Origin: Rhodococcus sp. 105337
GTDB lineage: Bacteria; Actinomycetota; Actinomycetes; Mycobacteriales; Mycobacteriaceae
NCBI RefSeq assembly: GCF_012844225.1
Contig: NZ_JABAGQ010000006.1
Location: forward strand, 1 to 64,000
Direction of reading: 5' to 3'
DNA length: 64,000 bases
The first letter of the stretch is position 1. Each line of letters starts with the position of its first letter. Below, piece by piece: positions 1 through 64,000 of the stretch. Position numbers and translations under genes: made by a program. The notes under the pieces are model-generated. The model was not told the origin of the DNA and searched no databases. It saw only the letters and a list, made by a program, of their open reading frames with translations.

Positions 1-75
1 GCGCGATTAGCTCAGCGGGAGAGCGCTTCCCTGACACGGAAGAGGTCACTGGTTCAATCCCAGTATCGCGCACCA
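1..75 (+). tRNA. tRNA-Val(GAC)
   Basis: A complete cloverleaf can be drawn. The acceptor stem pairs bases 1-7 with 65-71, the anticodon stem is 26-30/38-42, and the loop at 31-37 carries anticodon GAC (33-35), which reads valine GUC/GUU codons. CCA is encoded at 73-75. It is base-for-base identical to the copy at 218-292. Confidence 0.97.
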
Positions 76-121
76 GGTTCGACCAGCACGTGGGTCGAAT
101 CGATGTAGAGTCAACGTGCAT

Positions 122-197
122 GCGGATGTAGCGCAGCTGGTAGCGCATCACCTTGCCAAGGTGAGGGTCGCGGGTTCGAATCCCGTCATCCGCTCCA
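122..197 (+). tRNA. tRNA-Gly(GCC)
   Basis: Acceptor stem 122-128/187-193, anticodon stem 148-152/160-164, and anticodon GCC at 155-157. CCA is encoded at 195-197. It lies 46 nt after the first tRNA-Val and 20 nt before the second, so the three are probably processed from one transcript. Confidence 0.97.
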
Positions 198-217
198 AAT
201 CTGGACCCCACAATCCC

Positions 218-292
218 GCGCGATTAGCTCAGCGGGAGAGCGCTTCCCTGACACGGAAGAGGTCACTGGTTCAATCCCAGTATCGCGCACCA
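218..292 (+). tRNA. tRNA-Val(GAC), second identical copy
   Basis: Identical over all 75 bases to 1-75, including the encoded CCA (290-292). Anticodon GAC is at 250-252. The transcript appears to end at the hairpin starting 8 nt downstream. Confidence 0.97.
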
Positions 293-299
293 GGAACGA

Positions 300-332
300 C
301 GAAGGCCCCCTTCCTCAGGAAGGGGGCCTTCG
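300..332 (+). terminator. Strong hairpin terminator of the tRNA cluster
   Basis: A perfect 15-bp inverted repeat (300-314 and 318-332) with a 3-nt loop. The stem is very GC-rich. The following bases have only scattered Ts, so it is a stem-dominated terminator of the kind common in actinobacteria. Confidence 0.85.
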
Positions 333-406
333 TCGTATCCGTCCGGTGGACGCGGCCCTCGATCAGGAACGCGACCGGCGTCGCATCCGAGTCGAGGGCC
401 CGCGGA

Positions 407-1021
407 CTACCGGCCCGCCGCCGCCGTGTGGGTCCGGTTGATTCCGGCGATCATCGCGCGAAGAGTCGATTCCACGCCGCTCTCCCCCATGCCCATCACC
501 CACGTGCGACGTGCGCCGGACCCGCAGAGCAGGAACGTCACGTGCAGGTCGCCGAGATCGTGCCGGTGGAACGAGTGGATCTCGATGCCGAAACCGAGGT
601 CGTAGAGCATCGCCGTCATCCCCGCGACGGGACCACACGCGAGCGCGGACGCGGAGTGGATCGTATCGCCCACCGCGATCGTCGCTTCGAACGCCGATCG
701 GCCCGCCGGCAACGTGGTGGCCGACCAGTCACCCAATCGAAGGGGACCGCGCTCGGAGGCGTACACCGCGAGGAACTCCGGCCACGACATTCCGGCGGCT
801 TCGGCACGCAGCGGGAGCGGAAGCGGGCGGCCGTACCGCGCAGCGAAAGGATCGAGGGGCGTAGCACTGCCGGGCGCGCACGCCGGTGCGGCACGCAGAG
901 CGGTTCGACGAGAATCCGACGGACGCGCAAAGGCAGCATCGAAATCGGAGGAGATGAAAGAAGTGAAGGCGTTCATTTCGGGAGGTCTTCCGCGAGAAGG
1001 AAGGACCGACGCATAGCTCAA
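407..1021 (-). CDS. Stand-alone LeuA-type regulatory (dimerisation) domain protein
   Basis: 204 aa. The C-terminal half follows the allosteric leucine-binding domain at the end of 2-isopropylmalate synthase: a CGP turn followed by MTAMLYDLGF, then a central strand, a GMGE segment and a closing STLRAMIAGINR helix. No TIM-barrel catalytic domain is present, so it cannot be a full LeuA. I infer a regulatory or leucine-sensing role, possibly by pairing with LeuA; this is untested. The longest frame opens with TTG at 1021, and an ATG at 976 would give a 189-residue product. Neither has a convincing ribosome site, so the start is uncertain. It faces the tRNA cluster tail to tail, with the tRNA hairpin between. 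Confidence 0.75.
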   Translation of the reverse strand: MSYASVLPSRGRPPEMNAFTSFISSDFDAAFARPSDSRRTALRAAPACAPGSATPLDPFAARYGRPLPLPLRAEAAGMSWPEFLAVYASERGPLRLGDWSATTLPAGRSAFEATIAVGDTIHSASALACGPVAGMTAMLYDLGFGIEIHSFHRHDLGDLHVTFLLCGSGARRTWVMGMGESGVESTLRAMIAGINRTHTAAAGR

Positions 1022-1322
1022 CGACCCGCAGCGAGGGGTCGGTCCGAATCAGACCCCGCTACGGCGGTGAACTACGAGTACGCGCTTCATAGGTGCCGAC
1101 CTTAAAGGGTTTGTGAACGTTCCGCAACAATGAGTTGTGCACGATGTGACGGAAACGTGACCGCAGCAGGTGGAACTCCCCGAAAACACTCGGGTAGCGT
1201 GGAACGTGCCATCCCCCCCGATGGTATTGGACCCCAGCCATGACCCCCCATCCAAGGCTGGGGTTCAGCCATTTCCGGGCCCGGAACTTCCCGCCCCGAC
1301 CACTCGGTGCTTCACTGGATCC
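1022..1322. other. Divergent intergenic region with a hairpin
   Basis: 301 bp between two divergent genes, so it must hold both promoters. No gene is seen. Near the GNAT side a perfect 9-bp hairpin (1231-1239 with 1256-1264) would lie in that gene's leader if transcription starts upstream of it. No clear -35/-10 pair was recognised. Confidence 0.5.
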
Positions 1323-1982
1323 ATGCCCACGTCGTCGTCACTCGAAGAGTCCGTCTCCGTCGGTCCGGCAGGCATCTGGGATGCCGAGACCATCGCCGGA
1401 GTCGCCGCCACCACGTTTCCGCTCGCGTGCCCTCCAGGGGCCGGGTCCGAGGACATCGCGGCGTTCGTCGAGGAAACCCTCAGCGCAGAGAACTTCAGCG
1501 AGTACCTGACCGACCCTCGCCGCATCGTGCTGAAAGCCTGCGTCGACGACGAGATCGTCGGCTATCTGATGGCCGTAGATCCGGCGAGTGAGACCACGGT
1601 GGACCCCGCGAGTGAGAACTCGGTGGACCCCGCGAGTCAGAACTCGGTGGACCCCGCGAGTGAGAACTCGGTGGACCCCGCGAGTCAGAACTCGGACGCG
1701 TACGCCGTACCCGACGTGGTCACCGCACGACCCGCCATCGAGATCAGCAAGCTGTACGTACTTCCGGGACATCACGGCGCCGGAGTATCCGCCGCGCTGA
1801 TGGACGCGATCGTCGAGCGCGCCGCCGAGCGCAGGCGTGCCGGGCTGTGGCTGGGTGTGAACCAGGAGAACACGCGTGCCCGTCGCTTCTACCAGAAGCA
1901 CGGCTTCGAGGTCGTCGGTACGCGAACCTTCGTTGTCGGTTCACAGACACACGACGATTTCCTCATGCAACGCGTGCTGTGA
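1323..1982 (+). CDS. GNAT family N-acetyltransferase with an in-frame octapeptide repeat
   Basis: 219 aa. The C-terminal part has the GNAT core: strand EISKLYVLPG, the acetyl-CoA loop HHGAGV, helix SAALMDAIVE, and the ending RARRFYQKHGFEVVG seen in many acetyltransferases. Between the strand ending VGYLMAVDP and the acetyl-CoA strand sits a run of five VDPASENS-like octapeptides (about residues 85-124), where typical family members have a short loop. Substrate unknown; proteins and small amines are both possible for this family. The start is the ATG at 1323, with no clear Shine-Dalgarno sequence. The gene converges on zapE with only 12 nt between stops. Confidence 0.85.
   Translation: MPTSSSLEESVSVGPAGIWDAETIAGVAATTFPLACPPGAGSEDIAAFVEETLSAENFSEYLTDPRRIVLKACVDDEIVGYLMAVDPASETTVDPASENSVDPASQNSVDPASENSVDPASQNSDAYAVPDVVTARPAIEISKLYVLPGHHGAGVSAALMDAIVERAAERRRAGLWLGVNQENTRARRFYQKHGFEVVGTRTFVVGSQTHDDFLMQRVL
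1575..1694 (+). repeat. Five tandem 24-bp units inside the GNAT gene
   Basis: Five head-to-tail 24-bp units encode VDPASE(T/N)(T/S) or VDPASQNS. Unit 1 is the most diverged. Units 2 and 4 are identical to each other, as are units 3 and 5, suggesting that a 48-bp block was duplicated. Each unit is a multiple of three, so copy-number change lengthens or shortens a loop without breaking the frame. Confidence 0.95.
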
Positions 1983-1994
1983 CCGCCCCGCCGG

Positions 1995-3008
1995 TCAGCC
2001 GGCGGCAACCTCGAAACGGGACAAGGCGAGCAGACGCGACGTGGCACGCAGGTACTTCTTGCGGTACCCGCCCGACAGCATCTCGGGTGTGAAGATCTCG
2101 TCGAGCCGTGCGCCGGCGACCGTCACCGGAATGCTCGCGTCGTAGAGGCGATCCGCAAAGACCACGAGACGCAAAGCGACCGACTGATCGCGCGCGGGGT
2201 GCACCCCGTTGATGAAGACCGCGGGCACTCCTTCGACGAGCTTGCCGTACCGGGACGGGTGCAGGGTGCTCAGGTGATCGCACAATTCGTCGAAGTCGTC
2301 GAGCGTCGCGCCGGAAACCTGGTCCGCACGCTCGATGAGCTCCTCCGACTCGATGGGATCGGGGGCCGGCGGCAGGTCGCGGTGGCGATAGTCGGGTCCG
2401 TCCACGCGGATCGTCTCGAAGATCGAGGCGAGCTTCTTGATCTCGCGCAGGAAGTCCTGGGCCGCGAAGCGACCCTCGCCGAGCTGGCCAGGCAGTGTGT
2501 TCGACGTGGCCACGATCGACACTCCGCGTGCCGACAATTCGGTGAGCAGCCGGGAGATGAGCATGGTGTCGCCCGGATCGTCGAGTTCGAACTCGTCGAT
2601 GCACAGGACGCTGTGACTCGACAGTTCCTCGACGGCCTTGTTGAACCCCAGCGCTCCGACGACGTGGGTGAGCTCGACGAAGGTGCCGAAGGCTTTCGGG
2701 GACGGTGCGCTGTGGAAGATCGAGGCGAGCAGGTGGGTCTTGCCCACGCCGAAACCGCCGTCGAGGTACAGCCCCGCTCCCTGGGCCGGGGCCTTACGGC
2801 CGAACAGGCCGCGCTTGCCGCCCCGGATCTTCTCGACCTTGCCGACGAACTCCTCGGCGGCCTTGACCGCCGCGGCCTGGCTCGGCTCGGCAGGATCGGG
2901 GATGTACGACGCGAAACTCACCTCGTCGAACATCGCGGGCGGCACCAGCTGGGCCACCAACTGATCTGCGGGCACCACCGGGTTGCGGTCGACGAGGCGT
3001 TCGTGCAT
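1995..3008 (-). CDS. zapE: Cell division protein ZapE (AFG1-like ATPase)
   Basis: 337 aa, the usual length. Walker A is GGFGVGKTH (about residues 104-112) and Walker B is LCIDEFELDD, followed by a sensor-like ATSNTLP; these are the signatures of the AFG1/ZapE AAA+ family. In E. coli ZapE binds FtsZ and acts at the division ring during stress, and the M. tuberculosis counterpart by position is Rv2670c. Cytoplasmic. The ATG at 3008 follows a TACGCT -10 box by six nt, so the mRNA is probably leaderless and this start is well supported. Confidence 0.93.
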   Translation of the reverse strand: MHERLVDRNPVVPADQLVAQLVPPAMFDEVSFASYIPDPAEPSQAAAVKAAEEFVGKVEKIRGGKRGLFGRKAPAQGAGLYLDGGFGVGKTHLLASIFHSAPSPKAFGTFVELTHVVGALGFNKAVEELSSHSVLCIDEFELDDPGDTMLISRLLTELSARGVSIVATSNTLPGQLGEGRFAAQDFLREIKKLASIFETIRVDGPDYRHRDLPPAPDPIESEELIERADQVSGATLDDFDELCDHLSTLHPSRYGKLVEGVPAVFINGVHPARDQSVALRLVVFADRLYDASIPVTVAGARLDEIFTPEMLSGGYRKKYLRATSRLLALSRFEVAAG

Positions 3009-3014
3009 TCATCC

Positions 3015-3020
3015 AGCGTA
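3015..3020 (-). promoter_or_regulatory. -10 box of zapE, leaderless type
   Basis: TACGCT on the minus strand, six nt before the zapE ATG. This spacing puts the transcription start on or next to the start codon. No clear -35 was identified. Confidence 0.55.
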
Positions 3021-3232
3021 AGGCCGCAGAGTGAGTGGGTAGCACCGCCCAAGCGGAATGCGACCTACTTCACAGAACGTTCACCATGTGTTCACGAGTC
3101 GCGAGGACAATCCACTGCCCCGCGAGGCGGCGCCGATTTCACTCTTACCGGGATCATGTCCGGGCCTCGGGACGGCCGCTCACGTCGACACCTGTGCACT
3201 CCCCGATCGGTGACACCTGGCAGGCTGTCCCC

Positions 3233-4792
3233 ATGCGCAGAACCGGTGTGCTCGCGGTGGGATGGATCGCGGTGGCCGCAGTGGCCGCCGCGTGCGGAGC
3301 GGGACCATCGGTCCGGCCCGACGTCGCCGTGGTGCGCGAAGGAGTCGATAGCAGCGAACCGACCGTCCAGGAAGACGAGGACGCGGCGCCCGAACTGCCC
3401 GTTCCCCAAACGGACCTCACGTGGCGCGACTGCACTTCCGACACCGTGGCGTCCTACTCGCTCTCGTCGGGGCCGACAGGTCTGTCGCTCGAATGCGCCG
3501 AAGTGCCGACGCCGATCGACCCCTCCGGTGCTGTTCCCGGCACCTTCCCGCTTGCCGTGCTCCGGGCGCAGCTCCCGGACACCCCGGACGACGTCGCACC
3601 ACTGGTCCTCACGACCGGCAGCGACATGCCGTCGACGCGCGCCCTCGCCGCACTCGCAACCGGCCCGCTCTCGGGCGTGCTGACGACGCGTCCGGTGGTC
3701 GCGGTGGATCGTCGTGGCATCGGGATGTCGCTGGCCATCGACTGTGTGTTCGGCGCCGACCGTCGCGCCCTCGCCGATCTGGGACAGTTCGGTCGCAGCG
3801 GGTCCGCGCCGGAGCGAGTGGCCGAACTCGGCCGCCAGGCCACCATCTCCTGCACCGACTATCTTCAGCCCCAGGAGTTGATGTTCAGCGCGTCCCACGC
3901 GGCCGGCGACATCGACCGGCTGCGGCAGGCATGGAACGTCGAGCGCGTGGGCCTCCTCGGCATCGGAAACGGCGCGGCGGTGGGTCTCGCATATGCCGCG
4001 GCCTACCCGGGTGCCGTGGGACGGCTCGTGCTGGACTCCCCCGTCGCCGCATCGGGCGACGCAGAACAGATCGCGGAGTCGCGCGCCCGCGGCGCCGAGT
4101 CCGCGGTGGACGCGTTCTCGCGGCAGTGCGCAGCGCTCGACTGTTCGCTCGGTGACGACCCCCGGCAGGCTCTCGAAGACCTCCACGCACAGGCCTCGAG
4201 CGGCGCTCTGGCACCGGTGTCCTCCAATGCCTTGCTGACGGTGATCACCGCGTATCTCGGCACACCGCGCGGAGATCTTCCCAGCCGGATCCGCGAACTG
4301 TCCGACACGCTGGCTTCCGCGCGGGACGGCGATGTGGTGCCACTGCTCGATCTGGTGGGCACCGCCGAACAGATTCTCGCCTCCGACGGCCAGTTCGTCT
4401 CGCGGTGCAGCGACGGCCAGCGATGGCCGACGCCGACCCGCGCGGCCGATCTCCAGCGCAACTGGGCGACGCTCTACCCCCTGTTCGGTGCGGACACGGC
4501 CGCGGCTACCACCGCATGCGCGGCCTGGCCCACCCTGCCCGCTCCACCCCTGCCCGCAGCCCTCGACACCCCTGTACTCGTCACCGGCGGCGCTGCGGAT
4601 CCCATTGTCGGCAGCGTGGGAGTCGAATCGGTGACCGGCGCGCTCACCGCCGGCGCGATCGCATGGTCGACCGTGTCCTGGCAGGGTGCCGGTTATTCCG
4701 CCTCGTTGCATTCGACGTGCATTCAGGGCCGCATCGAGCGGTACCTGAGTACGGGAGAGCTGCCGCCGAACGGAAGTCTCTGCCCGGCATGA
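3233..4792 (+). CDS. Lipoprotein of the SlpD/tripeptidyl-aminopeptidase fold, catalytic residues replaced
   Basis: 519 aa. The N-terminus has a signal peptide with lipobox VAAAC (Cys about residue 20), so the protein is expected to be anchored outside the membrane. The body follows the alpha/beta-hydrolase tripeptidyl aminopeptidase family (Rv2672 by position). Where the family has G-x-S-x-G this protein reads GIGNG at about residues 243-247, with Gly for the nucleophilic Ser. The C-terminal acid region GGAADP (about 454) is present. The usual catalytic GHG is GAG (about 485). Two of three triad residues therefore appear lost, suggesting a binding or scaffold role. A shifted catalytic set cannot be excluded without a structure. 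Confidence 0.82.
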   Translation: MRRTGVLAVGWIAVAAVAAACGAGPSVRPDVAVVREGVDSSEPTVQEDEDAAPELPVPQTDLTWRDCTSDTVASYSLSSGPTGLSLECAEVPTPIDPSGAVPGTFPLAVLRAQLPDTPDDVAPLVLTTGSDMPSTRALAALATGPLSGVLTTRPVVAVDRRGIGMSLAIDCVFGADRRALADLGQFGRSGSAPERVAELGRQATISCTDYLQPQELMFSASHAAGDIDRLRQAWNVERVGLLGIGNGAAVGLAYAAAYPGAVGRLVLDSPVAASGDAEQIAESRARGAESAVDAFSRQCAALDCSLGDDPRQALEDLHAQASSGALAPVSSNALLTVITAYLGTPRGDLPSRIRELSDTLASARDGDVVPLLDLVGTAEQILASDGQFVSRCSDGQRWPTPTRAADLQRNWATLYPLFGADTAAATTACAAWPTLPAPPLPAALDTPVLVTGGAADPIVGSVGVESVTGALTAGAIAWSTVSWQGAGYSASLHSTCIQGRIERYLSTGELPPNGSLCPA

Positions 4793-4853
4793 GACGCGAC
4801 GCGCCGTTCCCCTGCGTGCCGGGGGACGTGCGCGGTCCCGATCCCGGACGGGG

Positions 4854-4859
4854 TACCGT
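4854..4859 (+). promoter_or_regulatory. -10 box of aftC, leaderless type
   Basis: TACCGT six nt before the aftC GTG start. No Shine-Dalgarno sequence lies between, consistent with leaderless translation. Confidence 0.45.
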
Positions 4860-4865
4860 GCCGTA

Positions 4866-6116
4866 GTGTTCCTCAGCAGTCTCGAACCCCGGACGGCACG
4901 AACCACCGCAGACGTGGTCAAGGCCGTGGTGTGGCCATTGGCGGTCCTGACCGTTCTTCACCGGGTGGTGATCAAAGCAGTCAACGGTTTCCGGACCGAT
5001 GATTTCACCCCGGTCTACAACGCGGCGCTCGCGTTCCTCAACCGGCTTCCGGTCTATACCGCGAACTTCCAATGGGTCGACCCGCACTACCTCTATCCCC
5101 CGTCCGGGACGCTGCTGATCTCGCCGATCGCCGTGATCGACCCCGAACGATCCCGGTGGCTGTTCATCATTGCGAACGCCGTCGCCATCCTGATCGCGCT
5201 GTACCTGCTGCTGCGCATGTTCGGCTTGCGGCTCGACTCGCCCATCGCTCCCATCCTCGTGCTGGGTGCGTTCGCGTCCGAGACGGTGACCAACACGCTG
5301 GTCTTCACCAACATCAACGGACTGGTGCTGCTGGGAGAAGTCGCGTTCCTGGTGCTCCTGCTCAAACGCCGAGACCTCTGGGCGGGCGTGATGCTGGGAC
5401 TCACGTTCGCGGTCAAACCGATCCTCGCGCCTCTGCTGTTCCTTCCACTCGTACGCGGCCAGTGGAAGGTGTTCCTCACCGCCGCCGGGGTGCCCATCGC
5501 ACTGAACATCATCGCGTGGCCACTGTCGGTCGACGCGTGGGATTTCGTCGAACTCACGGTGCCGTACCTGCTCGAGTCCCGCGACTACTTCAACAGCGCG
5601 ATCGTCGGCAACGGGATGTACTACGGGCTGCCCGGCTGGCTGGTCCTGGGCCTGCGCGGTGTGCTCGCCGTGCTCGTGGCGGTGTCGCTCTGGCTGCTCT
5701 ACCGCTACTGCCGCAACGACGAGGTCTTCTTCGTGTGCACCGCCACCGGTGTGCTCCTGAGTGCGTCGTTCCTGCTGGGATCGCTCGGCCAGATGTACTA
5801 CTCGATGATGCTGTTCCCGCTGCTCATGACCGTGCTGCTGCCCAATTCCGTGATGCGGAACTGGCCGGCGTGGCTGGCGGTGTACGGATTCATGAGCTAC
5901 GACTCCTGGTTGTCCGGGCGCTGGGTGGAGGCGGGCCGCGCGGCGGAGTACATGAAGACGACGCTCGGGTGGTCGCTGCTCATCATCGTGATCTTCGCGG
6001 TGCTCCTCGACCGTTACCTCGCGGCGCGCCGCGAAGGGCGGCTCGACGACGGTATCGAGCCGTCACACCTGCTCCCCGCCGCGGAGCACACCGATGAGGT
6101 CGCCGCACGGGCCTGA
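4866..6116 (+). CDS. aftC: Alpha-(1->3)-arabinofuranosyltransferase AftC (GT87)
   Basis: 416 aa integral membrane protein with about ten hydrophobic segments. It has the GT-C feature of a loop after the first helix with an acidic pair (TDDFTPVY, about residues 43-50), then the HYLYPPSG region typical of DUF2029/GT87 enzymes. AftC adds branching alpha-1,3 arabinofuranose to arabinogalactan and lipoarabinomannan from decaprenyl-phosphoarabinose; its position matches Rv2673. Its presence is good evidence for an arabinogalactan-containing, mycolata-type wall. The start is GTG. The gene begins 73 nt after the lipoprotein but seems to have its own promoter. Confidence 0.92.
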   Translation: MFLSSLEPRTARTTADVVKAVVWPLAVLTVLHRVVIKAVNGFRTDDFTPVYNAALAFLNRLPVYTANFQWVDPHYLYPPSGTLLISPIAVIDPERSRWLFIIANAVAILIALYLLLRMFGLRLDSPIAPILVLGAFASETVTNTLVFTNINGLVLLGEVAFLVLLLKRRDLWAGVMLGLTFAVKPILAPLLFLPLVRGQWKVFLTAAGVPIALNIIAWPLSVDAWDFVELTVPYLLESRDYFNSAIVGNGMYYGLPGWLVLGLRGVLAVLVAVSLWLLYRYCRNDEVFFVCTATGVLLSASFLLGSLGQMYYSMMLFPLLMTVLLPNSVMRNWPAWLAVYGFMSYDSWLSGRWVEAGRAAEYMKTTLGWSLLIIVIFAVLLDRYLAARREGRLDDGIEPSHLLPAAEHTDEVAARA

Positions 6117-6177
6117 GACGTACCGGGCACGGCAGGACGGGACGGGGTGCGTCGTGGCGGCGGTCTCGGAGCGCGAC

Positions 6178-6183
6178 TAGCGT
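6178..6183 (+). promoter_or_regulatory. -10 box of msrB, leaderless type
   Basis: TAGCGT six nt before the msrB ATG, with no ribosome site between. Confidence 0.55.
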
Positions 6184-6189
6184 GGGGAC

Positions 6190-6618
6190 ATGACTTCCAC
6201 TCCCCGATCCGAACCCGCTCCCAAGGTTGTGCTGAGCGAGGACGAGTGGCGCGACAAGCTCACTCCCGCCGAGTATGCGGTGCTGCGTCAGGCCGGCACG
6301 GAACGGCCCTTCACCGGTGAATACACCGACACCGAGTCCGAGGGTGTCTACGAATGCCGGGCATGTGGCGCCGAACTGTTCCGCAGCAGCGAGAAGTTCC
6401 CGTCGCACTGCGGCTGGCCGTCGTTCTTCGATCCCGCCGACTCCGACGCCGTGATCCTGCGGACCGACGATTCGCTGGGGATGCGCCGCGTGGAAGTGCT
6501 GTGCGCCTCGTGCCACAGTCACCTCGGCCATGTCTTCGAGGGCGAGGGCTACCCGACCCCCACCGACCAGCGCTACTGCATCAATTCGATTTCCTTGCGC
6601 CTGGTTCCGACAACGTAA
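6190..6618 (+). CDS. msrB: Peptide-methionine (R)-S-oxide reductase MsrB
   Basis: 142 aa, normal length. Two zinc-binding pairs, CRAC (about residues 55-58) and CASC (about 104-107), flank the signature HCGWPSF. The catalytic cysteine is in RYCINS near the C-terminus (about 130). The enzyme reduces the R epimer of protein-bound methionine sulfoxide with thioredoxin as electron donor. By position it matches Rv2674. The last 38 nt overlap the 3' end of the convergent HAD gene. Confidence 0.96.
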   Translation: MTSTPRSEPAPKVVLSEDEWRDKLTPAEYAVLRQAGTERPFTGEYTDTESEGVYECRACGAELFRSSEKFPSHCGWPSFFDPADSDAVILRTDDSLGMRRVEVLCASCHSHLGHVFEGEGYPTPTDQRYCINSISLRLVPTT

Positions 6619-7306
6619 CCCCCGCGTCCTTCAAGGCGCTCCACAGCCCGTCGGGCCGCTCCGTCGTCGGGAGTGGCTCGACGAGGCGGAACGCGCACCC
6701 GATCTCTGTAGCGGCGCCGTCCGCTTCCACACTGTCGCCGATCATCAGGGTGCGTTCGGGTTCGACCCCGAGCGCTTCGACGGCATAACGGAAGATCTCG
6801 GGCTCCGGTTTGACCGCACCGATCTCGAAGGACAGCGCGAACACGGAGACCAGGTCGTCGATGCCGAGTGCGGCGAAGGCAGGCCGGATGTCGAATGCGA
6901 TGTTGCTCAGGACCCCCACCGCGATGCCGTCGCCCGCGAGTGCTTCGATCACGGGCACGGTATCCGGGTACACCGTCCAGCTCGTCGGATCGACCACCTT
7001 TCCGTACAGCGTCTGAGCCTGCTGCGGGTCCTCGACACCGGATCTGCAGAGCACGGTCAGATACGCCTCCCGATGCCGGCGCGGGTCACGGTCGCGATTG
7101 ATCCAGGCGTGGTGCTCCTCCGCGTCCATCTCCACAGGCTGTCCGGTAGGAGCGGTCAGCCGCCGCATCAGTTCGGCCTGCCGGCTCACGTCGAAGGCCT
7201 CACCTCGTGCATCGGTGATGCCGGCCATCCAGCTCTCGTCCTCTTCGAGCCGGAACAGCGTGCCGGAAAAGTCGAACAGAACAGCATCGAACGGTCGCGC
7301 GCTCAT
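6581..7306 (-). CDS. HAD-family hydrolase (phosphatase-like)
   Basis: 241 aa with all four HAD motifs: FDFSGT (about residues 11-16, nucleophile Asp), VLSNIAFD (motif II), KPEPEIF (motif III Lys) and GDSVEAD (motif IV). The cap between motifs I and II is helical (C1 type), as in phosphoglycolate and haloacid-type enzymes. The true substrate cannot be read from sequence. The ATG at 7306 follows a TAGCCT box by six nt. The C-terminal coding end overlaps msrB by 38 nt in the opposite orientation, so the two transcripts are antisense to each other there. Confidence 0.88.
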   Translation of the reverse strand: MSARPFDAVLFDFSGTLFRLEEDESWMAGITDARGEAFDVSRQAELMRRLTAPTGQPVEMDAEEHHAWINRDRDPRRHREAYLTVLCRSGVEDPQQAQTLYGKVVDPTSWTVYPDTVPVIEALAGDGIAVGVLSNIAFDIRPAFAALGIDDLVSVFALSFEIGAVKPEPEIFRYAVEALGVEPERTLMIGDSVEADGAATEIGCAFRLVEPLPTTERPDGLWSALKDAGVTLSEPGARKSN

Positions 7307-7312
7307 GGTCCG

Positions 7313-7318
7313 AGGCTA
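7313..7318 (-). promoter_or_regulatory. -10 box of the HAD gene, leaderless type
   Basis: TAGCCT on the minus strand, six nt before the ATG at 7306. Confidence 0.5.
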
Positions 7319-7396
7319 TCGACTCACCGACCGCCCCGCTGTGCGACGCGAACCCGCCGGGTGGCGCCGTCGTGGCTATGGGGCCATGATCGGACC

Positions 7397-8368
7397 ATGG
7401 CGACAACGCGCAGCGGGCCCCGGATCGGCACAGCGAAGGTGTCCATCGTCGGCGTCGGCAGCGTCGGAGCGGCGGTGGCATACGCGTGCCTGCTCCGCGG
7501 CACCGCGAACACGATTGCGTTGTTCGACACCAACGCGGCTCGGGTGCGCGCCGAGGTTCTCGACCTCAATCACGGCACCCAGTTCACTCCGGCCTGCCGC
7601 ATCGAAGGCAGCGACGATATTTCCGTGACCGCAAATTCCGACCTCGTTGTCGTGACCGCGGGCGCGAAACAGAAGCCCGGTCAGTCCCGGCTCGATCTCG
7701 CAGCGGCCAACGTCGCGATCACACAGTCGGTCACGCCCCGGTTGCTGGCGGAGTCTCCCGACGCGGTGATTCTGTTCGTCAGCAATCCCGTCGATATCGT
7801 CACGGCAGCGGCCATCGCGGTGACCGGCGTCGACGACGGCAGGATCTTCGGGTCCGGCACGGTTCTCGACTCGGGTCGTCTGCGCTATCTCATCGCCGAG
7901 CGTGCCGGGGTGGCGATCGAGAACACCCACGCGTTCGTCGTCGGCGAGCACGGCGATTCCGAACTCGCGCTGTGGTCGGGAGCGTCCGTCGGTGGCATTC
8001 CCATCGACTCGTACACGGTCGACGATCGCGTCGTGTTCGATGCCCGGACCCGCGCAGACATCTTCCACGAAGTGGTGCGCAGCGCCTACGAGATCATCCA
8101 GGGCAAGGGTGCGACGAACCTCGCGATCGGGCTGTCGACGGCCCGGATCGTCGAGGCAGTGCTGCGCGACCAGCGGCGCGTGCTGCCCGTGTCCTCGTTG
8201 CAGACCGGGATCCACGGCATGCGCGACGTGTGCCTGTCGCTGCCGACCATCGTCGACGCGGGCGGCGCGGACAGAGTTCTGGAGGTGCCGCTCTCGGAAG
8301 ACGAAGCGGCCGGACTGGCCGAATCCGCCGCGACCCTGCACAACGTGCAGAAATCACTCGGGTTGTAG
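7397..8368 (+). CDS. ldh: L-lactate dehydrogenase
   Basis: 323 aa NAD-dependent enzyme. The dinucleotide motif is GVGSVGAA (about residues 18-25). The substrate-specificity loop reads QKPGQSRLDL; the Gln at its start marks lactate rather than malate dehydrogenase, which has Arg there. The catalytic His lies in GEHGDSE, and the SGTVLDSGRLR block carries the substrate-binding Arg. It interconverts pyruvate and L-lactate in the cytoplasm. No counterpart lies here in M. tuberculosis, so it is a lineage-specific insertion between the HAD gene and the haem operon. The ATG at 7397 is the first in frame; an upstream ATG at 7387 is out of frame. Confidence 0.94.
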   Translation: MATTRSGPRIGTAKVSIVGVGSVGAAVAYACLLRGTANTIALFDTNAARVRAEVLDLNHGTQFTPACRIEGSDDISVTANSDLVVVTAGAKQKPGQSRLDLAAANVAITQSVTPRLLAESPDAVILFVSNPVDIVTAAAIAVTGVDDGRIFGSGTVLDSGRLRYLIAERAGVAIENTHAFVVGEHGDSELALWSGASVGGIPIDSYTVDDRVVFDARTRADIFHEVVRSAYEIIQGKGATNLAIGLSTARIVEAVLRDQRRVLPVSSLQTGIHGMRDVCLSLPTIVDAGGADRVLEVPLSEDEAAGLAESAATLHNVQKSLGL

Positions 8369-8386
8369 AAATCGCTCGGGTTGTAG
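8351..8386 (+). repeat. 18-bp tandem duplication of the ldh stop region
   Basis: Two adjacent 18-bp units (8351-8368 and 8369-8386) differ by one base. The first encodes the last five residues (KSLGL) and the stop of ldh; the second repeats them out of use, beyond the stop. Confidence 0.9.
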
Positions 8387-8404
8387 ACCGCGCGTTTCCT
8401 CACG

Positions 8405-10753
8405 TCACGGTCGGCGGGGCCTGATCGTCGGCGGGTCGTACGCGCGGATGGGCGGCAACTCCCCCTCGAACCGTTCGATCTCGACGAGCACGTGCTGACC
8501 CGTGCATCCCTGCGCCAGCGACGACGTGCCCGTGTCGGGAGTGAGAACATTCGGGTTGCCGTGCACGCACATGGACTCCGGATCGGCAGGGTCGAGCGGG
8601 TCGTACCACGCTCCCGTCGCGAGTTGGACGACCCCGCGGCGCAGTCCTTCGTCGAGCAGCGCACCGGCCAGGCACGCACCCCGGTCGTTGTACACGCGCA
8701 CCACGTCGCCGGGGGTGATTCCGCGCTCGGCCGCGTCCTGCGGATGGATCCGGATCGGTTCGCGGCCGTGGACCTTGCTCTTCTGACTGGTCGCACCATG
8801 GTCGAGCTGGCTGTGCAATCTGCTCTTGGGCTGGTTCGCGATCAAGTGCAGTGGGAACGTCTGTGCCCGCTCACCGCCGAGCCACTCCTCCGGTTCGTAC
8901 CACGTCGGGTGGCCCGCGCAGTCGTCGTATCCGAAGCCGTCGATGTCCGCCGAGAAGATCTCGATGCGCCCGCTCGGTGTGCGGAGCGGATTGTGCTCCG
9001 GGTCGGCGCGGAACTCCTCGAACAGCGTGAGGTCGTCCTCGGTGCGCATGCGGACGTGGCCGCGACGCCAGAATTCCGCGAACGGTGGCGGGTCCTCGAG
9101 CCGGCGCTCGTCGGCGAGGACGTAGCCGCGCCACTGCCCGTACAGATGCTCGAGCCACTGCGCCGACGTGCGCCCCTCCGTGAACCGCTCCCCGAATCCC
9201 AGTCGGTGCGCGAGGGCGGAGAAGGTGTCGTAGTCGTCGCGGGCGTCGGCGAAACGGGGTGCGGCCGCCTGCATTGCGACGAGCAGCGGATCGTTGCGCG
9301 TGCACGACAGATCGTCGCGTTCGAGCGCGGTGGTGGACGGCACGACGATGTCCGCGTGCTTGGCCATCTGCGTCCAGTACGGGTCGTGGACGACGATCGT
9401 GTCCGGCCGCGTCAATGCGCGGCGCAGGCGGGCGAGATGCTGATGGTGATGGAACGGATTGCCGCCCGCCCAGTAGACGAGACGGGTATCCGGAAATGTC
9501 AGCCGTCGGCCGTCGTAGTCGAACTGCTCTCCCGGATGCAGCAGAAGATCGGAGATCGCGGCGACGGGGATGAAGTCCTCGACGTCGTTGTTGCCCTGGA
9601 ACAGGGTGGGCAGCGGGTAGGGCACGGGCGCGCGGCCGGGTTCGTTCATCGATCCGTACCCGTGGCCGAATCCCCCACCGGGAACACCGATCTGACCCAG
9701 CATGGCCGCCAGGGTGATACCGGCCCACGGTGCCTGCTCACCGTGTCGTACCCGCTGCAGCGACCAGGTCACCGAGATCAGCGTCCGGCCGGAGGCCATC
9801 CGGCGAGCGAGATCGACGAGGGTGGCGGCCGGCAGACCCGACAGTTCCGCAGCCCATTCCGGTGTCTTGGGAACACCGTCGGTGCGGCCGAGCAGGTACG
9901 CCTCGAACCGGTCGTATCCGGTGCAGTAGCGGTCCAGGAACTTGCGATCGGCCAGACCTTCGGACGCGAGGACGTAGGCGAGCGCCAGCATGATCGCGAC
10001 ATCGGTGCCCGGGCGGGGTGCCAGCCATTCGTGCTCGCCGTGGACGTCGTCGCGCAGCGGGGTGATGGACACGATGCGTCCTCCGCGGGCGCGCATCCGG
10101 TCGAGGCCGCCGCGCGTCGGATGGTCGCTGGTGCCGCCGTCGTTGACGCCGGTGTTCTTGAGCGGCACACCACCGAAGCACACGAGCAGGTCGGTCTCAC
10201 GGGCGATGACGTCCCAGTTGGTGGAACGCGCGAACAGTTTCCAGTGGGCCCCGACCACTCGCGGCATGATCACGCCGGTCGCGCCCAGCGAGTAGCTGTG
10301 CACCGAGCGGGTGTATCCACCGAACATCTTCAGGAAACGGTGCACCTGGCTCTGTGCGTGATGGAAACGTCCGGGCGACGACCATCCGTACGATCCACCG
10401 AAGATCGCGCGGTTGCCGTGACGCTCCGCTACTCGCGTCAGTTCCGCGGCGAGCAACTCGGTGAGTTCGTCCCAGGAGACGGCGACGAACTCGTCGCTGC
10501 CGCGGTCGGTGCTCGGTCCCGGCCCGTGTTCGAGCCATCCCCGCCGGATCGCGGGACCCGTGATCCGGGAGCGGTGCCGCACCGATCCCGGAATGTTCTG
10601 CAGGATCGGCGACGGGTCGGCGTCCCCCGCGTAGGGGTGCGCGGCGACGACTTCGCCGTCACGCACCTCCGCGGAGTACATACCCCAGTGCGCCATCTGG
10701 GAGAAGCGTGCTCCGGGCAGCGCGGAGCCGTCCGTACCGATCGGACCGGTCAC
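8405..10753 (-). CDS. Molybdopterin oxidoreductase, biotin/methionine sulfoxide reductase type
   Basis: 782 aa. The N-terminal domain lacks the cysteine set for an Fe-S cluster. SYGWSSPGRFHHAQ has the serine that ligates molybdenum in the DMSO/TMAO/biotin sulfoxide reductase family. Later come cofactor-binding blocks such as YWAGGNPFHHHQ, a GTDVAIMLALAYVL segment and a C-terminal molydopterin dinucleotide-binding domain. No Tat signal is seen, so it should be cytoplasmic like BisC, reducing biotin sulfoxide or free methionine sulfoxide. The start is GTG at 10753, two nt after the chdC stop, making it the last gene of the haem operon. M. tuberculosis has no gene here. The exact substrate is inferred only. 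Confidence 0.85.
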   Translation of the reverse strand: MTGPIGTDGSALPGARFSQMAHWGMYSAEVRDGEVVAAHPYAGDADPSPILQNIPGSVRHRSRITGPAIRRGWLEHGPGPSTDRGSDEFVAVSWDELTELLAAELTRVAERHGNRAIFGGSYGWSSPGRFHHAQSQVHRFLKMFGGYTRSVHSYSLGATGVIMPRVVGAHWKLFARSTNWDVIARETDLLVCFGGVPLKNTGVNDGGTSDHPTRGGLDRMRARGGRIVSITPLRDDVHGEHEWLAPRPGTDVAIMLALAYVLASEGLADRKFLDRYCTGYDRFEAYLLGRTDGVPKTPEWAAELSGLPAATLVDLARRMASGRTLISVTWSLQRVRHGEQAPWAGITLAAMLGQIGVPGGGFGHGYGSMNEPGRAPVPYPLPTLFQGNNDVEDFIPVAAISDLLLHPGEQFDYDGRRLTFPDTRLVYWAGGNPFHHHQHLARLRRALTRPDTIVVHDPYWTQMAKHADIVVPSTTALERDDLSCTRNDPLLVAMQAAAPRFADARDDYDTFSALAHRLGFGERFTEGRTSAQWLEHLYGQWRGYVLADERRLEDPPPFAEFWRRGHVRMRTEDDLTLFEEFRADPEHNPLRTPSGRIEIFSADIDGFGYDDCAGHPTWYEPEEWLGGERAQTFPLHLIANQPKSRLHSQLDHGATSQKSKVHGREPIRIHPQDAAERGITPGDVVRVYNDRGACLAGALLDEGLRRGVVQLATGAWYDPLDPADPESMCVHGNPNVLTPDTGTSSLAQGCTGQHVLVEIERFEGELPPIRAYDPPTIRPRRP

Positions 10754-10755
10754 GG

Positions 10756-11451
10756 TCAGGGCAGCGACTCGATGAGCGCTTCGACCTCGACGCGCGGACC
10801 GGTGAAGAAGGGTGTTTCCTCGCGCACGTGCATCCGGGCTTCGGTCGCACGCAGGTCGCGCATGAGATCGACGATCCGGTCGAGTTCGGGTGCCTCGAAG
10901 GCGAGGATCCACTCGTAGTCGCCGAGTGCGAACGAGGGCACGGTGTTCGCGCGGACGTCGGGGTAACCGCGTCCTGCCTTGCCGTGATCGGCGAGCATGG
11001 TCCGGCGCTCGGCGTCGGGCAGCAGGTACCACTCGTAGGAGCGGACGAACGGGTAGACGCAGACGTATGCGCCCGGCTCCTCACCGGCGATGAACGCCGG
11101 CACGTGGCTCTTGTTGAACTCTGCGGGTCGGTGCAGCGCGACATTCGACCACACCGGCGCGCTGGCCCGGCCCAGGTCCGTGGTGCGCCGGAAATCGGCG
11201 TAGAGCTTCTGGAGGTCTTCGAGCCGCTCGGCGTGCGACCAGATCATGAAGTCGGCATCCGCGCGGGTGCCGGCGACGTTGTAGATGCCGCGGACCGTGA
11301 CGTCGGTGTCGTCGAACTGGGCGAAGAACTCCTTCGCGTTCTTGATCGCCGCTGCGCGGTCGTCGTCGAGAACGCCCGGCTGCACCTGGAAGACGGACCA
11401 CATGGTGTAGCGGAGGGTGGAATTGAGTTTGTCGTAATCGAGACGTGCCAT
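10756..11451 (-). CDS. chdC: Coproheme decarboxylase ChdC (HemQ)
   Basis: 231 aa of the chlorite-dismutase fold. The haem-pocket region [16 protein letters not shown] contains the tyrosines used for radical decarboxylation in actinobacterial ChdC. It converts coproheme to haem b with peroxide, the final step of the coproporphyrin-dependent route. The best start is the ATG at 11451 (MARLDYDKL), which has AGGA about 9 nt upstream and matches the family N-terminus. An ATG at 11460 overlaps the hemY stop as ATGA and would add three residues. By position it matches Rv2676c. Confidence 0.95.
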
Positions 11452-11456
11452 ACCGT

Positions 11457-12815
11457 TCATCCTGCCATTCGTGCGGCGAGTCGTGCCGCCGCGGTGGTTC
11501 CCGACGCGACGCATGCGGGGACGCCGACACCGTGCAGCATCGCGCCGGCGATTTCGAGTCCGTCGACTTCCGCGACTGCGGCGTCGAGCGCGCCGACGAC
11601 ATCGTTGTGCCCGGACCGATACTGCGGAAGCCCCCCGTGCCAGCGCTGCACGTAGGAGGCCACCGGCTCGTCCTCGACTCCGGTCACGGCGGCGAGGTCG
11701 GCGCGGGCGAGGGTGACGAGTTGCTCGTCGGAGGCGGAGAGCAGCGCGTCGTCGCCGTAGCGCCCGAACGACGCCCGGGCGAGCGCGACGTCACGCTGCG
11801 CGAGATGTGGCCACTTCCGGCTCGACAGGGTGAACGCCTTCGCGGCGAGTTCTTCTCCGGTCGCCACCAGAATCCCGGAGTTCTGCGGCAACGCCGAACC
11901 GCCGGGGAGAGCGAGAGCGACGACGACCGACGACGCGAGGGGTATCTCTGCCGCGAGGGCCGCGGCCGTCGGCACCGCCTCGGCCAGAAGCGCGGCGACC
12001 TCGGTGGCGGGTACCGCCAGCACAACTCCGTCGACCTCGCCGACGGGGTCGAGCGACCATCGTCCGTTGCTGCGGCGCAGCCCGCCCGCGGTGGTCTCCA
12101 GGTGGATCTCGGGCGCGGCCGCACGCTCGAGCGCTGCGAGCAGCACCCCGTAGCCGTCGCGCAGAGTGCCGAAGACGGGGGTGTGCGACGGTGCCGGGAG
12201 TGCCGCCGCGACCGCGGCGGTCAGGCTCGTCGCACCGGCGTCGAGTGCGGCGGCGAGCGCCGGGACGGTGGCGCGGACACCGGCGGTGTCGGACAGTCCC
12301 GAGTAGACCCCGCCCAGGAGCGGGTCGACACTGCGGCGGACGACCTGCTCGCCGAAACGCGAGCCGACGAGCGCGGCAACCGACATGTCGCCGGTCCGAT
12401 CCCAGTTGAGCGGCACGCCCGGTTCGTCGCTGATGCGCTGCAGCGTCTCGTCGTCGACGAGTCCTTCGACGGAACGGGCGTCGGCGGGGATACCCATGAG
12501 CGTCCCCGCGGGCAACGGCCGGAGCCGGCCCCCGGCATAGAGCAGTGGCCGCGCGCCCGACGGATGGACGATCTGGTCGCTCAGGCCCAGTTCGTCGAGC
12601 AGGGCGGGAACCTCGGGCCGACGCGCGATGAAGGCTTCGGCGCCCACGTCGACGGGCCCGTTCGCCAGGTCCACGGTGTGCAGTTTGCCGCCGAGTCGCG
12701 GGGACCGTTCGAGTACGACGATTCGGGCATCGGGGCCGAGTGCGCCGCGCAAGCGGTAGGCGGCGACGAGGCCGCTGATGCCACCACCGACGACGGCGAC
12801 GACAGGGTCGGTCAC
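11457..12815 (-). CDS. hemY: Coproporphyrinogen III oxidase, HemY/CgoX type
   Basis: 452 aa FAD-dependent amine-oxidase-fold enzyme. The N-terminal FAD motif [15 protein letters not shown] is at about residues 6-20, and the C-terminal FAD block [19 protein letters not shown] contains the closing GxGVP. In actinobacteria this enzyme makes coproporphyrin III rather than protoporphyrin, which fits the adjacent ChdC. Its ATG overlaps the hemE stop as ATGA, indicating translational coupling. Confidence 0.94.
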
Positions 12816-13909
12816 AACGAATGCACCAGCTCGACGACGCGGGTGAGCATGTCGGGATCGGTGTCGGGCAGCACACCGTGGCCGAGGTTGAAGATGTGGC
12901 CTGTCGCACCGGCCGCGAGTGCGCGGTCCGCTTCGGCGACCACGCGCCGGACCTCGCGTTCGATGACGTCCCAGCCGGCGAACAGGATGGCGGGATCGAG
13001 GTTGCCCTGCAGAGCCTTACCCGGCCCGACCCGCTGCGCCGCCACATCGAGCGGGATGCGCCAGTCGACTCCGACGACGTCGGCTCCGGCCTCGCCCATC
13101 GCGCCGAGCAATTCGCCTGTGCCCACACCGAAATGGATCCGCGGTACCTGGGCGGCAGCGAGTTCTGCGAACACGCGCTCGGAGTGCGGGAGCACGTATT
13201 CGCGGTAGTCGGACAACGGGAGCGCCCCGGCCCACGAGTCGAACAGCTGGATCGCGTCGACGCCGGCTGCCAGCTGGGCGCGCAGGAAGGTGATGGCCAT
13301 GTCGGTCAGACGCCCGAGCAGCGAGTGCCAGGTTGCCGGATCGGAGTGCATGAGCGCCTTGGTGCGCTCGTGGTTGCGGCTCGGGCCACCTTCGACCAGG
13401 TAGGACGCGAGCGTGAAGGGGGCTCCCGCGAAACCGATCAGCGGAGTGGTGCCCAGTTCCTTGGTCAGCAACGTCACGGCGCGAGCGACCGCGCCCACTT
13501 CCTCGGCTTCGAGGTGCGGAAGGGCGGCGACATCGGCAGCGGTGCGCACCGGGTCGGCGACAACCGGCCCGGTTCCGGCGACGATGTCGAGATCGATTCC
13601 CGCAGCCTTGAGCGGAACCACGATGTCGGAGAACAGAATTGCGGCATCGACCTTGTGCCGGCGTACCGGCTGCATCGTGATCTCGCAGACGAGTTCGGGG
13701 TCGAAGCACGATTCGAGCATGCCGACGCCCGCGCGGATCTCCCGGTATTCCGGCAGCGAACGCCCCGCCTGGCGCATGAACCACACCGGGCGGTGCGACG
13801 GCTGCATCCCCCGGGCCGCAGCCAGCAACGGAGCCTCCGGCAACGCTCTGCGCGACGGGTACTCCGCGGGCACCGCGGAAGCGACGTTCGTGTTTTCCAA
13901 GCCGGTCAT
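12812..13909 (-). CDS. hemE: Uroporphyrinogen decarboxylase
   Basis: 365 aa. The family signature [18 protein letters not shown] is at about residues 41-58, and [17 protein letters not shown] is the second signature. It decarboxylates uroporphyrinogen III to coproporphyrinogen III. I chose the ATG at 13909 because GAGGA lies a few nt upstream; the open frame continues upstream but without family similarity. It is the first gene of the hemE-hemY-chdC-molybdoenzyme operon, whose neighbouring stops and starts overlap or nearly touch. It diverges from the DUF3000 gene across 133 bp. Confidence 0.96.
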
Positions 13910-14042
13910 CGATCCTCGTTCTTCGGTCTCGTCGGGTTCGGTCGGACCCCGGTTCGAAGCCCATGCTGCCACGCTCACCCGCCCCGCCGGAACCGGCGCG
14001 CCTCCCGCGTGCACTGCGTCACCGGCGCTAACGTCCGCTGTC

Positions 14043-14615
14043 GTGACCACCTCACCCGAGCCGGCCCGCTTCCGCGCGGCCGTCGAATCGATGAAGGCGG
14101 CCACCGTCCGCAGCGAGATCGAAGTGGCACCGATCAGACCACCGCAGCGACTGGCACCGCACAGTTTCGCGCTGGGCGCCGAGGTCCTGCACGACGAGTC
14201 CGACGGTGTCCCCGAGGAATCCGAAGGCGATGCCTTCGGCCGCCTCATCCTCCTGTACGACCCGAACGGTGACGAAGCCTGGCACGGCACCACTCGGCTC
14301 GTCGCGTACATCCAGGCCGACGTCGACGCCTCACTCGCCGCCGACTCGCTGCTTCCGGATGTGGCCTGGAGCTGGCTGGTCGATGCCCTCGAAGCGCACG
14401 GCGAGCCGTTGACCGCACTCGGCGGAACCGTGACGGCGACGAGTTCGGTGCGGTTCGGCGACATCGCCGGCCCTCCGCGAGCGCATCAACTCGAGCTTCG
14501 CGCGTCGTGGACTCCTCGCTCCGACGTGCTCGCCCCGCACGTCGAAGCCTTCTGCGATGTCCTCGCATACGCCGCGGGTCTTCCGCCTACCGGCGTAGCG
14601 CAACTGCGGTCCTGA
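14043..14615 (+). CDS. DUF3000 family protein
   Basis: 190 aa conserved actinobacterial protein of unknown function, matching Rv2680 by position and sequence type. No signal peptide, membrane segment or known catalytic motif is seen; it is a soluble alpha/beta-looking protein. The GTG at 14043 is preceded by TAACGT at 14029-14034, eight nt away, which may be another near-leaderless start. It lies between the haem operon and WS/DGAT. Confidence 0.85.
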
Positions 14616-14656
14616 CGGATACGCCCGATTCGGGCCTTCGGGAGACGGTCGAGTTC

Positions 14657-14662
14657 TAGCCT
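14657..14662 (+). promoter_or_regulatory. -10 box of the WS/DGAT gene, leaderless type
   Basis: TAGCCT seven nt before the ATG at 14670. Confidence 0.5.
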
Positions 14663-14669
14663 GAGGGGC

Positions 14670-16100
14670 ATGCAGCGCCTCAGTGGTCTCGACGCCGGCT
14701 TCCTCTACCTCGAAACCCCCAGCCAGCACCTGCACATCTGCGGGTTGCTCGTCCTCGATCCCTCCACGGTGCCGGACGGATACGACTACCGGGCCGTCCG
14801 CCGGGAGTTGGACGCACGCCTCGACGCGGTCCCCGCCTTCCGCATGAAGCTCGCCGACAGCCGCTTCAATCTCGACCATCCGGTCTGGGTCGACGACAAG
14901 GACTTCGACCTCGACCGCCATCTGCATCATGTCGCGGTACCGTCTCCGGGCTCGCGGACCGAACTCGCCGACCTGTGCGGCCACATCGCCGCGCAGCCGC
15001 TCGACCGTGCGAAGCCCCTGTGGGAGATGTGGGTGGTCGAAGGACTCGACGACGGTTCGATCGCGGTGATCCTCAAGATGCACCACGCAGGCGTGGACGG
15101 GGTGTCGGGTGCGGCGATGATCGCTCAGCTGTGCAGCCTCGACCCGGCGGCACCGCGCCCCGACACGATCGCCCCCGGCGTCGGCGGCGGAAACGAGATC
15201 TACATGGCGGTCGCCGGCGCGGTGAACGTCGCCCTGCGTCCCCTGCACCTGGCCCGGATACTTCCGTCCGCCGTGACCTCGGTGGCGTCCTGGGTGGCAC
15301 GAGCGCGCCGTGGAGACGCCATGCCGGCCCCCTTCACCGCGCCGCGGACCCCGTTCAACTCGACGATCACCGGCCACCGGGCCGTGGCGTTCGCCCAACT
15401 CGAACTCGCGGATGTCAAAGCCGTGAAGAACGCGTTCGGCGTCAAGGTCAACGACGTGGTGATGACCCTCGTGGCGAGTGCGCTGCGCAGTTACCTCGCA
15501 GGCCGGGGCGAACTCCCCGACAGTCCGCTCGTCGGGATGGTGCCGGTCTCGGTCCACGAGGAGTCCCACCGGCCCGGACGTAACCAGGTGTCGGCGATGT
15601 TCGCGGGCCTGCACACCCACATCGAAGATCCGGTCGAGCGCCTGCGCGCACTCGCCGACGCGAACGAGGTGGCCAAGGACCACAACGCCGAGCTGGGCGC
15701 GAACATGCTGCAGGACTGGTCGCAGTTCATGGGAGCTGCGGTGTTCGGCGCAGCCATGCGCACGTACGCCGCATTGCGGCTCGCCGACAAACACCCCGCG
15801 ATCCACAACCTGGTCATCTCCAACGTGCCCGGTCCCCCGCAGGCGCTCTACTTCCTCGGAGCGCACGTGACCGCGCTGTACCCGTTCGGCCCGCTCTTCC
15901 ACGGAGCCGGACTCAACATCACGGTGATCTCGCTCGAAGACAAACTCGACGTCGGCCTCATCACCTGCCCGGAACTGGTCCCGGACCTGTGGGTACTGAC
16001 CGACTGTCTGGCGCCGGCGCTCGACGAGTTGCTGGCCGCCGCGGAGCAGGCCCGGTCATCGGACGACGAGGACTCGAGCATCGACGGCGTGAGCCGATGA
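14670..16100 (+). CDS. Wax ester synthase / diacylglycerol O-acyltransferase (WS/DGAT)
   Basis: 476 aa. The catalytic motif is MHHAGVDGVSG (HHxxxDG, about residues 138-144). The N-terminus MQRLSGLDAGFLYLETP is typical of the family, and NDVVMTLVASALR and NLVISNVPGP are conserved C-terminal blocks. The enzyme uses acyl-CoA to make triacylglycerols or wax esters at the membrane-lipid body interface; rhodococci store carbon this way and carry many paralogues. Which acceptor this one prefers cannot be told. The M. tuberculosis region has no WS/DGAT at this place. Confidence 0.93.
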   Translation: MQRLSGLDAGFLYLETPSQHLHICGLLVLDPSTVPDGYDYRAVRRELDARLDAVPAFRMKLADSRFNLDHPVWVDDKDFDLDRHLHHVAVPSPGSRTELADLCGHIAAQPLDRAKPLWEMWVVEGLDDGSIAVILKMHHAGVDGVSGAAMIAQLCSLDPAAPRPDTIAPGVGGGNEIYMAVAGAVNVALRPLHLARILPSAVTSVASWVARARRGDAMPAPFTAPRTPFNSTITGHRAVAFAQLELADVKAVKNAFGVKVNDVVMTLVASALRSYLAGRGELPDSPLVGMVPVSVHEESHRPGRNQVSAMFAGLHTHIEDPVERLRALADANEVAKDHNAELGANMLQDWSQFMGAAVFGAAMRTYAALRLADKHPAIHNLVISNVPGPPQALYFLGAHVTALYPFGPLFHGAGLNITVISLEDKLDVGLITCPELVPDLWVLTDCLAPALDELLAAAEQARSSDDEDSSIDGVSR

Positions 16101-16147
16101 GCGCCCGTTCTGCGCGCGGCACAATCTCGCTTTCCCAGGACAGCCGC

Positions 16148-16153
16148 TAGAGT
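16148..16153 (+). promoter_or_regulatory. -10 box of the RNase D gene, leaderless type
   Basis: TAGAGT seven nt before the ATG at 16161. Confidence 0.5.
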
Positions 16154-16160
16154 CACGCCC

Positions 16161-17456
16161 ATGTCTGCAGGCCAGGACCACGAGACGGTAGCGCCCGAGC
16201 ACAGCTCTCCCACTGGCGGTGATTCCCCGAACGAGCACCCGCCCGCGGCGACGGTGCCGCTCCTCGAGCCGCGGGAGGGCGTACCCGAGGTGGTCACCAC
16301 CGCCGCGGGTGTCGCCGAGGCGGCTGCGCTGCTCGCCCGCGGGCACGGACCGCTGGCCGTCGACGCGGAACGGGCCTCCGGCTACCGCTACTCCGCCCGG
16401 GCCTATCTCGTCCAGTTGCGGCGCAACGGCGCCGGCACCGTGCTTCTCGACCCGATCCCCACGGCAGCCGACCTCGCGCCGCTCGCGGAAGTGATCAACG
16501 ACCTCGAGTGGGTGCTGCATTCGGCCGACCAGGATCTTCCGGGCCTGGCAGAACTGGGCCTGCACCCCGCTGTGCTGTACGACACCGAACTGGCGGGCCG
16601 GCTCGCCGGGTTCCCGCGGGTCGGGCTCGCTGCGATCGTCGCCGACACGCTGGGGTTCGAACTGAGGAAGGGGCACGGGGCCGCGGACTGGTCGACGCGT
16701 CCGCTGCCCGACTCCTGGCTGAACTACGCGGCGCTCGACGTGGAAATCCTCGTCGAACTCCGCGACGCGATGGCCGAGGAACTGGAACGGCAGAACAAGA
16801 CGGAGTGGGCCGCGCAGGAGTTCGAACACATCCGGCTGGCCGGACCACCCGCACCGAAGCCCGAACGCTGGCGGCGAACGTCGAAGATCCACACGCTCAA
16901 AGACCCGCGCCGTCTCGCGATCGTGCGCGAGTTGTGGATCACCCGGGACGAGATCGCCGCGAACCGCGATATCGCGCCGGGCCGCATCCTTCCGGATTCG
17001 GCGATCATTGCGGCGGCGGAGGCCGCGCCGGCCACCCTCACCGACCTGCGCGCCCTCCCGGTCTTCGGTGGACCTCGTCAGCGGCGGTCGTCGCGGCTGT
17101 GGTTGTCGGCGATCGATCGTGCCCGCGCCCTGCCCACGTCGGAACTGCCTCCGGTCACCCCGCCGTTCACCGGTCCTCCGCCCGTGGGCCGGTGGGCCCG
17201 GCACCATCCCGAGGCTGCCGCACGACTGACGGCCGCGCGCGCCGAACTCGCAGCGCTGAGCGAGGAGGTGTCGGTTCCCGTCGAGAATCTGGTGAGCCCC
17301 GAACTCGTTCGGCGCCTGTGCTGGGACTGGGACGTCACGCCCGGGTCGGATGCCGAGGCCTACATCGAGGAGAAGTTCGCGGCCGGAGGTGCCCGGCCGT
17401 GGCAGCGGGCGCTGACGGCACCGCGGCTCGCGAAAGCTCTCGCGCCGGCGGAGTAG
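16161..17456 (+). CDS. Ribonuclease D-like 3'-5' exonuclease with HRDC domain
   Basis: 431 aa. The DEDD exonuclease domain has VDAERASGYRYS (DxE, about residue 63), HSADQDLPGL (Exo II) and NYAALDVEILVEL (Exo III, Y..D). A C-terminal HRDC-type helical domain follows (about 230-310), with an additional helical tail. Actinobacterial RNase D-like proteins act in tRNA or structured RNA trimming; the specific substrates here are unknown. Matches Rv2681. The 3' end is 7 nt from the convergent hydrolase pseudogene. Confidence 0.92.
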   Translation: MSAGQDHETVAPEHSSPTGGDSPNEHPPAATVPLLEPREGVPEVVTTAAGVAEAAALLARGHGPLAVDAERASGYRYSARAYLVQLRRNGAGTVLLDPIPTAADLAPLAEVINDLEWVLHSADQDLPGLAELGLHPAVLYDTELAGRLAGFPRVGLAAIVADTLGFELRKGHGAADWSTRPLPDSWLNYAALDVEILVELRDAMAEELERQNKTEWAAQEFEHIRLAGPPAPKPERWRRTSKIHTLKDPRRLAIVRELWITRDEIAANRDIAPGRILPDSAIIAAAEAAPATLTDLRALPVFGGPRQRRSSRLWLSAIDRARALPTSELPPVTPPFTGPPPVGRWARHHPEAAARLTAARAELAALSEEVSVPVENLVSPELVRRLCWDWDVTPGSDAEAYIEEKFAAGGARPWQRALTAPRLAKALAPAE

Positions 17457-17463
17457 CGACCGG

Positions 17464-18475
17464 TCAGGACGGATCTGCTCCTCGTGTGAGAGCGTCGCGC
17501 ACGAAGTGTCCGAGGTGCCGGGCCGCAGCGGCCGCCTCGGGGACGAGCGGGTGGAATGCGTGCCACACGTGTACCTGTCCGGGCCAGATCTGCAGTTCGT
17601 GGGGCACTCCCGCCGCGGCGAGAGTCTCCCTCGAGGGCCTGCGTGTCGCCGGTGATCGCTTCGGTTTCCCCGCCCTGGACGAAAAACGGCGGCCAATGCG
17701 GCCCGGGAGTCGCGGCGAGCAGATCGAGGCGAGGATCGGCCGGGTCGCCGTCCGGGGCGTAGGCGCGCCGCGCACGGTCTGCGAACTTCACCGACAGGAA
17801 CGGATCACGCCGGGCCGCTTCACGTTCCCAGCCGGTGCGGAGCCACAGGTCCAGCCACGGAGAGACGAGTGCGACCCCGGCGGGCAGATCTGCGCCTTCC
17901 CGGTCGAGTTCGACGACGAGTCCGTAGGCGAGGTGGCCGCCGGCGGAATCTCCGGCGATCACGATGTCGCGGGCAGCGTAGCCACGTATCCGGAGGTGGT
18001 CGAACCCGGCGCGGACGTCGTCGGGCGCTGCCGGGAACGGTGCTTCCGGTGCGCGACGGTAATCGGGCAGGAATGCGGGGACTCCTGCGGCACGGGCGAT
18101 TCGGGCGGCGACGCCGATGTGCGACGCGGACGACCCCATCACGAAGCCTCCCCCGTGCAGGTAGTAGAGAACGTGCGGCGAGTCGCCGGTCCCGGGCGGG
18201 ACCACCCATCGGCCGGGGACCGGTCCGGTGCGGTCGCGCGCGACGCGTGTGCCCCGCGCGAGGTCGAGGCGACCGGCGACCGACAATCCGAGACGCAGAC
18301 CGCCGAGCGGCACCGGGCCGAGCGGGACGACGTCCGCGAGGATCCGGGCGCTCACGGCGAGGACGGCCGCGAGGGCCCGGCTACGGCGGCTCCCGCGCCC
18401 GGGAGGCACTACGGCGACGGTGGCGCGCCCCTCGTCGTCACGGCCGCTTACCGGCCCGACGGGCACACGGGTCAC
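17464..18475 (-). pseudogene. HSL-family alpha/beta hydrolase, frameshifted near the C-terminus
   Basis: The first ~280 codons encode a hormone-sensitive-lipase-type esterase with the oxyanion block LHGGGFVMG and nucleophile motif GDSAGGHLA. After GGETEAITGDTQAL the frame runs into unrelated sequence. The expected continuation, ETLAAAGVPHELQIWPG and then the catalytic-His segment VHVWHAF, is intact in another frame, ending at 17464. The break maps to the run of three G (minus strand) at 17628-17630, consistent with one extra base. It may be a real inactivation, a sequencing error or programmed slippage. The GTG start at 18475 overlaps the stop of the upstream oxygenase gene as GTGA. Confidence 0.82.
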
Positions 18476-19281
18476 GCCGGCGCCCCGTCCGCCGTGGCCG
18501 AACGTGCCCCGAACCGGCGACGCGCGTCGCGCAGGACGAGCGACGCGGGAAGGTGGCGCACCCGGAGCGGAAGCGCCCGGTACAGCGGCGCGGCGACCCG
18601 CATGGCGCGGTCGAACCTGCGCTGCTGAGGGTCCGTCCAGAGGAGGCCGTAGGCGTCGCGGATGCGGGCATCGAGAAGACCGACGGTGAGGAAGCGGGCG
18701 GGTGACATACCCGCGCGGATGTACCACGGCGCGTGCCCGCCGCGTAGCAGTGCGTGCGCGTAGGCACGGACGGTGTCGTCGACGACGAGATCTGCGACGA
18801 CGCTGTCCCAGTAGTCCTCGAATGCCGCGAGGTCGGCCGGCCACAACTCGGCCGGAACCTGGAGCGCGGTGCCGTAGACCGCGAACTCCCGGTACATCCG
18901 CTCGGCCTCCGAACGGTCGAGAGGCCCGAAGAAGCGTTCGTAGATGTCGCGGCCACCGCGGAACATGACCGCCGCGATCCACAACTGCAACTTCGGGTCG
19001 AAGGCGTTGTATCCCTCTGCCCGGACGGGCGCATGAGCACGGTTGACGAACCGGACCACCGCGCGCCGCTCCTCGTCGCTGCCGAACGCCACGAGGAAGA
19101 TGTACGCGCTCGTGTTCCGGAAACGAGCAATCGGGTCCGTGAGGGCCTTGCTGTGCTCGGCTACTCCGCGCCCGACCGGGGCAAGTGCAATCTCCGTGAG
19201 GAAGCGTCGAGGGGAACTGAGCAGGAACACTGCCTCACCTACCACGCCCTGCACCGTGGGGTCGGGCCGACGTCGCATCAT
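18472..19281 (-). CDS. MpaB/Lcp-type oxygenase domain protein (DUF2236)
   Basis: 269 aa from the first ATG at 19281. The sequence has the helical DUF2236 fold shared by rubber oxygenase Lcp and fungal MpaB: an N-terminal FLTEIALAPVGRGVAEHS region, a central RNTSAYIFLVAFG helix, and HAPVRAEGYNAFDP with the conserved histidine of this family. Characterised relatives bind haem b and oxidise isoprenoid or lipid chains; the substrate here is unknown. It is cotranscribed with the damaged HSL hydrolase, which suggests a lipid or steryl-ester catabolic pair. The promoter places the transcription start at the ATG. Confidence 0.8.
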   Translation of the reverse strand: MMRRRPDPTVQGVVGEAVFLLSSPRRFLTEIALAPVGRGVAEHSKALTDPIARFRNTSAYIFLVAFGSDEERRAVVRFVNRAHAPVRAEGYNAFDPKLQLWIAAVMFRGGRDIYERFFGPLDRSEAERMYREFAVYGTALQVPAELWPADLAAFEDYWDSVVADLVVDDTVRAYAHALLRGGHAPWYIRAGMSPARFLTVGLLDARIRDAYGLLWTDPQQRRFDRAMRVAAPLYRALPLRVRHLPASLVLRDARRRFGARSATADGAPA

Positions 19282-19288
19282 GGAGTGC

Positions 19289-19316
19289 AATGTATCCGCA
19301 GATCAAGCGGTGTCAA
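19289..19316 (-). promoter_or_regulatory. Sigma-A-type promoter giving a leaderless MpaB transcript
   Basis: On the minus strand there is a consensus -35 TTGACA (19316-19311), 16 nt of spacer, and -10 TACATT (19294-19289). Seven nt then separate the -10 from the first ATG, so transcription should begin on the A of that ATG. It is the best -35/-10 pair seen in the window. Confidence 0.75.
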
Positions 19317-19634
19317 GAGGAACGAGCCCGATGGCGATGCCTATGCGCCCGTGTCGCCGGTCGGTGGGAATGCCCGTTAACTTGCCGAGGGTTGACGCGT
19401 GTATCCGGCGGCACCACGTCAGTCGGCGTGTACGGGCACCGCGGGGAGCGAGAACACACTGCTCACAGGCGTGCGCCGGGGTGACCCGCATGCCGGCGCG
19501 AAATCGCAGGTATTAAGTTACTCACCGGTAATGACAATGTAGGCTTGTCCGCGAGGCCGGTCGCCGTCTGGCGATCGAGCACTCCTCGCCACGGCACGTG
19601 TCGGCGAGTAATCGCTCCATCAGGAGGAATCCGC
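19317..19634. other. Intergenic region upstream of fadA
   Basis: About 320 bp between the divergent oxygenase and fadA genes. No gene is seen. It holds the oxygenase promoter at one edge, a candidate fadA promoter/operator at 19517-19545, and a textbook AGGAGG ribosome site at 19622-19627. Confidence 0.6.
19517..19545 (+). promoter_or_regulatory. Candidate fadAB promoter with inverted repeat in the spacer
   Basis: The inverted repeat TTACTCACCGGTAA (19518-19531) lies just before a TAGGCT -10 candidate (19540-19545) and would overlap a weak -35. An operator in this place would block RNA polymerase. TTAC/GTAA arms are typical of TetR-family sites, so a fatty-acid-responsive repressor is a reasonable guess. 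No regulator gene is adjacent. Confidence 0.4.
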
Positions 19635-20855
19635 GTGGCTCCCACCACCTCAACACAACGCAACGTCGTCTTCGTCGACGGAATCCGGACTCCGTTCGGT
19701 AAGGCCGGCCCCAAGGGCATGTACGCCGAGACCCGTGCCGACGACCTCGTCGTGAAGGCGATCCGTGAACTGCTGCGCCGCAATCCGCAGCTCGACCCCT
19801 CCCGTGTCGACGAGGTCGCAGTCGCGGCCACCACACAGACCGGCGACCAGGGCCTGACCATCGGCCGGACATCCGCGATTCTCGCGGGCCTGCCGGAAAC
19901 CGTGCCCGGCTTCGCCATCGACCGCATGTGCGCAGGCGCCATGACGGCCGTGACCACCACGGCATCCGGGATCGGCTTCGGTCAGTACGACGTCGTCATC
20001 GCCGGTGGTGTCGAGCACATGGGCCGCCACCCGATGGGTGAGGGCGCCGACCCCAACCCGCGTTTCCTCGCCGACAAGCTGGTCGATCCGAGCGCGCTCG
20101 TCATGGGCAACACCGCCGAGAACCTGCACGACCGGTTCCCGAGCATCACCAAGGACCGCACCGACGCCTACGCGGTCAACAGCCAGAACAAGTACGACGC
20201 CGCCAAGAAGGCCGGCTGGATCGCCGACACGCTGGTTCCCGTCGCGACCCGCTCCGCCACCGGCTGGGGCCTCGCCACCGAGGACGAGCCGCCCCGCCCG
20301 GGCACCACGATCGAAGATCTCGCAAAGCTCAAGACGCCGTTCCGCCCCGCCGGCCGTATCACCGCGGGCAACGCAGCGGGTCTCAACGACGGCGCGACGG
20401 CCGCGATTCTCGCGGGCGAGGACACTGCGCGTGAGCTCGGTCTGCCCGTCGGCATGCGCATGGTCGGCTTCTCCTTCCAGGGCGTCGATCCCGCGGTCAT
20501 GGGCATCGGCCCCGTCCCGGCGACCGAGAAGCTGCTCGCCCGCACCGGCCTGAGCATCGAGGACATCGGTCTGTTCGAGATCAACGAGGCGTTCGCCGTG
20601 CAGGTGCTCGCGTTCCTCGAGCACTTCGGCATCGACGACGACGACCCGCGCGTCAACCAGTGGGGCGGTGCGATCGCGTGCGGCCACCCGCTCGCCTCGT
20701 CGGGCGTCCGCCTGATGACCCAGCTGTCGCACCAGTTCGCGCAGCATCCCGAGGTCCGCTACGGCCTGACGACCATGTGCATCGGTCTCGGCATGGGCGG
20801 CACCGTGATCTGGGAGAACCCGAACCACGCCGATTACGAATCCGGAGCCGCATAA
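19635..20855 (+). CDS. fadA: Acetyl-CoA acyltransferase (3-ketoacyl-CoA thiolase) FadA
   Basis: 406 aa thiolase. The acyl-accepting cysteine is in DRMCAGAM (about residue 99), NEAFAVQ carries the His of the N-x-H/E region, and GGAIACGHPLASSG and CIGLGMGG are the two C-terminal active-site blocks. It cleaves 3-ketoacyl-CoA to acetyl-CoA and a chain shortened by two carbons. The GTG start at 19635 has AGGAGG seven nt upstream. The fadB ATG begins three bases after the fadA stop codon begins to close the frame (two-base gap), so they form one operon for the multienzyme beta-oxidation complex. Confidence 0.95.
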   Translation: MAPTTSTQRNVVFVDGIRTPFGKAGPKGMYAETRADDLVVKAIRELLRRNPQLDPSRVDEVAVAATTQTGDQGLTIGRTSAILAGLPETVPGFAIDRMCAGAMTAVTTTASGIGFGQYDVVIAGGVEHMGRHPMGEGADPNPRFLADKLVDPSALVMGNTAENLHDRFPSITKDRTDAYAVNSQNKYDAAKKAGWIADTLVPVATRSATGWGLATEDEPPRPGTTIEDLAKLKTPFRPAGRITAGNAAGLNDGATAAILAGEDTARELGLPVGMRMVGFSFQGVDPAVMGIGPVPATEKLLARTGLSIEDIGLFEINEAFAVQVLAFLEHFGIDDDDPRVNQWGGAIACGHPLASSGVRLMTQLSHQFAQHPEVRYGLTTMCIGLGMGGTVIWENPNHADYESGAA

Positions 20856-20857
20856 CC

Positions 20858-22999
20858 ATGACATCGGACACCGCACACGGGGCGACCGACGCGACGGGGA
20901 TCGCGTCCGCGTTCGCCGACGAGGTCGTCACCCACGCGTACACCAAGCTGCTTTCCGTCCCCGGCATCGAGGGCCCGGTAGCCCTGATCACGCTGGACAA
21001 CGGCTTCGACCACACCAAGCCGAACTCGTTCGGTCCCGCGGGACTGCTCGCCTTCGACAAGGCGCTGGACGAGGCGTTCGCCGCCAACCCGGCCGCGATC
21101 GCCGTCACCGGCAAGCCGTTCATCTTCGCAGCGGGCGCCGATCTCAAGGGCGTTCCCGCCGTCACGCGCCGTGAACAGGGCGTGGAGCTCGGAACCCTGG
21201 GACACAACGTGTTCCGCCGTCTGCGCGACACGACGATCCCGACCTTCGCCTTCGTCAACGGTCTGGCGCTCGGCGGCGGACTCGAGGTCGGACTGCACAC
21301 GCACTACCGCACGGTCGCCGACAACGTTCCGGCGCTCGGCCTGCCCGAGACGATGCTCGGCCTGGTCCCCGGTTGGGGTGGCACACAGCTTCTCCCGAAC
21401 ATCGTCGGCCCCGACAACGCGGTCACCCTGATTCTCGAGAATCCGCTGAACAACGGCCGCACCATCAAGGCCAAGCAGGCCGAGGCGCTCGGTTACGCCG
21501 ACGTCGTGCTGGCATCGGCCGATTTCCTCGAGCAGTCGCTCGCGTGGGCGTCGAAGGTGCTCGCGGGCGAGATCGTGCCGGCGCGTCCGGAGATCGACCG
21601 CGGGGCCGGCTGGGATGCCGCCATGGCACGCGCCAAGGCCCTCGTCGCCGGAAAGACCCGCGGCTTCTCCCCCGCCGCCGAGCGTGCGATCGAGCTCCTC
21701 GAACTCGCCCGCACCACCGACATCTCCGATCCCGAGTCGCTGAGCAAGGGCTTCGACGCCGAGACCGAGGCGCTCGCCGACCTGCTGATGTCCGACGAAC
21801 TGCGTGCGGGTCTGTACGCATTCGATCTGGTCAACAAGCGCGCCAAGCGCCCCGCCGGCGCTCCGGACAAGTCCCTCGCCCGCAAGATCAGCGGCGTCGG
21901 CATCGTGGGCGCGGGCCTGATGGCCAGCCAGCTCGCGTTGCTGTTCGTCCGTCAGCTCAAGGTGCCGGTGATCCTGACCGACATCGACCAGGATCGCATC
22001 GACAAGGGTGTCGGCTACGTCCACACCGAGATCGACAAGCTGCAGGGCAAGGGCCGGTTGTCGCCCGACGCCGCGAACCGCCTCAAGGCGCTCGTCACCG
22101 GTTCGCTCGACAAGGCCGCGTTCGCGAAGACCGACTTCGTGATCGAAGCCGTGTTCGAGAACATGGACGTCAAGAAGCAGGTGTTCGGCGAGCTCGAGCA
22201 GCACGTCACGCCCGAGACGATCCTCGCCACGAACACCTCGTCGCTGTCGATCACCGAGATGGCGTCGGGCCTGCAGCATCCCGAGCGGGTCGTGGGATTC
22301 CACTTCTTCAACCCGGTCGCCGTGCTGCCGCTGCTCGAGGTCATCCGGGGCGAGAAGACCGACGACGCCACGCTGGCAACGGCATTCGCGACGGCCAAGT
22401 CCCTGAAGAAGTCCGCCGTGCTGTGCGGCGACAAGCCCGGCTTCGTCTTCAACCGCCTGGTCACCCGCACCCTCGGTGAGGTCATGACCGCTGTGGACGA
22501 AGGCACCCCGTTCGAGGTGGCGGACAACGCCGTCGGCGCGCTCGGCATGCCGATGTCGCCGTTCACGTTGCTCGCGCTGGTCGGGCCCGCCGTCGCCCTG
22601 CACACCGGGGAGACCCTGCAGGCCGCGTACCCCGACCGCTTCGTGTCGTCGCCCGGTCTCGAGGCGCTGGTGGAGGCCCGTAAGCCCGGCGTGTGGTCGT
22701 ACGCCGACGGGCAGCAGGTCGTCGATCCCGAGGTCGCCGCACTGTGGCCTCAGGGTGACTCCCCGTCCACCGCGGAGGAGGTGCTCGAGCGCACCCGCCG
22801 GGCATTCGCAGAGGAGATCGCGATCATGCTCGACGAAGGTGTCGTCGCAGCACCCGAGGACATCGACCTGTGCCTGATCCTCGGCGGCGGCTTCGCGTTC
22901 TGGAACGGCGGCATCACGCCGTACCTGGATCGCACCGGAACGTCGGAGGCCGTCAACGGCAAGCGTTTCCTGGCCCCGGGCGTCGCCGACGTCGCGTAG
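20858..22999 (+). CDS. fadB: FadB: enoyl-CoA hydratase / 3-hydroxyacyl-CoA dehydrogenase
   Basis: 713 aa fusion. The N-terminal crotonase half (about 1-320) has AAGADLKG for the oxyanion hole and LPETMLGLVPGWGG with the catalytic glutamate. The dehydrogenase half starts with the NAD motif GVGIVGAGLMASQLA (about 346) and has the catalytic-His block VGFHFFNPVAV. A C-terminal domain with GFVFNRL follows. It hydrates trans-2-enoyl-CoA and oxidises the product to 3-ketoacyl-CoA for FadA. The gene has strongly biased, high-expression-like codon use. Confidence 0.95.
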   Translation: MTSDTAHGATDATGIASAFADEVVTHAYTKLLSVPGIEGPVALITLDNGFDHTKPNSFGPAGLLAFDKALDEAFAANPAAIAVTGKPFIFAAGADLKGVPAVTRREQGVELGTLGHNVFRRLRDTTIPTFAFVNGLALGGGLEVGLHTHYRTVADNVPALGLPETMLGLVPGWGGTQLLPNIVGPDNAVTLILENPLNNGRTIKAKQAEALGYADVVLASADFLEQSLAWASKVLAGEIVPARPEIDRGAGWDAAMARAKALVAGKTRGFSPAAERAIELLELARTTDISDPESLSKGFDAETEALADLLMSDELRAGLYAFDLVNKRAKRPAGAPDKSLARKISGVGIVGAGLMASQLALLFVRQLKVPVILTDIDQDRIDKGVGYVHTEIDKLQGKGRLSPDAANRLKALVTGSLDKAAFAKTDFVIEAVFENMDVKKQVFGELEQHVTPETILATNTSSLSITEMASGLQHPERVVGFHFFNPVAVLPLLEVIRGEKTDDATLATAFATAKSLKKSAVLCGDKPGFVFNRLVTRTLGEVMTAVDEGTPFEVADNAVGALGMPMSPFTLLALVGPAVALHTGETLQAAYPDRFVSSPGLEALVEARKPGVWSYADGQQVVDPEVAALWPQGDSPSTAEEVLERTRRAFAEEIAIMLDEGVVAAPEDIDLCLILGGGFAFWNGGITPYLDRTGTSEAVNGKRFLAPGVADVA

Positions 23000-23023
23000 C
23001 ACCGGTTGCGCTCGGCGCACCTG

Positions 23024-23066
23024 AAAAGAAGGCGTGTCGCCCCCCTGGGGCGGCACGCCTTTCTTC
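23024..23066 (+). terminator. Terminator of the fadAB operon
   Basis: A long imperfect hairpin. The arms 23024-23043 and 23047-23066 pair with a single mismatch around a short CCTG-type loop, 25 nt after the fadB stop. The left arm starts with A-rich and the right arm ends with T-rich sequence, so it may work in both directions. Confidence 0.8.
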
Positions 23067-23181
23067 GTGTGAAGATCGTCCCCCGCAACCTGCCGCGGCG
23101 TAGTGTCCCCGATGAGCAATTGCCGTAGCTTTCCGACCGAGCAGCGCCCCCGGGTGGTGCACGACGTCAGCAGGAGCTTTC

Positions 23182-24579
23182 ATGACGCAACCGTCGTCCG
23201 CACACGCTGCCAAGGTCATCGCGGTTACCGTCGCCGCTGCAGTGGGCGGATTCCTGTTCGGGTTCGACAGCTCCGTCATCAACGGCGCTGTGGACTCGAT
23301 CGAGCAGAATTTCGCGCTCAGTTCGTTCGTCACCGGGTTCGCGGTCGCGATCGCGCTGCTCGGCTGCGCGGTAGGTGCCTGGTTCGCGGGCAGGCTCGCC
23401 GATCGCTGGGGCCGCAAGCGAGTCATGGTGCTCGGCTCGATCCTGTTCCTGGTCTCGTCGACCGGTTCCGGCCTCGCGTTCAGCGTCCCCGACCTCATGC
23501 TCTGGCGGGTTCTGGGCGGACTGGGCATCGGCATCGCGTCGGTCATCGCGCCGACCTACATCTCCGAGATCGCACCGGCCCGGTACCGCGGCGGTCTCGC
23601 CTCGCTGCAGCAACTCGCCATCACCCTCGGCATCTTCGCGGCCCTGCTGTCCGACGCGGTGTTGCAGAACGCCGCAGGCGGTGCGTCGAACGACCTGTGG
23701 TGGGGACTCGAGGCCTGGCGGTGGATGTTCCTCGTCGGAGTCGTCCCCGCTGCGGTCTACGGCATACTCGCGGTGCTGATCCCCGAGTCGCCGCGATACC
23801 TGGTGGGGCAGGATCTCGACGAGGAAGCCGCCGAGGTCCTCGCCAACGTGACCGGTGAACTGGAACCGGAAGAACGGGTACGCGAGATCCGGCTGACACT
23901 GCGGCGCGATACGAAGGCGTCGTTCGGAGATATCCGGGGCCCGGTCTTCGGGTTGCAATCGATCGTCTGGGTCGGCATCACGATGGCGATCTTCCAGCAG
24001 TTCGTCGGCATCAACGCGATCTTCTACTACTCGACGACACTGTGGCAGTCGGTGGGGTTCACCGAGAACGAGTCGTTCACGACCTCGGTGATCACCGCCC
24101 TGATCAACGTGGTGATGACCTTCGTGGCGATCCTGTTCGTGGACAAGATCGGCCGGCGACCGCTGCTGATGACCGGTTCCCTCGGGATGTTCGTCAGCCT
24201 GTTGCTGGCCGCGATCGCGTTCTCCCAAGCCGAGGGCGGAGGGGACGACGTGTCGCTGCCGGCACCGTGGGGCGCCGTGGCACTCGTCGGCGCGAACGCT
24301 TTCGTCATCTTCTTCGCCGCGACGTGGGGCCCCATCATGTGGGTCATGCTGGGCGAGATGTTCCCGAACCGTATGCGGGCAGTCGCGCTCGGTATCAGTA
24401 CGGCCGCGAACTGGATCGCGAATTTCACCGTGACCCTGGCCTTCCCGCCGTTGACATCGGCGGTGGGCCTGTGGTTCCTCTACGGATTGTTCGCGTTCTT
24501 CGCGTTGCTGTCGTTCTTCTTCGTCAAGACGAAGATCCGGGAGACCAAGGGAATGGAACTCGAGGACATGCAGACCTGA
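23182..24579 (+). CDS. MFS sugar porter (glucose/galactose type)
   Basis: 465 aa with twelve predicted membrane helices. Sugar-porter signatures are present: DRWGRKRVM after helix 2, RVLGGLGIGIASVIAPTYISEIAP, PESPRYL at the end of helix 6, QQFVGINAIFYYS in helix 7, and DKIGRRPLL. Members import hexoses or pentoses with H+ at the cytoplasmic membrane; the exact sugar is not readable. AGGAG lies about 6 nt before the ATG. It seems monocistronic between the fadAB terminator and a short hairpin that overlaps its stop codon. Confidence 0.92.
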   Translation: MTQPSSAHAAKVIAVTVAAAVGGFLFGFDSSVINGAVDSIEQNFALSSFVTGFAVAIALLGCAVGAWFAGRLADRWGRKRVMVLGSILFLVSSTGSGLAFSVPDLMLWRVLGGLGIGIASVIAPTYISEIAPARYRGGLASLQQLAITLGIFAALLSDAVLQNAAGGASNDLWWGLEAWRWMFLVGVVPAAVYGILAVLIPESPRYLVGQDLDEEAAEVLANVTGELEPEERVREIRLTLRRDTKASFGDIRGPVFGLQSIVWVGITMAIFQQFVGINAIFYYSTTLWQSVGFTENESFTTSVITALINVVMTFVAILFVDKIGRRPLLMTGSLGMFVSLLLAAIAFSQAEGGGDDVSLPAPWGAVALVGANAFVIFFAATWGPIMWVMLGEMFPNRMRAVALGISTAANWIANFTVTLAFPPLTSAVGLWFLYGLFAFFALLSFFFVKTKIRETKGMELEDMQT

Positions 24580-24594
24580 TCCCCGGCGGGGATC
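24578..24594. terminator. Short bidirectional hairpin between sugar porter and dxs
   Basis: A perfect 7-bp palindrome with a 3-nt loop that overlaps the stop codons of both convergent genes. It is short, so termination efficiency is doubtful. Confidence 0.5.
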
Positions 24595-26584
24595 AGCCGA
24601 CCTCCCGCTCGAGTTCCGCGTCCGTACCCTTCGGGGCTACACCGGTGCCGTTTCCGGCCGACGCGCTGCCGTGTGCGGCCGCCTTCGGAGACGCGACGGT
24701 GTGCGGGGTAGCAGTCCATCCCGTCACACGGCGTACGACGTCCTCGACGGTGAGCCCGAGTTCCTGATGGATCTCGGAGCGCGACGCGTGATCGAGGAAC
24801 CGCTGCGGCACCCCGAGGGCGCGCAGGGGTACGTCGATGTCGCGGTCGCGGAGCGCAGCGGCCACCGCCGACCCCACACCGCCGTGTGTACCGCTGTCCT
24901 CGATCGTCACGACGAGCCGGAATGCGCGCGCCAGTTCGGTGATCGATTCGGGGACGGGGAGCACCCACCGCGGATCGACGACCGCGACGCTGATCCCCTG
25001 CTCCGCGAGAACCTCGGCGGCGTCGAGTGCGAGTCGCACGAATGCACCCACCGCGACGACGAGCACGTCGCCGGAGCGTTCCTCGGGCATCCGCAGCACG
25101 TCGACGATTCCGTCGATGCGTTCGACGGCCGGGATGTCTTTCCCGACCGAGCCTTTCGGAAAGCGCAGCACGGTGGGGCCGTCGGAGACGTCGAGTGCTT
25201 CGGCAAGCTCTTCTCTCAAGGTCGCCGCGTCGCGCGGCGCAGCCACGCGAATGCCGGGGACGATGCCCAGGAGGGAGAAGTCCCACATCCCGTTGTGGCT
25301 CGCGCCGTCCGAGCCGGTCACGCCCGCTCGGTCGAGCACCATCGTGACGGGCTGCTTCAGCAACGCGACATCCATGAGCAACTGGTCGAAGGCGCGGTTG
25401 AGGAACGTCGAATACACCGCGACGACGGGATGCAGGCCACCGAGCGCGAGGCCGGCGGCGGACGTCACGGCGTGTTGCTCGGCGATACCGACGTCGAAGG
25501 TGCGGTCGGGGAACCGCTCGGCGAATTTCGAGAGTCCGGTCGGGCCGGGCATCGCCGCGGTGATGGCGACGACCTCGTTGCGTCCTTCCGCCTGGGCGAT
25601 GAGTTCCTCGGAGAACACCGACGTCCAGTCGGGTGAGGACGACGACGATGTGGCCACACCGGTGCGCGGGTCCATGATTCCGGTCGCGTGCATCAGATCG
25701 GCCAGATGATTCTCGGCCGGTGCGTATCCGGCACCCTTGCGGGTCACGGCATGGACGATCACGGGGCCGCCGTAAGCCTTGGCGCGACGCAGAGCCGCCT
25801 CCATGGCCGGCTCGTCGTGGCCGTCGACCGGTCCGAGGTACTTGATCCCGAGATCGGTGAACAGCACCTGCGGGCTGACCGCGTCTTTGACGCCGGCTTT
25901 CATGCCGTGGAGCACCGAGTACGCCGTCGGACCGACCACCGGAAGCCGCTTGACGATCCGGCGGCTGTTGTCGAGGGCACGTTCGTATCCGGGCTTGAGG
26001 CGCAGCACCGCGAGATGGTCGGCGAGTCCGCCGATCGTCGGTGCGTAGGAACGGCCGTTGTCGTTGACGACGATCACCAGCGATCGGTCGGCACCGGCGG
26101 CGATGTTGTTCAGCGCTTCCCAGCACATTCCGCCGGTGAGCGCTCCGTCGCCGACGACCGCGACGACCGTGCGGTCGGGTTCCTCGGTCAGCGCGAAAGC
26201 TTTGGCGAGGCCGTCGGCGTACGACAGCGCCGCCGACGCATGCGACGACTCGATCCAGTCGTGCTCGCTCTCGGACCGGGACGGGTAGCCGGACAACCCC
26301 CCGCGCTGGCGCAGGGTGTCGAACCGATCTCTGCGTCCGGTGAGGATCTTGTGGACGTAGGCCTGGTGGCCCGTGTCGAAGAGGATCGGGTCGCGCGGCG
26401 AGTCGAAGACCCGATGCAACGCGATGGTCAGTTCCACGACGCCGAGATTGGGCCCGAGGTGTCCCCCGGTCGCAGCCACCTTCTCGACCAGAAAATTGCG
26501 GATTTCCCCGGCGAGCTGCGTGATCTCGGTGGGGGTCAACCGACGAAGATCGTCGGGGGACTGTATGCGGGACAAGACACCCAC
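24593..26584 (-). CDS. dxs: 1-deoxy-D-xylulose-5-phosphate synthase
   Basis: 663 aa. Thiamine-diphosphate binding is shown by [17 protein letters not shown] (about 145-161). [18 protein letters not shown] is the N-terminal signature and [10 protein letters not shown] holds the catalytic glutamate of the pyrimidine domain. It condenses pyruvate and glyceraldehyde-3-phosphate, the first step of the MEP isoprenoid pathway that feeds menaquinone and decaprenyl phosphate. The GTG start at 26584 has GGGAG upstream; the longer open frame has no family similarity. The C-terminus has a variable Ala/Gly-rich tail longer than in M. tuberculosis Dxs1. Confidence 0.96.
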
Positions 26585-26741
26585 CTGGAGAAGCTCCCTC
26601 CGGCTCGGGATTCGCGCGTGGCCGCGCGAGCAAGTGATCACCAGTCTACGGAGCGATTGCAACAAGGGGGTGAGCGCACTCCGCAGAGACGGCGCCCGAT
26701 ATCGTGATGCACACGACATCGGGCCCCGTCCGCAACGTGCG

Positions 26742-28349
26742 TCACACGTCGGTCGTGTCCTTGGTGCGCTCGTCACCGGTCGGCTCCTCGACGAGGTCGA
26801 TGGTGGTGCGCAGTTCCCGGTTGGGGATGACAGCGACTGCGAGCAACGTGATCACTGCGAAGCCCGCGGCCACGAGGAAGAGCGTGCCGGTGGCGTCACC
26901 GTAGGCGTGCTGCACGATCTCGACGACGGGCGCGGGCAGCACACTCAGGTCGAGGCTGCCTCCGCCGCCGGCCCCGGCATCGATGCCGAGCTTCGCGAAT
27001 CCTTCGGCCGAGATCGTGGCGACTCGCGACGCCAGGATCGAGCCCAGGACGGAGACGCCGATCGCGCCACCGAAGGTGCGGAAGAACGCGACGGAGCTAC
27101 TGGCCGCCCCGATGTTGCGCACGCTGACGGTGTTCTGGACGGCGAGCACGAGGTTCTGCATCAGCATGCCGGTGCCGAGACCCACGATCGCGATATATCC
27201 GCTGATGGCGAGCAGCGACGTGGTGTGGTCGATGGTCCCGAGCAGCGCGAAGCCGACGAGTTGCAGGACCGCACCCCCGATGAGGAAGCCCTTCCACTTA
27301 CCGAAACGCGTGATGAGCTGACCGGACAGCATCGAGGAGACCAGGGTTCCCGCCACCATCGGAATGGTGAGCAGACCCGCCTCGGTGGGGCTGTATCCGC
27401 GTGCGGTCTGGAAGTACTGGCCGAGGAACGTGGTGGCACCGAACAGGCCGACACCGACGGCGATGGACGCGATGATCGCGAGCGCCGTGGTGCGCTCGGA
27501 GACGATCTTCGGCGGGATGATCGGGTCGGCAACCTTCGTCTCGACGATGATCGTCGCGATGAGCAGCGCCAATCCCACGCCGACGTAGAGCGCCGATTCG
27601 GCGGAGATCCACTCGTAGTAGCCGGCCTTCCCGGCGAAGGACACCCAGACGAGCAGCACGCTCACCGCAGCGGTGATGAGGGTCGCACCGAGCCAGTCGA
27701 TGTTGACATTCTGCTTGCGCACGGTCTCGATGTGCAGGGTGCGCTGGAGCAGGACGAGAGCCACGACGGCGATCGGTACACAGACGTAGAAGCACCAGCG
27801 CCAGCCGAGGGTGTCGACGATGACGCCGCCGAGGACGGGACCGCCCGACATCGCGACGGCCATGACCGCGCCCATGTATCCGGAGTAGCGACCGCGCTCG
27901 CGGGGCGGGATGATGCTGCCGATGATCGCCACCACGAGGGCGGTCAGACCGCCCATGCCGATGCCCTGCACCACACGAGCAGCCAGCAGGATCGGCACGT
28001 TGTGCGCGACGCCGGCGAGCACCGACCCGACCACGAAGACCAGGATCGACAGCTGTACCAGGAGTTTCTTGTTGAACAGATCGGCGAACTTGCCCCAGAT
28101 CGGGGTGGATGCCGCGTTCGCGAGCAGGGCGGTGGTGATCACCCAGGCGTACTGGGTCTGGGTCCCGTTCAGGTCGGCGATGATCGTGGGCAGCGCCGTC
28201 GACACGATCGTGCTGCTCAGCAGCGCGGTGAAGAGCGCGGCGAGCAGACCGGAAAGAACGACGAGGATCTCGCGGTGCGTCATCGGCGCATCGGCCTCTG
28301 CCTCAGGACCTGGCGGAAAAGCGCCGTGCCTGGAGTCGGTGGTGGTCAT
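26742..28349 (-). CDS. MFS multidrug transporter, EmrB/QacA (DHA2) family
   Basis: 535 aa with about fourteen membrane helices, as expected for DHA2 exporters. Motif A-like [10 protein letters not shown] and motif C-like [20 protein letters not shown] are clear. A Gly/Ala-rich extracellular loop (near [10 protein letters not shown]) precedes the last helix. It probably expels hydrophobic compounds with the proton gradient. AAAGGA precedes the ATG at 28349, which overlaps the marR stop as ATGA, so transporter and repressor are translated together. Confidence 0.93.
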
Positions 28350-28810
28350 GAAGAAGTCCTTTGGGCGGTGGCGGTAGCTATCGGAAGCAATGAAGCGTTG
28401 AGCCGGCGGAGAACTGCGATCGCGTCGTCGACCTGCTGCTGATCCCAGTCGGCGAGTTCGGCGGACAATCGCTCGGTGCGCAGTTCGCGGACCGACTCGA
28501 GAACGTCCAGTCCCTTCCGCGTACATCGGAGGGTGTGTGCTCGCCGGTCACCGGGGTCCGGGCGTCTTTCGACGAGCCCCCGTTCGACGAGTTCACCGAT
28601 CTGCCGGCTGAGCGAGGACTGACTGACGCACATCTCCGCGGCGAGTTCGCTGGGTCGGCACTCCCCCGCTCTCGCGAGGAGGATCAGCACCCCGACGAGC
28701 GTGTTGGGAAGCACTGCGGTCTCGTTGTGCGCGAGCGCCGAGCGCATCGTTCTACCCAGCAGAAAGATGGCGTCCACGAGTTCGTGCGCCGTCTCGGTCC
28801 GAACCGGCAC
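28346..28810 (-). CDS. MarR-family transcriptional regulator
   Basis: 154 aa winged-helix protein. The recognition region reads CRPSELAAEMCVSQSSLSRQIGELVERGLVERRPDPGDRRAH in two steps: SSLSRQ is the recognition helix and DPGDRRAH the wing with its conserved D-R. The start was decided by a perfect GGAGG five nt before GTG at 28810; the longer frame to a TTG at 28849 would run into the operator. Immediately upstream lies a nested palindrome, so autorepression relieved by the efflux substrate is the expected control. Confidence 0.92.
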   Translation of the reverse strand: MPVRTETAHELVDAIFLLGRTMRSALAHNETAVLPNTLVGVLILLARAGECRPSELAAEMCVSQSSLSRQIGELVERGLVERRPDPGDRRAHTLRCTRKGLDVLESVRELRTERLSAELADWDQQQVDDAIAVLRRLNASLLPIATATAQRTSS

Positions 28811-28826
28811 GAAAACCTCCGAAGAA

Positions 28827-28885
28827 AAGTATTTGGTTACGACATGCAACTATAACATATAGTTGCTTGCTGTAACCAAATACTT
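28827..28885. promoter_or_regulatory. Nested palindromic operator of the marR-MFS operon
   Basis: Two inverted repeats share one centre. The outer arms are perfect 14-bp repeats (28827-28840 and 28872-28885) containing TTGGTTAC/GTAACCAA. The inner arms are perfect 9-bp repeats (28846-28854 and 28858-28866) around a 3-bp centre and are strikingly AT-rich for this genome. The AT-rich core very likely contains the promoter, and the dyads are probably two MarR sites. Confidence 0.85.
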
Positions 28886-28938
28886 CACGAAACGGACGAA
28901 CCTCCCAGCGGCGTCACCGGCCGCTCAGGAGACCCTGC

Positions 28939-30231
28939 TCACCGGGTGAACAGCGCGAGGCACTCCACGTGATGAGTCGACGGGAACGCCGCGAACGCGC
29001 GGACTTCGGCGAGCTCGAAACCCTGTGCGCGGTACAGGCCCACGTCACGGCCGAATGCCGCGGGGTCGCATCCGAGGTGGATGACCCGGCGGGGCCCCGC
29101 CTCCGCGATGGCACTCACGACCTCCTTGCCCGCACCGGCGCGCGGCGGGTCGAGCACGACGACCTCCGGAGCCGGAAGCTCGCCGACGAGGCGCTCCACG
29201 CGTCCGTGCCGGAACGAGATCTGGTCCAGGTCCGCCAGCGCAGCCGTACCGTCCTCCACAGCGGTCCGCGACGACTCCACGGAGATCACACTCCCCCGGC
29301 TTCCCACCTGTCCGGCGAGCGAGGCGGCGAAGACACCGACTCCGCCGTACAGGTCCCAGACGGTGCTTCCCTCCGATGCCTGCGCCCACTCCGCGACGAC
29401 CCCCGAGTACGTGGTCGGCGCCCCTCGATGGGCCTGCCAGAAACCGGTTGCCGCGACGGTCCACTCGCGATCGCCGACCCGTTCGACGGGTCGTCCCGAT
29501 CCCTCGACGACCTTCTCCGCGCGAGGCGCACTCGTCGCAGCCCGGCGCGCGGCGGCGCCGCGGCGGCCGGGGCTCTTGTGACCGGTACCCGAAATCACGG
29601 GAGGTGCGATCTCGACGATGTGCCGGTCGCCGTTCGCATCCAGCACCACCTGCAGTTCGGCGCCGGGACGCCACACCTGGTCCGGCAAACCCCGGTAGGC
29701 GGCGGCGTCTATCTGTGGGCACGCAAGCTCGGGAACGACGTCGTTGCTGTGGTACCGCCGGTACCCGGGGCTGCCCGCGGCGTCGACCGCGAGCCGGACA
29801 CGGGTCCGCCACAAGGTGCCGTTCGGCGACCCGCCCGGGATTTCCTCGACGGTGATGTCGCGCTCGACACCGCCGAGTCTCCGCAGCTGTTCGCTCACCA
29901 CCGCGGCGGCAAAGCGGCGCTGCGCGGGCACGGAAGCGTGTGACATGTCGCAGCAGCCCGCACCGCCCGGCCCGGACACCGGGCACAGCGGATCGACCCG
30001 ATCCTCGGAGGCTTCCAGGATCTCCACCGCGTCGGCGAAACAGAACGAGCCGCCGCGGTCCTCGGTGATCGACGCGAACACCCGCTCCCCCGGAAGGCCG
30101 TGGCGGACGAAGATCACCCGGCCTTCGAACCGGGCGACGCAGAAACCGCCGTGCGCGGGGTTGCCCAAGATCACCTCTACCCGGCGTCCGGACCAATCCG
30201 TGCGCGTGCCCTGTCGTTCCTGCCGACTCAC
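28939..30231 (-). CDS. Class I SAM-dependent RNA (uracil-5-)-methyltransferase, TrmA/RumA family
   Basis: 430 aa. An N-terminal TRAM-like OB domain (about 14-70) is followed by a cysteine cluster (LCPVSG, CCDMSH and later ELACPQ) resembling the 4Fe-4S ligands of RumA. The SAM domain has WDLYGGVGVFAASLA and VVLDPPRAGAGKE, and the nucleophilic cysteine is in HLGCDPAAFGRD. It forms 5-methyluridine in tRNA or 23S rRNA; which RNA is not decided. GTG at 30231 overlaps the permease stop as GTGA. Matches Rv2689c. Confidence 0.9.
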   Translation of the reverse strand: MSRQERQGTRTDWSGRRVEVILGNPAHGGFCVARFEGRVIFVRHGLPGERVFASITEDRGGSFCFADAVEILEASEDRVDPLCPVSGPGGAGCCDMSHASVPAQRRFAAAVVSEQLRRLGGVERDITVEEIPGGSPNGTLWRTRVRLAVDAAGSPGYRRYHSNDVVPELACPQIDAAAYRGLPDQVWRPGAELQVVLDANGDRHIVEIAPPVISGTGHKSPGRRGAAARRAATSAPRAEKVVEGSGRPVERVGDREWTVAATGFWQAHRGAPTTYSGVVAEWAQASEGSTVWDLYGGVGVFAASLAGQVGSRGSVISVESSRTAVEDGTAALADLDQISFRHGRVERLVGELPAPEVVVLDPPRAGAGKEVVSAIAEAGPRRVIHLGCDPAAFGRDVGLYRAQGFELAEVRAFAAFPSTHHVECLALFTR

Positions 30232-32225
30232 TGCTGTTCCTCCTTGTCGAGACCCCGGCGCACCGCTCCGGGCGCCGAATCGATCCGTTCTCGTCCCACC
30301 GCTGCCGACGAGCGCAGCTGCCAGGGCACGCTCGTGACCATCACCCCGGGTTGGAAGAGGAGACGGCTCTTGAGACGTAGCGCACTCTGGTTGTGCAGGA
30401 TCTGCTCCCACCAGTGACCCACCACGTACTCCGGGATGAACACCGTCACGACGTCACGCGGCGAGTCACGCCGGACACGCCGGACGTAGTCGAGCACGGG
30501 CCTGGTGATCTCACGATACGGCGACTCGACGACCTTCAGCGGAATGGTGAGGTCGCTGCGCTCCCATTCCCGGACCAGCTTGCGGGTGTCCTCCTCGTCG
30601 ACGTTCACGGTAATCGCTTCGAGAGTGTCGGGCCGGGTCGCCCGCGCGTACGCCAGGGCGCGCAATGTCGGCAGGTGGAGCGTCGACACAAGCACGATCG
30701 AGTGGGTGCGACTGGGCAGAACCCCGTCCCACTCCGCACCTTCGAGTTCGGCCGAGATGGTGTCGTAATGACGACGTATCGCCTTCATCACACCGAAGAT
30801 CGCCACCATCGTCGCGACCGCGATCCACGCACCCGCGGTGAACTTCGTGACGAGCACGATCAGCAGCACGGCCGTGGTCGCCACGAACCCGATCACGTTG
30901 ACCGACCGTGAACGCTGCATCCGGCCACGGCTCGCCGGGTCCGTCTCGGTGGCAAGGAATCGGGTCCAGTGCCGGACCATTCCGGCCTGTCCGAGACTGA
31001 AGGCGACGAACACGCCGACGATGTAGAGCTGGATGAGCTTGGTCACTTCGGCGTCGAAGACCCACACGAACACGATGGCCAGACCCGACAGGAACACAAT
31101 GCCGTTGCTGAACGCGAGGCGATCGCCGCGGGTGTGCAGCTGCCGCGGGAGGTACCGGTTCTGGGCGAGCACCGAGGCGAGCACGGGGAACCCGTTGTAG
31201 GCGGTGTTCGCGGCGAGCACGAGGATCACGGCCGTCACCACCGCCATCAGGAAGAACGCCACCGGAACGTCGCTGAAGATCGTCTGGGCCAGCTGCGCGA
31301 CGAGCGTTTTCTGCTCGTACCCCTCGGGGGCACCCCGGAGCTGGGTCGCCGGATTCTCCGCCACCACCACGCCCAGACGCTGGGCGAGGAACACCACCCC
31401 GAGGAAGAGCGTCACGGCGATCGCTCCGAGCATGAGCAGTGTGGTCGCCGCGTTCCGAGCCCTGGGCTTACGGAAGGCCGGAACCCCGGTGCTGATCGCC
31501 TCGACACCCGTCAGCGCCGCACAGCCCGACGAGAAGGCCCGTGCGAGAAGGAAGATGAAGGCGATCGCGGTGAGGTCGGTCTGCTCGGCGACGAGCTCGA
31601 ACTCCGCCGATTCCGCTCGCAGGTCCTCCCCCAGGACGAAGATCTGGAACAGCCCCCACCCGAGCATCGCGAGCATGCAGGCCACGAACGCGTACGTCGG
31701 GAAGGCAATGGCCTTGCCCGCCTCCCGGAGCCCACGCAGGTTCACCGCGGCGAGTATCGCGATGGCGGCGATGGCGAAGAGCACCTTGTGCTGCGCGACG
31801 AAGGGCACCGCCGAACCGATGTTCGCCGCTGCCGACGACAACGAGACCGCGACGGTGAGCACGTAGTCGACCATGAGGGCGCTGCCGACCGTCAGACCGG
31901 CGGTGGCCCCGAGGTTCTTCGTCGCGATCTCGTAATCGCCGCCGCCCGAGGGGTAGGCGCGCACATTCTGCCGGTAACTCGCCACGACGATCACGAGAAC
32001 GGCGGCGACTGCGAGGCCGATCCACGGCGAGAACGCGTATGCGGACAAGCCGGCGATGGACAGGACGAGGAAGATCTCCTCCGGCGCGTATGCCACCGAG
32101 GACAATGCGTCGGAGGCGAATACGGGCAGGGCTATCCGCTTGGGCAGCAGATCGTGCCCGAGAGTATCGCTGCGGAACGGGCGACCCAGCAGGAGCCGTT
32201 TCGTGGCGGTGGAAAGCTTGGACAC
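30228..32225 (-). CDS. APC-superfamily permease of the KimA potassium-importer type
   Basis: 665 aa with about twelve membrane helices, then a cytoplasmic UspA-like domain of about 180 residues. Several blocks resemble Bacillus subtilis KimA as I recall it: ASDALSSVAYAPEEI, YPSGGGDYEIA, AFSSGCAALTGVEAIS, GDRLAFSNGIVFL, and ILHNQSALRLKSRLL in the soluble part. KimA imports K+ with H+ and is inhibited by c-di-AMP. It diverges from two RCK genes, which supports a potassium role over amino acid transport. The GTG at 32225 lies six nt after a TAGGCT box, favouring this start over an upstream TTG. Matches Rv2690c. Confidence 0.82.
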   Translation of the reverse strand: MSKLSTATKRLLLGRPFRSDTLGHDLLPKRIALPVFASDALSSVAYAPEEIFLVLSIAGLSAYAFSPWIGLAVAAVLVIVVASYRQNVRAYPSGGGDYEIATKNLGATAGLTVGSALMVDYVLTVAVSLSSAAANIGSAVPFVAQHKVLFAIAAIAILAAVNLRGLREAGKAIAFPTYAFVACMLAMLGWGLFQIFVLGEDLRAESAEFELVAEQTDLTAIAFIFLLARAFSSGCAALTGVEAISTGVPAFRKPRARNAATTLLMLGAIAVTLFLGVVFLAQRLGVVVAENPATQLRGAPEGYEQKTLVAQLAQTIFSDVPVAFFLMAVVTAVILVLAANTAYNGFPVLASVLAQNRYLPRQLHTRGDRLAFSNGIVFLSGLAIVFVWVFDAEVTKLIQLYIVGVFVAFSLGQAGMVRHWTRFLATETDPASRGRMQRSRSVNVIGFVATTAVLLIVLVTKFTAGAWIAVATMVAIFGVMKAIRRHYDTISAELEGAEWDGVLPSRTHSIVLVSTLHLPTLRALAYARATRPDTLEAITVNVDEEDTRKLVREWERSDLTIPLKVVESPYREITRPVLDYVRRVRRDSPRDVVTVFIPEYVVGHWWEQILHNQSALRLKSRLLFQPGVMVTSVPWQLRSSAAVGRERIDSAPGAVRRGLDKEEQQ

Positions 32226-32231
32226 CTGCAA

Positions 32232-32237
32232 AGCCTA
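32232..32237 (-). promoter_or_regulatory. -10 box of the KimA-type permease, leaderless type
   Basis: TAGGCT on the minus strand, six nt before the GTG at 32225. Confidence 0.5.
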
Positions 32238-32405
32238 AGCCGTCCGCCTGGTGGAACACTGCATCGGACGCCGGTGTCCGTTTCCGCACGCCACCGACGC
32301 TTCGCCGAGTCCGACCGCGCGCCCGACCGCCGGGCGGTACGGTTCCGTTCGGCGACCACCGACCGTGGTCGCCTCCTCGACGATCGACGAAACGGAGTGT
32401 CCACG

Positions 32406-33071
32406 GTGTACGTGGTGGTGATGGGGTGTGGCCGGGTGGGTTCGTCCGTGGCCACCGCGCTCGTGCGACTCGGCAACGAGGTGGCGGTCGTCGACCGGGA
32501 CCCGAGCGCATTCCTGCGGCTGGGACCGGATTTTCCCGGCCACACGGTCGTGGGGATGGGATTCGATCGGGACGTGCTGATCCGGGCCGGCATCGAGCAG
32601 GCCGACGCGTTCGCCGCGGTGTCGTCGGGTGACAACTCGAACATCATCTCGGCGCGTGTGGCCCGCGAGATCTTCGGGGTCGATCGTGTGGTCGCGCGGA
32701 TCTACGACGCGAAGCGCGCGGCCGCCTACGAGCGCCTCGGCATCCCCACCGTCGCCACCGTGCCGTGGACCACGGACCGGTTCCTGCACGCGCTCACCCA
32801 CGACAGCGAGGCGACGCGGTGGCGGGATCCGACCGGCTCGGTCGCAGTGGCCGGCGTCGACGTCCACGAAGGCTGGGTAGGTCGGCGCGTGACCGAACTC
32901 GAGGAAGCGACCGGTTCCCGCGTCGCGTTCCTCATCAGGTTCGGCACCGGCCTGCTGCCGGATCGCAGGACCGTGATCCAGGCAGACGATCTGGTCTACA
33001 TCGCTGCCGTTTCCGGTTCTGCGGCCGAGGCGATCACACTGGCCGAGAACCCTCCGGCGGAGGACAACTGA
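32406..33071 (+). CDS. trkA: TrkA/RCK potassium-uptake regulator (CeoB-like)
   Basis: 221 aa. The N-terminal RCK_N Rossmann domain has GCGRVGSSVATAL (GxGxxG) and a conserved acidic strand end (VVDRDP). The C-terminal RCK_C domain starts at about residue 140. RCK proteins form rings that gate Trk/Ktr channels in response to nucleotides or c-di-AMP. The GTG at 32406 has GGAG about nine nt upstream; another GTG three codons earlier is possible. Position matches ceoB (Rv2691). No TrkH/KtrB pore gene is present in the window. Confidence 0.92.
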   Translation: MYVVVMGCGRVGSSVATALVRLGNEVAVVDRDPSAFLRLGPDFPGHTVVGMGFDRDVLIRAGIEQADAFAAVSSGDNSNIISARVAREIFGVDRVVARIYDAKRAAAYERLGIPTVATVPWTTDRFLHALTHDSEATRWRDPTGSVAVAGVDVHEGWVGRRVTELEEATGSRVAFLIRFGTGLLPDRRTVIQADDLVYIAAVSGSAAEAITLAENPPAEDN

Positions 33072-33105
33072 GCACGATGACCCCGTCAACCGAGAGGATC
33101 CGTCG

Positions 33106-33759
33106 ATGAAGGTCGCCATCGCAGGCGCGGGAGCCGTGGGACGGTCGATCGCCCGCGAACTCGTGCGCAACAACCACGAGGTCATGCTGCTCGAGCGCAA
33201 ACTCGACCACGTCGAACCCGCTGCCGTGCCGGAGGCCGAGTGGGTGCACGCCGACGCGTGCGAGCTCAGTCTGCTCGAGGCTGCCGGTCTCGAAAACTAC
33301 GATGTGGTGATCGCAGCGACCGGCGACGACAAGGTCAACCTCGTGCTGAGCCTTCTCGCCACCACCGAGTTCGGGGTGCCGCGCGTCGTGGCCCGCGTCA
33401 ACGACCCCCGCAACGAATGGCTGTTCGACGAGTCGTGGGGGGTCGACGTGGCGGTGTCGACCCCTCGCATGCTCGCGGCGCTGGTCGAGGAGGCCGTCAC
33501 CGTGGGCGATCTGGTGCGATTGATGACATTGCGAAGGGGTGCGAACCTCGTCGAAATCACCTTGCCCGACACCACCGCGCTCGCGGGCAAGCCGGTGCGC
33601 AAATTGCAGTTGCCGCGGGACGTCGCGCTGGTGACGATTCTTCGCGGTGAACGAGTCATCGTGCCGCAACCCGACGACCCCCTCGAGGGGGGAGACGAAC
33701 TGCTGTTCGTCGCTGCGCAGGATGTCGAAGACGAGTTGCGCGCGGCCGTCGGCGTCTAG
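33106..33759 (+). CDS. Second TrkA/RCK protein (CeoC-like)
   Basis: 217 aa, same architecture as the upstream protein: the RCK_N motif GAGAVGRSIAREL at about residues 7-19, then an RCK_C domain (about 135-217). It begins 34 nt after trkA and is probably cotranscribed. Two single-ring RCK proteins side by side suggest a hetero-oligomer. A hairpin 12 nt after the stop ends the pair. Confidence 0.92.
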   Translation: MKVAIAGAGAVGRSIARELVRNNHEVMLLERKLDHVEPAAVPEAEWVHADACELSLLEAAGLENYDVVIAATGDDKVNLVLSLLATTEFGVPRVVARVNDPRNEWLFDESWGVDVAVSTPRMLAALVEEAVTVGDLVRLMTLRRGANLVEITLPDTTALAGKPVRKLQLPRDVALVTILRGERVIVPQPDDPLEGGDELLFVAAQDVEDELRAAVGV

Positions 33760-33771
33760 TCTCCCACTCCG

Positions 33772-33807
33772 CCGGGACCTCGGGACGATTCCCGTGCCGG
33801 GTCCCGG
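33772..33807 (+). terminator. Hairpin after the trkA pair
   Basis: An 8-bp outer stem (33772-33779 with 33800-33807) encloses a second 5-bp stem (33781-33785 with 33790-33794). It is GC-rich with no T-run, and lies between the second RCK gene and eutB. Confidence 0.5.
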
Positions 33808-33907
33808 TTCCGGCCCTCACCCGACCGGCGCTGCACGGCTCACCTCGGTACGCTGTGCCGACCATGCCGCCGAGGCGTGACCGAGGGACTTCGGAGGTGA
33901 CCGAACC

Positions 33908-35320
33908 ATGACCGTGTATCGGCAGCAGATCGCCGGTGTCACATACGAATTCCAGGGTCTCGTGGATCTCCTGGCGAAAGCGTCGCCGCGGCGGTCGGGA
34001 GACGAACTCGCCGGGTGCGCCGCGCATTCCGACGCCGAGCGTGCGGCGGCTCAGTGGGCGCTCGCGGACGTGCCGCTGTCGGCCTTTCTCACCGAGGCGA
34101 TCGTTCCGTACGACACCGACGAGGTAACCCGTCTGATCATCGACTCCCACGACGCCGACGCGTGTGCGCCCGTCGCGCATCTGACGGTCGGCGGCTTCCG
34201 CGACCACCTGCTCACCGTCGCGGCGCAGCCGGACCCTGCCCCCGCGCTGCGGGCACTCGCGCCGGGGCTGACCCCGGAGATGGTCGCGGCGGTCAGCAAG
34301 ATCATGCGCAACCAGGATCTGATCGCGGTCTCGCGGGCAGCGACCGTCACGAGTGCCTTCCGCACCACCATCGGCCTCCCGGGCCGATTGTCGACCCGGT
34401 TGCAACCGAACCATCCGCTCGACGACCCGCACGGTGTCGCGGCGGCGGTGCTCGACGGCCTGCTGATGGGATGCGGTGACGCGGTGGTCGGCATCAACCC
34501 CGCGAGCGACTCCCCGCGCGCGGTGGGCGACCTCCTGCGGTTGCTCGACGACATCCGGCAGCGGTTCTCCATCCCGGTCCAGTCGTGTGTACTCACCCAC
34601 ATCACGACGACCATCGACCTGGTGGCGCAGGGCGCGCCGGTCGATCTGGTCTTCCAGTCGGTCGCGGGCACCGAAGGCGCCAACCGCGGATTCGGAGTCG
34701 ATCTCGCCCTCCTGCGTGAAGGCAACGAGGCGGCGCGGGCGCTGCGCCGCGGAACGGTCGGCGAGAACGTGATGTATCTGGAGACCGGTCAGGGCTCGGC
34801 GCTCTCGTCGGGCACACACCTGGGCGCCGGCGGACGCCCAGTGGATCAGCAGACCTTGGAGGCCCGCGCGTACGCGGTGGCGCGTGAGCTCGATCCTCTC
34901 CTGGTCAACACCGTCGTCGGTTTCATCGGACCCGAGTACCTCTACGACGGCAAACAGATCATCAGGGCAGGGCTCGAGGACCAGTTCTGCGGCAAGCTCC
35001 TCGGCCTGCCCATGGGAGTCGACGTCTGCTACACCAATCACGCCGAGGCCGACCAGGACGACATGGACACCCTGCTCACGTTGCTGGGCGTCGCGGGCAC
35101 CGCGTTCGTCATCACGGTGCCGGGAGCGGATGACGTCATGCTCGGCTACCAGTCGCTCTCGTTCCACGACGCGCTGTATGCGCGGGAGGTCATGGGTCTG
35201 CGGCCCAGCCCCGAATTCGAGGAATGGCTGCGGGCACAGGGCTTGGCCGACGATTCCGGGCGCATCCTGCCCGTCGATATGGCGGCCTCGCCGCTGCGAG
35301 CACTCGGAGGGGCGCTGTGA
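33908..35320 (+). CDS. eutB: Ethanolamine ammonia-lyase large subunit EutB
   Basis: 470 aa, close to the usual length. Conserved blocks include GLTPEMVAAVSKIMRNQDL, GDAVVGINPASDS, ETGQGSALSSG and the C-terminal GLPMGVDVCYTNHAEADQDDMD, which lines the active site. With EutC and adenosylcobalamin it splits ethanolamine into acetaldehyde and ammonia. The ATG at 33908 is preceded by GGAGG about 10 nt upstream. No eutA reactivase, shell protein, permease or cobalamin riboswitch is visible next to it. The pair interrupts the otherwise conserved order between ceoC and the DUF3159 gene. Confidence 0.96.
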   Translation: MTVYRQQIAGVTYEFQGLVDLLAKASPRRSGDELAGCAAHSDAERAAAQWALADVPLSAFLTEAIVPYDTDEVTRLIIDSHDADACAPVAHLTVGGFRDHLLTVAAQPDPAPALRALAPGLTPEMVAAVSKIMRNQDLIAVSRAATVTSAFRTTIGLPGRLSTRLQPNHPLDDPHGVAAAVLDGLLMGCGDAVVGINPASDSPRAVGDLLRLLDDIRQRFSIPVQSCVLTHITTTIDLVAQGAPVDLVFQSVAGTEGANRGFGVDLALLREGNEAARALRRGTVGENVMYLETGQGSALSSGTHLGAGGRPVDQQTLEARAYAVARELDPLLVNTVVGFIGPEYLYDGKQIIRAGLEDQFCGKLLGLPMGVDVCYTNHAEADQDDMDTLLTLLGVAGTAFVITVPGADDVMLGYQSLSFHDALYAREVMGLRPSPEFEEWLRAQGLADDSGRILPVDMAASPLRALGGAL

Positions 35321-36090
35321 CGGACGCGTGGGAGGCACTTCGGCGCCACACGCAGGCCCGCATCGGACTGGGACGGGCCGGCAACGGCTTGCCCACGCGG
35401 CGGCACCTCGAGTTCGTCGCGGCGCATGCGGCGGCCCGCGATGCCGTTCATGCACCTCTCGACGTGGAGTCCCTCGCACAGCAGCTGGAGGCGCTCGAAT
35501 TCGATGATCTGCCCGGACGCCCGCGTCTCGGTGCGCCTCTGACGGTGCGCAGCGCGGCCGCCACCCGGGACGTCTATCTCCGCCGCCCCGACCTGGGACG
35601 CCGGCCCGAGGACGGGACCGCACTTCCCCACAGCGGTGCCGACGTGGGGATCGCTCTGTGCGACGGCCTGTCGTCGACCGCGCTCCTGGACCACGGCCCC
35701 GCGCTCGTCGCAGCGATCGTGCGTGCGCTTCCCGGGTCGACTTTCGCGCCGCCGGTCATCGCCACGCAGGCGCGGGTCGCACTTGGCGACCACATCGGCG
35801 CACAGCTCGGCGTCACGACCATGCTGGTGCTCATCGGTGAGCGCCCCGGACTGTCGAGCGCCGACAGTATCGGCGTCTACCTCACGCATCACCCCGAGCC
35901 GGGGCGCCGCGACTCCGAGCGGAACTGTGTGTCGAACATCCATCCGCCCGGCGGGATGACATGTGAGGGGGCCGCGCGGGTGATTGCTGCACTCGTGGAC
36001 GGTGCTCGGCGGCTCGGCGCCTCGGGCGTCATGCTCAAGGACGGTTCGCGCGGTCCGGCGTTGGCCGACGGAGAACACCGCGCGTTGTAG
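35317..36090 (+). CDS. eutC: Ethanolamine ammonia-lyase small subunit EutC
   Basis: 257 aa. The family sequence ARIGLGRAGNGLPTRRHLEF is near the N-terminus and DVGIALCDGLSSTA lies mid-protein. SNIHPPGGM marks the C-terminal cobalamin-side region. EutC helps form the adenosylcobalamin pocket of the EutBC hexamer. Its GTG overlaps the eutB stop as GTGA, so the two subunits are translationally coupled. It is shorter than enteric EutC (about 295 aa), mainly at the N-terminus, which in enterics carries the microcompartment-targeting region. Confidence 0.95.
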   Translation: MTDAWEALRRHTQARIGLGRAGNGLPTRRHLEFVAAHAAARDAVHAPLDVESLAQQLEALEFDDLPGRPRLGAPLTVRSAAATRDVYLRRPDLGRRPEDGTALPHSGADVGIALCDGLSSTALLDHGPALVAAIVRALPGSTFAPPVIATQARVALGDHIGAQLGVTTMLVLIGERPGLSSADSIGVYLTHHPEPGRRDSERNCVSNIHPPGGMTCEGAARVIAALVDGARRLGASGVMLKDGSRGPALADGEHRAL

Positions 36091-36111
36091 CGCTGTCTCG
36101 TCCGGGCGACG

Positions 36112-36789
36112 TCACACCTCGCGGTGGCGGCCCGAGGGAGGAATCGGGGTCTCCCCCGGTTCCTCGGCTTCGGCGGCCTCGGGAGCCGGCTCGACGAGAC
36201 GGTCGGCTTTGCGTACCGCCCACAAGGTCACCAGCAATACCAGGCCGGTGAGCGGCCAGCCCATTCCGATGCGGGCCACGGCCAGCCAGCCGGTTTCGTC
36301 GGCGTCGTAGAGGTGGTTCTGGACCAGATAGCGCGCCAGGAACACCAGTGCCCACGCGACGGTCGCGATGTCGTACGCACGGACGGCGTCCTTGTGCGAC
36401 CGCCACCGTGAGCCCTGCCCGTTCAGCATCCCCCAGACCACGCCCACGAGCGGCCTGCGGACCAGCACCGATACGACGAATGCTCCGCCGTAGATCAGGC
36501 TGGCGTAGATCCCGAAGAGGAAGTACCCCTTGGCATCACCGGTGCGATACGCGATGAACGCGCACACCGCGACGCCGATGAAACCCGAGATCGCGGGCTG
36601 AATAGGGGTGCCTCGAATCAGCCGCCACGCCAGGACACCGCAGGCGACAGCCACGGCCGCCCAGATCGCGGCCGTCAGGCCCCACCAACTGTTCACCGGC
36701 ACGAACACCAGGACGGGCAGCGTCGAATACACCAACCCGCTGATGCCACCGAGTTGTTCCAGCATCGTCTGCTGCCTGATGTCGCTCAC
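36112..36789 (-). CDS. DUF3159 integral membrane protein
   Basis: 225 aa with about five to six hydrophobic helices and a charged, Glu/Pro-rich cytoplasmic tail. Matches Rv2693c in type and position. Function unknown. The ATG at 36789 has AGGAG about 8 nt upstream. It precedes no close downstream gene on its strand; the OB-fold gene lies upstream and may share a transcript. Confidence 0.88.
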   Translation of the reverse strand: MSDIRQQTMLEQLGGISGLVYSTLPVLVFVPVNSWWGLTAAIWAAVAVACGVLAWRLIRGTPIQPAISGFIGVAVCAFIAYRTGDAKGYFLFGIYASLIYGGAFVVSVLVRRPLVGVVWGMLNGQGSRWRSHKDAVRAYDIATVAWALVFLARYLVQNHLYDADETGWLAVARIGMGWPLTGLVLLVTLWAVRKADRLVEPAPEAAEAEEPGETPIPPSGRHREV

Positions 36790-36870
36790 TCCTACGAGAG
36801 TGCCATATTCCCGGGGCTACCCCGGTCGCGGACGTGCGGAGTCCCGTCGCGCCTCACGGTCCGCGCCCGG

Positions 36871-37248
36871 TCAGGCCGGGCCGCGCAATTCGTAGTAGGG
36901 GTTGTAGATCACCCGTCGCCCGTCGCGTTCACCGACTCGTCCCCGTACGAGCAGGGTCTTGCCGGTTTCTATACCCGGGATACGGCGGCGTCCGATCCAG
37001 ACCAGAAGGATGGAGTCGGTGCCGTCGAACAACTCCGCCTGCACTGTCGGGGCGGCTGCTTTCGAGCACGACTCCACGCTGCGGAGCCGGCCGAACATGG
37101 TCACTTCCTGGCCGCGGGTGCACTTGACGACGGGAAGCGCGCCGGTCGAATGAGACGACTCGGCCATCTCTTCTGCGTCGAGTTCCTCGAGATCCTCGGT
37201 CAACCGACGAGTGAGCCGGCGTAGGTAACCGGCCGCGGCGGGTGGCAT
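36871..37248 (-). CDS. Small OB-fold nucleic-acid-binding protein
   Basis: 125 aa. The C-terminal half (about 45-125) looks like the tRNA-anticodon/ssDNA-binding OB fold: QEVTMFGRLRSVESC, AELFDGTDSILLVWIGRRRIPGI, KTLLVRGRVGERDGRRVIYNPYYEL in successive strands. Such stand-alone domains bind single-stranded nucleic acid; the partner is unknown. AGGAG sits seven nt before the ATG at 37248, which fixes the start; the longer frame upstream is not conserved. Matches Rv2694c. Confidence 0.88.
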   Translation of the reverse strand: MPPAAAGYLRRLTRRLTEDLEELDAEEMAESSHSTGALPVVKCTRGQEVTMFGRLRSVESCSKAAAPTVQAELFDGTDSILLVWIGRRRIPGIETGKTLLVRGRVGERDGRRVIYNPYYELRGPA

Positions 37249-37381
37249 GGCGCGCTCCTGTACACGGTGGGCACATGTGTGTGCCCGAAGTTGTCGTTCG
37301 ACCGCCACTGTAGACCGATTCCGGGCAAGCACAAGCACACCGAGTTGTGGTCCGGTTTCGAGCATTCGGCAGGATTGTGAC

Positions 37382-38146
37382 ATGCCCCGCACTGTGCCCT
37401 CCACCATCGATCTCAGCACTGTCACCGTCGCCGTCGTTCTGCCCGGCACCGGCTCGGATGCGAACTTCGTCGACCGCGTCTTCCGGGGCGCGCTGCGTTC
37501 CCGGGGAATCGACGTCGTGGCGGTCGATCCCGACCCTCGGGGAGTCGTGCGCAGCTACGTCCGCGCCATGGATGCTGCCGCGCGCAGCGGCCCGATCCTG
37601 GTCGGTGGAGTGTCGATCGGGGCCGCGGTCGCCCTGCAGTGGGCGGCGGAGCATCCGGATCTCGCTGCGGGAGTGCTCGCGGCCCTGCCCGCGTGGACCG
37701 GCGATCCCGCCGCGGCGCCTGCCGCGGCGAGCGCGCGATGGACTGCGTCGGAACTCCGTGCTCACGGTTTGGACGCGGTGACGGCCGCGATGGCGGCGTC
37801 GAGTCCTTCCTGGCTTGCCACAGAGCTGACCCGATCCTGGAAGGCTCAGTGGCCCGACCTGCCGTCGGCGCTCGAGGAAGCCGCCGGTATGCACGCGCTC
37901 GACGTGGACAGGCTGCGCGCTCTCGAGGTGCCGGTCGGGATCGCTGCGGCCGTCGACGATGCGGTCCATCCGTTCGAGACGGCGGAGCAATGGGCGCGGG
38001 AGATTCCGCGTGCCGCGCTGGGGAGCCTCCGACTGGCAGACATCGGCGCGGATCCGGGCCGGCTCGGCACGATGTGCCTGACGGCGCTCGACCAGGCGTG
38101 CGCCGGCCCGGCCCCGCGTGAGGACCGGACCGGCGGTACGGGCTAG
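37382..38146 (+). CDS. Alpha/beta-hydrolase-fold protein (Rv2695-like)
   Basis: 254 aa. GGVSIGAAVALQWA (about 80-93) holds the nucleophile elbow G-x-S-x-G. VAVVLPGTGSD near the start is the oxyanion-side loop. A late acidic residue in AAAVDDAVHP could be the triad acid, but no convincing catalytic His follows, so activity is uncertain. The stop shares the palindromic tetranucleotide CTAG with the stop of the convergent DUF3710 gene. Confidence 0.78.
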   Translation: MPRTVPSTIDLSTVTVAVVLPGTGSDANFVDRVFRGALRSRGIDVVAVDPDPRGVVRSYVRAMDAAARSGPILVGGVSIGAAVALQWAAEHPDLAAGVLAALPAWTGDPAAAPAAASARWTASELRAHGLDAVTAAMAASSPSWLATELTRSWKAQWPDLPSALEEAAGMHALDVDRLRALEVPVGIAAAVDDAVHPFETAEQWAREIPRAALGSLRLADIGADPGRLGTMCLTALDQACAGPAPREDRTGGTG

Positions 38147-39129
38147 AAGCCCAGCTGCTGCATAGCGGAGCCGGACTCGCCGCGGCGAGGCGGCTGCGGC
38201 TGCCGCGTGCTCGGCGGCGGCGGGTTCGTTCCTGCGCGCGCCTGCGGTGCGGGTCCACCCTGACGCGGCGCCGGAGGCGCAGCCGGGGCGCCTTGCGGAC
38301 CGCGTTGCTGCTGTGGGGCGGCTCCCTGCTGAACGGGTTGCTGCTGAGCGGGTTGCTGTCGCGCCGCGGCTTGTTGCTGCGCTGCCGCAGCGAGCTGCTG
38401 CGCGAGTGCTTCGGGAAGGACGACGGGCAACGGCGTGCGCACCGGATACGGCTCTGCTCCTCGTCGCACCACAGTCCCCGCGACGACGGATCGCGCGAGC
38501 ACTACCAGTTCCGAATCCCCTCCGGCGTTTCCGGCCGGACCGGCGACAACACACCGAATCATCCAGCGAGGGCCGTCCACACCGATGAACCGGAGGTCTG
38601 CGTTCGGCGTCACACCGTGCAGTTCCCTGCCCCACGGACCGGATTCCATACTCACGGTCGCGTTGTCGTTGCGCAGGGTCTCGGACAGTTCCGCAGCGAC
38701 CTCGCGCCACTGACCCGGCGACTTCGGCGCCGCGTACGCCGAGACGGTGATCCGCCCGTACCGGGTGACGAGGTGAACGTTCTGCGGCGCACCGTTCTGC
38801 GCCATCTCGACCTGGATCTGGCTTCCCTGCGGGAGGGGCACCAGCACGGAGCCGAGATCGAGACGGGAACCGGTGAGGTCCTCTTCGTCGATCTCGGTGA
38901 TGTCGAAGGGCCCTTCGTCGCCGGCGGCACCGGTCGCGTGGTCGTATCCCGCCTCGTCGTACGCGCCAGTGCCGTAACCGGCCTCGTCGTACCCGGCCTC
39001 GTCGTACCCGCCCTCGTCGTAACCGGCCTCGTCGTACCCGGCATCATCGAAGCTGCCGTCGTCCGCGTAGGACTGCTCAGCGCGATCGGCACCGGTATCC
39101 GGTCCACGATTCTTGCGACGTCCGAACAT
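38143..39129 (-). CDS. DUF3710 family protein with a GYDEA-repeat N-terminus
   Basis: 328 aa. A basic start (MFGRRKNRG) is followed by an acidic, tyrosine-rich repeat (about 28-65), then the conserved DUF3710 domain (about 70-230) with SRLDLGSVLVPLPQG. The C-terminus is a Gln/Pro/Ala-rich low-complexity tail (about 240-328). No signal or membrane segment. Function unknown; matches Rv2696c. Disordered ends around a folded core suggest a protein-binding hub. The dut gene lies directly upstream, with one nt between its stop and this ATG. Confidence 0.85.
   Translation of the reverse strand: MFGRRKNRGPDTGADRAEQSYADDGSFDDAGYDEAGYDEGGYDEAGYDEAGYGTGAYDEAGYDHATGAAGDEGPFDITEIDEEDLTGSRLDLGSVLVPLPQGSQIQVEMAQNGAPQNVHLVTRYGRITVSAYAAPKSPGQWREVAAELSETLRNDNATVSMESGPWGRELHGVTPNADLRFIGVDGPRWMIRCVVAGPAGNAGGDSELVVLARSVVAGTVVRRGAEPYPVRTPLPVVLPEALAQQLAAAAQQQAAARQQPAQQQPVQQGAAPQQQRGPQGAPAAPPAPRQGGPAPQARAGTNPPPPSTRQPQPPRRGESGSAMQQLGF
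38935..39048 (-). repeat. 15-bp tandem units encoding GYDEA
   Basis: About seven degenerate 15-bp units encode DDAGY, DEAGY, DEGGY and a diverged GTGAY. The array lies in the N-terminal part of the DUF3710 gene and stays in frame, so it can vary in copy number without truncation. Confidence 0.85.
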
Positions 39130-39130
39130 G

Positions 39131-39601
39131 TCAGGAACCTTCCTTCACGAGACCGGCGTGTCCGCCGCTCGATCCGTATCCGCCGCTTCCGCGTGCGGTG
39201 TCGTCGAGTTCGTCGACCTCCACGAACTCGGCGAGTTCGACGCGTTGGACCAGCAACTGGGCGATCCGGTCACCGCGGCGCAGCTCGACGGCGTTTTCGG
39301 TGTCGTGGTTGATCAGGCACACCTTGATCTCTCCACGGTATCCGGCGTCGACCGTCCCGGGGGTGTTCACCACCGACAGACCGAACTTCGCTGCGAGTCC
39401 GGACCGCGGATGGATGAGCCCGACGGTACCGATCGGCAGGGCAACAGAGATGCCGGTCCCCACGAGAGCTCGCTGGCCCGGTTGGAGAGTCAGGTCGGCG
39501 GTCGTGCACAGGTCGACACCTGCGTCACCGGGGTGAGCACGGGTGGGCACAGGGATCCCGGGGTCGAGGCGACGCAGCGGGATGCGCGGAAGGTCGGTCA
39601 C
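39131..39601 (-). CDS. dut: Deoxyuridine 5'-triphosphate nucleotidohydrolase
   Basis: 156 aa with the five dUTPase motifs: HPGDAGVDL (1), HPRSGLA (2), [15 protein letters not shown] (3), [10 protein letters not shown] (4) and the C-terminal [10 protein letters not shown] (5). It hydrolyses dUTP to dUMP, keeping uracil out of DNA. GTG at 39601 is chosen; TAACCT eight nt upstream may be its -10. Matches Rv2697c. Confidence 0.96.
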
Positions 39602-39669
39602 GTGGACCGAGGTTACTCTGCGGATGCCTGTCCCCCGCTGCGGGCGCGAGGCCGTCCGATACGGGCGAC

Positions 39670-39675
39670 TATCCT
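39670..39675 (+). promoter_or_regulatory. -10 box of the DUF3093 gene, leaderless type
   Basis: TATCCT six nt before the GTG at 39682. Confidence 0.5.
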
Positions 39676-39681
39676 GGGCCT

Positions 39682-40185
39682 GTGTCTCGATCCTCTCGCT
39701 CCGGAGCGACTCCCGGCCGGACCACCGGCACCCCGACCTTCTCCGAACAGATGTGGGTGCCGTGGTGGTGGTGGCCCATCGGGCTCGGCATCGCTGCGTT
39801 GCTCGCGGCGGAACTCCATATGGGAGCGCCGGGCCTCTACGCGTGGCTGCCGTACGTGCTGCTGCTGCCCTTCCCGATCTGGGCTCTGATCTGGCTCTCT
39901 CGCAGCAAGGTCGAAGTGGTCGACGGGGAGCTGGTCGTGGGACGCGCACATCTACCGGTGGAGGTCATCTCACGCGGTGTGGTGGTTCCGGCGTCGGCGA
40001 AGAGCGCTGCGCTCGGCCGCCAGCTCGATCCGGCCGCATTCGTCCAGCACCGGCCGTGGGTCGGGACGATGGCGATGGTTGTACTCGACGATCCCGACGA
40101 CCCGACGCCCTACTGGCTGATCAGTACCCGGCGTCCCGCCGAGTTGCTCGAAGCGTTGGGCTGCGACGTTTCCACAGGAAATTAG
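39682..40185 (+). CDS. DUF3093 membrane protein
   Basis: 167 aa with two adjacent hydrophobic helices (about 24-66) after a WVPWWWWP segment, then a soluble beta-rich domain of about 100 residues. A bitopic PH-like or membrane-associated role is possible, but the function is unknown. Diverges from dut across about 80 bp. Matches Rv2698. Confidence 0.85.
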
Positions 40186-40245
40186 CCACAGGGAGCACCC
40201 GCGGGAAGCAACCATCAGGTCGCAACCACCCGGTCGCCGCAGCGC

Positions 40246-40312
40246 CCTGAGGTCGTCACACGGAGCGGCCGCGCGGCATGGTCATGCCGAGCGGCCGCGG
40301 GGCGACCTCAGG
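40246..40312. repeat. 67-bp stacked palindrome
   Basis: Perfect 10-bp outer arms CCTGAGGTCG (40246-40255) and CGACCTCAGG (40303-40312) enclose a second 15-bp arm pair with one mismatch around GT (CGGCCGCGCGGCATG and its partner). It could act as a bidirectional terminator between DUF3093 and DUF4193, or form a cruciform. Confidence 0.75.
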
Positions 40313-40373
40313 CTGCGCAGTCGCGGGGCGATCTCAGGCTGCGCAGTCGCGGGGCGATCTCATGCTGCGCAGT
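40296..40373. repeat. Three tandem 26-bp units at the DUF4193 gene end
   Basis: Units 40296-40321, 40322-40347 and 40348-40373 differ at one or two bases. The last unit contains the final five codons and stop of the DUF4193 gene on the minus strand, so the other two are duplicated, untranslated copies of that gene end. The first unit overlaps the palindrome. Confidence 0.93.
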
Positions 40374-40662
40374 CGCGGCAGATCAGGACGCCGTTCTCCT
40401 CGGTTGCCAGTCGGCTGCGGTGGTGCACCAGGAAGCAGCTCGAGCACGTGAACTCGTCGGCCTGCTTGGGCACGACGCGCACCGACAGCTCTTCGCCGGA
40501 CAGATCGGCACCGGGCAACTCGAAAGACTCGGCGGTATCCGATTCGTCGACGTCCACCACAGCGGACTGCGCTTCGTTGCGCCGCGCCTTCAGTTCCTCC
40601 AGTGAATCCTCCGACACCTCGTCACTTTCGGTCCGCCGCGGTGCGTCGTAGTCAGTCGCCAT
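40360..40662 (-). CDS. DUF4193 protein with zinc-ribbon C-terminus
   Basis: 100 aa. The N-terminal half is acidic and charged; the C-terminus has CSSC and CRDC about 20 residues apart, a likely zinc ribbon. Function unknown; conserved in actinobacteria and equivalent to Rv2699c. Small acidic zinc-ribbon proteins often bind RNA polymerase or ribosomes, but that is only an inference. The stop lies within a tandem repeat. Confidence 0.9.
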   Translation of the reverse strand: MATDYDAPRRTESDEVSEDSLEELKARRNEAQSAVVDVDESDTAESFELPGADLSGEELSVRVVPKQADEFTCSSCFLVHHRSRLATEENGVLICRDCAA

Positions 40663-41043
40663 GTCCTCTTACCTTCTAATCTTCGTGCGGGCGCTCAGCA
40701 GAAGCACCGAAGGTGCTCCCGGCCAAGGCAACGCTCGACGGTGTCATGAAGTTCCCTGGGATAAGTCCGGAACACCGGACATACCCGAATACGTGCATTC
40801 GAACCCGCGTCGTGCAACTCCTACGACTCGGGCCGCCGAACAATAGCCGACGCGGACCCGAAATATGCAATCAATTTCGCCGCCCGCCCGGAATTGTCGA
40901 GCAATTGTCACCAACACCACAGAAACCCGTGGCATTCCCTCCCCGCGAAGGCAGACACCTCCGGAGGCCTCCACCTTCCGAAGGCGCCGCCCTCTAGAGT
41001 GAGTGCGCACCATCACCGGCACGAACACGAGAGGCAGGGCGGC
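40663..41043. other. Divergent intergenic region DUF4193 / cei
   Basis: 381 bp with no gene. The composition is less GC-rich than its surroundings in the middle (around 40840-40920), as expected for promoters. TAGAGT at 40995-41000 is a candidate -10 for cei, giving a leader of about 37 nt. No regulatory RNA was recognised. Confidence 0.5.
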
Positions 41044-41727
41044 GTGGTTTCCCTGATCACCCAAGGCACCGCTACCGACAAGCGCGGCCGGCCGTTCCGT
41101 CACCGCCGGACACTCCCGGCAGCGATCGCCGCGGCAGTCCTCGCGGCCGCGACCATCGTCGTCTGGACCTCGGTGTTCAGCTCGGTCGAGCCGGTGACCA
41201 CCACCGTCGCATGCAACGCTCCGGCCCTCGGCGCATCAGGCCCGGACGGCGCCGAGCCCGCACCGCTCGGAGACGTCGTCGATCGGTCCACTCTGCTCGA
41301 CGTCGAGCCCGCGCCCCTCGCAGCCACCCGCGTTCGCGTGTTCAACGCCAACGGCGAGCGTGGCCAGGCGACACACGTCGCTGCGCAGCTGAGCGACTAC
41401 GGCTTCGCCAGCGCGCCGGATGTTCAGGCCGGCAACGACCCCGTGTACCTGGATCAGAACATGCAGTGCCAGGGACAGATCCGGTTCGGGGAGTCCGGTA
41501 AGGCCGCGGCGAGCGCGGTCTGGCTGCTCGCACCGTGCGCCGAGCTGGTCCTGGACGAGCGCGGGGACGACACCGTCGACTTCGCCCTCGGGACGTACTT
41601 CAAGGACCTCTCCCCCTCGGCGGACGCGGAAGAGGTCCTGCGGACCCTCCGCGAGGTCCCGGCCGGAGAGGGTTCGGCGCCCCTCGACATCGACCTTCTC
41701 ACCGCCGCGCGCGACGCCCGTTGCTGA
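41044..41727 (+). CDS. cei: Envelope integrity protein Cei (LytR C-terminal domain)
   Basis: 227 aa. A short basic N-terminus (KRGRPFRHRR) is followed by one membrane helix (about 24-46). The extracytoplasmic part is a LytR_C domain containing TRVRVFNANGERGQATHVA, plus four cysteines that may pair. In M. tuberculosis, Rv2700 is needed for envelope integrity and virulence. GTG start with a purine-rich GAGAGGCAGGG upstream. Confidence 0.92.
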   Translation: MVSLITQGTATDKRGRPFRHRRTLPAAIAAAVLAAATIVVWTSVFSSVEPVTTTVACNAPALGASGPDGAEPAPLGDVVDRSTLLDVEPAPLAATRVRVFNANGERGQATHVAAQLSDYGFASAPDVQAGNDPVYLDQNMQCQGQIRFGESGKAAASAVWLLAPCAELVLDERGDDTVDFALGTYFKDLSPSADAEEVLRTLREVPAGEGSAPLDIDLLTAARDARC

Positions 41728-41819
41728 TTACTTTTTCACTTCGAGTGCAAAAGGGGACGCCGCTCACTATTTCGACGTGACGCGACACAAAGCATATTCG
41801 GGTGAACCGGGCGGAATAC

Positions 41820-42698
41820 TCAATTCGGCGCGGCGTCATTTGCGCCTAATTCGGCGAGTAACTCGTTGAAAGCGACCGCAATACCCGGCGCCGCCGCGAC
41901 GGTGATCTCTCCGGCGTCGCCGAAACCCTCGGGCACCCGTACCGTCGCGCCCGCCTCGGCCGCGACGAGCGCACCCGCCGCCCAGTCCCACGGATTGAGG
42001 CCGTGCTCGTAGTGCGCGTCCACGCGACCCGCGGCCACCATGCACAGGTCGAGCGCTGCGGCGCCGATCCGCCGGATGTCGCGGACCCGCGGCAGGAGCG
42101 CTGCGACTATCGCGCCCTGATGAGCGCGCCGGCCCGGAGTGTAGGAGAAGCCCGTCGCCACGAGCGACATCCCCAGGTCGGTCACCGGGTTGCATCGCAG
42201 CGGCGTCTCCGTGCCGCGCGCGTCCGTGAGGGTCGCGCCCGCGCCCAGGGCAGCCGAGTACATGTCGCCGGACGTGATGTCGACGACCGCCCCCGCGATC
42301 GATCGGCCGTCCACCTGCGCGGCGACCGAGACGGCGGACGCCGGGATGCCGTAGACGAAGTTGACGGTGCCGTCGATCGGATCCACCACCCAGCACACTC
42401 CGGTCTCCCCCGTGCCGGCCACCTCGCTGCTCCCGCTCTCCTCGCCGAGAAACGCGTCCCCGGGTCGCAGCTCGCGCAAGCGGGCACGGATCAGGTCCTC
42501 GCTCTCGGTGTCCGCCACGGTGACGGGATCGGTATGCGTGGATTTCGTGCGGACCGAATCGGTGCCGTCGGATCCGGGCGGGCCGAAGAGTTCACCGCGA
42601 CGGGCCCGGACATGGTCGGCGGCCTCCCGGGCAACCGTGACGGCCACCTCGCGCAGGGCGGACAATTCCGATGGGGTGGCGTTTCGCTCGGCAGGCAT
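41820..42698 (-). CDS. suhB: Inositol-1-monophosphatase family protein SuhB
   Basis: 292 aa. Metal-binding signatures: GEESGSS (motif A region), [15 protein letters not shown] (motif B, DPIDGT) and [16 protein letters not shown] (motif C). It dephosphorylates inositol phosphate with Mg2+, feeding phosphatidylinositol, PIMs and mycothiol. The ATG at 42698 directly abuts GAGGAG, an unusually tight spacing, so an earlier GTG might be used instead. Matches Rv2701c. Confidence 0.93.
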
Positions 42699-42865
42699 CT
42701 CCTCATCCGAACACACCCGCACGCAGGACACCAGCGCACCACTTGCGGCCCGCGGAAACGGAGATGCACCGGTTCGCGACCCCGCGCCGCGACGGACCAC
42801 ACTATCGTTGCGACACAGGCGCAGTCCGGATTCCCCCGGGCCGATCCGAGCGAGAGGAACACGTG

Positions 42866-43660
42866 ATGACCCAGGACACCCCGACGGTTTCGTCGAAATC
42901 GGTGCAGTCGTCGAACCTGGGGTTCGGTGTCGACGTCGGAGGCAGTGGCATCAAGGGTGCGGTGGTGGACCTCGACACCGGGGAACTCGTCGGTGAACGC
43001 ATCAAGATCCTCACTCCGCAGCCGTCGACACCGGATTCTGTCGCCGCGACGGTTGCCGAAATCGCGGACCAGGCCGGATGGTCCGGCCCGGTGGGTGTCA
43101 CCCTGCCGTCGGTCCTGATGGGTGGAGTCGTGCGCACCGCCGCCAACATCGACTCGTCCTGGATCGGCACCGATGCGCACGAACTGTTCACGGGCGCACT
43201 CGGACGGCAGGACGTGTCCATCCTCAACGACGCCGATGCTGCCGGGATCGCCGAAGATCGCTTCGGCGCGGCGAAGGACACCGACGGAGTGGTCATCCTG
43301 CTCACCTTCGGTACGGGCATCGGCTCGGCCGTGCTGCACAACGGCGTCCTTCTCCCCAACACCGAATTCGGCCACATGGAGATCGGCGGGCGCGAGGCCG
43401 AACACATCGCGGCGTCCTCGGTCAAGGACAAGCTCGGTCTGTCGTACAAGCAGTGGGCCAAGGAAGTCTCCCGCGTTCTCGAGCACTACGAAGCGCTGCT
43501 GTGGCCGGACCTGTTCATCGCGGGAGGCGGGATCAGCCGTAAACATCACAAGTGGATCCCGCTCCTGACCAACCGAACTCCGGTCGTTCCCGCCGAACTG
43601 CGCAACGCGGCGGGGATCGTCGGAGCCGCATACGCAGCGAAAACCGGCGTAACACCCTGA
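42866..43660 (+). CDS. ppgK: Polyphosphate glucokinase
   Basis: 264 aa ROK-family kinase. The phosphate motif [15 protein letters not shown] is near residue 20, the catalytic Asp is in LNDADAAG, and [10 protein letters not shown] and FGHMEIGG follow. It phosphorylates glucose using polyphosphate or ATP. The usual neighbours suhB and sigA flank it. AGAGGAA precedes the ATG at 42866 (a GTG three nt earlier is in frame). It may supply glucose-6-phosphate for the sugar imported by the 23182-24579 porter. Confidence 0.95.
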
Positions 43661-43690
43661 GTCGCGCTCATCCTCCCCGGACGGAATCGT

Positions 43691-43696
43691 TACAAT
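43691..43696 (+). promoter_or_regulatory. Candidate -10 box of sigA
   Basis: TACAAT, a near-consensus -10, about 98 nt before the sigA start. No good -35 lies at 16-18 nt. Confidence 0.45.
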
Positions 43697-43793
43697 GGTC
43701 CTCAGCCGGCCGGAACCGGCCTGATCCCGACAGACCTCTCCGCCGGAACACCTCTGGCGCGACGCCGCACTACCTCGTCACGAAAGGGCGTAC

Positions 43794-45167
43794 GTGGCAG
43801 CCACCGACATCCACACCGCTGATTCAGAGAACGAATCCGCACCCGTTGCAGGCGCCTCGGGCGCCGCCGCCGACGCTGACGGCACCGCCGCGGATACCGC
43901 GCCGAGCGCCAAGTCGCCAGCGAAGAAGGCCGCAGCAAAGAAGGCTCCCGCCAAGAAGGCCGCAGCGAAGAAAGCTCCTGCCAAGAAGGCCGCAGCCAAA
44001 AAGGCTCCCGCCAAGAAGGCCGCAGCGAAGAAGGCCGCCGGAGCGGCCGGCGAGGAAGAGTTCGACGCGACCAGCGTTGCCGATCTCGCCGACCTCGAGA
44101 TCTCCGAGGGAGAACTCGCCACCACCGAGGATGTCGTGGTGGAAGAGGAAGAGCCCACCGAGAAGGACAAGGCGTCCGGTGACTTCGTCTGGGACGAAGA
44201 GGAGTCCGAGGCGCTTCGTCAGGCCCGTAAGGATGCCGAACTCACCGCTTCTGCCGACTCGGTGCGCGCGTACCTGAAGCAGATCGGCAAGGTCGCCCTG
44301 CTCAACGCCGAGGAAGAGGTCGAGCTCGCCAAGCGGATCGAGGCAGGCCTCTACGCCGTCTACCGTCTGCAACAGCTCGCCGAGAAGGGCGAGAAGCTGC
44401 CCGTCGCGCAGCGGCGCGACATGAACTGGATCTGCCGCGACGGCAACCGCGCGAAGAACCACCTCCTCGAGGCGAACCTGCGACTCGTGGTCTCGCTCGC
44501 CAAGCGCTACACCGGCCGCGGAATGGCGTTCCTGGACCTGATCCAGGAAGGCAACCTCGGTCTCATCCGCGCGGTCGAGAAGTTCGACTACACCAAGGGT
44601 TACAAGTTCTCCACGTACGCCACGTGGTGGATCCGGCAGGCGATCACGCGTGCGATGGCCGACCAGGCCCGCACCATCCGTATCCCGGTGCACATGGTCG
44701 AGGTCATCAACAAGCTCGGCCGCATCCAGCGCGAACTCCTCCAGGATCTGGGACGCGAACCCACGCCGGAAGAGCTGGCGAAGGAAATGGACATCACGCC
44801 CGAGAAGGTGCTGGAGATCCAGCAGTACGCGCGTGAGCCCATTTCGCTCGACCAGACGATCGGCGACGAGGGCGACAGCCAGCTCGGCGACTTCATCGAG
44901 GACTCCGAAGCGGTCGTCGCCGTCGACGCGGTGTCGTTCACGCTGCTTCAGGACCAGCTGCAGTCTGTCCTCGAGACCCTCTCCGAGCGCGAGGCCGGCG
45001 TCGTCCGGCTGCGCTTCGGCCTCACGGACGGGCAGCCGCGCACGCTCGACGAGATCGGGCAGGTGTACGGCGTGACCCGCGAGCGTATCCGCCAGATCGA
45101 GTCGAAGACGATGTCGAAGCTGCGGCATCCGTCCCGGTCGCAGGTACTGCGCGACTACCTCGACTGA
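43794..45167 (+). CDS. sigA: Principal RNA polymerase sigma factor SigA
   Basis: 457 aa. After a variable N-terminus with a lysine-alanine repeat and an acidic stretch, all sigma-70 regions are present: region 1.2 ([11 protein letters not shown], about 157), 2.3-2.4 ([10 protein letters not shown] to [12 protein letters not shown], about 245-285), region 3 and region 4.2 ([19 protein letters not shown]). It directs housekeeping transcription. GTG start at 43794 with AAAGGG upstream. Shorter than M. tuberculosis SigA (about 528 aa) only in the N-terminal tail. Matches Rv2703. Confidence 0.98.
43920..44039 (+). repeat. Four tandem 30-bp units encoding [10 protein letters not shown]
   Basis: Codons 43-82 of sigA are four near-identical 10-residue blocks, histone-H1-like in composition. 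Synonymous differences (gcg/gca/gcc, aaa/aag) show that the units are not freshly duplicated. Confidence 0.95.
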
Positions 45168-45170
45168 CAG

Positions 45171-45220
45171 AACAACGAGAACGAGGGCCACCCCGCGGGG
45201 TGGCCCTCGTTCTCGTTGTT
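45171..45220. terminator. Perfect 25-bp-arm terminator after sigA
   Basis: A 50-bp perfect palindrome (arms 45171-45195 and 45196-45220) beginning 4 nt after the sigA stop. It starts A-rich and ends T-rich, so it can stop transcription in both directions. It also ends the convergent DUF952 gene. Confidence 0.9.
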
Positions 45221-45266
45221 CACTCCGGCACGCCCCTCGCTGCAGTCCGATGACGACGCCGGACAC

Positions 45267-45611
45267 TCACAGTCGCGCGAACCGGCCGTCGGCGCCGGGC
45301 AGGTATTCGGTGACGGCGACGACCGCACCGACCGGCAGCGGGCCGTACAGGTGCGGGAACCGCATCGACTCGGGGTCTTCGGGCACACCCGGCTCGTAGC
45401 GCACCGGGTCGGTGAGCGCCGAGGAGTCCACGTGCAACAGCAGCAGGTCGGTCCGGCCGGCGAACAACCGGTTGGCGGGCAGATGCACCTGCGCGGGCGT
45501 CGACAGGTGCACGAATCCGGTCTCGCTCAGCGACAGCGGCGTCAGGGCGCCTGCGTCCCGAGCCCGGTCCCACTCGTCGCGTGGGCAGAGGTGGAGGAGA
45601 GTGTCGGTCAT
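45267..45611 (-). CDS. DUF952 family protein
   Basis: 114 aa, normal length for DUF952. It has the conserved GFVHLSTPAQV segment and FPHLYGPLP near the C-terminus. The fold relates to ADP-ribosyltransferase-like or RNA-phosphotransferase-like proteins, but no activity is established. The ATG at 45611 follows GACAAT by six nt, possibly another leaderless start. Confidence 0.88.
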   Translation of the reverse strand: MTDTLLHLCPRDEWDRARDAGALTPLSLSETGFVHLSTPAQVHLPANRLFAGRTDLLLLHVDSSALTDPVRYEPGVPEDPESMRFPHLYGPLPVGAVVAVTEYLPGADGRFARL

Positions 45612-45891
45612 CGGCTCATTGTCCTCGTAGCGGTGTCGAATCTCTCCCCGCAGCCCAGCGCTGCCGGGACTCGCTGGTTCGACGCTGCGCTGTCAGCGAA
45701 CACACCCTGGGACAAAGCTCCACGTCGGGGCCTTTTCGCTGGTCCATGCGTGAACCGCGCCACCATTGGGCACCCCGGGGAACAACGCATCGAACCGAAA
45801 CGTCTGTCAGAGTAGATCCACCGCGCTACCCCCGGCGCGGCGGACCAGACCCCAGGCACCCGATTTCAGCGGTAGCCAGTTTGGAGGAGTC

Positions 45892-46092
45892 ATGCCCGGT
45901 ACGTTGACCAGCCCGAAGTTGACCGCTGCAGATCGCTGCGATCGGTGTAATGCTGCCGCTCGCGTGCGCGCCGTCCTTCCGACCGGTGGTGAATTGCTGT
46001 TCTGTGGCCACCACGCCAGCGAGCACACCGATCGTCTCCGTGAACTCGGAGCGACGATTGCCACCGAAGAGGAATCCGACGCGACCGTCTGA
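45892..46092 (+). CDS. Small zinc-binding protein (DUF7455 type)
   Basis: 66 aa. CDRC (about 17-20) and CGHH (about 38-41) are spaced as a zinc ribbon, followed by an acidic tail. Conserved next to sigA in actinobacteria; function unknown. An excellent TTGGAGGAG ribosome site lies just before the ATG at 45892. A 280-bp gap upstream has no gene. Confidence 0.88.
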   Translation: MPGTLTSPKLTAADRCDRCNAAARVRAVLPTGGELLFCGHHASEHTDRLRELGATIATEEESDATV

Positions 46093-46130
46093 TCCGCCGT
46101 CGAGAGCCACACGGCCCCGACATCCGACCC

Positions 46131-46167
46131 GAAGCGGGCGACCACAGCAGATGTGGTCGCCCGCTTC
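46131..46167. terminator. Bidirectional terminator between DUF7455 and helicase genes
   Basis: A perfect 16-bp hairpin (46131-46146 with 46152-46167) and a 5-nt loop, placed between two convergent genes. Confidence 0.88.
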
Positions 46168-46190
46168 CGTCTGTTCCGGCTCTCCGTCTG

Positions 46191-47918
46191 TCACCAGCTC
46201 CGCAGGATCGCGATTCGATCTCGCAACTGCTCGACATTGGCCATCGCCGTCGGCGGACCTCCGCACTGCCGGCGCAAATCCCCGTGGATCACCCCGTGCG
46301 GCTTACCGGTCCGGTGGTGTACCACCGCGACGAGCGAATTGAGCTCACGACGCAACTGCGCCAGCGAATCGGCGGTCGCGACCCGCTCCGTGACCTGAGG
46401 GGGAGGTTCGTGCGCGGGAACCGCTTTCGGCTTCTCGAGTTGCTGTTCCTGACGTTGCCGCAGCAGGGCTCGCATCTGGTCCGCGTCGAGCAGGCCGGGC
46501 AACCCCAGATAGTCGGCTTCCTCGTCGCTCCCGGAGAACGTGGCGGTGCCGAACGAGGAACCGTCGTAGATCACCTGATCGAGTTCGGCGTCGGCACCGA
46601 GCGACTGGAACGCCTTCTCGTCCTCCCCCGGCTCGTCCTTACGGCGGTTGGCGTCGGCGAGCAACTCGTCGTCGAACCCCTCCTTCACCCGGTGGGGTTT
46701 GCCGAGAATGTGGTCGCGCTGAGCCTCGAGCTGGCTGGCGAGGTCGAGGAGGACCGGAACGGACGGGAGGAAGACGCTGGCGGTCTCGCCTTTGCGGCGT
46801 GCACGCACGAACCGTCCGATCGCCTGCGCGAAGTACAGCGGGGTGGAGGCGCTCGTCGCGTACACCCCCACTGCGAGACGGGGCACGTCGACGCCTTCCG
46901 ACACCATTCGCACCGCGACCATCCAGCGCTGGGTGCTGGCGCTGAACTCCGAGATCCGCTTCGAGGCGGTGGGATCGTCGGACAGGACGACGGCGGGCGC
47001 CTCCCCGGTGATGACCTCGAGCGCTCGGGCATACGCGCGGGCGACTGTCTGATCCGTCGCGATGACGAGCCCACCGGCGTCGGGCATCCCCCCGGCACGC
47101 AACTGTTCCAGGCGGGTGTTCGCCGCCCGCAGAACGGCCGGGATCCAGTCGCCCTCGGGATCGAGAGCGGTACGCCACGCTCGCGCCGTCTGTTCGGCGC
47201 TCAGCGGCTCGCCGAGGCGTGCGGTGAACTCCTCCCCCGCATTGGTACGCCACCGCGCCTCGCCCGAATAGGCGAGGAACACCACGGGCCGCACCACGCC
47301 GTCGGCGAGGGCGTCGGCGTACCCGTAGGAGTGGTCGGCTTTGGACTGCATCAGTCCGTCACCGTTCGGCTCGTACGTGACGAACGGAATGGCGCTGTCG
47401 TCACTGCGGAACGGGGTACCGGTCAGCGCGAGACGCCGGGTGGCGTCACCGAATGCCTCACGGATGCCCTCACCCCAGCTCTTGGCGTCACCACCGTGGT
47501 GGATCTCGTCGAGGATGACGAGGGTGCGGCGCGCTTCGGTGCGTACCCGGTGTTTGAAGGGGTGCGAGGCCACCTGTGCATACGTGACGACCACACCCTG
47601 GAAATCACTCGAGGTCTGGCCCGTCGAGTTCGAGAAATTCGAGTCGAGGGCGATACCGACGCGCGCGGCACCCGCCGCCCACTGATGCTTGAGGTGTTCG
47701 GTGGGCGCGACCACCGTGATCTGATCGACGGTGCGGTCGCGCAGCAGTTCCGACGCGACACGCAGCGCGAAGGTGGTCTTGCCGGCGCCCGGGGTCGCCA
47801 CCGCCAGGAAATCACGAGGCTTGGTCGCCAGGTACTTGGTCAGGGCGCGACGCTGCCAGGCGCGCAGCTGTCCCGCCGGGGCGGAGGTCGTAGCTTGTCC
47901 GACGGTTTCGATGCTCAC
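46191..47918 (-). CDS. DEAD/DEAH-box SF2 helicase
   Basis: 575 aa. Walker A is ATPGAGKTTF (about 41-50), motif II is ILDEIHHGG, motif III is LTGTPFRSD, and the second RecA domain ends with QAIGRFVRARR (motif VI). A long charged C-terminal region (about 430-575) lacks recognised domains. It resembles the XPB/UvrB-type DEAD/DEAH proteins that remodel DNA or RNA; the specific substrate is unknown. Ends at the shared terminator. Confidence 0.9.
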   Translation of the reverse strand: MSIETVGQATTSAPAGQLRAWQRRALTKYLATKPRDFLAVATPGAGKTTFALRVASELLRDRTVDQITVVAPTEHLKHQWAAGAARVGIALDSNFSNSTGQTSSDFQGVVVTYAQVASHPFKHRVRTEARRTLVILDEIHHGGDAKSWGEGIREAFGDATRRLALTGTPFRSDDSAIPFVTYEPNGDGLMQSKADHSYGYADALADGVVRPVVFLAYSGEARWRTNAGEEFTARLGEPLSAEQTARAWRTALDPEGDWIPAVLRAANTRLEQLRAGGMPDAGGLVIATDQTVARAYARALEVITGEAPAVVLSDDPTASKRISEFSASTQRWMVAVRMVSEGVDVPRLAVGVYATSASTPLYFAQAIGRFVRARRKGETASVFLPSVPVLLDLASQLEAQRDHILGKPHRVKEGFDDELLADANRRKDEPGEDEKAFQSLGADAELDQVIYDGSSFGTATFSGSDEEADYLGLPGLLDADQMRALLRQRQEQQLEKPKAVPAHEPPPQVTERVATADSLAQLRRELNSLVAVVHHRTGKPHGVIHGDLRRQCGGPPTAMANVEQLRDRIAILRSW

Positions 47919-48149
47919 CGGTTTCTCGTGCTCCTTGTCCGCATAGCTCTGATCGACCTCCGCCGGTGCCGCGACGCAGTGCGCCTCGACCGGACGCCGA
48001 CCGTCATGAAGCCTAACGTCTCCGCGCGCCGATCCCGGTCACGAACCGCGCGCCGACGATCACCTCCGGCGGGATCGTGGCAGACTTTCCCTGCACCTAC
48101 CGGCCCGGCTACGCGCATGACGGCACGTCGTCGGGAATGCTGGAAGCAG

Positions 48150-49445
48150 ATGAACGACACACCCCGATCCCCCACCTCTCAGCCCCGCGGCCGCCTGCGG
48201 CACGCGGTACGCCGGACTGGGCAGGTCATCGGCCACACCCTGGCGATGTCCTGGAATCACTCGATCTTCAGCAAGGCGGCAACCGCGGCCTTCTGGCAGA
48301 CACTGTCGTTGCCGCCACTGCTGCTCGGGCTGCTCGGCAGCCTCGGTTACGTGGGCGGATGGTTCGGACCCGACACGGTGGACATCATCACCTCCAAGAT
48401 CGTCACGTTCACCCGTACGGCGTTCAGCGACAGCGTGGTGGACCAGATCATCCAGCCCACGGTCGAGGATGTCCTCAACCGCGGACGCGCCGACGTGATG
48501 TCCGTCGGGTTCGTGCTGTCGCTGTGGGCGGGGTCGTCGGCGATTGCCACCTTCGTCGATTCGATCGTGGAAGCCCACCATCAGCAGAACCACCGCAACC
48601 CGATCTGGCAGCGCATCTTCGGACTGCTGCTCTACGTGATGTTTCTCATCCTGGCGGTGTTCACCCTGCCGCTCGTCGCTCTGGGCCCGACGATGATCGG
48701 CCGGTTGCTGCCCGACTCCTGGTACACGCTCGGATCGAGCATCGTCGACACGTTCTACTACCCGGGTGTCGGACTGCTGCTGCTCCTCGGTCTCACCACG
48801 CTCTACAAGGTGGCCCTGCCGAAGTCGCTGCCCTGGCACCGGCTGCTCGGAGGTGCGCTGGTCGCCGGCGCGTTCTTCATCGCCGCGAGCGTGGGACTGC
48901 GCTGGTACCTGACGATCATCGCGTCGACCGGGTACACCTACGGAGCGCTGGCCGCGCCCATCGCGTTCCTGCTGTTCACGTTCTTCCTGGGATTCGCGGT
49001 CGTGCTGGGCGCCGAGTTCAACGCGACCGTTCAGGAGTTCTGGCCGGCGCGTGCGACCAGGATGGAACAGTGGAAAGAGTGGCTGTCGGCGCAGGCCGAT
49101 CAGGTGCCGTCACCCGAACTCGGTCCGGTCACCAACCTCACGCGGCGGCTCACCGCGGCCAGCCCGATCCGGATTTCCGATCTGTTGCGCCCGGGAGACC
49201 AGCAACCCGAGGCGTGCCCGATCGACCGGCACGAGCGAGCCGACACCGACGGGGAGTGCATGGAACTCGAGCGGGGCGGCACGAAAGTCGACCGGCCCCG
49301 TCCGGACAGCACCGCACCCGAATATGCAGAAGCGGCCGGGGAAGAGAGTTCTCCCCCGGCCGACGATGCCGATGTACTACCGCTGGATCCGGGCGCCGGA
49401 ACCGAGCCCGAGGCTCACTCGCCGCCTCTGCGGAGGCCTTCATAG
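48150..49445 (+). CDS. YihY/BrkB family integral membrane protein
   Basis: 431 aa. Six membrane helices (about 40-300) include the SKAATAAFWQTLSLPPLLLG start and the GAEFNATVQEFWP end typical of YihY/BrkB. A hydrophilic acidic tail of about 120 residues follows. The family is not RNase BN despite old names; its role, perhaps lipid or solute export, is unsettled. The ATG at 48150 has GGAAG upstream. The last 31 nt overlap the convergent DUF3039 gene. Confidence 0.9.
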   Translation: MNDTPRSPTSQPRGRLRHAVRRTGQVIGHTLAMSWNHSIFSKAATAAFWQTLSLPPLLLGLLGSLGYVGGWFGPDTVDIITSKIVTFTRTAFSDSVVDQIIQPTVEDVLNRGRADVMSVGFVLSLWAGSSAIATFVDSIVEAHHQQNHRNPIWQRIFGLLLYVMFLILAVFTLPLVALGPTMIGRLLPDSWYTLGSSIVDTFYYPGVGLLLLLGLTTLYKVALPKSLPWHRLLGGALVAGAFFIAASVGLRWYLTIIASTGYTYGALAAPIAFLLFTFFLGFAVVLGAEFNATVQEFWPARATRMEQWKEWLSAQADQVPSPELGPVTNLTRRLTAASPIRISDLLRPGDQQPEACPIDRHERADTDGECMELERGGTKVDRPRPDSTAPEYAEAAGEESSPPADDADVLPLDPGAGTEPEAHSPPLRRPS

Positions 49446-49654
49446 ACCTTCTTGCACTCGGGGCACACCGGCGAACCGGGTTTGGGCGATCGCGTCACAG
49501 GGAAAACCTCGCCGCACAACGCAACCACGTGGGTTCCCATGACCGCGCTCTCCGCGATCTTGTCCTTCTTCACGTAGTGGAAGAACTTGGGAGTATCGTC
49601 CTCGGTCGTCTCGTCGGGGGTGGTATCCGGCCGTTCCTTGGTATCCGTGCTCAC
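49415..49654 (-). CDS. DUF3039 small zinc-ribbon protein
   Basis: 79 aa. A hydrophilic N-terminus precedes FHYVKKDKIAESAVMGTHV, then CGEVFPVTRSP and CPECKKVYEGL, giving three or four zinc-ligand cysteines. Matches Rv2708c by position. Function unknown. GTG start at 49654. Its 3' end lies inside the YihY gene on the opposite strand. Confidence 0.9.
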   Translation of the reverse strand: MSTDTKERPDTTPDETTEDDTPKFFHYVKKDKIAESAVMGTHVVALCGEVFPVTRSPKPGSPVCPECKKVYEGLRRGGE

Positions 49655-49727
49655 GTATCCATGATGCCGCACGACGGCCGAGGATGCGCGTGTGCATCTC
49701 GGGACCTGTCGTGGGAAGGTGGAGGCT

Positions 49728-50087
49728 ATGGCAAGAACTTCAGGTTTCGGTGGATCTCCCGACCACGGATCGCCCGATAACCCGGTTCTGATCACGGAGG
49801 CGTCGGCGTCTCTCGAGGACCAGCACCGAGCGCGGGTCCGCAAATACCTCACGTTGATGTCGTTCCGTATCCCCGCGCTCATCCTGGCGGCGATCGCGTA
49901 CGGCGTCTTCGAAAACCCCTGGATATCGATGGCCATCATCGGCCTGTCGATCCCGCTCCCCTGGGTCGCCGTGCTGATCGCCAACGATCGGCCGCCGCGC
50001 AGCAAAGACGAGCCGAGCCGCTGGGACGGCCGTTTCGACACGAACCCCGCCATCGAGGCACCCGACCGCCGGGTCATCGACGGCTGA
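49728..50087 (+). CDS. DUF3099 membrane protein
   Basis: 119 aa. Two closely spaced membrane helices (about 45-82) follow a cytoplasmic segment with ITEASASLEDQHRARVRKY. The C-terminus is polar. Function unknown; matches Rv2709. GGAGG sits three to four nt before the ATG at 49728. Probably cotranscribed with the methyltransferase 27 nt downstream. Confidence 0.88.
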   Translation: MARTSGFGGSPDHGSPDNPVLITEASASLEDQHRARVRKYLTLMSFRIPALILAAIAYGVFENPWISMAIIGLSIPLPWVAVLIANDRPPRSKDEPSRWDGRFDTNPAIEAPDRRVIDG

Positions 50088-50114
50088 CGCACGACGCCCT
50101 GCGAGAATGCCGGG

Positions 50115-51593
50115 GTGGACCGCGACCTGCTTCTGTCGATCTGCCCTGCCCTGCGCACGGCGCTGAACCGATCCCGCTACGACCTCGACGCCGTGCGGGA
50201 ACTGCTCGGGCCCGAGGCGCACGCCGCATACGGTCGCGGGGAGCCGGTACCGGCGCGCCGCGCGGCCCGCGGGGCCGGTGATCTGGGTCTGCTCGTGCGC
50301 CTGTTCCTGTTGCAGGACACCTGCCCCGAGGACGACGTGGCACGCGCGCTCGCTCCCCTGTCCCCGGCCGACGCGATCCGGGCCGGACTCCTCGAACGCG
50401 ACGGTGACGGCGTGCGCGCCGCCCTCGACCTCCGCCCGTTCGACGCCGGGACCGGCACGCGGTGGTTGCTCTCGGACCTCGACGGCTCTCTCCGCCCCAC
50501 CGTCACCCGCCCCGACCATGTCCTCGGCGTCGGGCAGGCCTCCCTGTCGCTGCTCCACGCCACTCCCACCGACCGGGTCGGATCGGTGCTCGATCTGGGC
50601 ACCGGATGTGGCGTCCAGGCGATCCGCGCCGCCGAGTACGCGGACACGGTGACCGCAACCGACATCACGCCGCGGTGCCTGACCCTCACCGCCGCCGGCG
50701 CGGCGCTCAACGAGATCGACCTGGAACTGCTCGAGGGATCGTGGTTCGAGCCGGTCGCGGGCAGGACATTCGATCGCATCGTCGCGAACCCGCCGTTCGT
50801 GGTGAGCACCGGCGACGTCGAGCACAGTTACCGGGACTCCGGGATGGATCTCGACGGCGCCAGCAAGCTGATGGTCTCGCAGGCGGTCCGGTATCTGAAC
50901 CCCGGTGGAACCGCTGCGATGCTCGCGTCGTGGGTGCACGTCGACGGTGAGGACTGGCGGGCCCGCGTCGCCTCCTGGCTCCCTTCGCACGGCGTCGACG
51001 CCTGGGTCGTCCAGCGAGACGTCGCGGACCCCGCGCTCTACGTGGGGACGTGGCTGCGCGACGGCGACGCCGACGAGCGCGACCCCGACGGTGCAGCCCT
51101 CGCCGAGCAGTGGCTCGACCACTTCGAACGCAACGGCGTCGAGGGCGTCGGGTTCGGATTCGTCTATCTGAGGCGGACCGACGGCCCGTCGGACGTGCTC
51201 GCCGAAGACCTGCGGCACGGGTCCACCGATTCCCTCGGGAACGAGGCGGTCGACTACTTCCGGCGTGTCGAGTGGCTCCGGAACCACGATGTGCTCGGCG
51301 CGCGGTTCACTCTGCGGCCCGACACCGCTCTCGAGCGGGTCTATCTTCCCGGCGCGGAGGGCTGGAAAGAAGCCGTCGTCCGCGTGCACCGCGGCAACGG
51401 ACCCGGGTGGCAACACGAGATCGACGACCTCGCCGCGGCGCTGCTCGCAGGATTCCGGGCCGACGGATTGCCGTTGGAGGACCTGGTGACGTTGCTTGCC
51501 GCCGCACACGGGGAAGACGAGGACGCGTTGGCGGCACAGGCCGTCTCGCTCGTCCAGGGTCTGGTCCGGCACGGACTGGTCGAACCGGCCTGA
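50115..51593 (+). CDS. Class I SAM-dependent methyltransferase with NPPF motif
   Basis: 492 aa in three parts: an N-terminal helical domain (about 1-130), a Rossmann methyltransferase core with [16 protein letters not shown] (about 158-173) and VANPPFVVS (about 222-230), and a C-terminal winged-helix-like extension. NPPF/Y is used by N-methyltransferases that modify nucleic-acid bases or glutamine, such as RlmG or PrmC. The target here is unknown. GTG start. Confidence 0.85.
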
Positions 51594-51639
51594 TTCCGGC
51601 GTCTGCGGCGGTGGCGGGTTCCGCCTGGACGATCTCTCA

Positions 51640-51666
51640 GGAACTTCTCAGGACGAGCGGCAGGTT
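51640..51666 (+). promoter_or_regulatory. Upstream ECF-type promoter of sigB (P2)
   Basis: GGAACT (51640-51645), 17 nt, then GGTT (51663-51666). This fits the SigH/SigE consensus GGAAY with SGTT. Confidence 0.5.
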
Positions 51667-51702
51667 TCCGCAGGTCAGTGCGGTCGTGCTCACAGTCTTA
51701 CG

Positions 51703-51729
51703 GGAACTATCGGTGGGCTTCCGAGCGTT
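51703..51729 (+). promoter_or_regulatory. ECF-type promoter of sigB (P1)
   Basis: GGAACT (51703-51708), 17 nt, then CGTT (51726-51729), ending 36 nt before the sigB start. It matches the SigE/SigH-type promoter known in front of mycobacterial sigB, with the same spacing as the upstream copy. Confidence 0.75.
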
Positions 51730-51765
51730 GAAGCTTGTAAGACACCACCGATGAGGAGGCACGTC

Positions 51766-52728
51766 ATGGCACGCCCCGCAACAACCGCTCGCGTCGATTC
51801 GGACATCGACAGCCAGAGCCCCGCCGCTGATCTCGTCCGCGTTTATCTGAACGGGATCGGCAAGACAGCTCTGCTGACGGCAGCCGACGAGGTGGAGCTG
51901 GCCAAGCGGATCGAGGCCGGTCTGTATGCCAAGCACGTGCTCGAGACCAAGAAGCGGCTCACTGCTGCGAAGAAGCGCGACCTGTCGATCGTCGTTCGCG
52001 AAGGCCAGGCCGCCCGCAGCCATCTGCTCGAGGCGAATCTGCGTCTCGTGGTTTCGCTCGCGAAGCGGTACACCGGACGTGGTATGCCCCTGCTGGACCT
52101 GATCCAGGAAGGCAACCTCGGCCTGATCCGCGCGATGGAGAAGTTCGACTACGCGAAGGGCTTCAAGTTCTCGACCTATGCCACGTGGTGGATCCGTCAG
52201 GCCATCACCCGCGGCATGGCCGACCAGAGCCGCACGATCCGCCTGCCCGTCCACCTCGTCGAGCAGGTCAACAAGCTCGCCCGGATCAAGCGTGAGTTGC
52301 ACCAGCAACTCGGCCGGGAAGCCACCGATGCGGAACTGTCGAGCGAATCGGGCATCGCGGTCGAGAAGATCGCCGATCTGCTCGACCACAGCCGCGACCC
52401 GGTGAGCCTCGACATGCCGGTCGGCAACGACGAGGAGGCGCCGCTCGGTGACTTCATCGAAGACGCCGAAGCCACGTCCGCCGAGAATGCCGTCATCGCG
52501 GGACTGCTGCACAGCGACGTCCGGACGGTGCTGGGCACGCTCGACGAGCGCGAGCAGCAGGTAATCCGCCTGCGGTACGGCCTCGACGACGGACAGCCCC
52601 GCACGCTCGACCAGATCGGCAAGCTGTTCGGGTTGTCGCGCGAGCGGGTCCGGCAGATCGAACGCGAAGTGATGAGCAAGCTTCGCGAGGGCGAACGCGC
52701 AGATCGCCTTCGCGCATATGCCAGCTGA
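51766..52728 (+). CDS. sigB: RNA polymerase sigma factor SigB
   Basis: 320 aa principal-like sigma factor. Regions 2 to 4 closely follow SigA ([28 protein letters not shown] in region 2, [19 protein letters not shown] in 4.2), but the Lys-rich N-terminal tail is absent. In mycobacteria SigB serves stress and stationary phase and is induced by ECF factors. The start is the ATG at 51766, six nt after AGGAGG; an in-frame ATG at 51751 precedes that ribosome site. It sits 3' of the methyltransferase across 172 bp holding two ECF promoters. Matches Rv2710. Confidence 0.97.
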
Positions 52729-52749
52729 CCGGGCGCGTCAGCGGTAAAA

Positions 52750-52783
52750 GATCCCCGAGGACCGGGCTGGGTCCTCGGGGATC
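52750..52783 (+). terminator. Terminator of sigB
   Basis: Perfect 14-bp arms (52750-52763 and 52770-52783) with a 6-nt loop, followed by TCTTGT. It lies 21 nt after the sigB stop, and may also serve the convergent pat gene. Confidence 0.88.
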
Positions 52784-52817
52784 GTCTTGTCTGTGGGGCG
52801 CCCCCGCGGATCGGCGG

Positions 52818-55565
52818 TCAGCGCAGGCGCCGGGGCCCCAGATCGAGCGGGTGCGGTTCCGGGCCGACCCGCACGTGGGCGTCGGTCAGTTCCACACCCA
52901 CAGGGGACGCGAGCAGCGGCTCACAGACGAGATCGCGCACCTCGGGCAGATCGTCGGCGAGAGCCGAGATCCGCTGGACGAAATCCACCAGCGCCGCCTT
53001 GTGCACCGGGGCCGCGTTGCGGTAGCCGGAGAGCAGCGGTGCGGCCTTCGGTGCGTCGATCAGTTCGGCCGCTTCGTCCTCGGTCAGGGGCAGCACCCGG
53101 TACGCCCGGTCGCCGAGAAGGTCGGAGATGACACCGGCGAGGCCGAACGAGATGAGTGCGCCGAACGACGGATCGTCCTGCACGCGGATCGCACATCCGA
53201 TGCCTTTGACCGCCATCTTCTGCACGTGCAGCAGCGGCTCGCCCGACATCGCCGCAAGGTCGCGGTACGCGATCCGCACGGATTCCGCGTCGACGAGATC
53301 GAGCCGTACCCCACTCAGGTCGGGACGATGGCGCCACTGCGCCCCGGTGGCTTTCACGGCGACCGGAAAACCGATCTCCTTCGCCGCCGCGACCGCTTCG
53401 GACTCGGTGGTCACCGCCCGGAAATCCGCGACGTGCACGCCGTAACACGCCAGTAGCAGCGCCGCCTCCGTGTCGGACAGGTACCTGCCCTCGGGAGTGG
53501 TCTCGAGCCACCCCTGGACGAGCGCGCGGGCCCGGTCGGGATCGATCCCCGCCGGGCGCACCACCTGCGACGGCGGCCTGCTGCGCCACTTCGCATAACG
53601 CCATGCCCGCGCGAGCGCCTTGGCCGCACGCTCGGGCCCCGGGTACGACGGCACCGACCCGCGGGTGGGGTTGCCGGCGGAATCGCGCACGGCGAGAACA
53701 TCCGGGATGCCTTCGGTGGCGAGGAAGGTCGTCACCACGGGCTTGTCGGATCCGGAGACCGCATCGCGCAGTGCCTGGGCGAACGGTTGCACGTCCACCG
53801 CGACCGGTGGCACGAACACCGCGATCACCGCATCGATGCTCGCCGAATCCAATGCGTGCGCCACGGCCTCGGCGAACTCGTCCGGGGTCGCTTGCGGCCC
53901 GAGGTCCACCGACTCCGGTGCCACGAGTCCTTCACCGCGTGCGGCGTCGACCGCGAGCACACCGAGAGCCGTGGAATTGCCGATGACGGCAACTCGCGGC
54001 CCGGCGGGCAGCGGCTGATACCCGAAGAGCAGAGCCGAGTCGAACAGTTGCGCAATGGATTCCACCTGCACGACACCGGCCTGTTCGAACAGACTGCGCA
54101 CCATGGTGTCGTCCATTTCGCCGGTACGTGCCGCGAGGGCCGGCGGTACGGCATGGCGTCCGCTCTTGACCGCCACGATCGGTTTGCTGCGCGCCACCCG
54201 GCGGGCGATCCGCGAGAATTTGCGCGGGTTGCCGAAGCTCTCGAGGTACAGCAGCACCACCTCGGTCGCCGGGTCGGTGTCCCAGTACTGCAGCAGGTCG
54301 TTGCCGGACAGGTCGGCGCGGTTGCCGGCGGAGACGAACGACGACAGGCCCACCCCGGTCTTCGCGGCCTCGTCGAGGATGGCGATACCCAGAGCGCCCG
54401 ATTGGCAGAAGAAGCCGACGTTGCCGAGCGACGGAAGTACCGGTGCCAGGGTCGCGTTGAGCAGAATCGACGGATCGTTGTTGGCCACGCCGAGCGCGTT
54501 CGGGCCGATCAGCCGCATGCCGTGGGAGCGGGCGGCGAGGGCGAGTCGCCGTTCCGCGTCGCGCCCCTCCGGCCCGGTTTCGCCGAATCCGGACGAGACG
54601 ACGAGCAGCGCCTTGACGCCTTTGGCGAGACAGTCGTCGAGTACGGCGTCGATGGACTCGGCGGGCACCGCGGCGATCGCGAGGTCGACCTCGTCCGGGA
54701 TGTCGCGGACCGTGGGGTAGGCGCGCACCCCCCGCACCGATCGGTGTTCCGCGTTGACCGGGTACACCGGTCCGGTGAACCCGCTGCGCAGCATGTTCAC
54801 GAGCACCGCATTACCGACCTTGCGGCTGTCGGTGGACGCACCGATCACCGCGACGCTGCCGGGGCCGAGGATGTTGCGGACGCTGCGCGCCTCGGCGGCG
54901 CGTTCGCGGGCGTTCCGCACCGAGACGAGCGCTTCGGTGGGGTCGATGGCGAACTCGAGTCGCACCACCCCGCCCTCGAAACTGCGGCTGACCTGGTATC
55001 CCGCTTCGCGGAACACCGTGATCATGTGCCGGTTCTCGGCGAGAACCTCCGCGACGAAGGTGTGCAGGCCGTTCTCGGCTGCCGCACCCGCGAGATGCTC
55101 GAGCAGGATCGGCCCCAGACCGCGCCCCTGATGCGCGTCGGCGACGGTGAACGCGACCTCGGCGGACAACCCGTCCCCCTCGTCCGGGAGTCCTTCGTAC
55201 CGCCCGACCGCGATGATCTCGTCGCCGAGCAGCGCCACGAACGCGACACGGGTGTGGTGATCGACGACGGTGAACCGGAACAGGTCCTTCTTCGAAATCG
55301 TGGGATACGGCCCGAAGTACCGCAGGTACCGGGTCCGTTCCGACAGTTTGCTGTGGAACTCCACGATGCGGTCGGCGTCCTCGGGGACGATGGGCCGCAG
55401 ATGCACGACGCCGCCATCGGAGGCCAGGACGTCGGCGACCCAGTGACGGGGATAGTCCCGGGCGACGCTGAGCGCGCGCTCGCGTGCCGCATCGGCAGCG
55501 ATCTCCGCCTCGCTTTTCCCGGACTCGAGGCCCGGGTCCGCCGGTACTTGCTGGGATTCAGTCAC
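52818..55565 (-). CDS. Pat-type protein lysine acetyltransferase: GNAT fused to NDP-forming acyl-CoA synthetase domain
   Basis: 915 aa. An N-terminal GNAT domain (about 50-215) has the acetyl-CoA loop HQGRGLG. The rest is an acyl-CoA-synthetase (NDP-forming)-like region: CoA-binding VAVIGASTDSRKVGN, a succinyl-CoA-ligase-like CQSGALGIAILDE, and a C-terminal ATP-grasp domain (about 690-915). Where active synthetases have SHTG with the phosphohistidine, this reads AARTGEM, so the synthetase part is probably sensory, as in Salmonella Pat, although there the GNAT domain is at the other end. It likely acetylates acyl-CoA synthetases and others. GTG at 55565 overlaps the acuC stop by eight nt. Confidence 0.88.
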   Translation of the reverse strand: MTESQQVPADPGLESGKSEAEIAADAARERALSVARDYPRHWVADVLASDGGVVHLRPIVPEDADRIVEFHSKLSERTRYLRYFGPYPTISKKDLFRFTVVDHHTRVAFVALLGDEIIAVGRYEGLPDEGDGLSAEVAFTVADAHQGRGLGPILLEHLAGAAAENGLHTFVAEVLAENRHMITVFREAGYQVSRSFEGGVVRLEFAIDPTEALVSVRNARERAAEARSVRNILGPGSVAVIGASTDSRKVGNAVLVNMLRSGFTGPVYPVNAEHRSVRGVRAYPTVRDIPDEVDLAIAAVPAESIDAVLDDCLAKGVKALLVVSSGFGETGPEGRDAERRLALAARSHGMRLIGPNALGVANNDPSILLNATLAPVLPSLGNVGFFCQSGALGIAILDEAAKTGVGLSSFVSAGNRADLSGNDLLQYWDTDPATEVVLLYLESFGNPRKFSRIARRVARSKPIVAVKSGRHAVPPALAARTGEMDDTMVRSLFEQAGVVQVESIAQLFDSALLFGYQPLPAGPRVAVIGNSTALGVLAVDAARGEGLVAPESVDLGPQATPDEFAEAVAHALDSASIDAVIAVFVPPVAVDVQPFAQALRDAVSGSDKPVVTTFLATEGIPDVLAVRDSAGNPTRGSVPSYPGPERAAKALARAWRYAKWRSRPPSQVVRPAGIDPDRARALVQGWLETTPEGRYLSDTEAALLLACYGVHVADFRAVTTESEAVAAAKEIGFPVAVKATGAQWRHRPDLSGVRLDLVDAESVRIAYRDLAAMSGEPLLHVQKMAVKGIGCAIRVQDDPSFGALISFGLAGVISDLLGDRAYRVLPLTEDEAAELIDAPKAAPLLSGYRNAAPVHKAALVDFVQRISALADDLPEVRDLVCEPLLASPVGVELTDAHVRVGPEPHPLDLGPRRLR

Positions 55566-56829
55566 GCGGGTCCTCCGGATCCAGGCCGAGCAGCGGGAAC
55601 GCCGATCGGCGTGTGGCGATGATCGCCGAGTCGATACGGGTGAGCGCCCGATCGAGAGACGCCACCCCGGTTTCCGGGGTACCTCCCGGGCCGTCCCAGG
55701 GAAGGTAGGACACGTCCGAGTCCTCCCCCATGACGGTCGGCAGATCCACTCCGGGTGCGAGGGCGCCGACCCGTTCGCGCCAGTCTTCCGGAACGGCGGT
55801 GGTGGGGTCGATCTCGCGGTCGAGCGCCGCCGCGATGAGGTGGGTCCATGCCCGGGGCACGACGCGAACCAACCCGTAACCGCCGCCGCCGACTGCGAGC
55901 CAGCGGCCTTCGCAGTGCCGGTCCGCGAGATCACGCATGGCGAGATAGGAGGCCCGCTGACCGTCGACGGTCAGCGCCAGATCTGCGAGAGGGTCCTCGC
56001 GGTGACTGTCGGCGCCGCACTGGCTAATGAGGATCTGCGGGCGGAACGCAGCGAGCGCTCCGGGCACCACCGCGTGAAAAGCCCTCAGCCACAAGGAATC
56101 GACAGTGCCGGGCAGAACCGGCATGTTGATCGAGGTCCCCTCGGCCTCACCCGAGCCCACCTCACTCGACCATCCGGTGTTGGGCCACAGCGTCGCGGGG
56201 TGCTGGTGGAGAGAGATGGTGAGCACCCGCGGGTCGCCGAGAAAGGCGTGCTGGACTCCGTCACCGTGATGCGCGTCGACGTCCACGTAGGCGATGCGGT
56301 CGTAACCGTTGTCGAGAAGCCAGGAGATCGCGATCGCGGCGTCGTTGTAGACGCAGAATCCGGCGGCCCAGTCGGCCATCGCGTGGTGCATTCCCCCGCC
56401 GATGCTCACCGCGCGCAGGGTCCGGCCCGAGGCGATCTCCCGGGCGGCGGCGAGTGTGCCGCCGGCGAGGGTGGCACTCGCCTCGTGCATGCGGGGGAAG
56501 ATCGGATTGTCCTCGGTACCCAGGCCGTGCGGGGCGTCGGCGACGGCAGCGGTACCGGGGGCGACCGCGCCGGCCCGTTTGACGGCATCGAGGTAGGCCG
56601 GGGTGTGGATGCGCAGCAGGTCCACATCGTCCGCGGGAGACGGATGGACCGTCTCGACACCCTCGAGCAGACCGATACTCTTCGACAGCGCCATGGTGAG
56701 ATCGAGCCGCGTGGGGTTCATCGGGTGTGTCGGGCCCCACCGGTAGTCGAGGTATTCGGGGCTCCACACCACCACTCGATCGCCGCCCAATTGTGTCGTA
56801 CCGCCCTCGGCGGTGGAGCTAGTGGTCAT
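55558..56829 (-). CDS. acuC: AcuC-type lysine deacetylase (class I HDAC fold)
   Basis: 423 aa. HDAC motifs: GPTHPMNPTRLD at the start, GGGMHHAMADWAAGFCVYND with the paired catalytic histidines, and VDVDAHHGDGVQ with zinc ligands. The Bacillus homologue reverses acetylation of acetyl-CoA synthetase. Translationally coupled to pat, so writer and eraser are made together. The ATG at 56829 (MTTSSTAEGG) is preferred to upstream starts; TAGCGT eight nt before it could give a near-leaderless mRNA. Diverges from ideR. Confidence 0.93.
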   Translation of the reverse strand: MTTSSTAEGGTTQLGGDRVVVWSPEYLDYRWGPTHPMNPTRLDLTMALSKSIGLLEGVETVHPSPADDVDLLRIHTPAYLDAVKRAGAVAPGTAAVADAPHGLGTEDNPIFPRMHEASATLAGGTLAAAREIASGRTLRAVSIGGGMHHAMADWAAGFCVYNDAAIAISWLLDNGYDRIAYVDVDAHHGDGVQHAFLGDPRVLTISLHQHPATLWPNTGWSSEVGSGEAEGTSINMPVLPGTVDSLWLRAFHAVVPGALAAFRPQILISQCGADSHREDPLADLALTVDGQRASYLAMRDLADRHCEGRWLAVGGGGYGLVRVVPRAWTHLIAAALDREIDPTTAVPEDWRERVGALAPGVDLPTVMGEDSDVSYLPWDGPGGTPETGVASLDRALTRIDSAIIATRRSAFPLLGLDPEDPRD

Positions 56830-56933
56830 GAACACAGACGCTACTGGTCCGGGATGGGACGCGCGAGCAACCAAGGGCGCCCCCACCGCCCTATTCGCAC
56901 GGTTAGAATCGGCGCAGACGAAGGGGTGTGAGA

Positions 56934-57620
56934 GTGAAGGACCTGGTCGATACCACGGAGATGTATCTCCGGACGATCTACGATCTGGAAGAGGAAGGCG
57001 TCGTGCCGTTGCGTGCGCGCATCGCCGAACGCCTCGAGCAGAGTGGACCCACCGTCAGCCAGACGGTCGCCCGCATGGAGCGGGACGGCCTGTTGCGCGT
57101 CGCCGGCGACCGCCATCTGCAACTGACCGAGAAAGGCCGCGACCTCGCGGTGTCGGTCATGCGCAAGCACCGTCTCGCGGAGCGACTCCTCGTCGACGTG
57201 ATCGGCCTCGACTGGGAGAACGTGCATGCCGAGGCGTGCCGTTGGGAGCACGTGATGAGCGAGGAGGTCGAGCGGCGACTGGTCGAGGTGCTCAACAACC
57301 CGACGACGTCCCCGTACGGAAACCCGATCCCCGGCCTGGCACAGCTGGGCTTGGACAAGGATGCTGCTCCCGACGAGAAGCTGGTTCGGCTGACGGAGAT
57401 TCCCGCCGGTAAACCGACCGCGGTCGTGGTGCGTCGGCTCGCCGAATACGTGCAGTCCGACCCCGATGTCATCGCGCGCCTGCGTGAGGCCGGAGTCGTC
57501 CCGGACGCGCGCGTTACAGTCGAGACGCGCCCGGGCTCGGTGACCATCACCGTGGCCGGGCACAACAGCTTCGAGCTTTCCGACGAGATGGCCCACGCCG
57601 TGCAGGTGAAACAGGTTTGA
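56934..57620 (+). CDS. ideR: Iron-dependent regulator IdeR (DtxR family)
   Basis: 228 aa. The N-terminal winged helix ([36 protein letters not shown] as recognition helix) is followed by the metal-binding domain with [13 protein letters not shown] and [14 protein letters not shown] (Cys, Glu, His ligands) and a C-terminal SH3-like domain. With Fe2+ it represses siderophore genes and activates iron storage. GTG at 56934 has AAGGGG seven nt upstream; a GTG at 56928 is too close. Matches Rv2711. Confidence 0.97.
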
Positions 57621-57626
57621 TGCAGA

Positions 57627-57661
57627 CCTCTTCACAGGCCCGCGGCGGGCCTGTGAAGAGG
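57627..57661 (+). promoter_or_regulatory. Hairpin covering the galE ribosome site
   Basis: Perfect 17-bp arms (57627-57643 and 57645-57661) that begin 6 nt after the ideR stop. The galE Shine-Dalgarno GAGGGG (57658-57663) is partly inside the 3' arm. The structure may be a terminator after ideR, a translational gate for galE, or both. Confidence 0.75.
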
Positions 57662-57672
57662 GGATCCACAGC

Positions 57673-58671
57673 GTGAGACTTCTGGTGACCGGCGGTGCCG
57701 GGTATGTGGGCAGCGTGTGCAGCACAGTGCTGCTCGAACAAGGCCACGAGGTGGTTGTGGTCGACGACCTGTCCACAGGCAACGCCGACGCGGTCCCCAC
57801 CGGTGCCGAATTCGTCGAAGGCGACATCGCGACGGTCGCGACCGAGGTCCTCGGCTCCGGTGACGACGGCCCCCGCTTCGACGGCGTGCTGCACTTCGGC
57901 GCGCAGTCGCTCGTCGGCGAATCCGTCGAACACCCGGAAAAGTATTGGCAGGGCAACGTCGTCACAACCTTGACGCTGCTCGAGGCGATCCGGCGATCGC
58001 GCACTCCCCGTCTGGTGTTCTCGTCGACGGCGGCGACTTACGGTGAGCCCGACGAGGTACCGATCGTCGAGGACGCACCGACGAGACCCACCAATCCGTA
58101 CGGCGCGTCCAAGCTGGCCATCGATCATGCGATTTCGTCGTACTCCCACGCGCACGGTCTGGCGGCGACGAGCCTGCGGTACTTCAACGTCGCCGGGGCG
58201 TACGGCGGTGCAGGTGAGAACCGGACGGTGGAGACCCACCTGATTCCCCTGGTGTTGCAGGTGGCGCTCGGGCAGCGAGACCACATCTCCGTGTTCGGCA
58301 CCGACTGGCCCACCAAGGACGGGACCGCGGTGCGCGACTACATCCATGTCAAGGATCTCGCCGACGCGCATGTCCTGGCGCTCACGCGGTCGGAACCGGG
58401 TCGCCACCGCATCTACAACCTCGGCAGCGGTGAAGGTTTCAGTGTCCGAGAAGTGATCGCTGCGTGCGAACGCGTCACGGGACTGCCGATCGCGTCGGTC
58501 GACGCCCCCCGCCGGGCCGGCGATCCCGCGGTGCTGATCGCGTCGAGTGCTCGGGCGATGAACGAACTCGGATGGGCTCCGAAACACACCGATATCGACG
58601 AGATCGTCTCGGACGCCTGGGAATTCACCAAGAGCCTCGGCGATCGCTCGCACGCCGCACGTCGCGGCTGA
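57673..58671 (+). CDS. galE: UDP-glucose 4-epimerase GalE
   Basis: 332 aa short-chain dehydrogenase fold. NAD motif TGGAGYVGS (about 6-14), the Ser/Tyr/Lys set in FSSTAATYG and NPYGASK, and substrate segment [10 protein letters not shown]. It interconverts UDP-glucose and UDP-galactose, supplying galactan for the arabinogalactan built by enzymes including AftC. GTG start. Its position directly after ideR is as in other mycolata (galE2 area). Confidence 0.94.
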
Positions 58672-58672
58672 G

Positions 58673-59800
58673 TCACCGGGCAGGTCCGTCCTGCGGTAGT
58701 GCGACACCCAGTCTCGCGGCGATCTCGTATCCGGTCGCTGCGAGGCTCCTGATCGCGTCAGGACGCAACCCTGCCTGCAACGCCTGATCGAGTAGATCGG
58801 AAAGCCGGTGTCGCGGATCGGATTCCAGCGCGACCCCGAGAGCGACGCCGGCGAACGGCCCGTCGCCGCGCACGTACGCTCCGAACGCCACCAGTGCGGC
58901 CGCATCGGCGCGTTCGGGGTCGGGCAGGGCGCGTACCAGATCCACCCAGAGGCGTTCGGCGGCGCCCGCCCACGGTCCTGTTGCGAGGGCCAGCGCGGCG
59001 TCCCGGACGGTCCGGTTCGCAAGGATCACAGCCAGTTCGGCGCATTCCCCCGGCAGCAGATGTTCCCCGTCGCGGCCCAGGAGGACCAGGGCCAGGAGGG
59101 TTCCCAGTTCGGCCCGGTCGGCGGCGGCGGATCCTCCGCTCCGTTCGGCACGCTCGTACGCGAGGTCGCGGGCGTGCACGGCCGCGTCGAGCCTGCTCGC
59201 GACGTCGGCGCGGAAACTCGCCGGGTAGGGCTCGAGGAGTGTGGTGAGTTCGCTGCGAGTTCGCCGGATGGGGTTGCCGTCGAACACCCGGGTGGCCGCC
59301 ACGACGGAGGCGTCGGGGTCGGGCACCGTCCCGGAATCGTCGCGACCGGGAACGAACCACGTTGCGCCGGCATCGATGGCGGGGACCGCGAGCGCACCGC
59401 CGAGCACGATGTCGGCGGTCGCGAGATAGGCGGCGAACTCCTCGAGGAGGGCGTGAGCACGGCCGGCGGCAGGTCCGTGAGGGTCCTGAAGCCTGTCGTC
59501 GACGAGGATCGCGATCACCGAGTCGGCTTCCTCACGTGCGCACACGGCACGGAACCGGCGGAACGCCTCGCGCATCGGGTCCTGCGTCCCGTCTCGGGGT
59601 CCGTCGAGTAACAGGTCGTGCCGCATCACCGCTCCGATCGTGGCGGCCCCCGTCTCACCCGGCCGGGTTGTCACGGGCGAGAGGCTGAGAACGACGAGGG
59701 AGCGCGCGGGACGGAACCCGAGCAGCGCGGGCACCGCTGCGATCAGGTCTCCGATATCGGTGAGGCGGAGCGGGCGTGAGGACGAGGTGGGTGTGGTCAT
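58673..59800 (-). CDS. DUF4192 family protein
   Basis: 375 aa soluble protein. The beginning LRLTDIGDLIAAVPALLGFRPARSLVVLSL is the DUF4192 signature, with a C-terminal helical half. Conserved in actinobacteria, function unknown. Its stop is 1 nt from the galE stop on the other strand. ATG at 59800. Confidence 0.88.
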   Translation of the reverse strand: MTTPTSSSRPLRLTDIGDLIAAVPALLGFRPARSLVVLSLSPVTTRPGETGAATIGAVMRHDLLLDGPRDGTQDPMREAFRRFRAVCAREEADSVIAILVDDRLQDPHGPAAGRAHALLEEFAAYLATADIVLGGALAVPAIDAGATWFVPGRDDSGTVPDPDASVVAATRVFDGNPIRRTRSELTTLLEPYPASFRADVASRLDAAVHARDLAYERAERSGGSAAADRAELGTLLALVLLGRDGEHLLPGECAELAVILANRTVRDAALALATGPWAGAAERLWVDLVRALPDPERADAAALVAFGAYVRGDGPFAGVALGVALESDPRHRLSDLLDQALQAGLRPDAIRSLAATGYEIAARLGVALPQDGPAR

Positions 59801-59948
59801 GCCCGAACGGTCTCCCGGCCCGAGGACAGGTCCGGTGCCTCCGGGGCTCCATCGGTGCGCTCTGGGGATCGACCCGCGCTCTGTGGACAACCGCGCGGCG
59901 TGCCGGTACCGCCGCGGACGCACGTGGCCGGCGCGTGGGTACCCGCGT

Positions 59949-60755
59949 CTACCGTGGCCGGGCTTCGAGCGCGTACCGCACCGCGTCCGCGTAGACCCGA
60001 TCGACGTTCTCGGCGTCCGCGGCGCCCGATTCGAACGACATGTACGTCACCAGCACGCGCACGTCCCCGAGTTGGGCGGTATGCGTGAGTATCGACTGAG
60101 CGAGAGCGTCCGGGCCTTCCCCCGAGGTGACCGTCCGGGACAACGCCAGTGTCTCCGAGCCCGGGACGAGCACCGGCGGGTCGGGTTCGAGCGCCGTGGT
60201 GACGGTCGCGGTGACGCCCCGGTGGGTGGCCTCGACCCGCGCGCACTCGACCAGGTGGCGACGGTAGTCCGCGAGGGGCTCCGCCGGGGTCGTCACTTCG
60301 ACGCTGAGCGTGGCGCGGCCGCCGGTGTCGGTGCCGACGGCCATCGCCGTCCCTCCCGGCCCGTAGTCCTGCGGCGGCGGCAGGCAGCCGCCTGGGTTCA
60401 CGCGGGCACCCGGTGGGATCCCGGTGAGGTCCGGCGCCGCCTGCGCCACCGCCTGCGGGGGCAGGACCACGGCACTGTACGGCTCCGGGAAGCGGTCGAC
60501 CGGCAAGAGCAATTCGGCTGGGGTGCTTCCGCTACCGGGAGCGGCGCCGGGTGGCGGCGCCGCGGTGGCCGGCGGGCTGCCGGTGTGCGGCGTGGCCTCG
60601 GGGCGTGCGACACCGGAAATGCTGGTCGTGCACGCTGCGACCAGGACTGATGCGCCGGTGAGGAGTATCGCTGCCGTGATCGTGCGGCGCGCGGCCGGGC
60701 GGGGCGGGCGAGGGTCGTCGGCGGTCCTGCACCGTGGAGCGTCGCACTTCGCCAC
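59949..60755 (-). CDS. Secreted lipoprotein, sensor-like domain (DUF5642 type)
   Basis: 268 aa. Basic N-terminus, hydrophobic helix and lipobox VAAC (Cys about 42) followed by a Pro/Ala/Thr-rich linker (about 50-80). The mature domain has two cysteines (GGCLPPP and VECARV) and resembles the PknH-sensor-like extracellular domains of mycobacterial lipoproteins. Ligand unknown. GTG at 60755 is backed by GGAGG five nt upstream. Confidence 0.78.
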   Translation of the reverse strand: MAKCDAPRCRTADDPRPPRPAARRTITAAILLTGASVLVAACTTSISGVARPEATPHTGSPPATAAPPPGAAPGSGSTPAELLLPVDRFPEPYSAVVLPPQAVAQAAPDLTGIPPGARVNPGGCLPPPQDYGPGGTAMAVGTDTGGRATLSVEVTTPAEPLADYRRHLVECARVEATHRGVTATVTTALEPDPPVLVPGSETLALSRTVTSGEGPDALAQSILTHTAQLGDVRVLVTYMSFESGAADAENVDRVYADAVRYALEARPR

Positions 60756-60903
60756 CCGAACCTCCGTCGTCCACAGTCCAGCGGGGCCCGGACCCGGGAA
60801 ATCGCCACCGCCGCTTCAATTAGACTCGGACACCACCATGCCACGCCGGTGCTGCACCGGCGGGAAGGCTACGACGGCGCAGTGTGATCGGAGTGGTTCC
60901 CCA

Positions 60904-61848
60904 ATGGACGAGCAGTCCCGGATGTACGAGCTGGAGTTCCCGGCTCCACAACTCATGACCACCGACGGGCAGGGTCCGGTTCTCGTTCACGGCCTCGAAG
61001 GGTTCGCGGACGCCGGACATTCGGTCCGGCTGGCCACCACGCATCTGAGGGAGACGCTCGAGACCGAACTCGTGGCGTCGTTCGCGGTCGACGACCTCAT
61101 CGACTACCGCTCCCGGCGACCGCTGATGACCTTCAAGTCGGACCATTTCTCCGACTATGCGGCCCCCGAGCTGAACCTGTACGCCCTCATCGACAATGCG
61201 GGAACTCCGTTCCTGCTGCTTGCGGGCAGCGAACCGGATCTCAAATGGGAGCGGTTCATCACCGCGGTGCGCCTGCTCGCCGAGCAGTTCGGCGTGCGGC
61301 GCACGATCGGCCTCAACTCCATCCCGATGGCGACACCGCACACCAGGCCGCTCTCGGTTACCGCCCACTCCACGAACAAGGACCTCATCGCCGGCCACCA
61401 CCGCTGGTCCGGTGAGTTGCAGATTCCGGCGGGGGCGTCGTCGCTGCTCGAGCTCCGCATGGCGCAGCACGGACACGAGTCGGTGGGATTCTCCGTGCAC
61501 GTGCCGCACTACCTGGCACAGACCGACTACCCGGCGGCCGCCGAGACGCTTCTCACCCACGTGGCGGAGATCGGCGATCTCGACATTCCGCTGCAGGCAC
61601 TCGACGAGGCCGCGGCACGGGTCCGTGAGCAGATCGACGAGCACATCGAGGGCAACGAGGAAGTACAGGGAGTGGTGCAGGCCCTCGAACGGCAGTACGA
61701 CAGCTACGTGGCCGCGCAGGAACAGCAGACCTCTCCCCTGCCGACCGACGAGAATCTGCCGACCGGCGAGGAACTCGGGGCGGAATTCGAGCGCTTCCTC
61801 GCGGAATACGGCCAGCGCGGCGACGACGATACCGATCAGTCGCTCTGA
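60904..61848 (+). CDS. PAC2 (proteasome assembly chaperone) family protein
   Basis: 314 aa. HGLEGFADAGHSVRLATTHL is the PAC2 signature near the N-terminus, with LLLAGSEPDLKWERF and GLNSIPMATPHTRP in the core, and an extended coiled C-terminus (about 215-314). Matches Rv2714. The name comes from a eukaryotic chaperone; no bacterial role is established, although rhodococci do have a proteasome. ATG at 60904; the longer frame upstream is not conserved. Confidence 0.9.
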   Translation: MDEQSRMYELEFPAPQLMTTDGQGPVLVHGLEGFADAGHSVRLATTHLRETLETELVASFAVDDLIDYRSRRPLMTFKSDHFSDYAAPELNLYALIDNAGTPFLLLAGSEPDLKWERFITAVRLLAEQFGVRRTIGLNSIPMATPHTRPLSVTAHSTNKDLIAGHHRWSGELQIPAGASSLLELRMAQHGHESVGFSVHVPHYLAQTDYPAAAETLLTHVAEIGDLDIPLQALDEAAARVREQIDEHIEGNEEVQGVVQALERQYDSYVAAQEQQTSPLPTDENLPTGEELGAEFERFLAEYGQRGDDDTDQSL

Positions 61849-62039
61849 GCGGAACGGGGCGCGTCACGACGCGGCGGGTCCACGGTGGGACGTTTCATGA
61901 CCGTTACGATCGTCGCCCATCGCGTCACATACACTCGGTACGCTCTCGCGGCATGCAAGAGTGACTCCGGGCGGCGATTACCGTCAGGTCGAGAAACCGG
62001 CCGTACGTAGGTGCCTCCCCACGTCGGCAGGAGACGGTG

Positions 62040-63077
62040 ATGACCACAGCGCGTCCGAGGAAGCTCCGCCCGGTTCCCGACAAGGAACCGCGCATGGTCT
62101 TCCGCACGATCCACGGCTACCGGCGCGCGTTCCGGATGGCCGGCAGCGGACCTGCGCTGCTGCTCATCCACGGTATCGGTGACAACTCTTCGACGTGGAC
62201 GGACGTGATTCCGCACCTCGCCGAGAAGTACACCGTGATCGCCCCCGATCTGCTCGGCCACGGCCGATCGGACAAGCCGCGAGCCGACTACTCCGTCGCC
62301 GCGTATGCCAACGGCATGCGTGACCTGCTGTCGGTGCTCGGGATCGACAAGGTCACGGTCGTCGGCCACTCCCTCGGCGGCGGAGTCGCGATGCAGTTCG
62401 CGTACCAGTTCCCGGGCAGGGTCGAGCGACTCGTGCTCGTGTCGTCGGGCGGCGTCACCAAGGATGTCCACCCTGTCCTGCGCATGGTGTCGGTACCCGT
62501 CGTCAGCGAGGTGCTCAAGCTCCTGCGCATACCGGGTGCGATGCCGGCGATGAGGCTCGCCGGCTCCGCGCTGGGCCAGCTCAACAAGTCGCCGCTCAAG
62601 CCCGGCGCACTCCTGCACGACGCCTCCGACCTGGTACGTATCCTCGGCGAACTTCCGGATCCGACGGCGTGCCAGGCCTATCTGCGGACCCTGCGGGCGG
62701 TTGTCGACTGGCGTGGCCAGGTGGTGACCATGCTCGACCGCAGTTACCTCACCGAGGATCTGCCGGTGCAGCTGATCTGGGGCGACCGCGACAGCGTCAT
62801 TCCGGTGGGGCACGCTTACCTCGCGCATTCCGCGATGCCCGGTTCCCGACTCGAAGTGTTCCGCGGCGCCGGCCACTTCCCGTTCCGGGACGATCCCCTG
62901 CGTTTCCTCCGGGTCGTGGAGAACTTCCTCGACAACACCGCGCCCCTGCAGTTCGACGAGGAGAGCTGGCGGAAGCTCCTCGTCTCCGGGGTGAGCGAAT
63001 CGCGCATCACCGGCGGCCCGGCCACCCGCATGGCCGTGCTCGACGTGATGGAGTCCGACGAGCGCAGCGCCACGTAG
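62040..63077 (+). CDS. Alpha/beta hydrolase (Rv2715-like)
   Basis: 345 aa. LLLIHGIGDNSSTW gives the oxyanion loop, VVGHSLGGGVAMQFA (about 105-119) the nucleophile elbow, WGDRDSVIP the acid and GAGHFPFRDDP the histidine, so the triad is complete. Family members include epoxide hydrolases and C-C bond hydrolases; substrate unknown. AGGAG lies six nt before the ATG at 62040, so that start is preferred to the adjacent GTG at 62037. Confidence 0.92.
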   Translation: MTTARPRKLRPVPDKEPRMVFRTIHGYRRAFRMAGSGPALLLIHGIGDNSSTWTDVIPHLAEKYTVIAPDLLGHGRSDKPRADYSVAAYANGMRDLLSVLGIDKVTVVGHSLGGGVAMQFAYQFPGRVERLVLVSSGGVTKDVHPVLRMVSVPVVSEVLKLLRIPGAMPAMRLAGSALGQLNKSPLKPGALLHDASDLVRILGELPDPTACQAYLRTLRAVVDWRGQVVTMLDRSYLTEDLPVQLIWGDRDSVIPVGHAYLAHSAMPGSRLEVFRGAGHFPFRDDPLRFLRVVENFLDNTAPLQFDEESWRKLLVSGVSESRITGGPATRMAVLDVMESDERSAT

Positions 63078-63141
63078 CAGGCCTCGCGGTCCGCTGCCGC
63101 GACGGAACGGCAGCGCGGAAAGGCCCTCGCCACCGGGCGAC

Positions 63142-63147
63142 TAGCCT
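63142..63147 (+). promoter_or_regulatory. -10 box of the 3' helicase gene, leaderless type
   Basis: TAGCCT six nt before the GTG at 63154. Confidence 0.5.
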
Positions 63148-63153
63148 GGAGCA

Positions 63154-64000
63154 GTGCTGCTTCCCGATCTGATACCCGACCCCGTCGACGACGACACCCT
63201 CTTCGACGCCTTCACCTCCTGGACGACGGATCGGGGACTGTCGCTCTACCCGGCGCAGGAGGAAGCGCTGATGGAACTCGTGGGCGGTTCGCACGTGATC
63301 CTCGCGACGCCCACGGGGTCGGGCAAATCGATGGTGGCGATCGGAGCCCATTTCTTCGCGCTCGCGGCCGGCAAGCGCACGTTCTACACCGCACCGATCA
63401 AGGCGCTCGTCAGCGAGAAGTTCTTCGCATTGTGCGAGGTCTTCGGAGCCGACCGGGTCGGGATGATGACCGGCGACGCCTCGGTGAACCCGACCGCCCC
63501 GATCATCTGCGCGACCGCGGAGATCGTCGCCAACCTCGCACTGCGCGAAGGCCCGGACTCGGACATCGGCCAGGTGGTCATGGACGAGTTCCATTTCTAC
63601 TCCGACCCCGACCGTGGATGGGCCTGGCAGGTGCCCCTCATCGAACTGCCTCACGCGCAGTTCCTGCTCATGTCCGCGACCCTCGGGGACGTGTCGTTCC
63701 TCCAGAAGGACCTCACTCGTCGCACCGGGCGCCCGACCGTCGAGGTCTCGGGGACCGAGCGACCGGTGCCCCTGACCTTCTCGTATTCGCAGGCCCCCAT
63801 CGGTGAAGCGATCGAAGAGCTGGTCACCACTCACCAGGCACCGGTGTACGTCGTCCACTTCACCCAGGCCGCCGCACTCGAGCGTGCCCAGGCACTGACC
63901 AGCGTCAACATGTGCACGAAAGCCGAGAAGGAGGCGATCGCGGCCGCACTCGGCGAATTCCGGTTCTCGACGGGATTCGGCAAGACCCTGTCCCGGCTCG
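63154..64000 (+). CDS. DEAD/DEAH-box (Ski2-like) helicase, 5' part only
   Basis: The window ends inside this gene; 282 codons are visible and open. The first RecA domain has ATPTGSGKSMVA (motif I, about 50-61), APIKALVSEKF (Ia), VVMDEFHFYSDPDRGWAWQ (motif II, DEFH) and LMSATLGD (III). The DEFH/DRG block is as in Ski2/HelY-type RNA helicases, and the overall N-terminus fits actinobacterial helicases carrying a C-terminal DUF3516, which would lie beyond the window. GTG start, supported by a leaderless -10. Confidence 0.9.
   Translation, partial: MLLPDLIPDPVDDDTLFDAFTSWTTDRGLSLYPAQEEALMELVGGSHVILATPTGSGKSMVAIGAHFFALAAGKRTFYTAPIKALVSEKFFALCEVFGADRVGMMTGDASVNPTAPIICATAEIVANLALREGPDSDIGQVVMDEFHFYSDPDRGWAWQVPLIELPHAQFLLMSATLGDVSFLQKDLTRRTGRPTVEVSGTERPVPLTFSYSQAPIGEAIEELVTTHQAPVYVVHFTQAAALERAQALTSVNMCTKAEKEAIAAALGEFRFSTGFGKTLSRL

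What the first reader, a model, noticed from the sequence alone, without database searches (positions are those of the whole stretch)
30228..33759. KimA-type potassium importer paired with two RCK proteins
The permease resembles KimA rather than amino acid carriers and diverges from a pair of RCK proteins, with no TrkH/KtrB pore in the window. RCK proteins are known to gate channels; here they may control an APC-type importer, which would be a different K+ system. Both KimA and RCK_C domains are known c-di-AMP targets elsewhere.
Basis: partly seen in the sequence, partly recalled or inferred. Interest (0 to 1): 0.7.

Follow-up and report, generated by a model that had tools for sequence, protein, structure and literature searches.

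The report
KimA potassium importer with RCK pair
A Rhodococcus-type genome carries a KimA-like potassium importer beside two RCK regulator proteins, a pairing kept widely in actinobacteria, which suggests that the unnamed membrane partner of the mycobacterial 'Trk' potassium system is a KimA importer.

Summary
The permease (30228-32231, -) is a KimA homologue (PDB 6s3k, E 5e-111; K+- and H+-site residues kept). The two divergent genes are RCK proteins with both domains. The genome has no TrkH/KtrB. The locus resembles Rv2690c-ceoB-ceoC of tuberculosis papers, where CeoBC is called a 'Trk' uptake system; the passages read name no pore.

Gene-order tests support the pairing. Of the 50 closest relatives of the second RCK in 149 genomes, 42 lie within 10 kb of a KimA and none near a TrkH; of the next 100 listed, 1 and 50. 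On a tree of RCK domains, KimA-linked and TrkH-linked copies separate with three changes. Two tuberculosis data sets name Rv2690c and ceoB together; two others name Rv2690c alone.

New here: a small OB-fold-like protein (about 36871-37248, -) travels with KimA: 20 of 20 sister loci with KimA, 1 of 18 comparable loci without, and fused to KimA twice.

Against: four families keep the RCK pair without KimA; the RCKs lack the c-di-AMP signature; contact between RCK and KimA is not shown. Best reading: one K+ uptake system with a KimA transporter in place of TrkH.

The parts
30228..32231 (-). KimA-type K+/H+ symporter (APC family permease); start TTG 32231 or GTG 32225
   Evidence: phmmer to 6s3k E 4.7e-111; AA_permease_2; BsKimA D36, Y43, D117, T121, S125, T230, E233, Y377 = D41, Y48, D122, T126, S130, T241, E244, Y403
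30252..30275 (-). C-terminal tail motif APGAVRRG, residues 653-660, beyond the aligned end of B. subtilis KimA
   Evidence: motif in 80 of 97 RCK-linked KimA copies and 3 of 19 unlinked copies of the class; motif defined after looking
32232..32405 (.). intergenic region between the divergent genes
   Evidence: get_sequence; no Rfam match at gathering score
32406..33071 (+). first RCK protein (CeoB type), 221 aa, TrkA_N + TrkA_C
   Evidence: Pfam 8.3e-26 and 1.2e-6; best solved match TrkA 4g65
33106..33759 (+). second RCK protein (CeoC type), 217 aa, TrkA_N + TrkA_C
   Evidence: Pfam 1.5e-26 and 9.8e-14; matches TrkA 4g65 and TM1088B 3l4b
36871..37449 (-). OB-fold-like protein, likely start 37248 (125 aa): candidate fourth component, tracks KimA
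   Evidence: weak OB-fold matches under cut-off; linked to KimA; fused to KimA in L047 and L157
36112..36789 (-). DUF3159 membrane protein, neighbour of CeoC within the class; not tied to KimA
   Evidence: PF11361; 19 of 19 loci without KimA, 0 of 22 stretches outside the class
28939..30411 (-). TRAM / tRNA (uracil-5-)-methyltransferase-like gene, syntenic neighbour
   Evidence: Pfam; 19 of 19 loci without KimA, 0 of 22 stretches outside the class

Best explanation
The three genes encode one K+ uptake system in which a KimA-type K+/H+ symporter takes the place that TrkH or KtrB holds in Trk/Ktr systems. The KimA dimer carries K+ in, driven by protons, and its own cytosolic domain can sense c-di-AMP. 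The two RCK proteins form a mixed ring on the cytosolic side that reads an adenine nucleotide or NAD(H) and turns the transporter up or down; in mycobacteria the pair supports uptake. A small OB-fold-like protein is probably a further part bound at KimA's C-terminal side. Shown here by sequence: the families, the intact K+ site, the missing TrkH, the conserved link, the separate RCK clades, the joint absence of KimA and OB, and two KimA-OB fusions. Inferred: K+ as the substrate in this species, the mixed ring (by analogy with TM1088A/B), direct contact, and the sign of control. One system: about 0.85. RCK acting directly on KimA: about 0.55.
For: KimA identity and ion-site residues (D36, Y43, E233, Y377 positions kept in 129 of 129 RCK-linked copies). 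No TrkH in the genome. Phylum sample, 149 genomes: CeoC-like RCKs (at least 48% identical) 42 of 50 near KimA, 0 of 50 near TrkH; the other 100 RCKs listed 1 and 50. KimA in 47 of 48 genomes with CeoC-like RCK against 14 of 101 others; TrkH in 6 of 48 against 77 of 101. RCK tree: 3 label changes over 144 labelled domains. Outside the class KimA and the pair stay together in 22 stretches where the class neighbours DUF3159 and the methyltransferase were not found, also in the order KimA-RCK-RCK on one strand. Class sample: 11 of 14 genomes that have CeoC-like RCK without KimA have TrkH, against 44 of 174 with KimA. Mycobacterial data, read as passages: deleting ceoBC lowers internal K+ in K+-free medium (PMC12136442); ceoB and Rv2690 insertions share a phenotype in one screen (PMC12216072); both are listed among regions mutated within hosts (PMC13308281).
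Against: No contact, co-purification or transport datum. Twelve genomes of four families (f5, f63, f65, f68) keep CeoBC at the old locus with no KimA match in the genome, so the pair can have another use; one of them (G167) also lacks TrkH. KimA of B. subtilis needs no RCK (recalled), and 58 of 187 KimA genes seen have no RCK pair within 5 kb in the stretch held. In five genomes of one family KimA occurs without CeoC-like RCK. Deleting ceoBC gave no growth defect at low K+ in one study (PMC6375644, passage). Two mycobacterial studies list Rv2690c and do not mention ceoB. Much of the class gene order is shared descent, and the sampled genomes are related.
Confidence: 0.6

Rival explanations
1. 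Same pathway, no contact: KimA and the RCK pair are co-regulated neighbours in K+ homeostasis, but the RCK proteins act on another membrane protein, such as an Ion_trans_2 channel, DUF3159 or an unknown pore.
For: CeoBC persists without KimA in 12 genomes; DUF3159 sits beside CeoC in 19 of 19 loci that lack KimA; the genome has two Ion_trans_2 + TrkA_N channels.
Against: Those channels carry their own RCK; DUF3159 was found in 0 of 22 KimA-RCK stretches outside the class (stretches 4.9-18 kb); KimA is the neighbour kept across classes and gene orders.
Confidence: 0.25
2. The RCK pair is promiscuous: it gates KimA where KimA is present and TrkH where it is not.
For: Among CeoC-bearing class genomes, 11 of 14 without KimA have TrkH, against 44 of 174 with KimA. 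B- and C-type RCKs each have a TrkH-linked and a KimA-linked clade.
Against: In 10 of 11 TrkH stretches fetched from KimA-less genomes, TrkH has its own adjacent RCK of another type (L163-L167 and L169-L173 with it, L168 without). The stretches come from 10 of the 11 such genomes; G326 and one TrkH of G258 were not fetched.
Confidence: 0.1
3. The permease is an amino acid or polyamine carrier and the RCK pair is unrelated to it.
For: Pfam names only AA_permease_2.
Against: Nearly full-length match to KimA and kept K+/H+ residues in 129 of 129 linked copies at four key positions; linkage with K+ regulators.
Confidence: 0.05

Closest known systems
KimA (formerly YdaO) of Bacillus subtilis, PDB 6s3k, 8b70, 8b71; KUP family
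   Same: Nearly the whole protein aligns; K+ site D36, Y43, T121, T230, Y377, proton residue E233, and c-di-AMP residues R337 and H579-S582 kept in the window protein (roles from passages of PMC6994465 and PMC10284832).
   Different: Sits with an RCK pair and an OB-like gene; has a C-terminal tail of about 28 residues; no riboswitch found upstream.
CeoB/CeoC (Rv2691/Rv2692) 'Trk' system of Mycobacterium tuberculosis with the adjacent Rv2690c
   Same: ceoB and ceoC as adjacent genes of 684 and 663 bp (PMC8358298, passages) and Rv2690 as the adjacent gene (PMC12216072, passages); the named Mycobacterium loci show the same divergent set.
   Different: Passages read call it Trk and name no pore. 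PMC12216072 groups Rv2690 with ceoB as Trk genes but does not call it KimA in the passages seen. The tuberculosis sequence itself was not fetched, so the match is by arrangement.
TM1088A/TM1088B two-subunit TrkA of Thermotoga maritima with TrkH (TM1089), PDB 3l4b
   Same: Two separate RCK proteins that form one octameric ring (PMC4380455, passages, which also mention a two-subunit TrkA homologue in M. tuberculosis); both window RCKs match.
   Different: Partner is TrkH; TM1088A lacks the C domain, whereas both window RCKs have it.
KhtTU / CpeAB (RCK_C protein with a K+/H+ antiporter)
   Same: A separate RCK_C subunit controls a secondary transporter (PMC10117811, passages).
   Different: Efflux antiporter of another family with a c-di-AMP-binding RCK_C; here an importer of the KUP type and RCKs without that signature.

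Membership tests
KimA subfamily of KUP | Similarity to KimA over transmembrane and cytosolic domains | tested here: met
   phmmer 10-639 to 5-605 of 6s3k (607 aa), E 4.7e-111
KimA subfamily of KUP | K+ and H+ residues D36, Y43, Y377, E233 | tested here: met
   D41, Y48, Y403, E244 in the window; 129 of 129 RCK-linked copies
KimA subfamily of KUP | c-di-AMP pocket (R337, H579, N580, Q581, S582 checked) | tested here: met
   R363, H613, N614, Q615, S616 in the window; other pocket residues and binding itself not tested
KimA subfamily of KUP | Transports K+ with H+ | not testable with these tools
   needs an uptake assay
KUP family (Pfam K_trans, PF02705) | Match to the K_trans profile | tested here: not met
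   no match for the window protein at E 0.001; one match under cut-off in the second copy. KimA was placed in KUP by structure and key residues (PMC6994465, passage), so this does not count against KimA
Two-subunit TrkA (RCK) proteins | Two separate RCK proteins with TrkA_N and GxGxxG, at least one with TrkA_C | tested here: met
Two-subunit TrkA (RCK) proteins | Mixed octameric ring | not testable with these tools
Trk/Ktr system | TrkH/KtrB pore | tested here: not met
   PF02386, 0 matches in the whole genome; so not filed as Trk
c-di-AMP-binding RCK_C proteins | signature (I/L)(I/L)x2DxRx5N(I/L)(I/L) | tested here: not met
   absent in both window RCKs and found in 0 of 74 KimA-linked, 0 of 70 TrkH-linked and 0 of 61 other domains; no positive control sequence was run

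The most novel reading that the evidence does not exclude
An ancient two-protein RCK ring changed its membrane partner between a TrkH-type channel and a KimA-type symporter, and in actinobacteria works as a four-part importer, KimA with CeoB, CeoC and an OB-fold subunit. Mycobacterial 'Trk' would then be no Trk at all.
Probability: 0.4. Interest if true: 0.82.

Novelty: new variant of a known kind. Interest (0 to 1): 0.72.

Why it matters
CeoBC is studied as the constitutive K+ uptake system of mycobacteria, but RCK proteins are cytosolic and cannot move K+ themselves. A named candidate for the membrane partner makes the question directly testable. It would also show that RCK rings, known as gates of channels and of some antiporters, can serve a LeuT-fold importer, with c-di-AMP read by the transporter and nucleotides by the ring. 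The OB-like protein becomes a candidate subunit; its mycobacterial counterpart is Rv2694c by recalled gene order, and the 11 papers listed for Rv2694c or Rv2693c were not opened.

Tried and rejected
Riboswitch control: no riboswitch at gathering score in the window, and no c-di-AMP riboswitch in 15 loci. DUF3159 or the methyltransferase as partner: tied to the class locus, not to KimA. RCK_C as c-di-AMP sensor: signature missing. A blast cluster that seemed to place OB in KimA-less loci L139, L144, L150 was built by single linkage; the profile search did not support it. Structure prediction: off. Plasmid copies of KimA (103 records; two stretches read) had no RCK annotated beside them, though that gene table is incomplete. 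Coevolution analysis was not run: too few paired sequences.

Rows dropped and mended on checking: searches counted OB in 1 of 18 CeoBC loci without KimA. On checking L140 proved useless for OB, since only 79 bases are held beyond its DUF3159 gene; L161, left out at first, is usable and has neither KimA nor OB. The mended count is 1 of 18 (17 of the first 18 plus L161). Also left out are L141, L156, L160, L176, which end at the RCK genes so that the KimA side is off the contig; all four have OB. The usable 18 comprise 11 genomes without KimA and 7 with a more distant KimA elsewhere. The tree test was rerun without L140 and with L161: 4 independent pairs on supported branches (6 on all), OB goes with KimA in 2.9, against in 0, median p 0.25; DUF3159 as control 0 and 0.1. 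That does not reach significance. The identity cut of 48% and the tail motif were chosen after seeing the data. The listing behind one search was cut at about 27% identity, so first-type (CeoB) RCKs next to KimA mostly fall below it; the single one listed near KimA (G106) looks like such a partner gene.
Full report
What is there. The permease at 30228-32231 (-) aligns with B. subtilis KimA over nearly its whole length (E 4.7e-111). The residues that the KimA papers tie to K+ or H+ are present: D36, Y43, D117, T121, S125, T230, E233 and Y377 correspond to D41, Y48, D122, T126, S130, T241, E244 and Y403 (roles from passages of PMC6994465 and PMC10284832). The c-di-AMP residues R337 and H579-S582 correspond to R363 and H613-S616. 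On the other strand lie two RCK proteins of 221 and 217 residues, each with TrkA_N and TrkA_C. The best named relative is Rhodococcus yananensis (84%), so the window is most likely Rhodococcus; this is inference.

The genome. No TrkH/KtrB, no KUP match above cut-off, one KdpA, one diadenylate cyclase domain, six TrkA_N stretches. Two of those belong to Ion_trans_2 channels with their own RCK. One of these channels stands just upstream of the genome's second KimA copy, on the same strand (L031).

Is the pairing more than chance? In 149 genomes of the phylum, 72 have a KimA-like match at E 1e-3 and 83 have TrkH. I divided the 150 listed matches to the second RCK by identity. At 48% or more: 50 genes, 42 within 10 kb of KimA, none near TrkH. 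Below: 100 genes, 1 near KimA, 50 near TrkH. The list was cut at about 27% identity, so the first-type RCKs that accompany KimA mostly fall below it; the one near KimA (G106) is probably such a gene. Of 48 genomes with the close type, 47 have KimA and 6 TrkH; of the 101 others, 14 and 77 (61 KimA genomes counted here, weak matches left out). Several of the eight not near KimA lie on short contigs or at contig ends. The genomes are related and the cut was chosen afterwards, so the Fisher values overstate certainty.

A tree of 205 RCK domains from chosen loci (FastTree) needs 3 changes between KimA-linked (74) and TrkH-linked (70) copies; 61 domains had neither gene near and many of these fall inside the KimA-linked part. 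Both RCK types, B and C, split into a TrkH-linked and a KimA-linked part, which suggests that the pair existed first and changed partner as a unit. Loci were mostly chosen for lying near one or the other gene, so the sample is not random, and the direction of change is not settled.

Gene order beyond the class. In 22 stretches from other classes (4.9 to 18 kb), KimA and the pair stay together although DUF3159 and the methyltransferase were not found (0 of 22 each), and the order varies: divergent, or KimA-RCK-RCK on one strand. Among 80 named loci 78 have both RCKs divergent from KimA; one has KimA alone in the stretch and one, a contig cut short, has one RCK.

Exceptions. In 197 genomes of the class, 179 have KimA-like matches, 188 CeoC-like RCK, 63 TrkH. 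Fourteen have the RCK without KimA; 11 of these have TrkH, against 44 of 174 with KimA. Of the three with neither, G150 and G205 have contigs that end at the RCK genes (L176, L141), so their KimA may be unassembled; G167 remains. TrkH in KimA-less genomes has its own RCK next to it in 10 of 11 stretches fetched. KimA is missing between the methyltransferase and CeoB in these loci. The CeoC of the largest KimA-less group (family f63) stands on a long branch. Five genomes of one family have KimA and TrkH but no CeoC-like RCK.

An extra component. The gene at 36871-37449 (-), likely start 37248, resembles OB-fold domains: the window protein stays under Pfam's cut-offs; of 6 relatives scanned, 5 match tRNA_anti-codon, 1 above its cut-off. 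It occurs at 18 of 22 KimA-RCK stretches outside the class and 68 of 74 long loci of the class, at 0 of 41 TrkH loci, and at 0 of 16 (class) and 3 of 26 (outside) KimA stretches in which no full RCK pair was held (flank lengths differ; one of the 26, L056, has an RCK fragment at its edge). Among CeoBC loci without KimA that hold enough sequence it occurs at 1 of 18 (one search had counted 1 of 18 with a different set, see Tried and rejected). As a control I fetched 20 sister loci with KimA from the same or near families: all 20 have it, while DUF3159 and the methyltransferase are in 19 of 19 loci without KimA. On a tree, OB goes with KimA in 2.9 of 4 supported independent pairs and never against it; DUF3159 shows no such pattern; four pairs are too few for significance. 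In L047 (G080) and L157 (G157) the OB domain is fused to the C-terminus of KimA in one open frame; no other fusion was found in the loci scanned. Whether OB persists elsewhere in KimA-less genomes was not tested.

The tail. RCK-linked KimA of the class often ends in APGxVRRG or a near form: 80 of 97 linked, 3 of 19 unlinked. It is a post hoc motif, and I did not see it in the RCK-linked KimA of other classes that were printed, so it is at most a lead for a docking site.

Literature. Deleting ceoBC in M. tuberculosis lowers internal K+ in K+-free medium (PMC12136442, passages) and made the strain slightly more sensitive to low K+ without a growth defect (PMC6375644, passages). No passage seen names a pore; the terms TrkH, KimA and permease do not occur in PMC12136442, nor TrkH and permease in PMC6375644. 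PMC12216072 groups ceoB and Rv2690 as Trk genes with a shared screen phenotype. PMC13308281, a preprint, lists Rv2690c (9 mutations) and ceoB (5) among regions mutated within hosts. PMC10534295 and PMC8805019 list Rv2690c and do not mention ceoB. These are 4 of the 12 papers that hold Rv2690c; the other 8 were seen as a listing only. PMC10117811 notes two KimA-like proteins and no TrkH or KtrB in Streptomyces venezuelae, and reports that the RCK_C of Vnz_27460 does not bind c-di-AMP; it does not link Vnz_27460 with the KimA-like Vnz_27465 in the passages seen. I found no paper that names KimA as the partner of CeoBC in searches; these listings were partly cut and the library is open-access only.

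How it probably works. KimA imports K+ with H+. High c-di-AMP closes it through its own cytosolic domain, as in B. subtilis. The RCK ring, with intact Rossmann motifs in 74 of 74 KimA-linked domains, reads a nucleotide state and adjusts transport. TrkH and KimA are both two-fold dimers (KimA passages, TrkH recalled), so an eight-domain ring fits either by symmetry; this is inference. The OB-like protein binds at KimA's C-terminal side, as the fusions suggest.

Noticed in passing
G000:C1:491000-500500 (L031): A second KimA copy, 75% identical, lies just downstream of an Ion_trans_2 + TrkA_N channel gene on the same strand, perhaps an operon of importer and channel.
   Followed up: partly
window 33908-36090 (+): eutB and eutC (ethanolamine ammonia-lyase) sit between ceoC and the DUF3159 gene, which stand close together in the class loci examined for this.
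   Followed up: no
L051-L089 and others: Many KimA proteins of other classes carry a second copy of the cytosolic domain in tandem.
   Followed up: no
L147 (G265) 6462-7156: In a KimA-less genome the ceoB-like gene is spread over two frames, as if decaying or misassembled; its OB hit is also weaker than in sister loci.
   Followed up: no
L048 1202-1463 and L049 7384-7645: raiA RNA motif near KimA genes that have no RCK pair beside them.
   Followed up: no
L260 (G207) 70-3556: A TrkH gene directly next to a KimA gene on the same strand.
   Followed up: no
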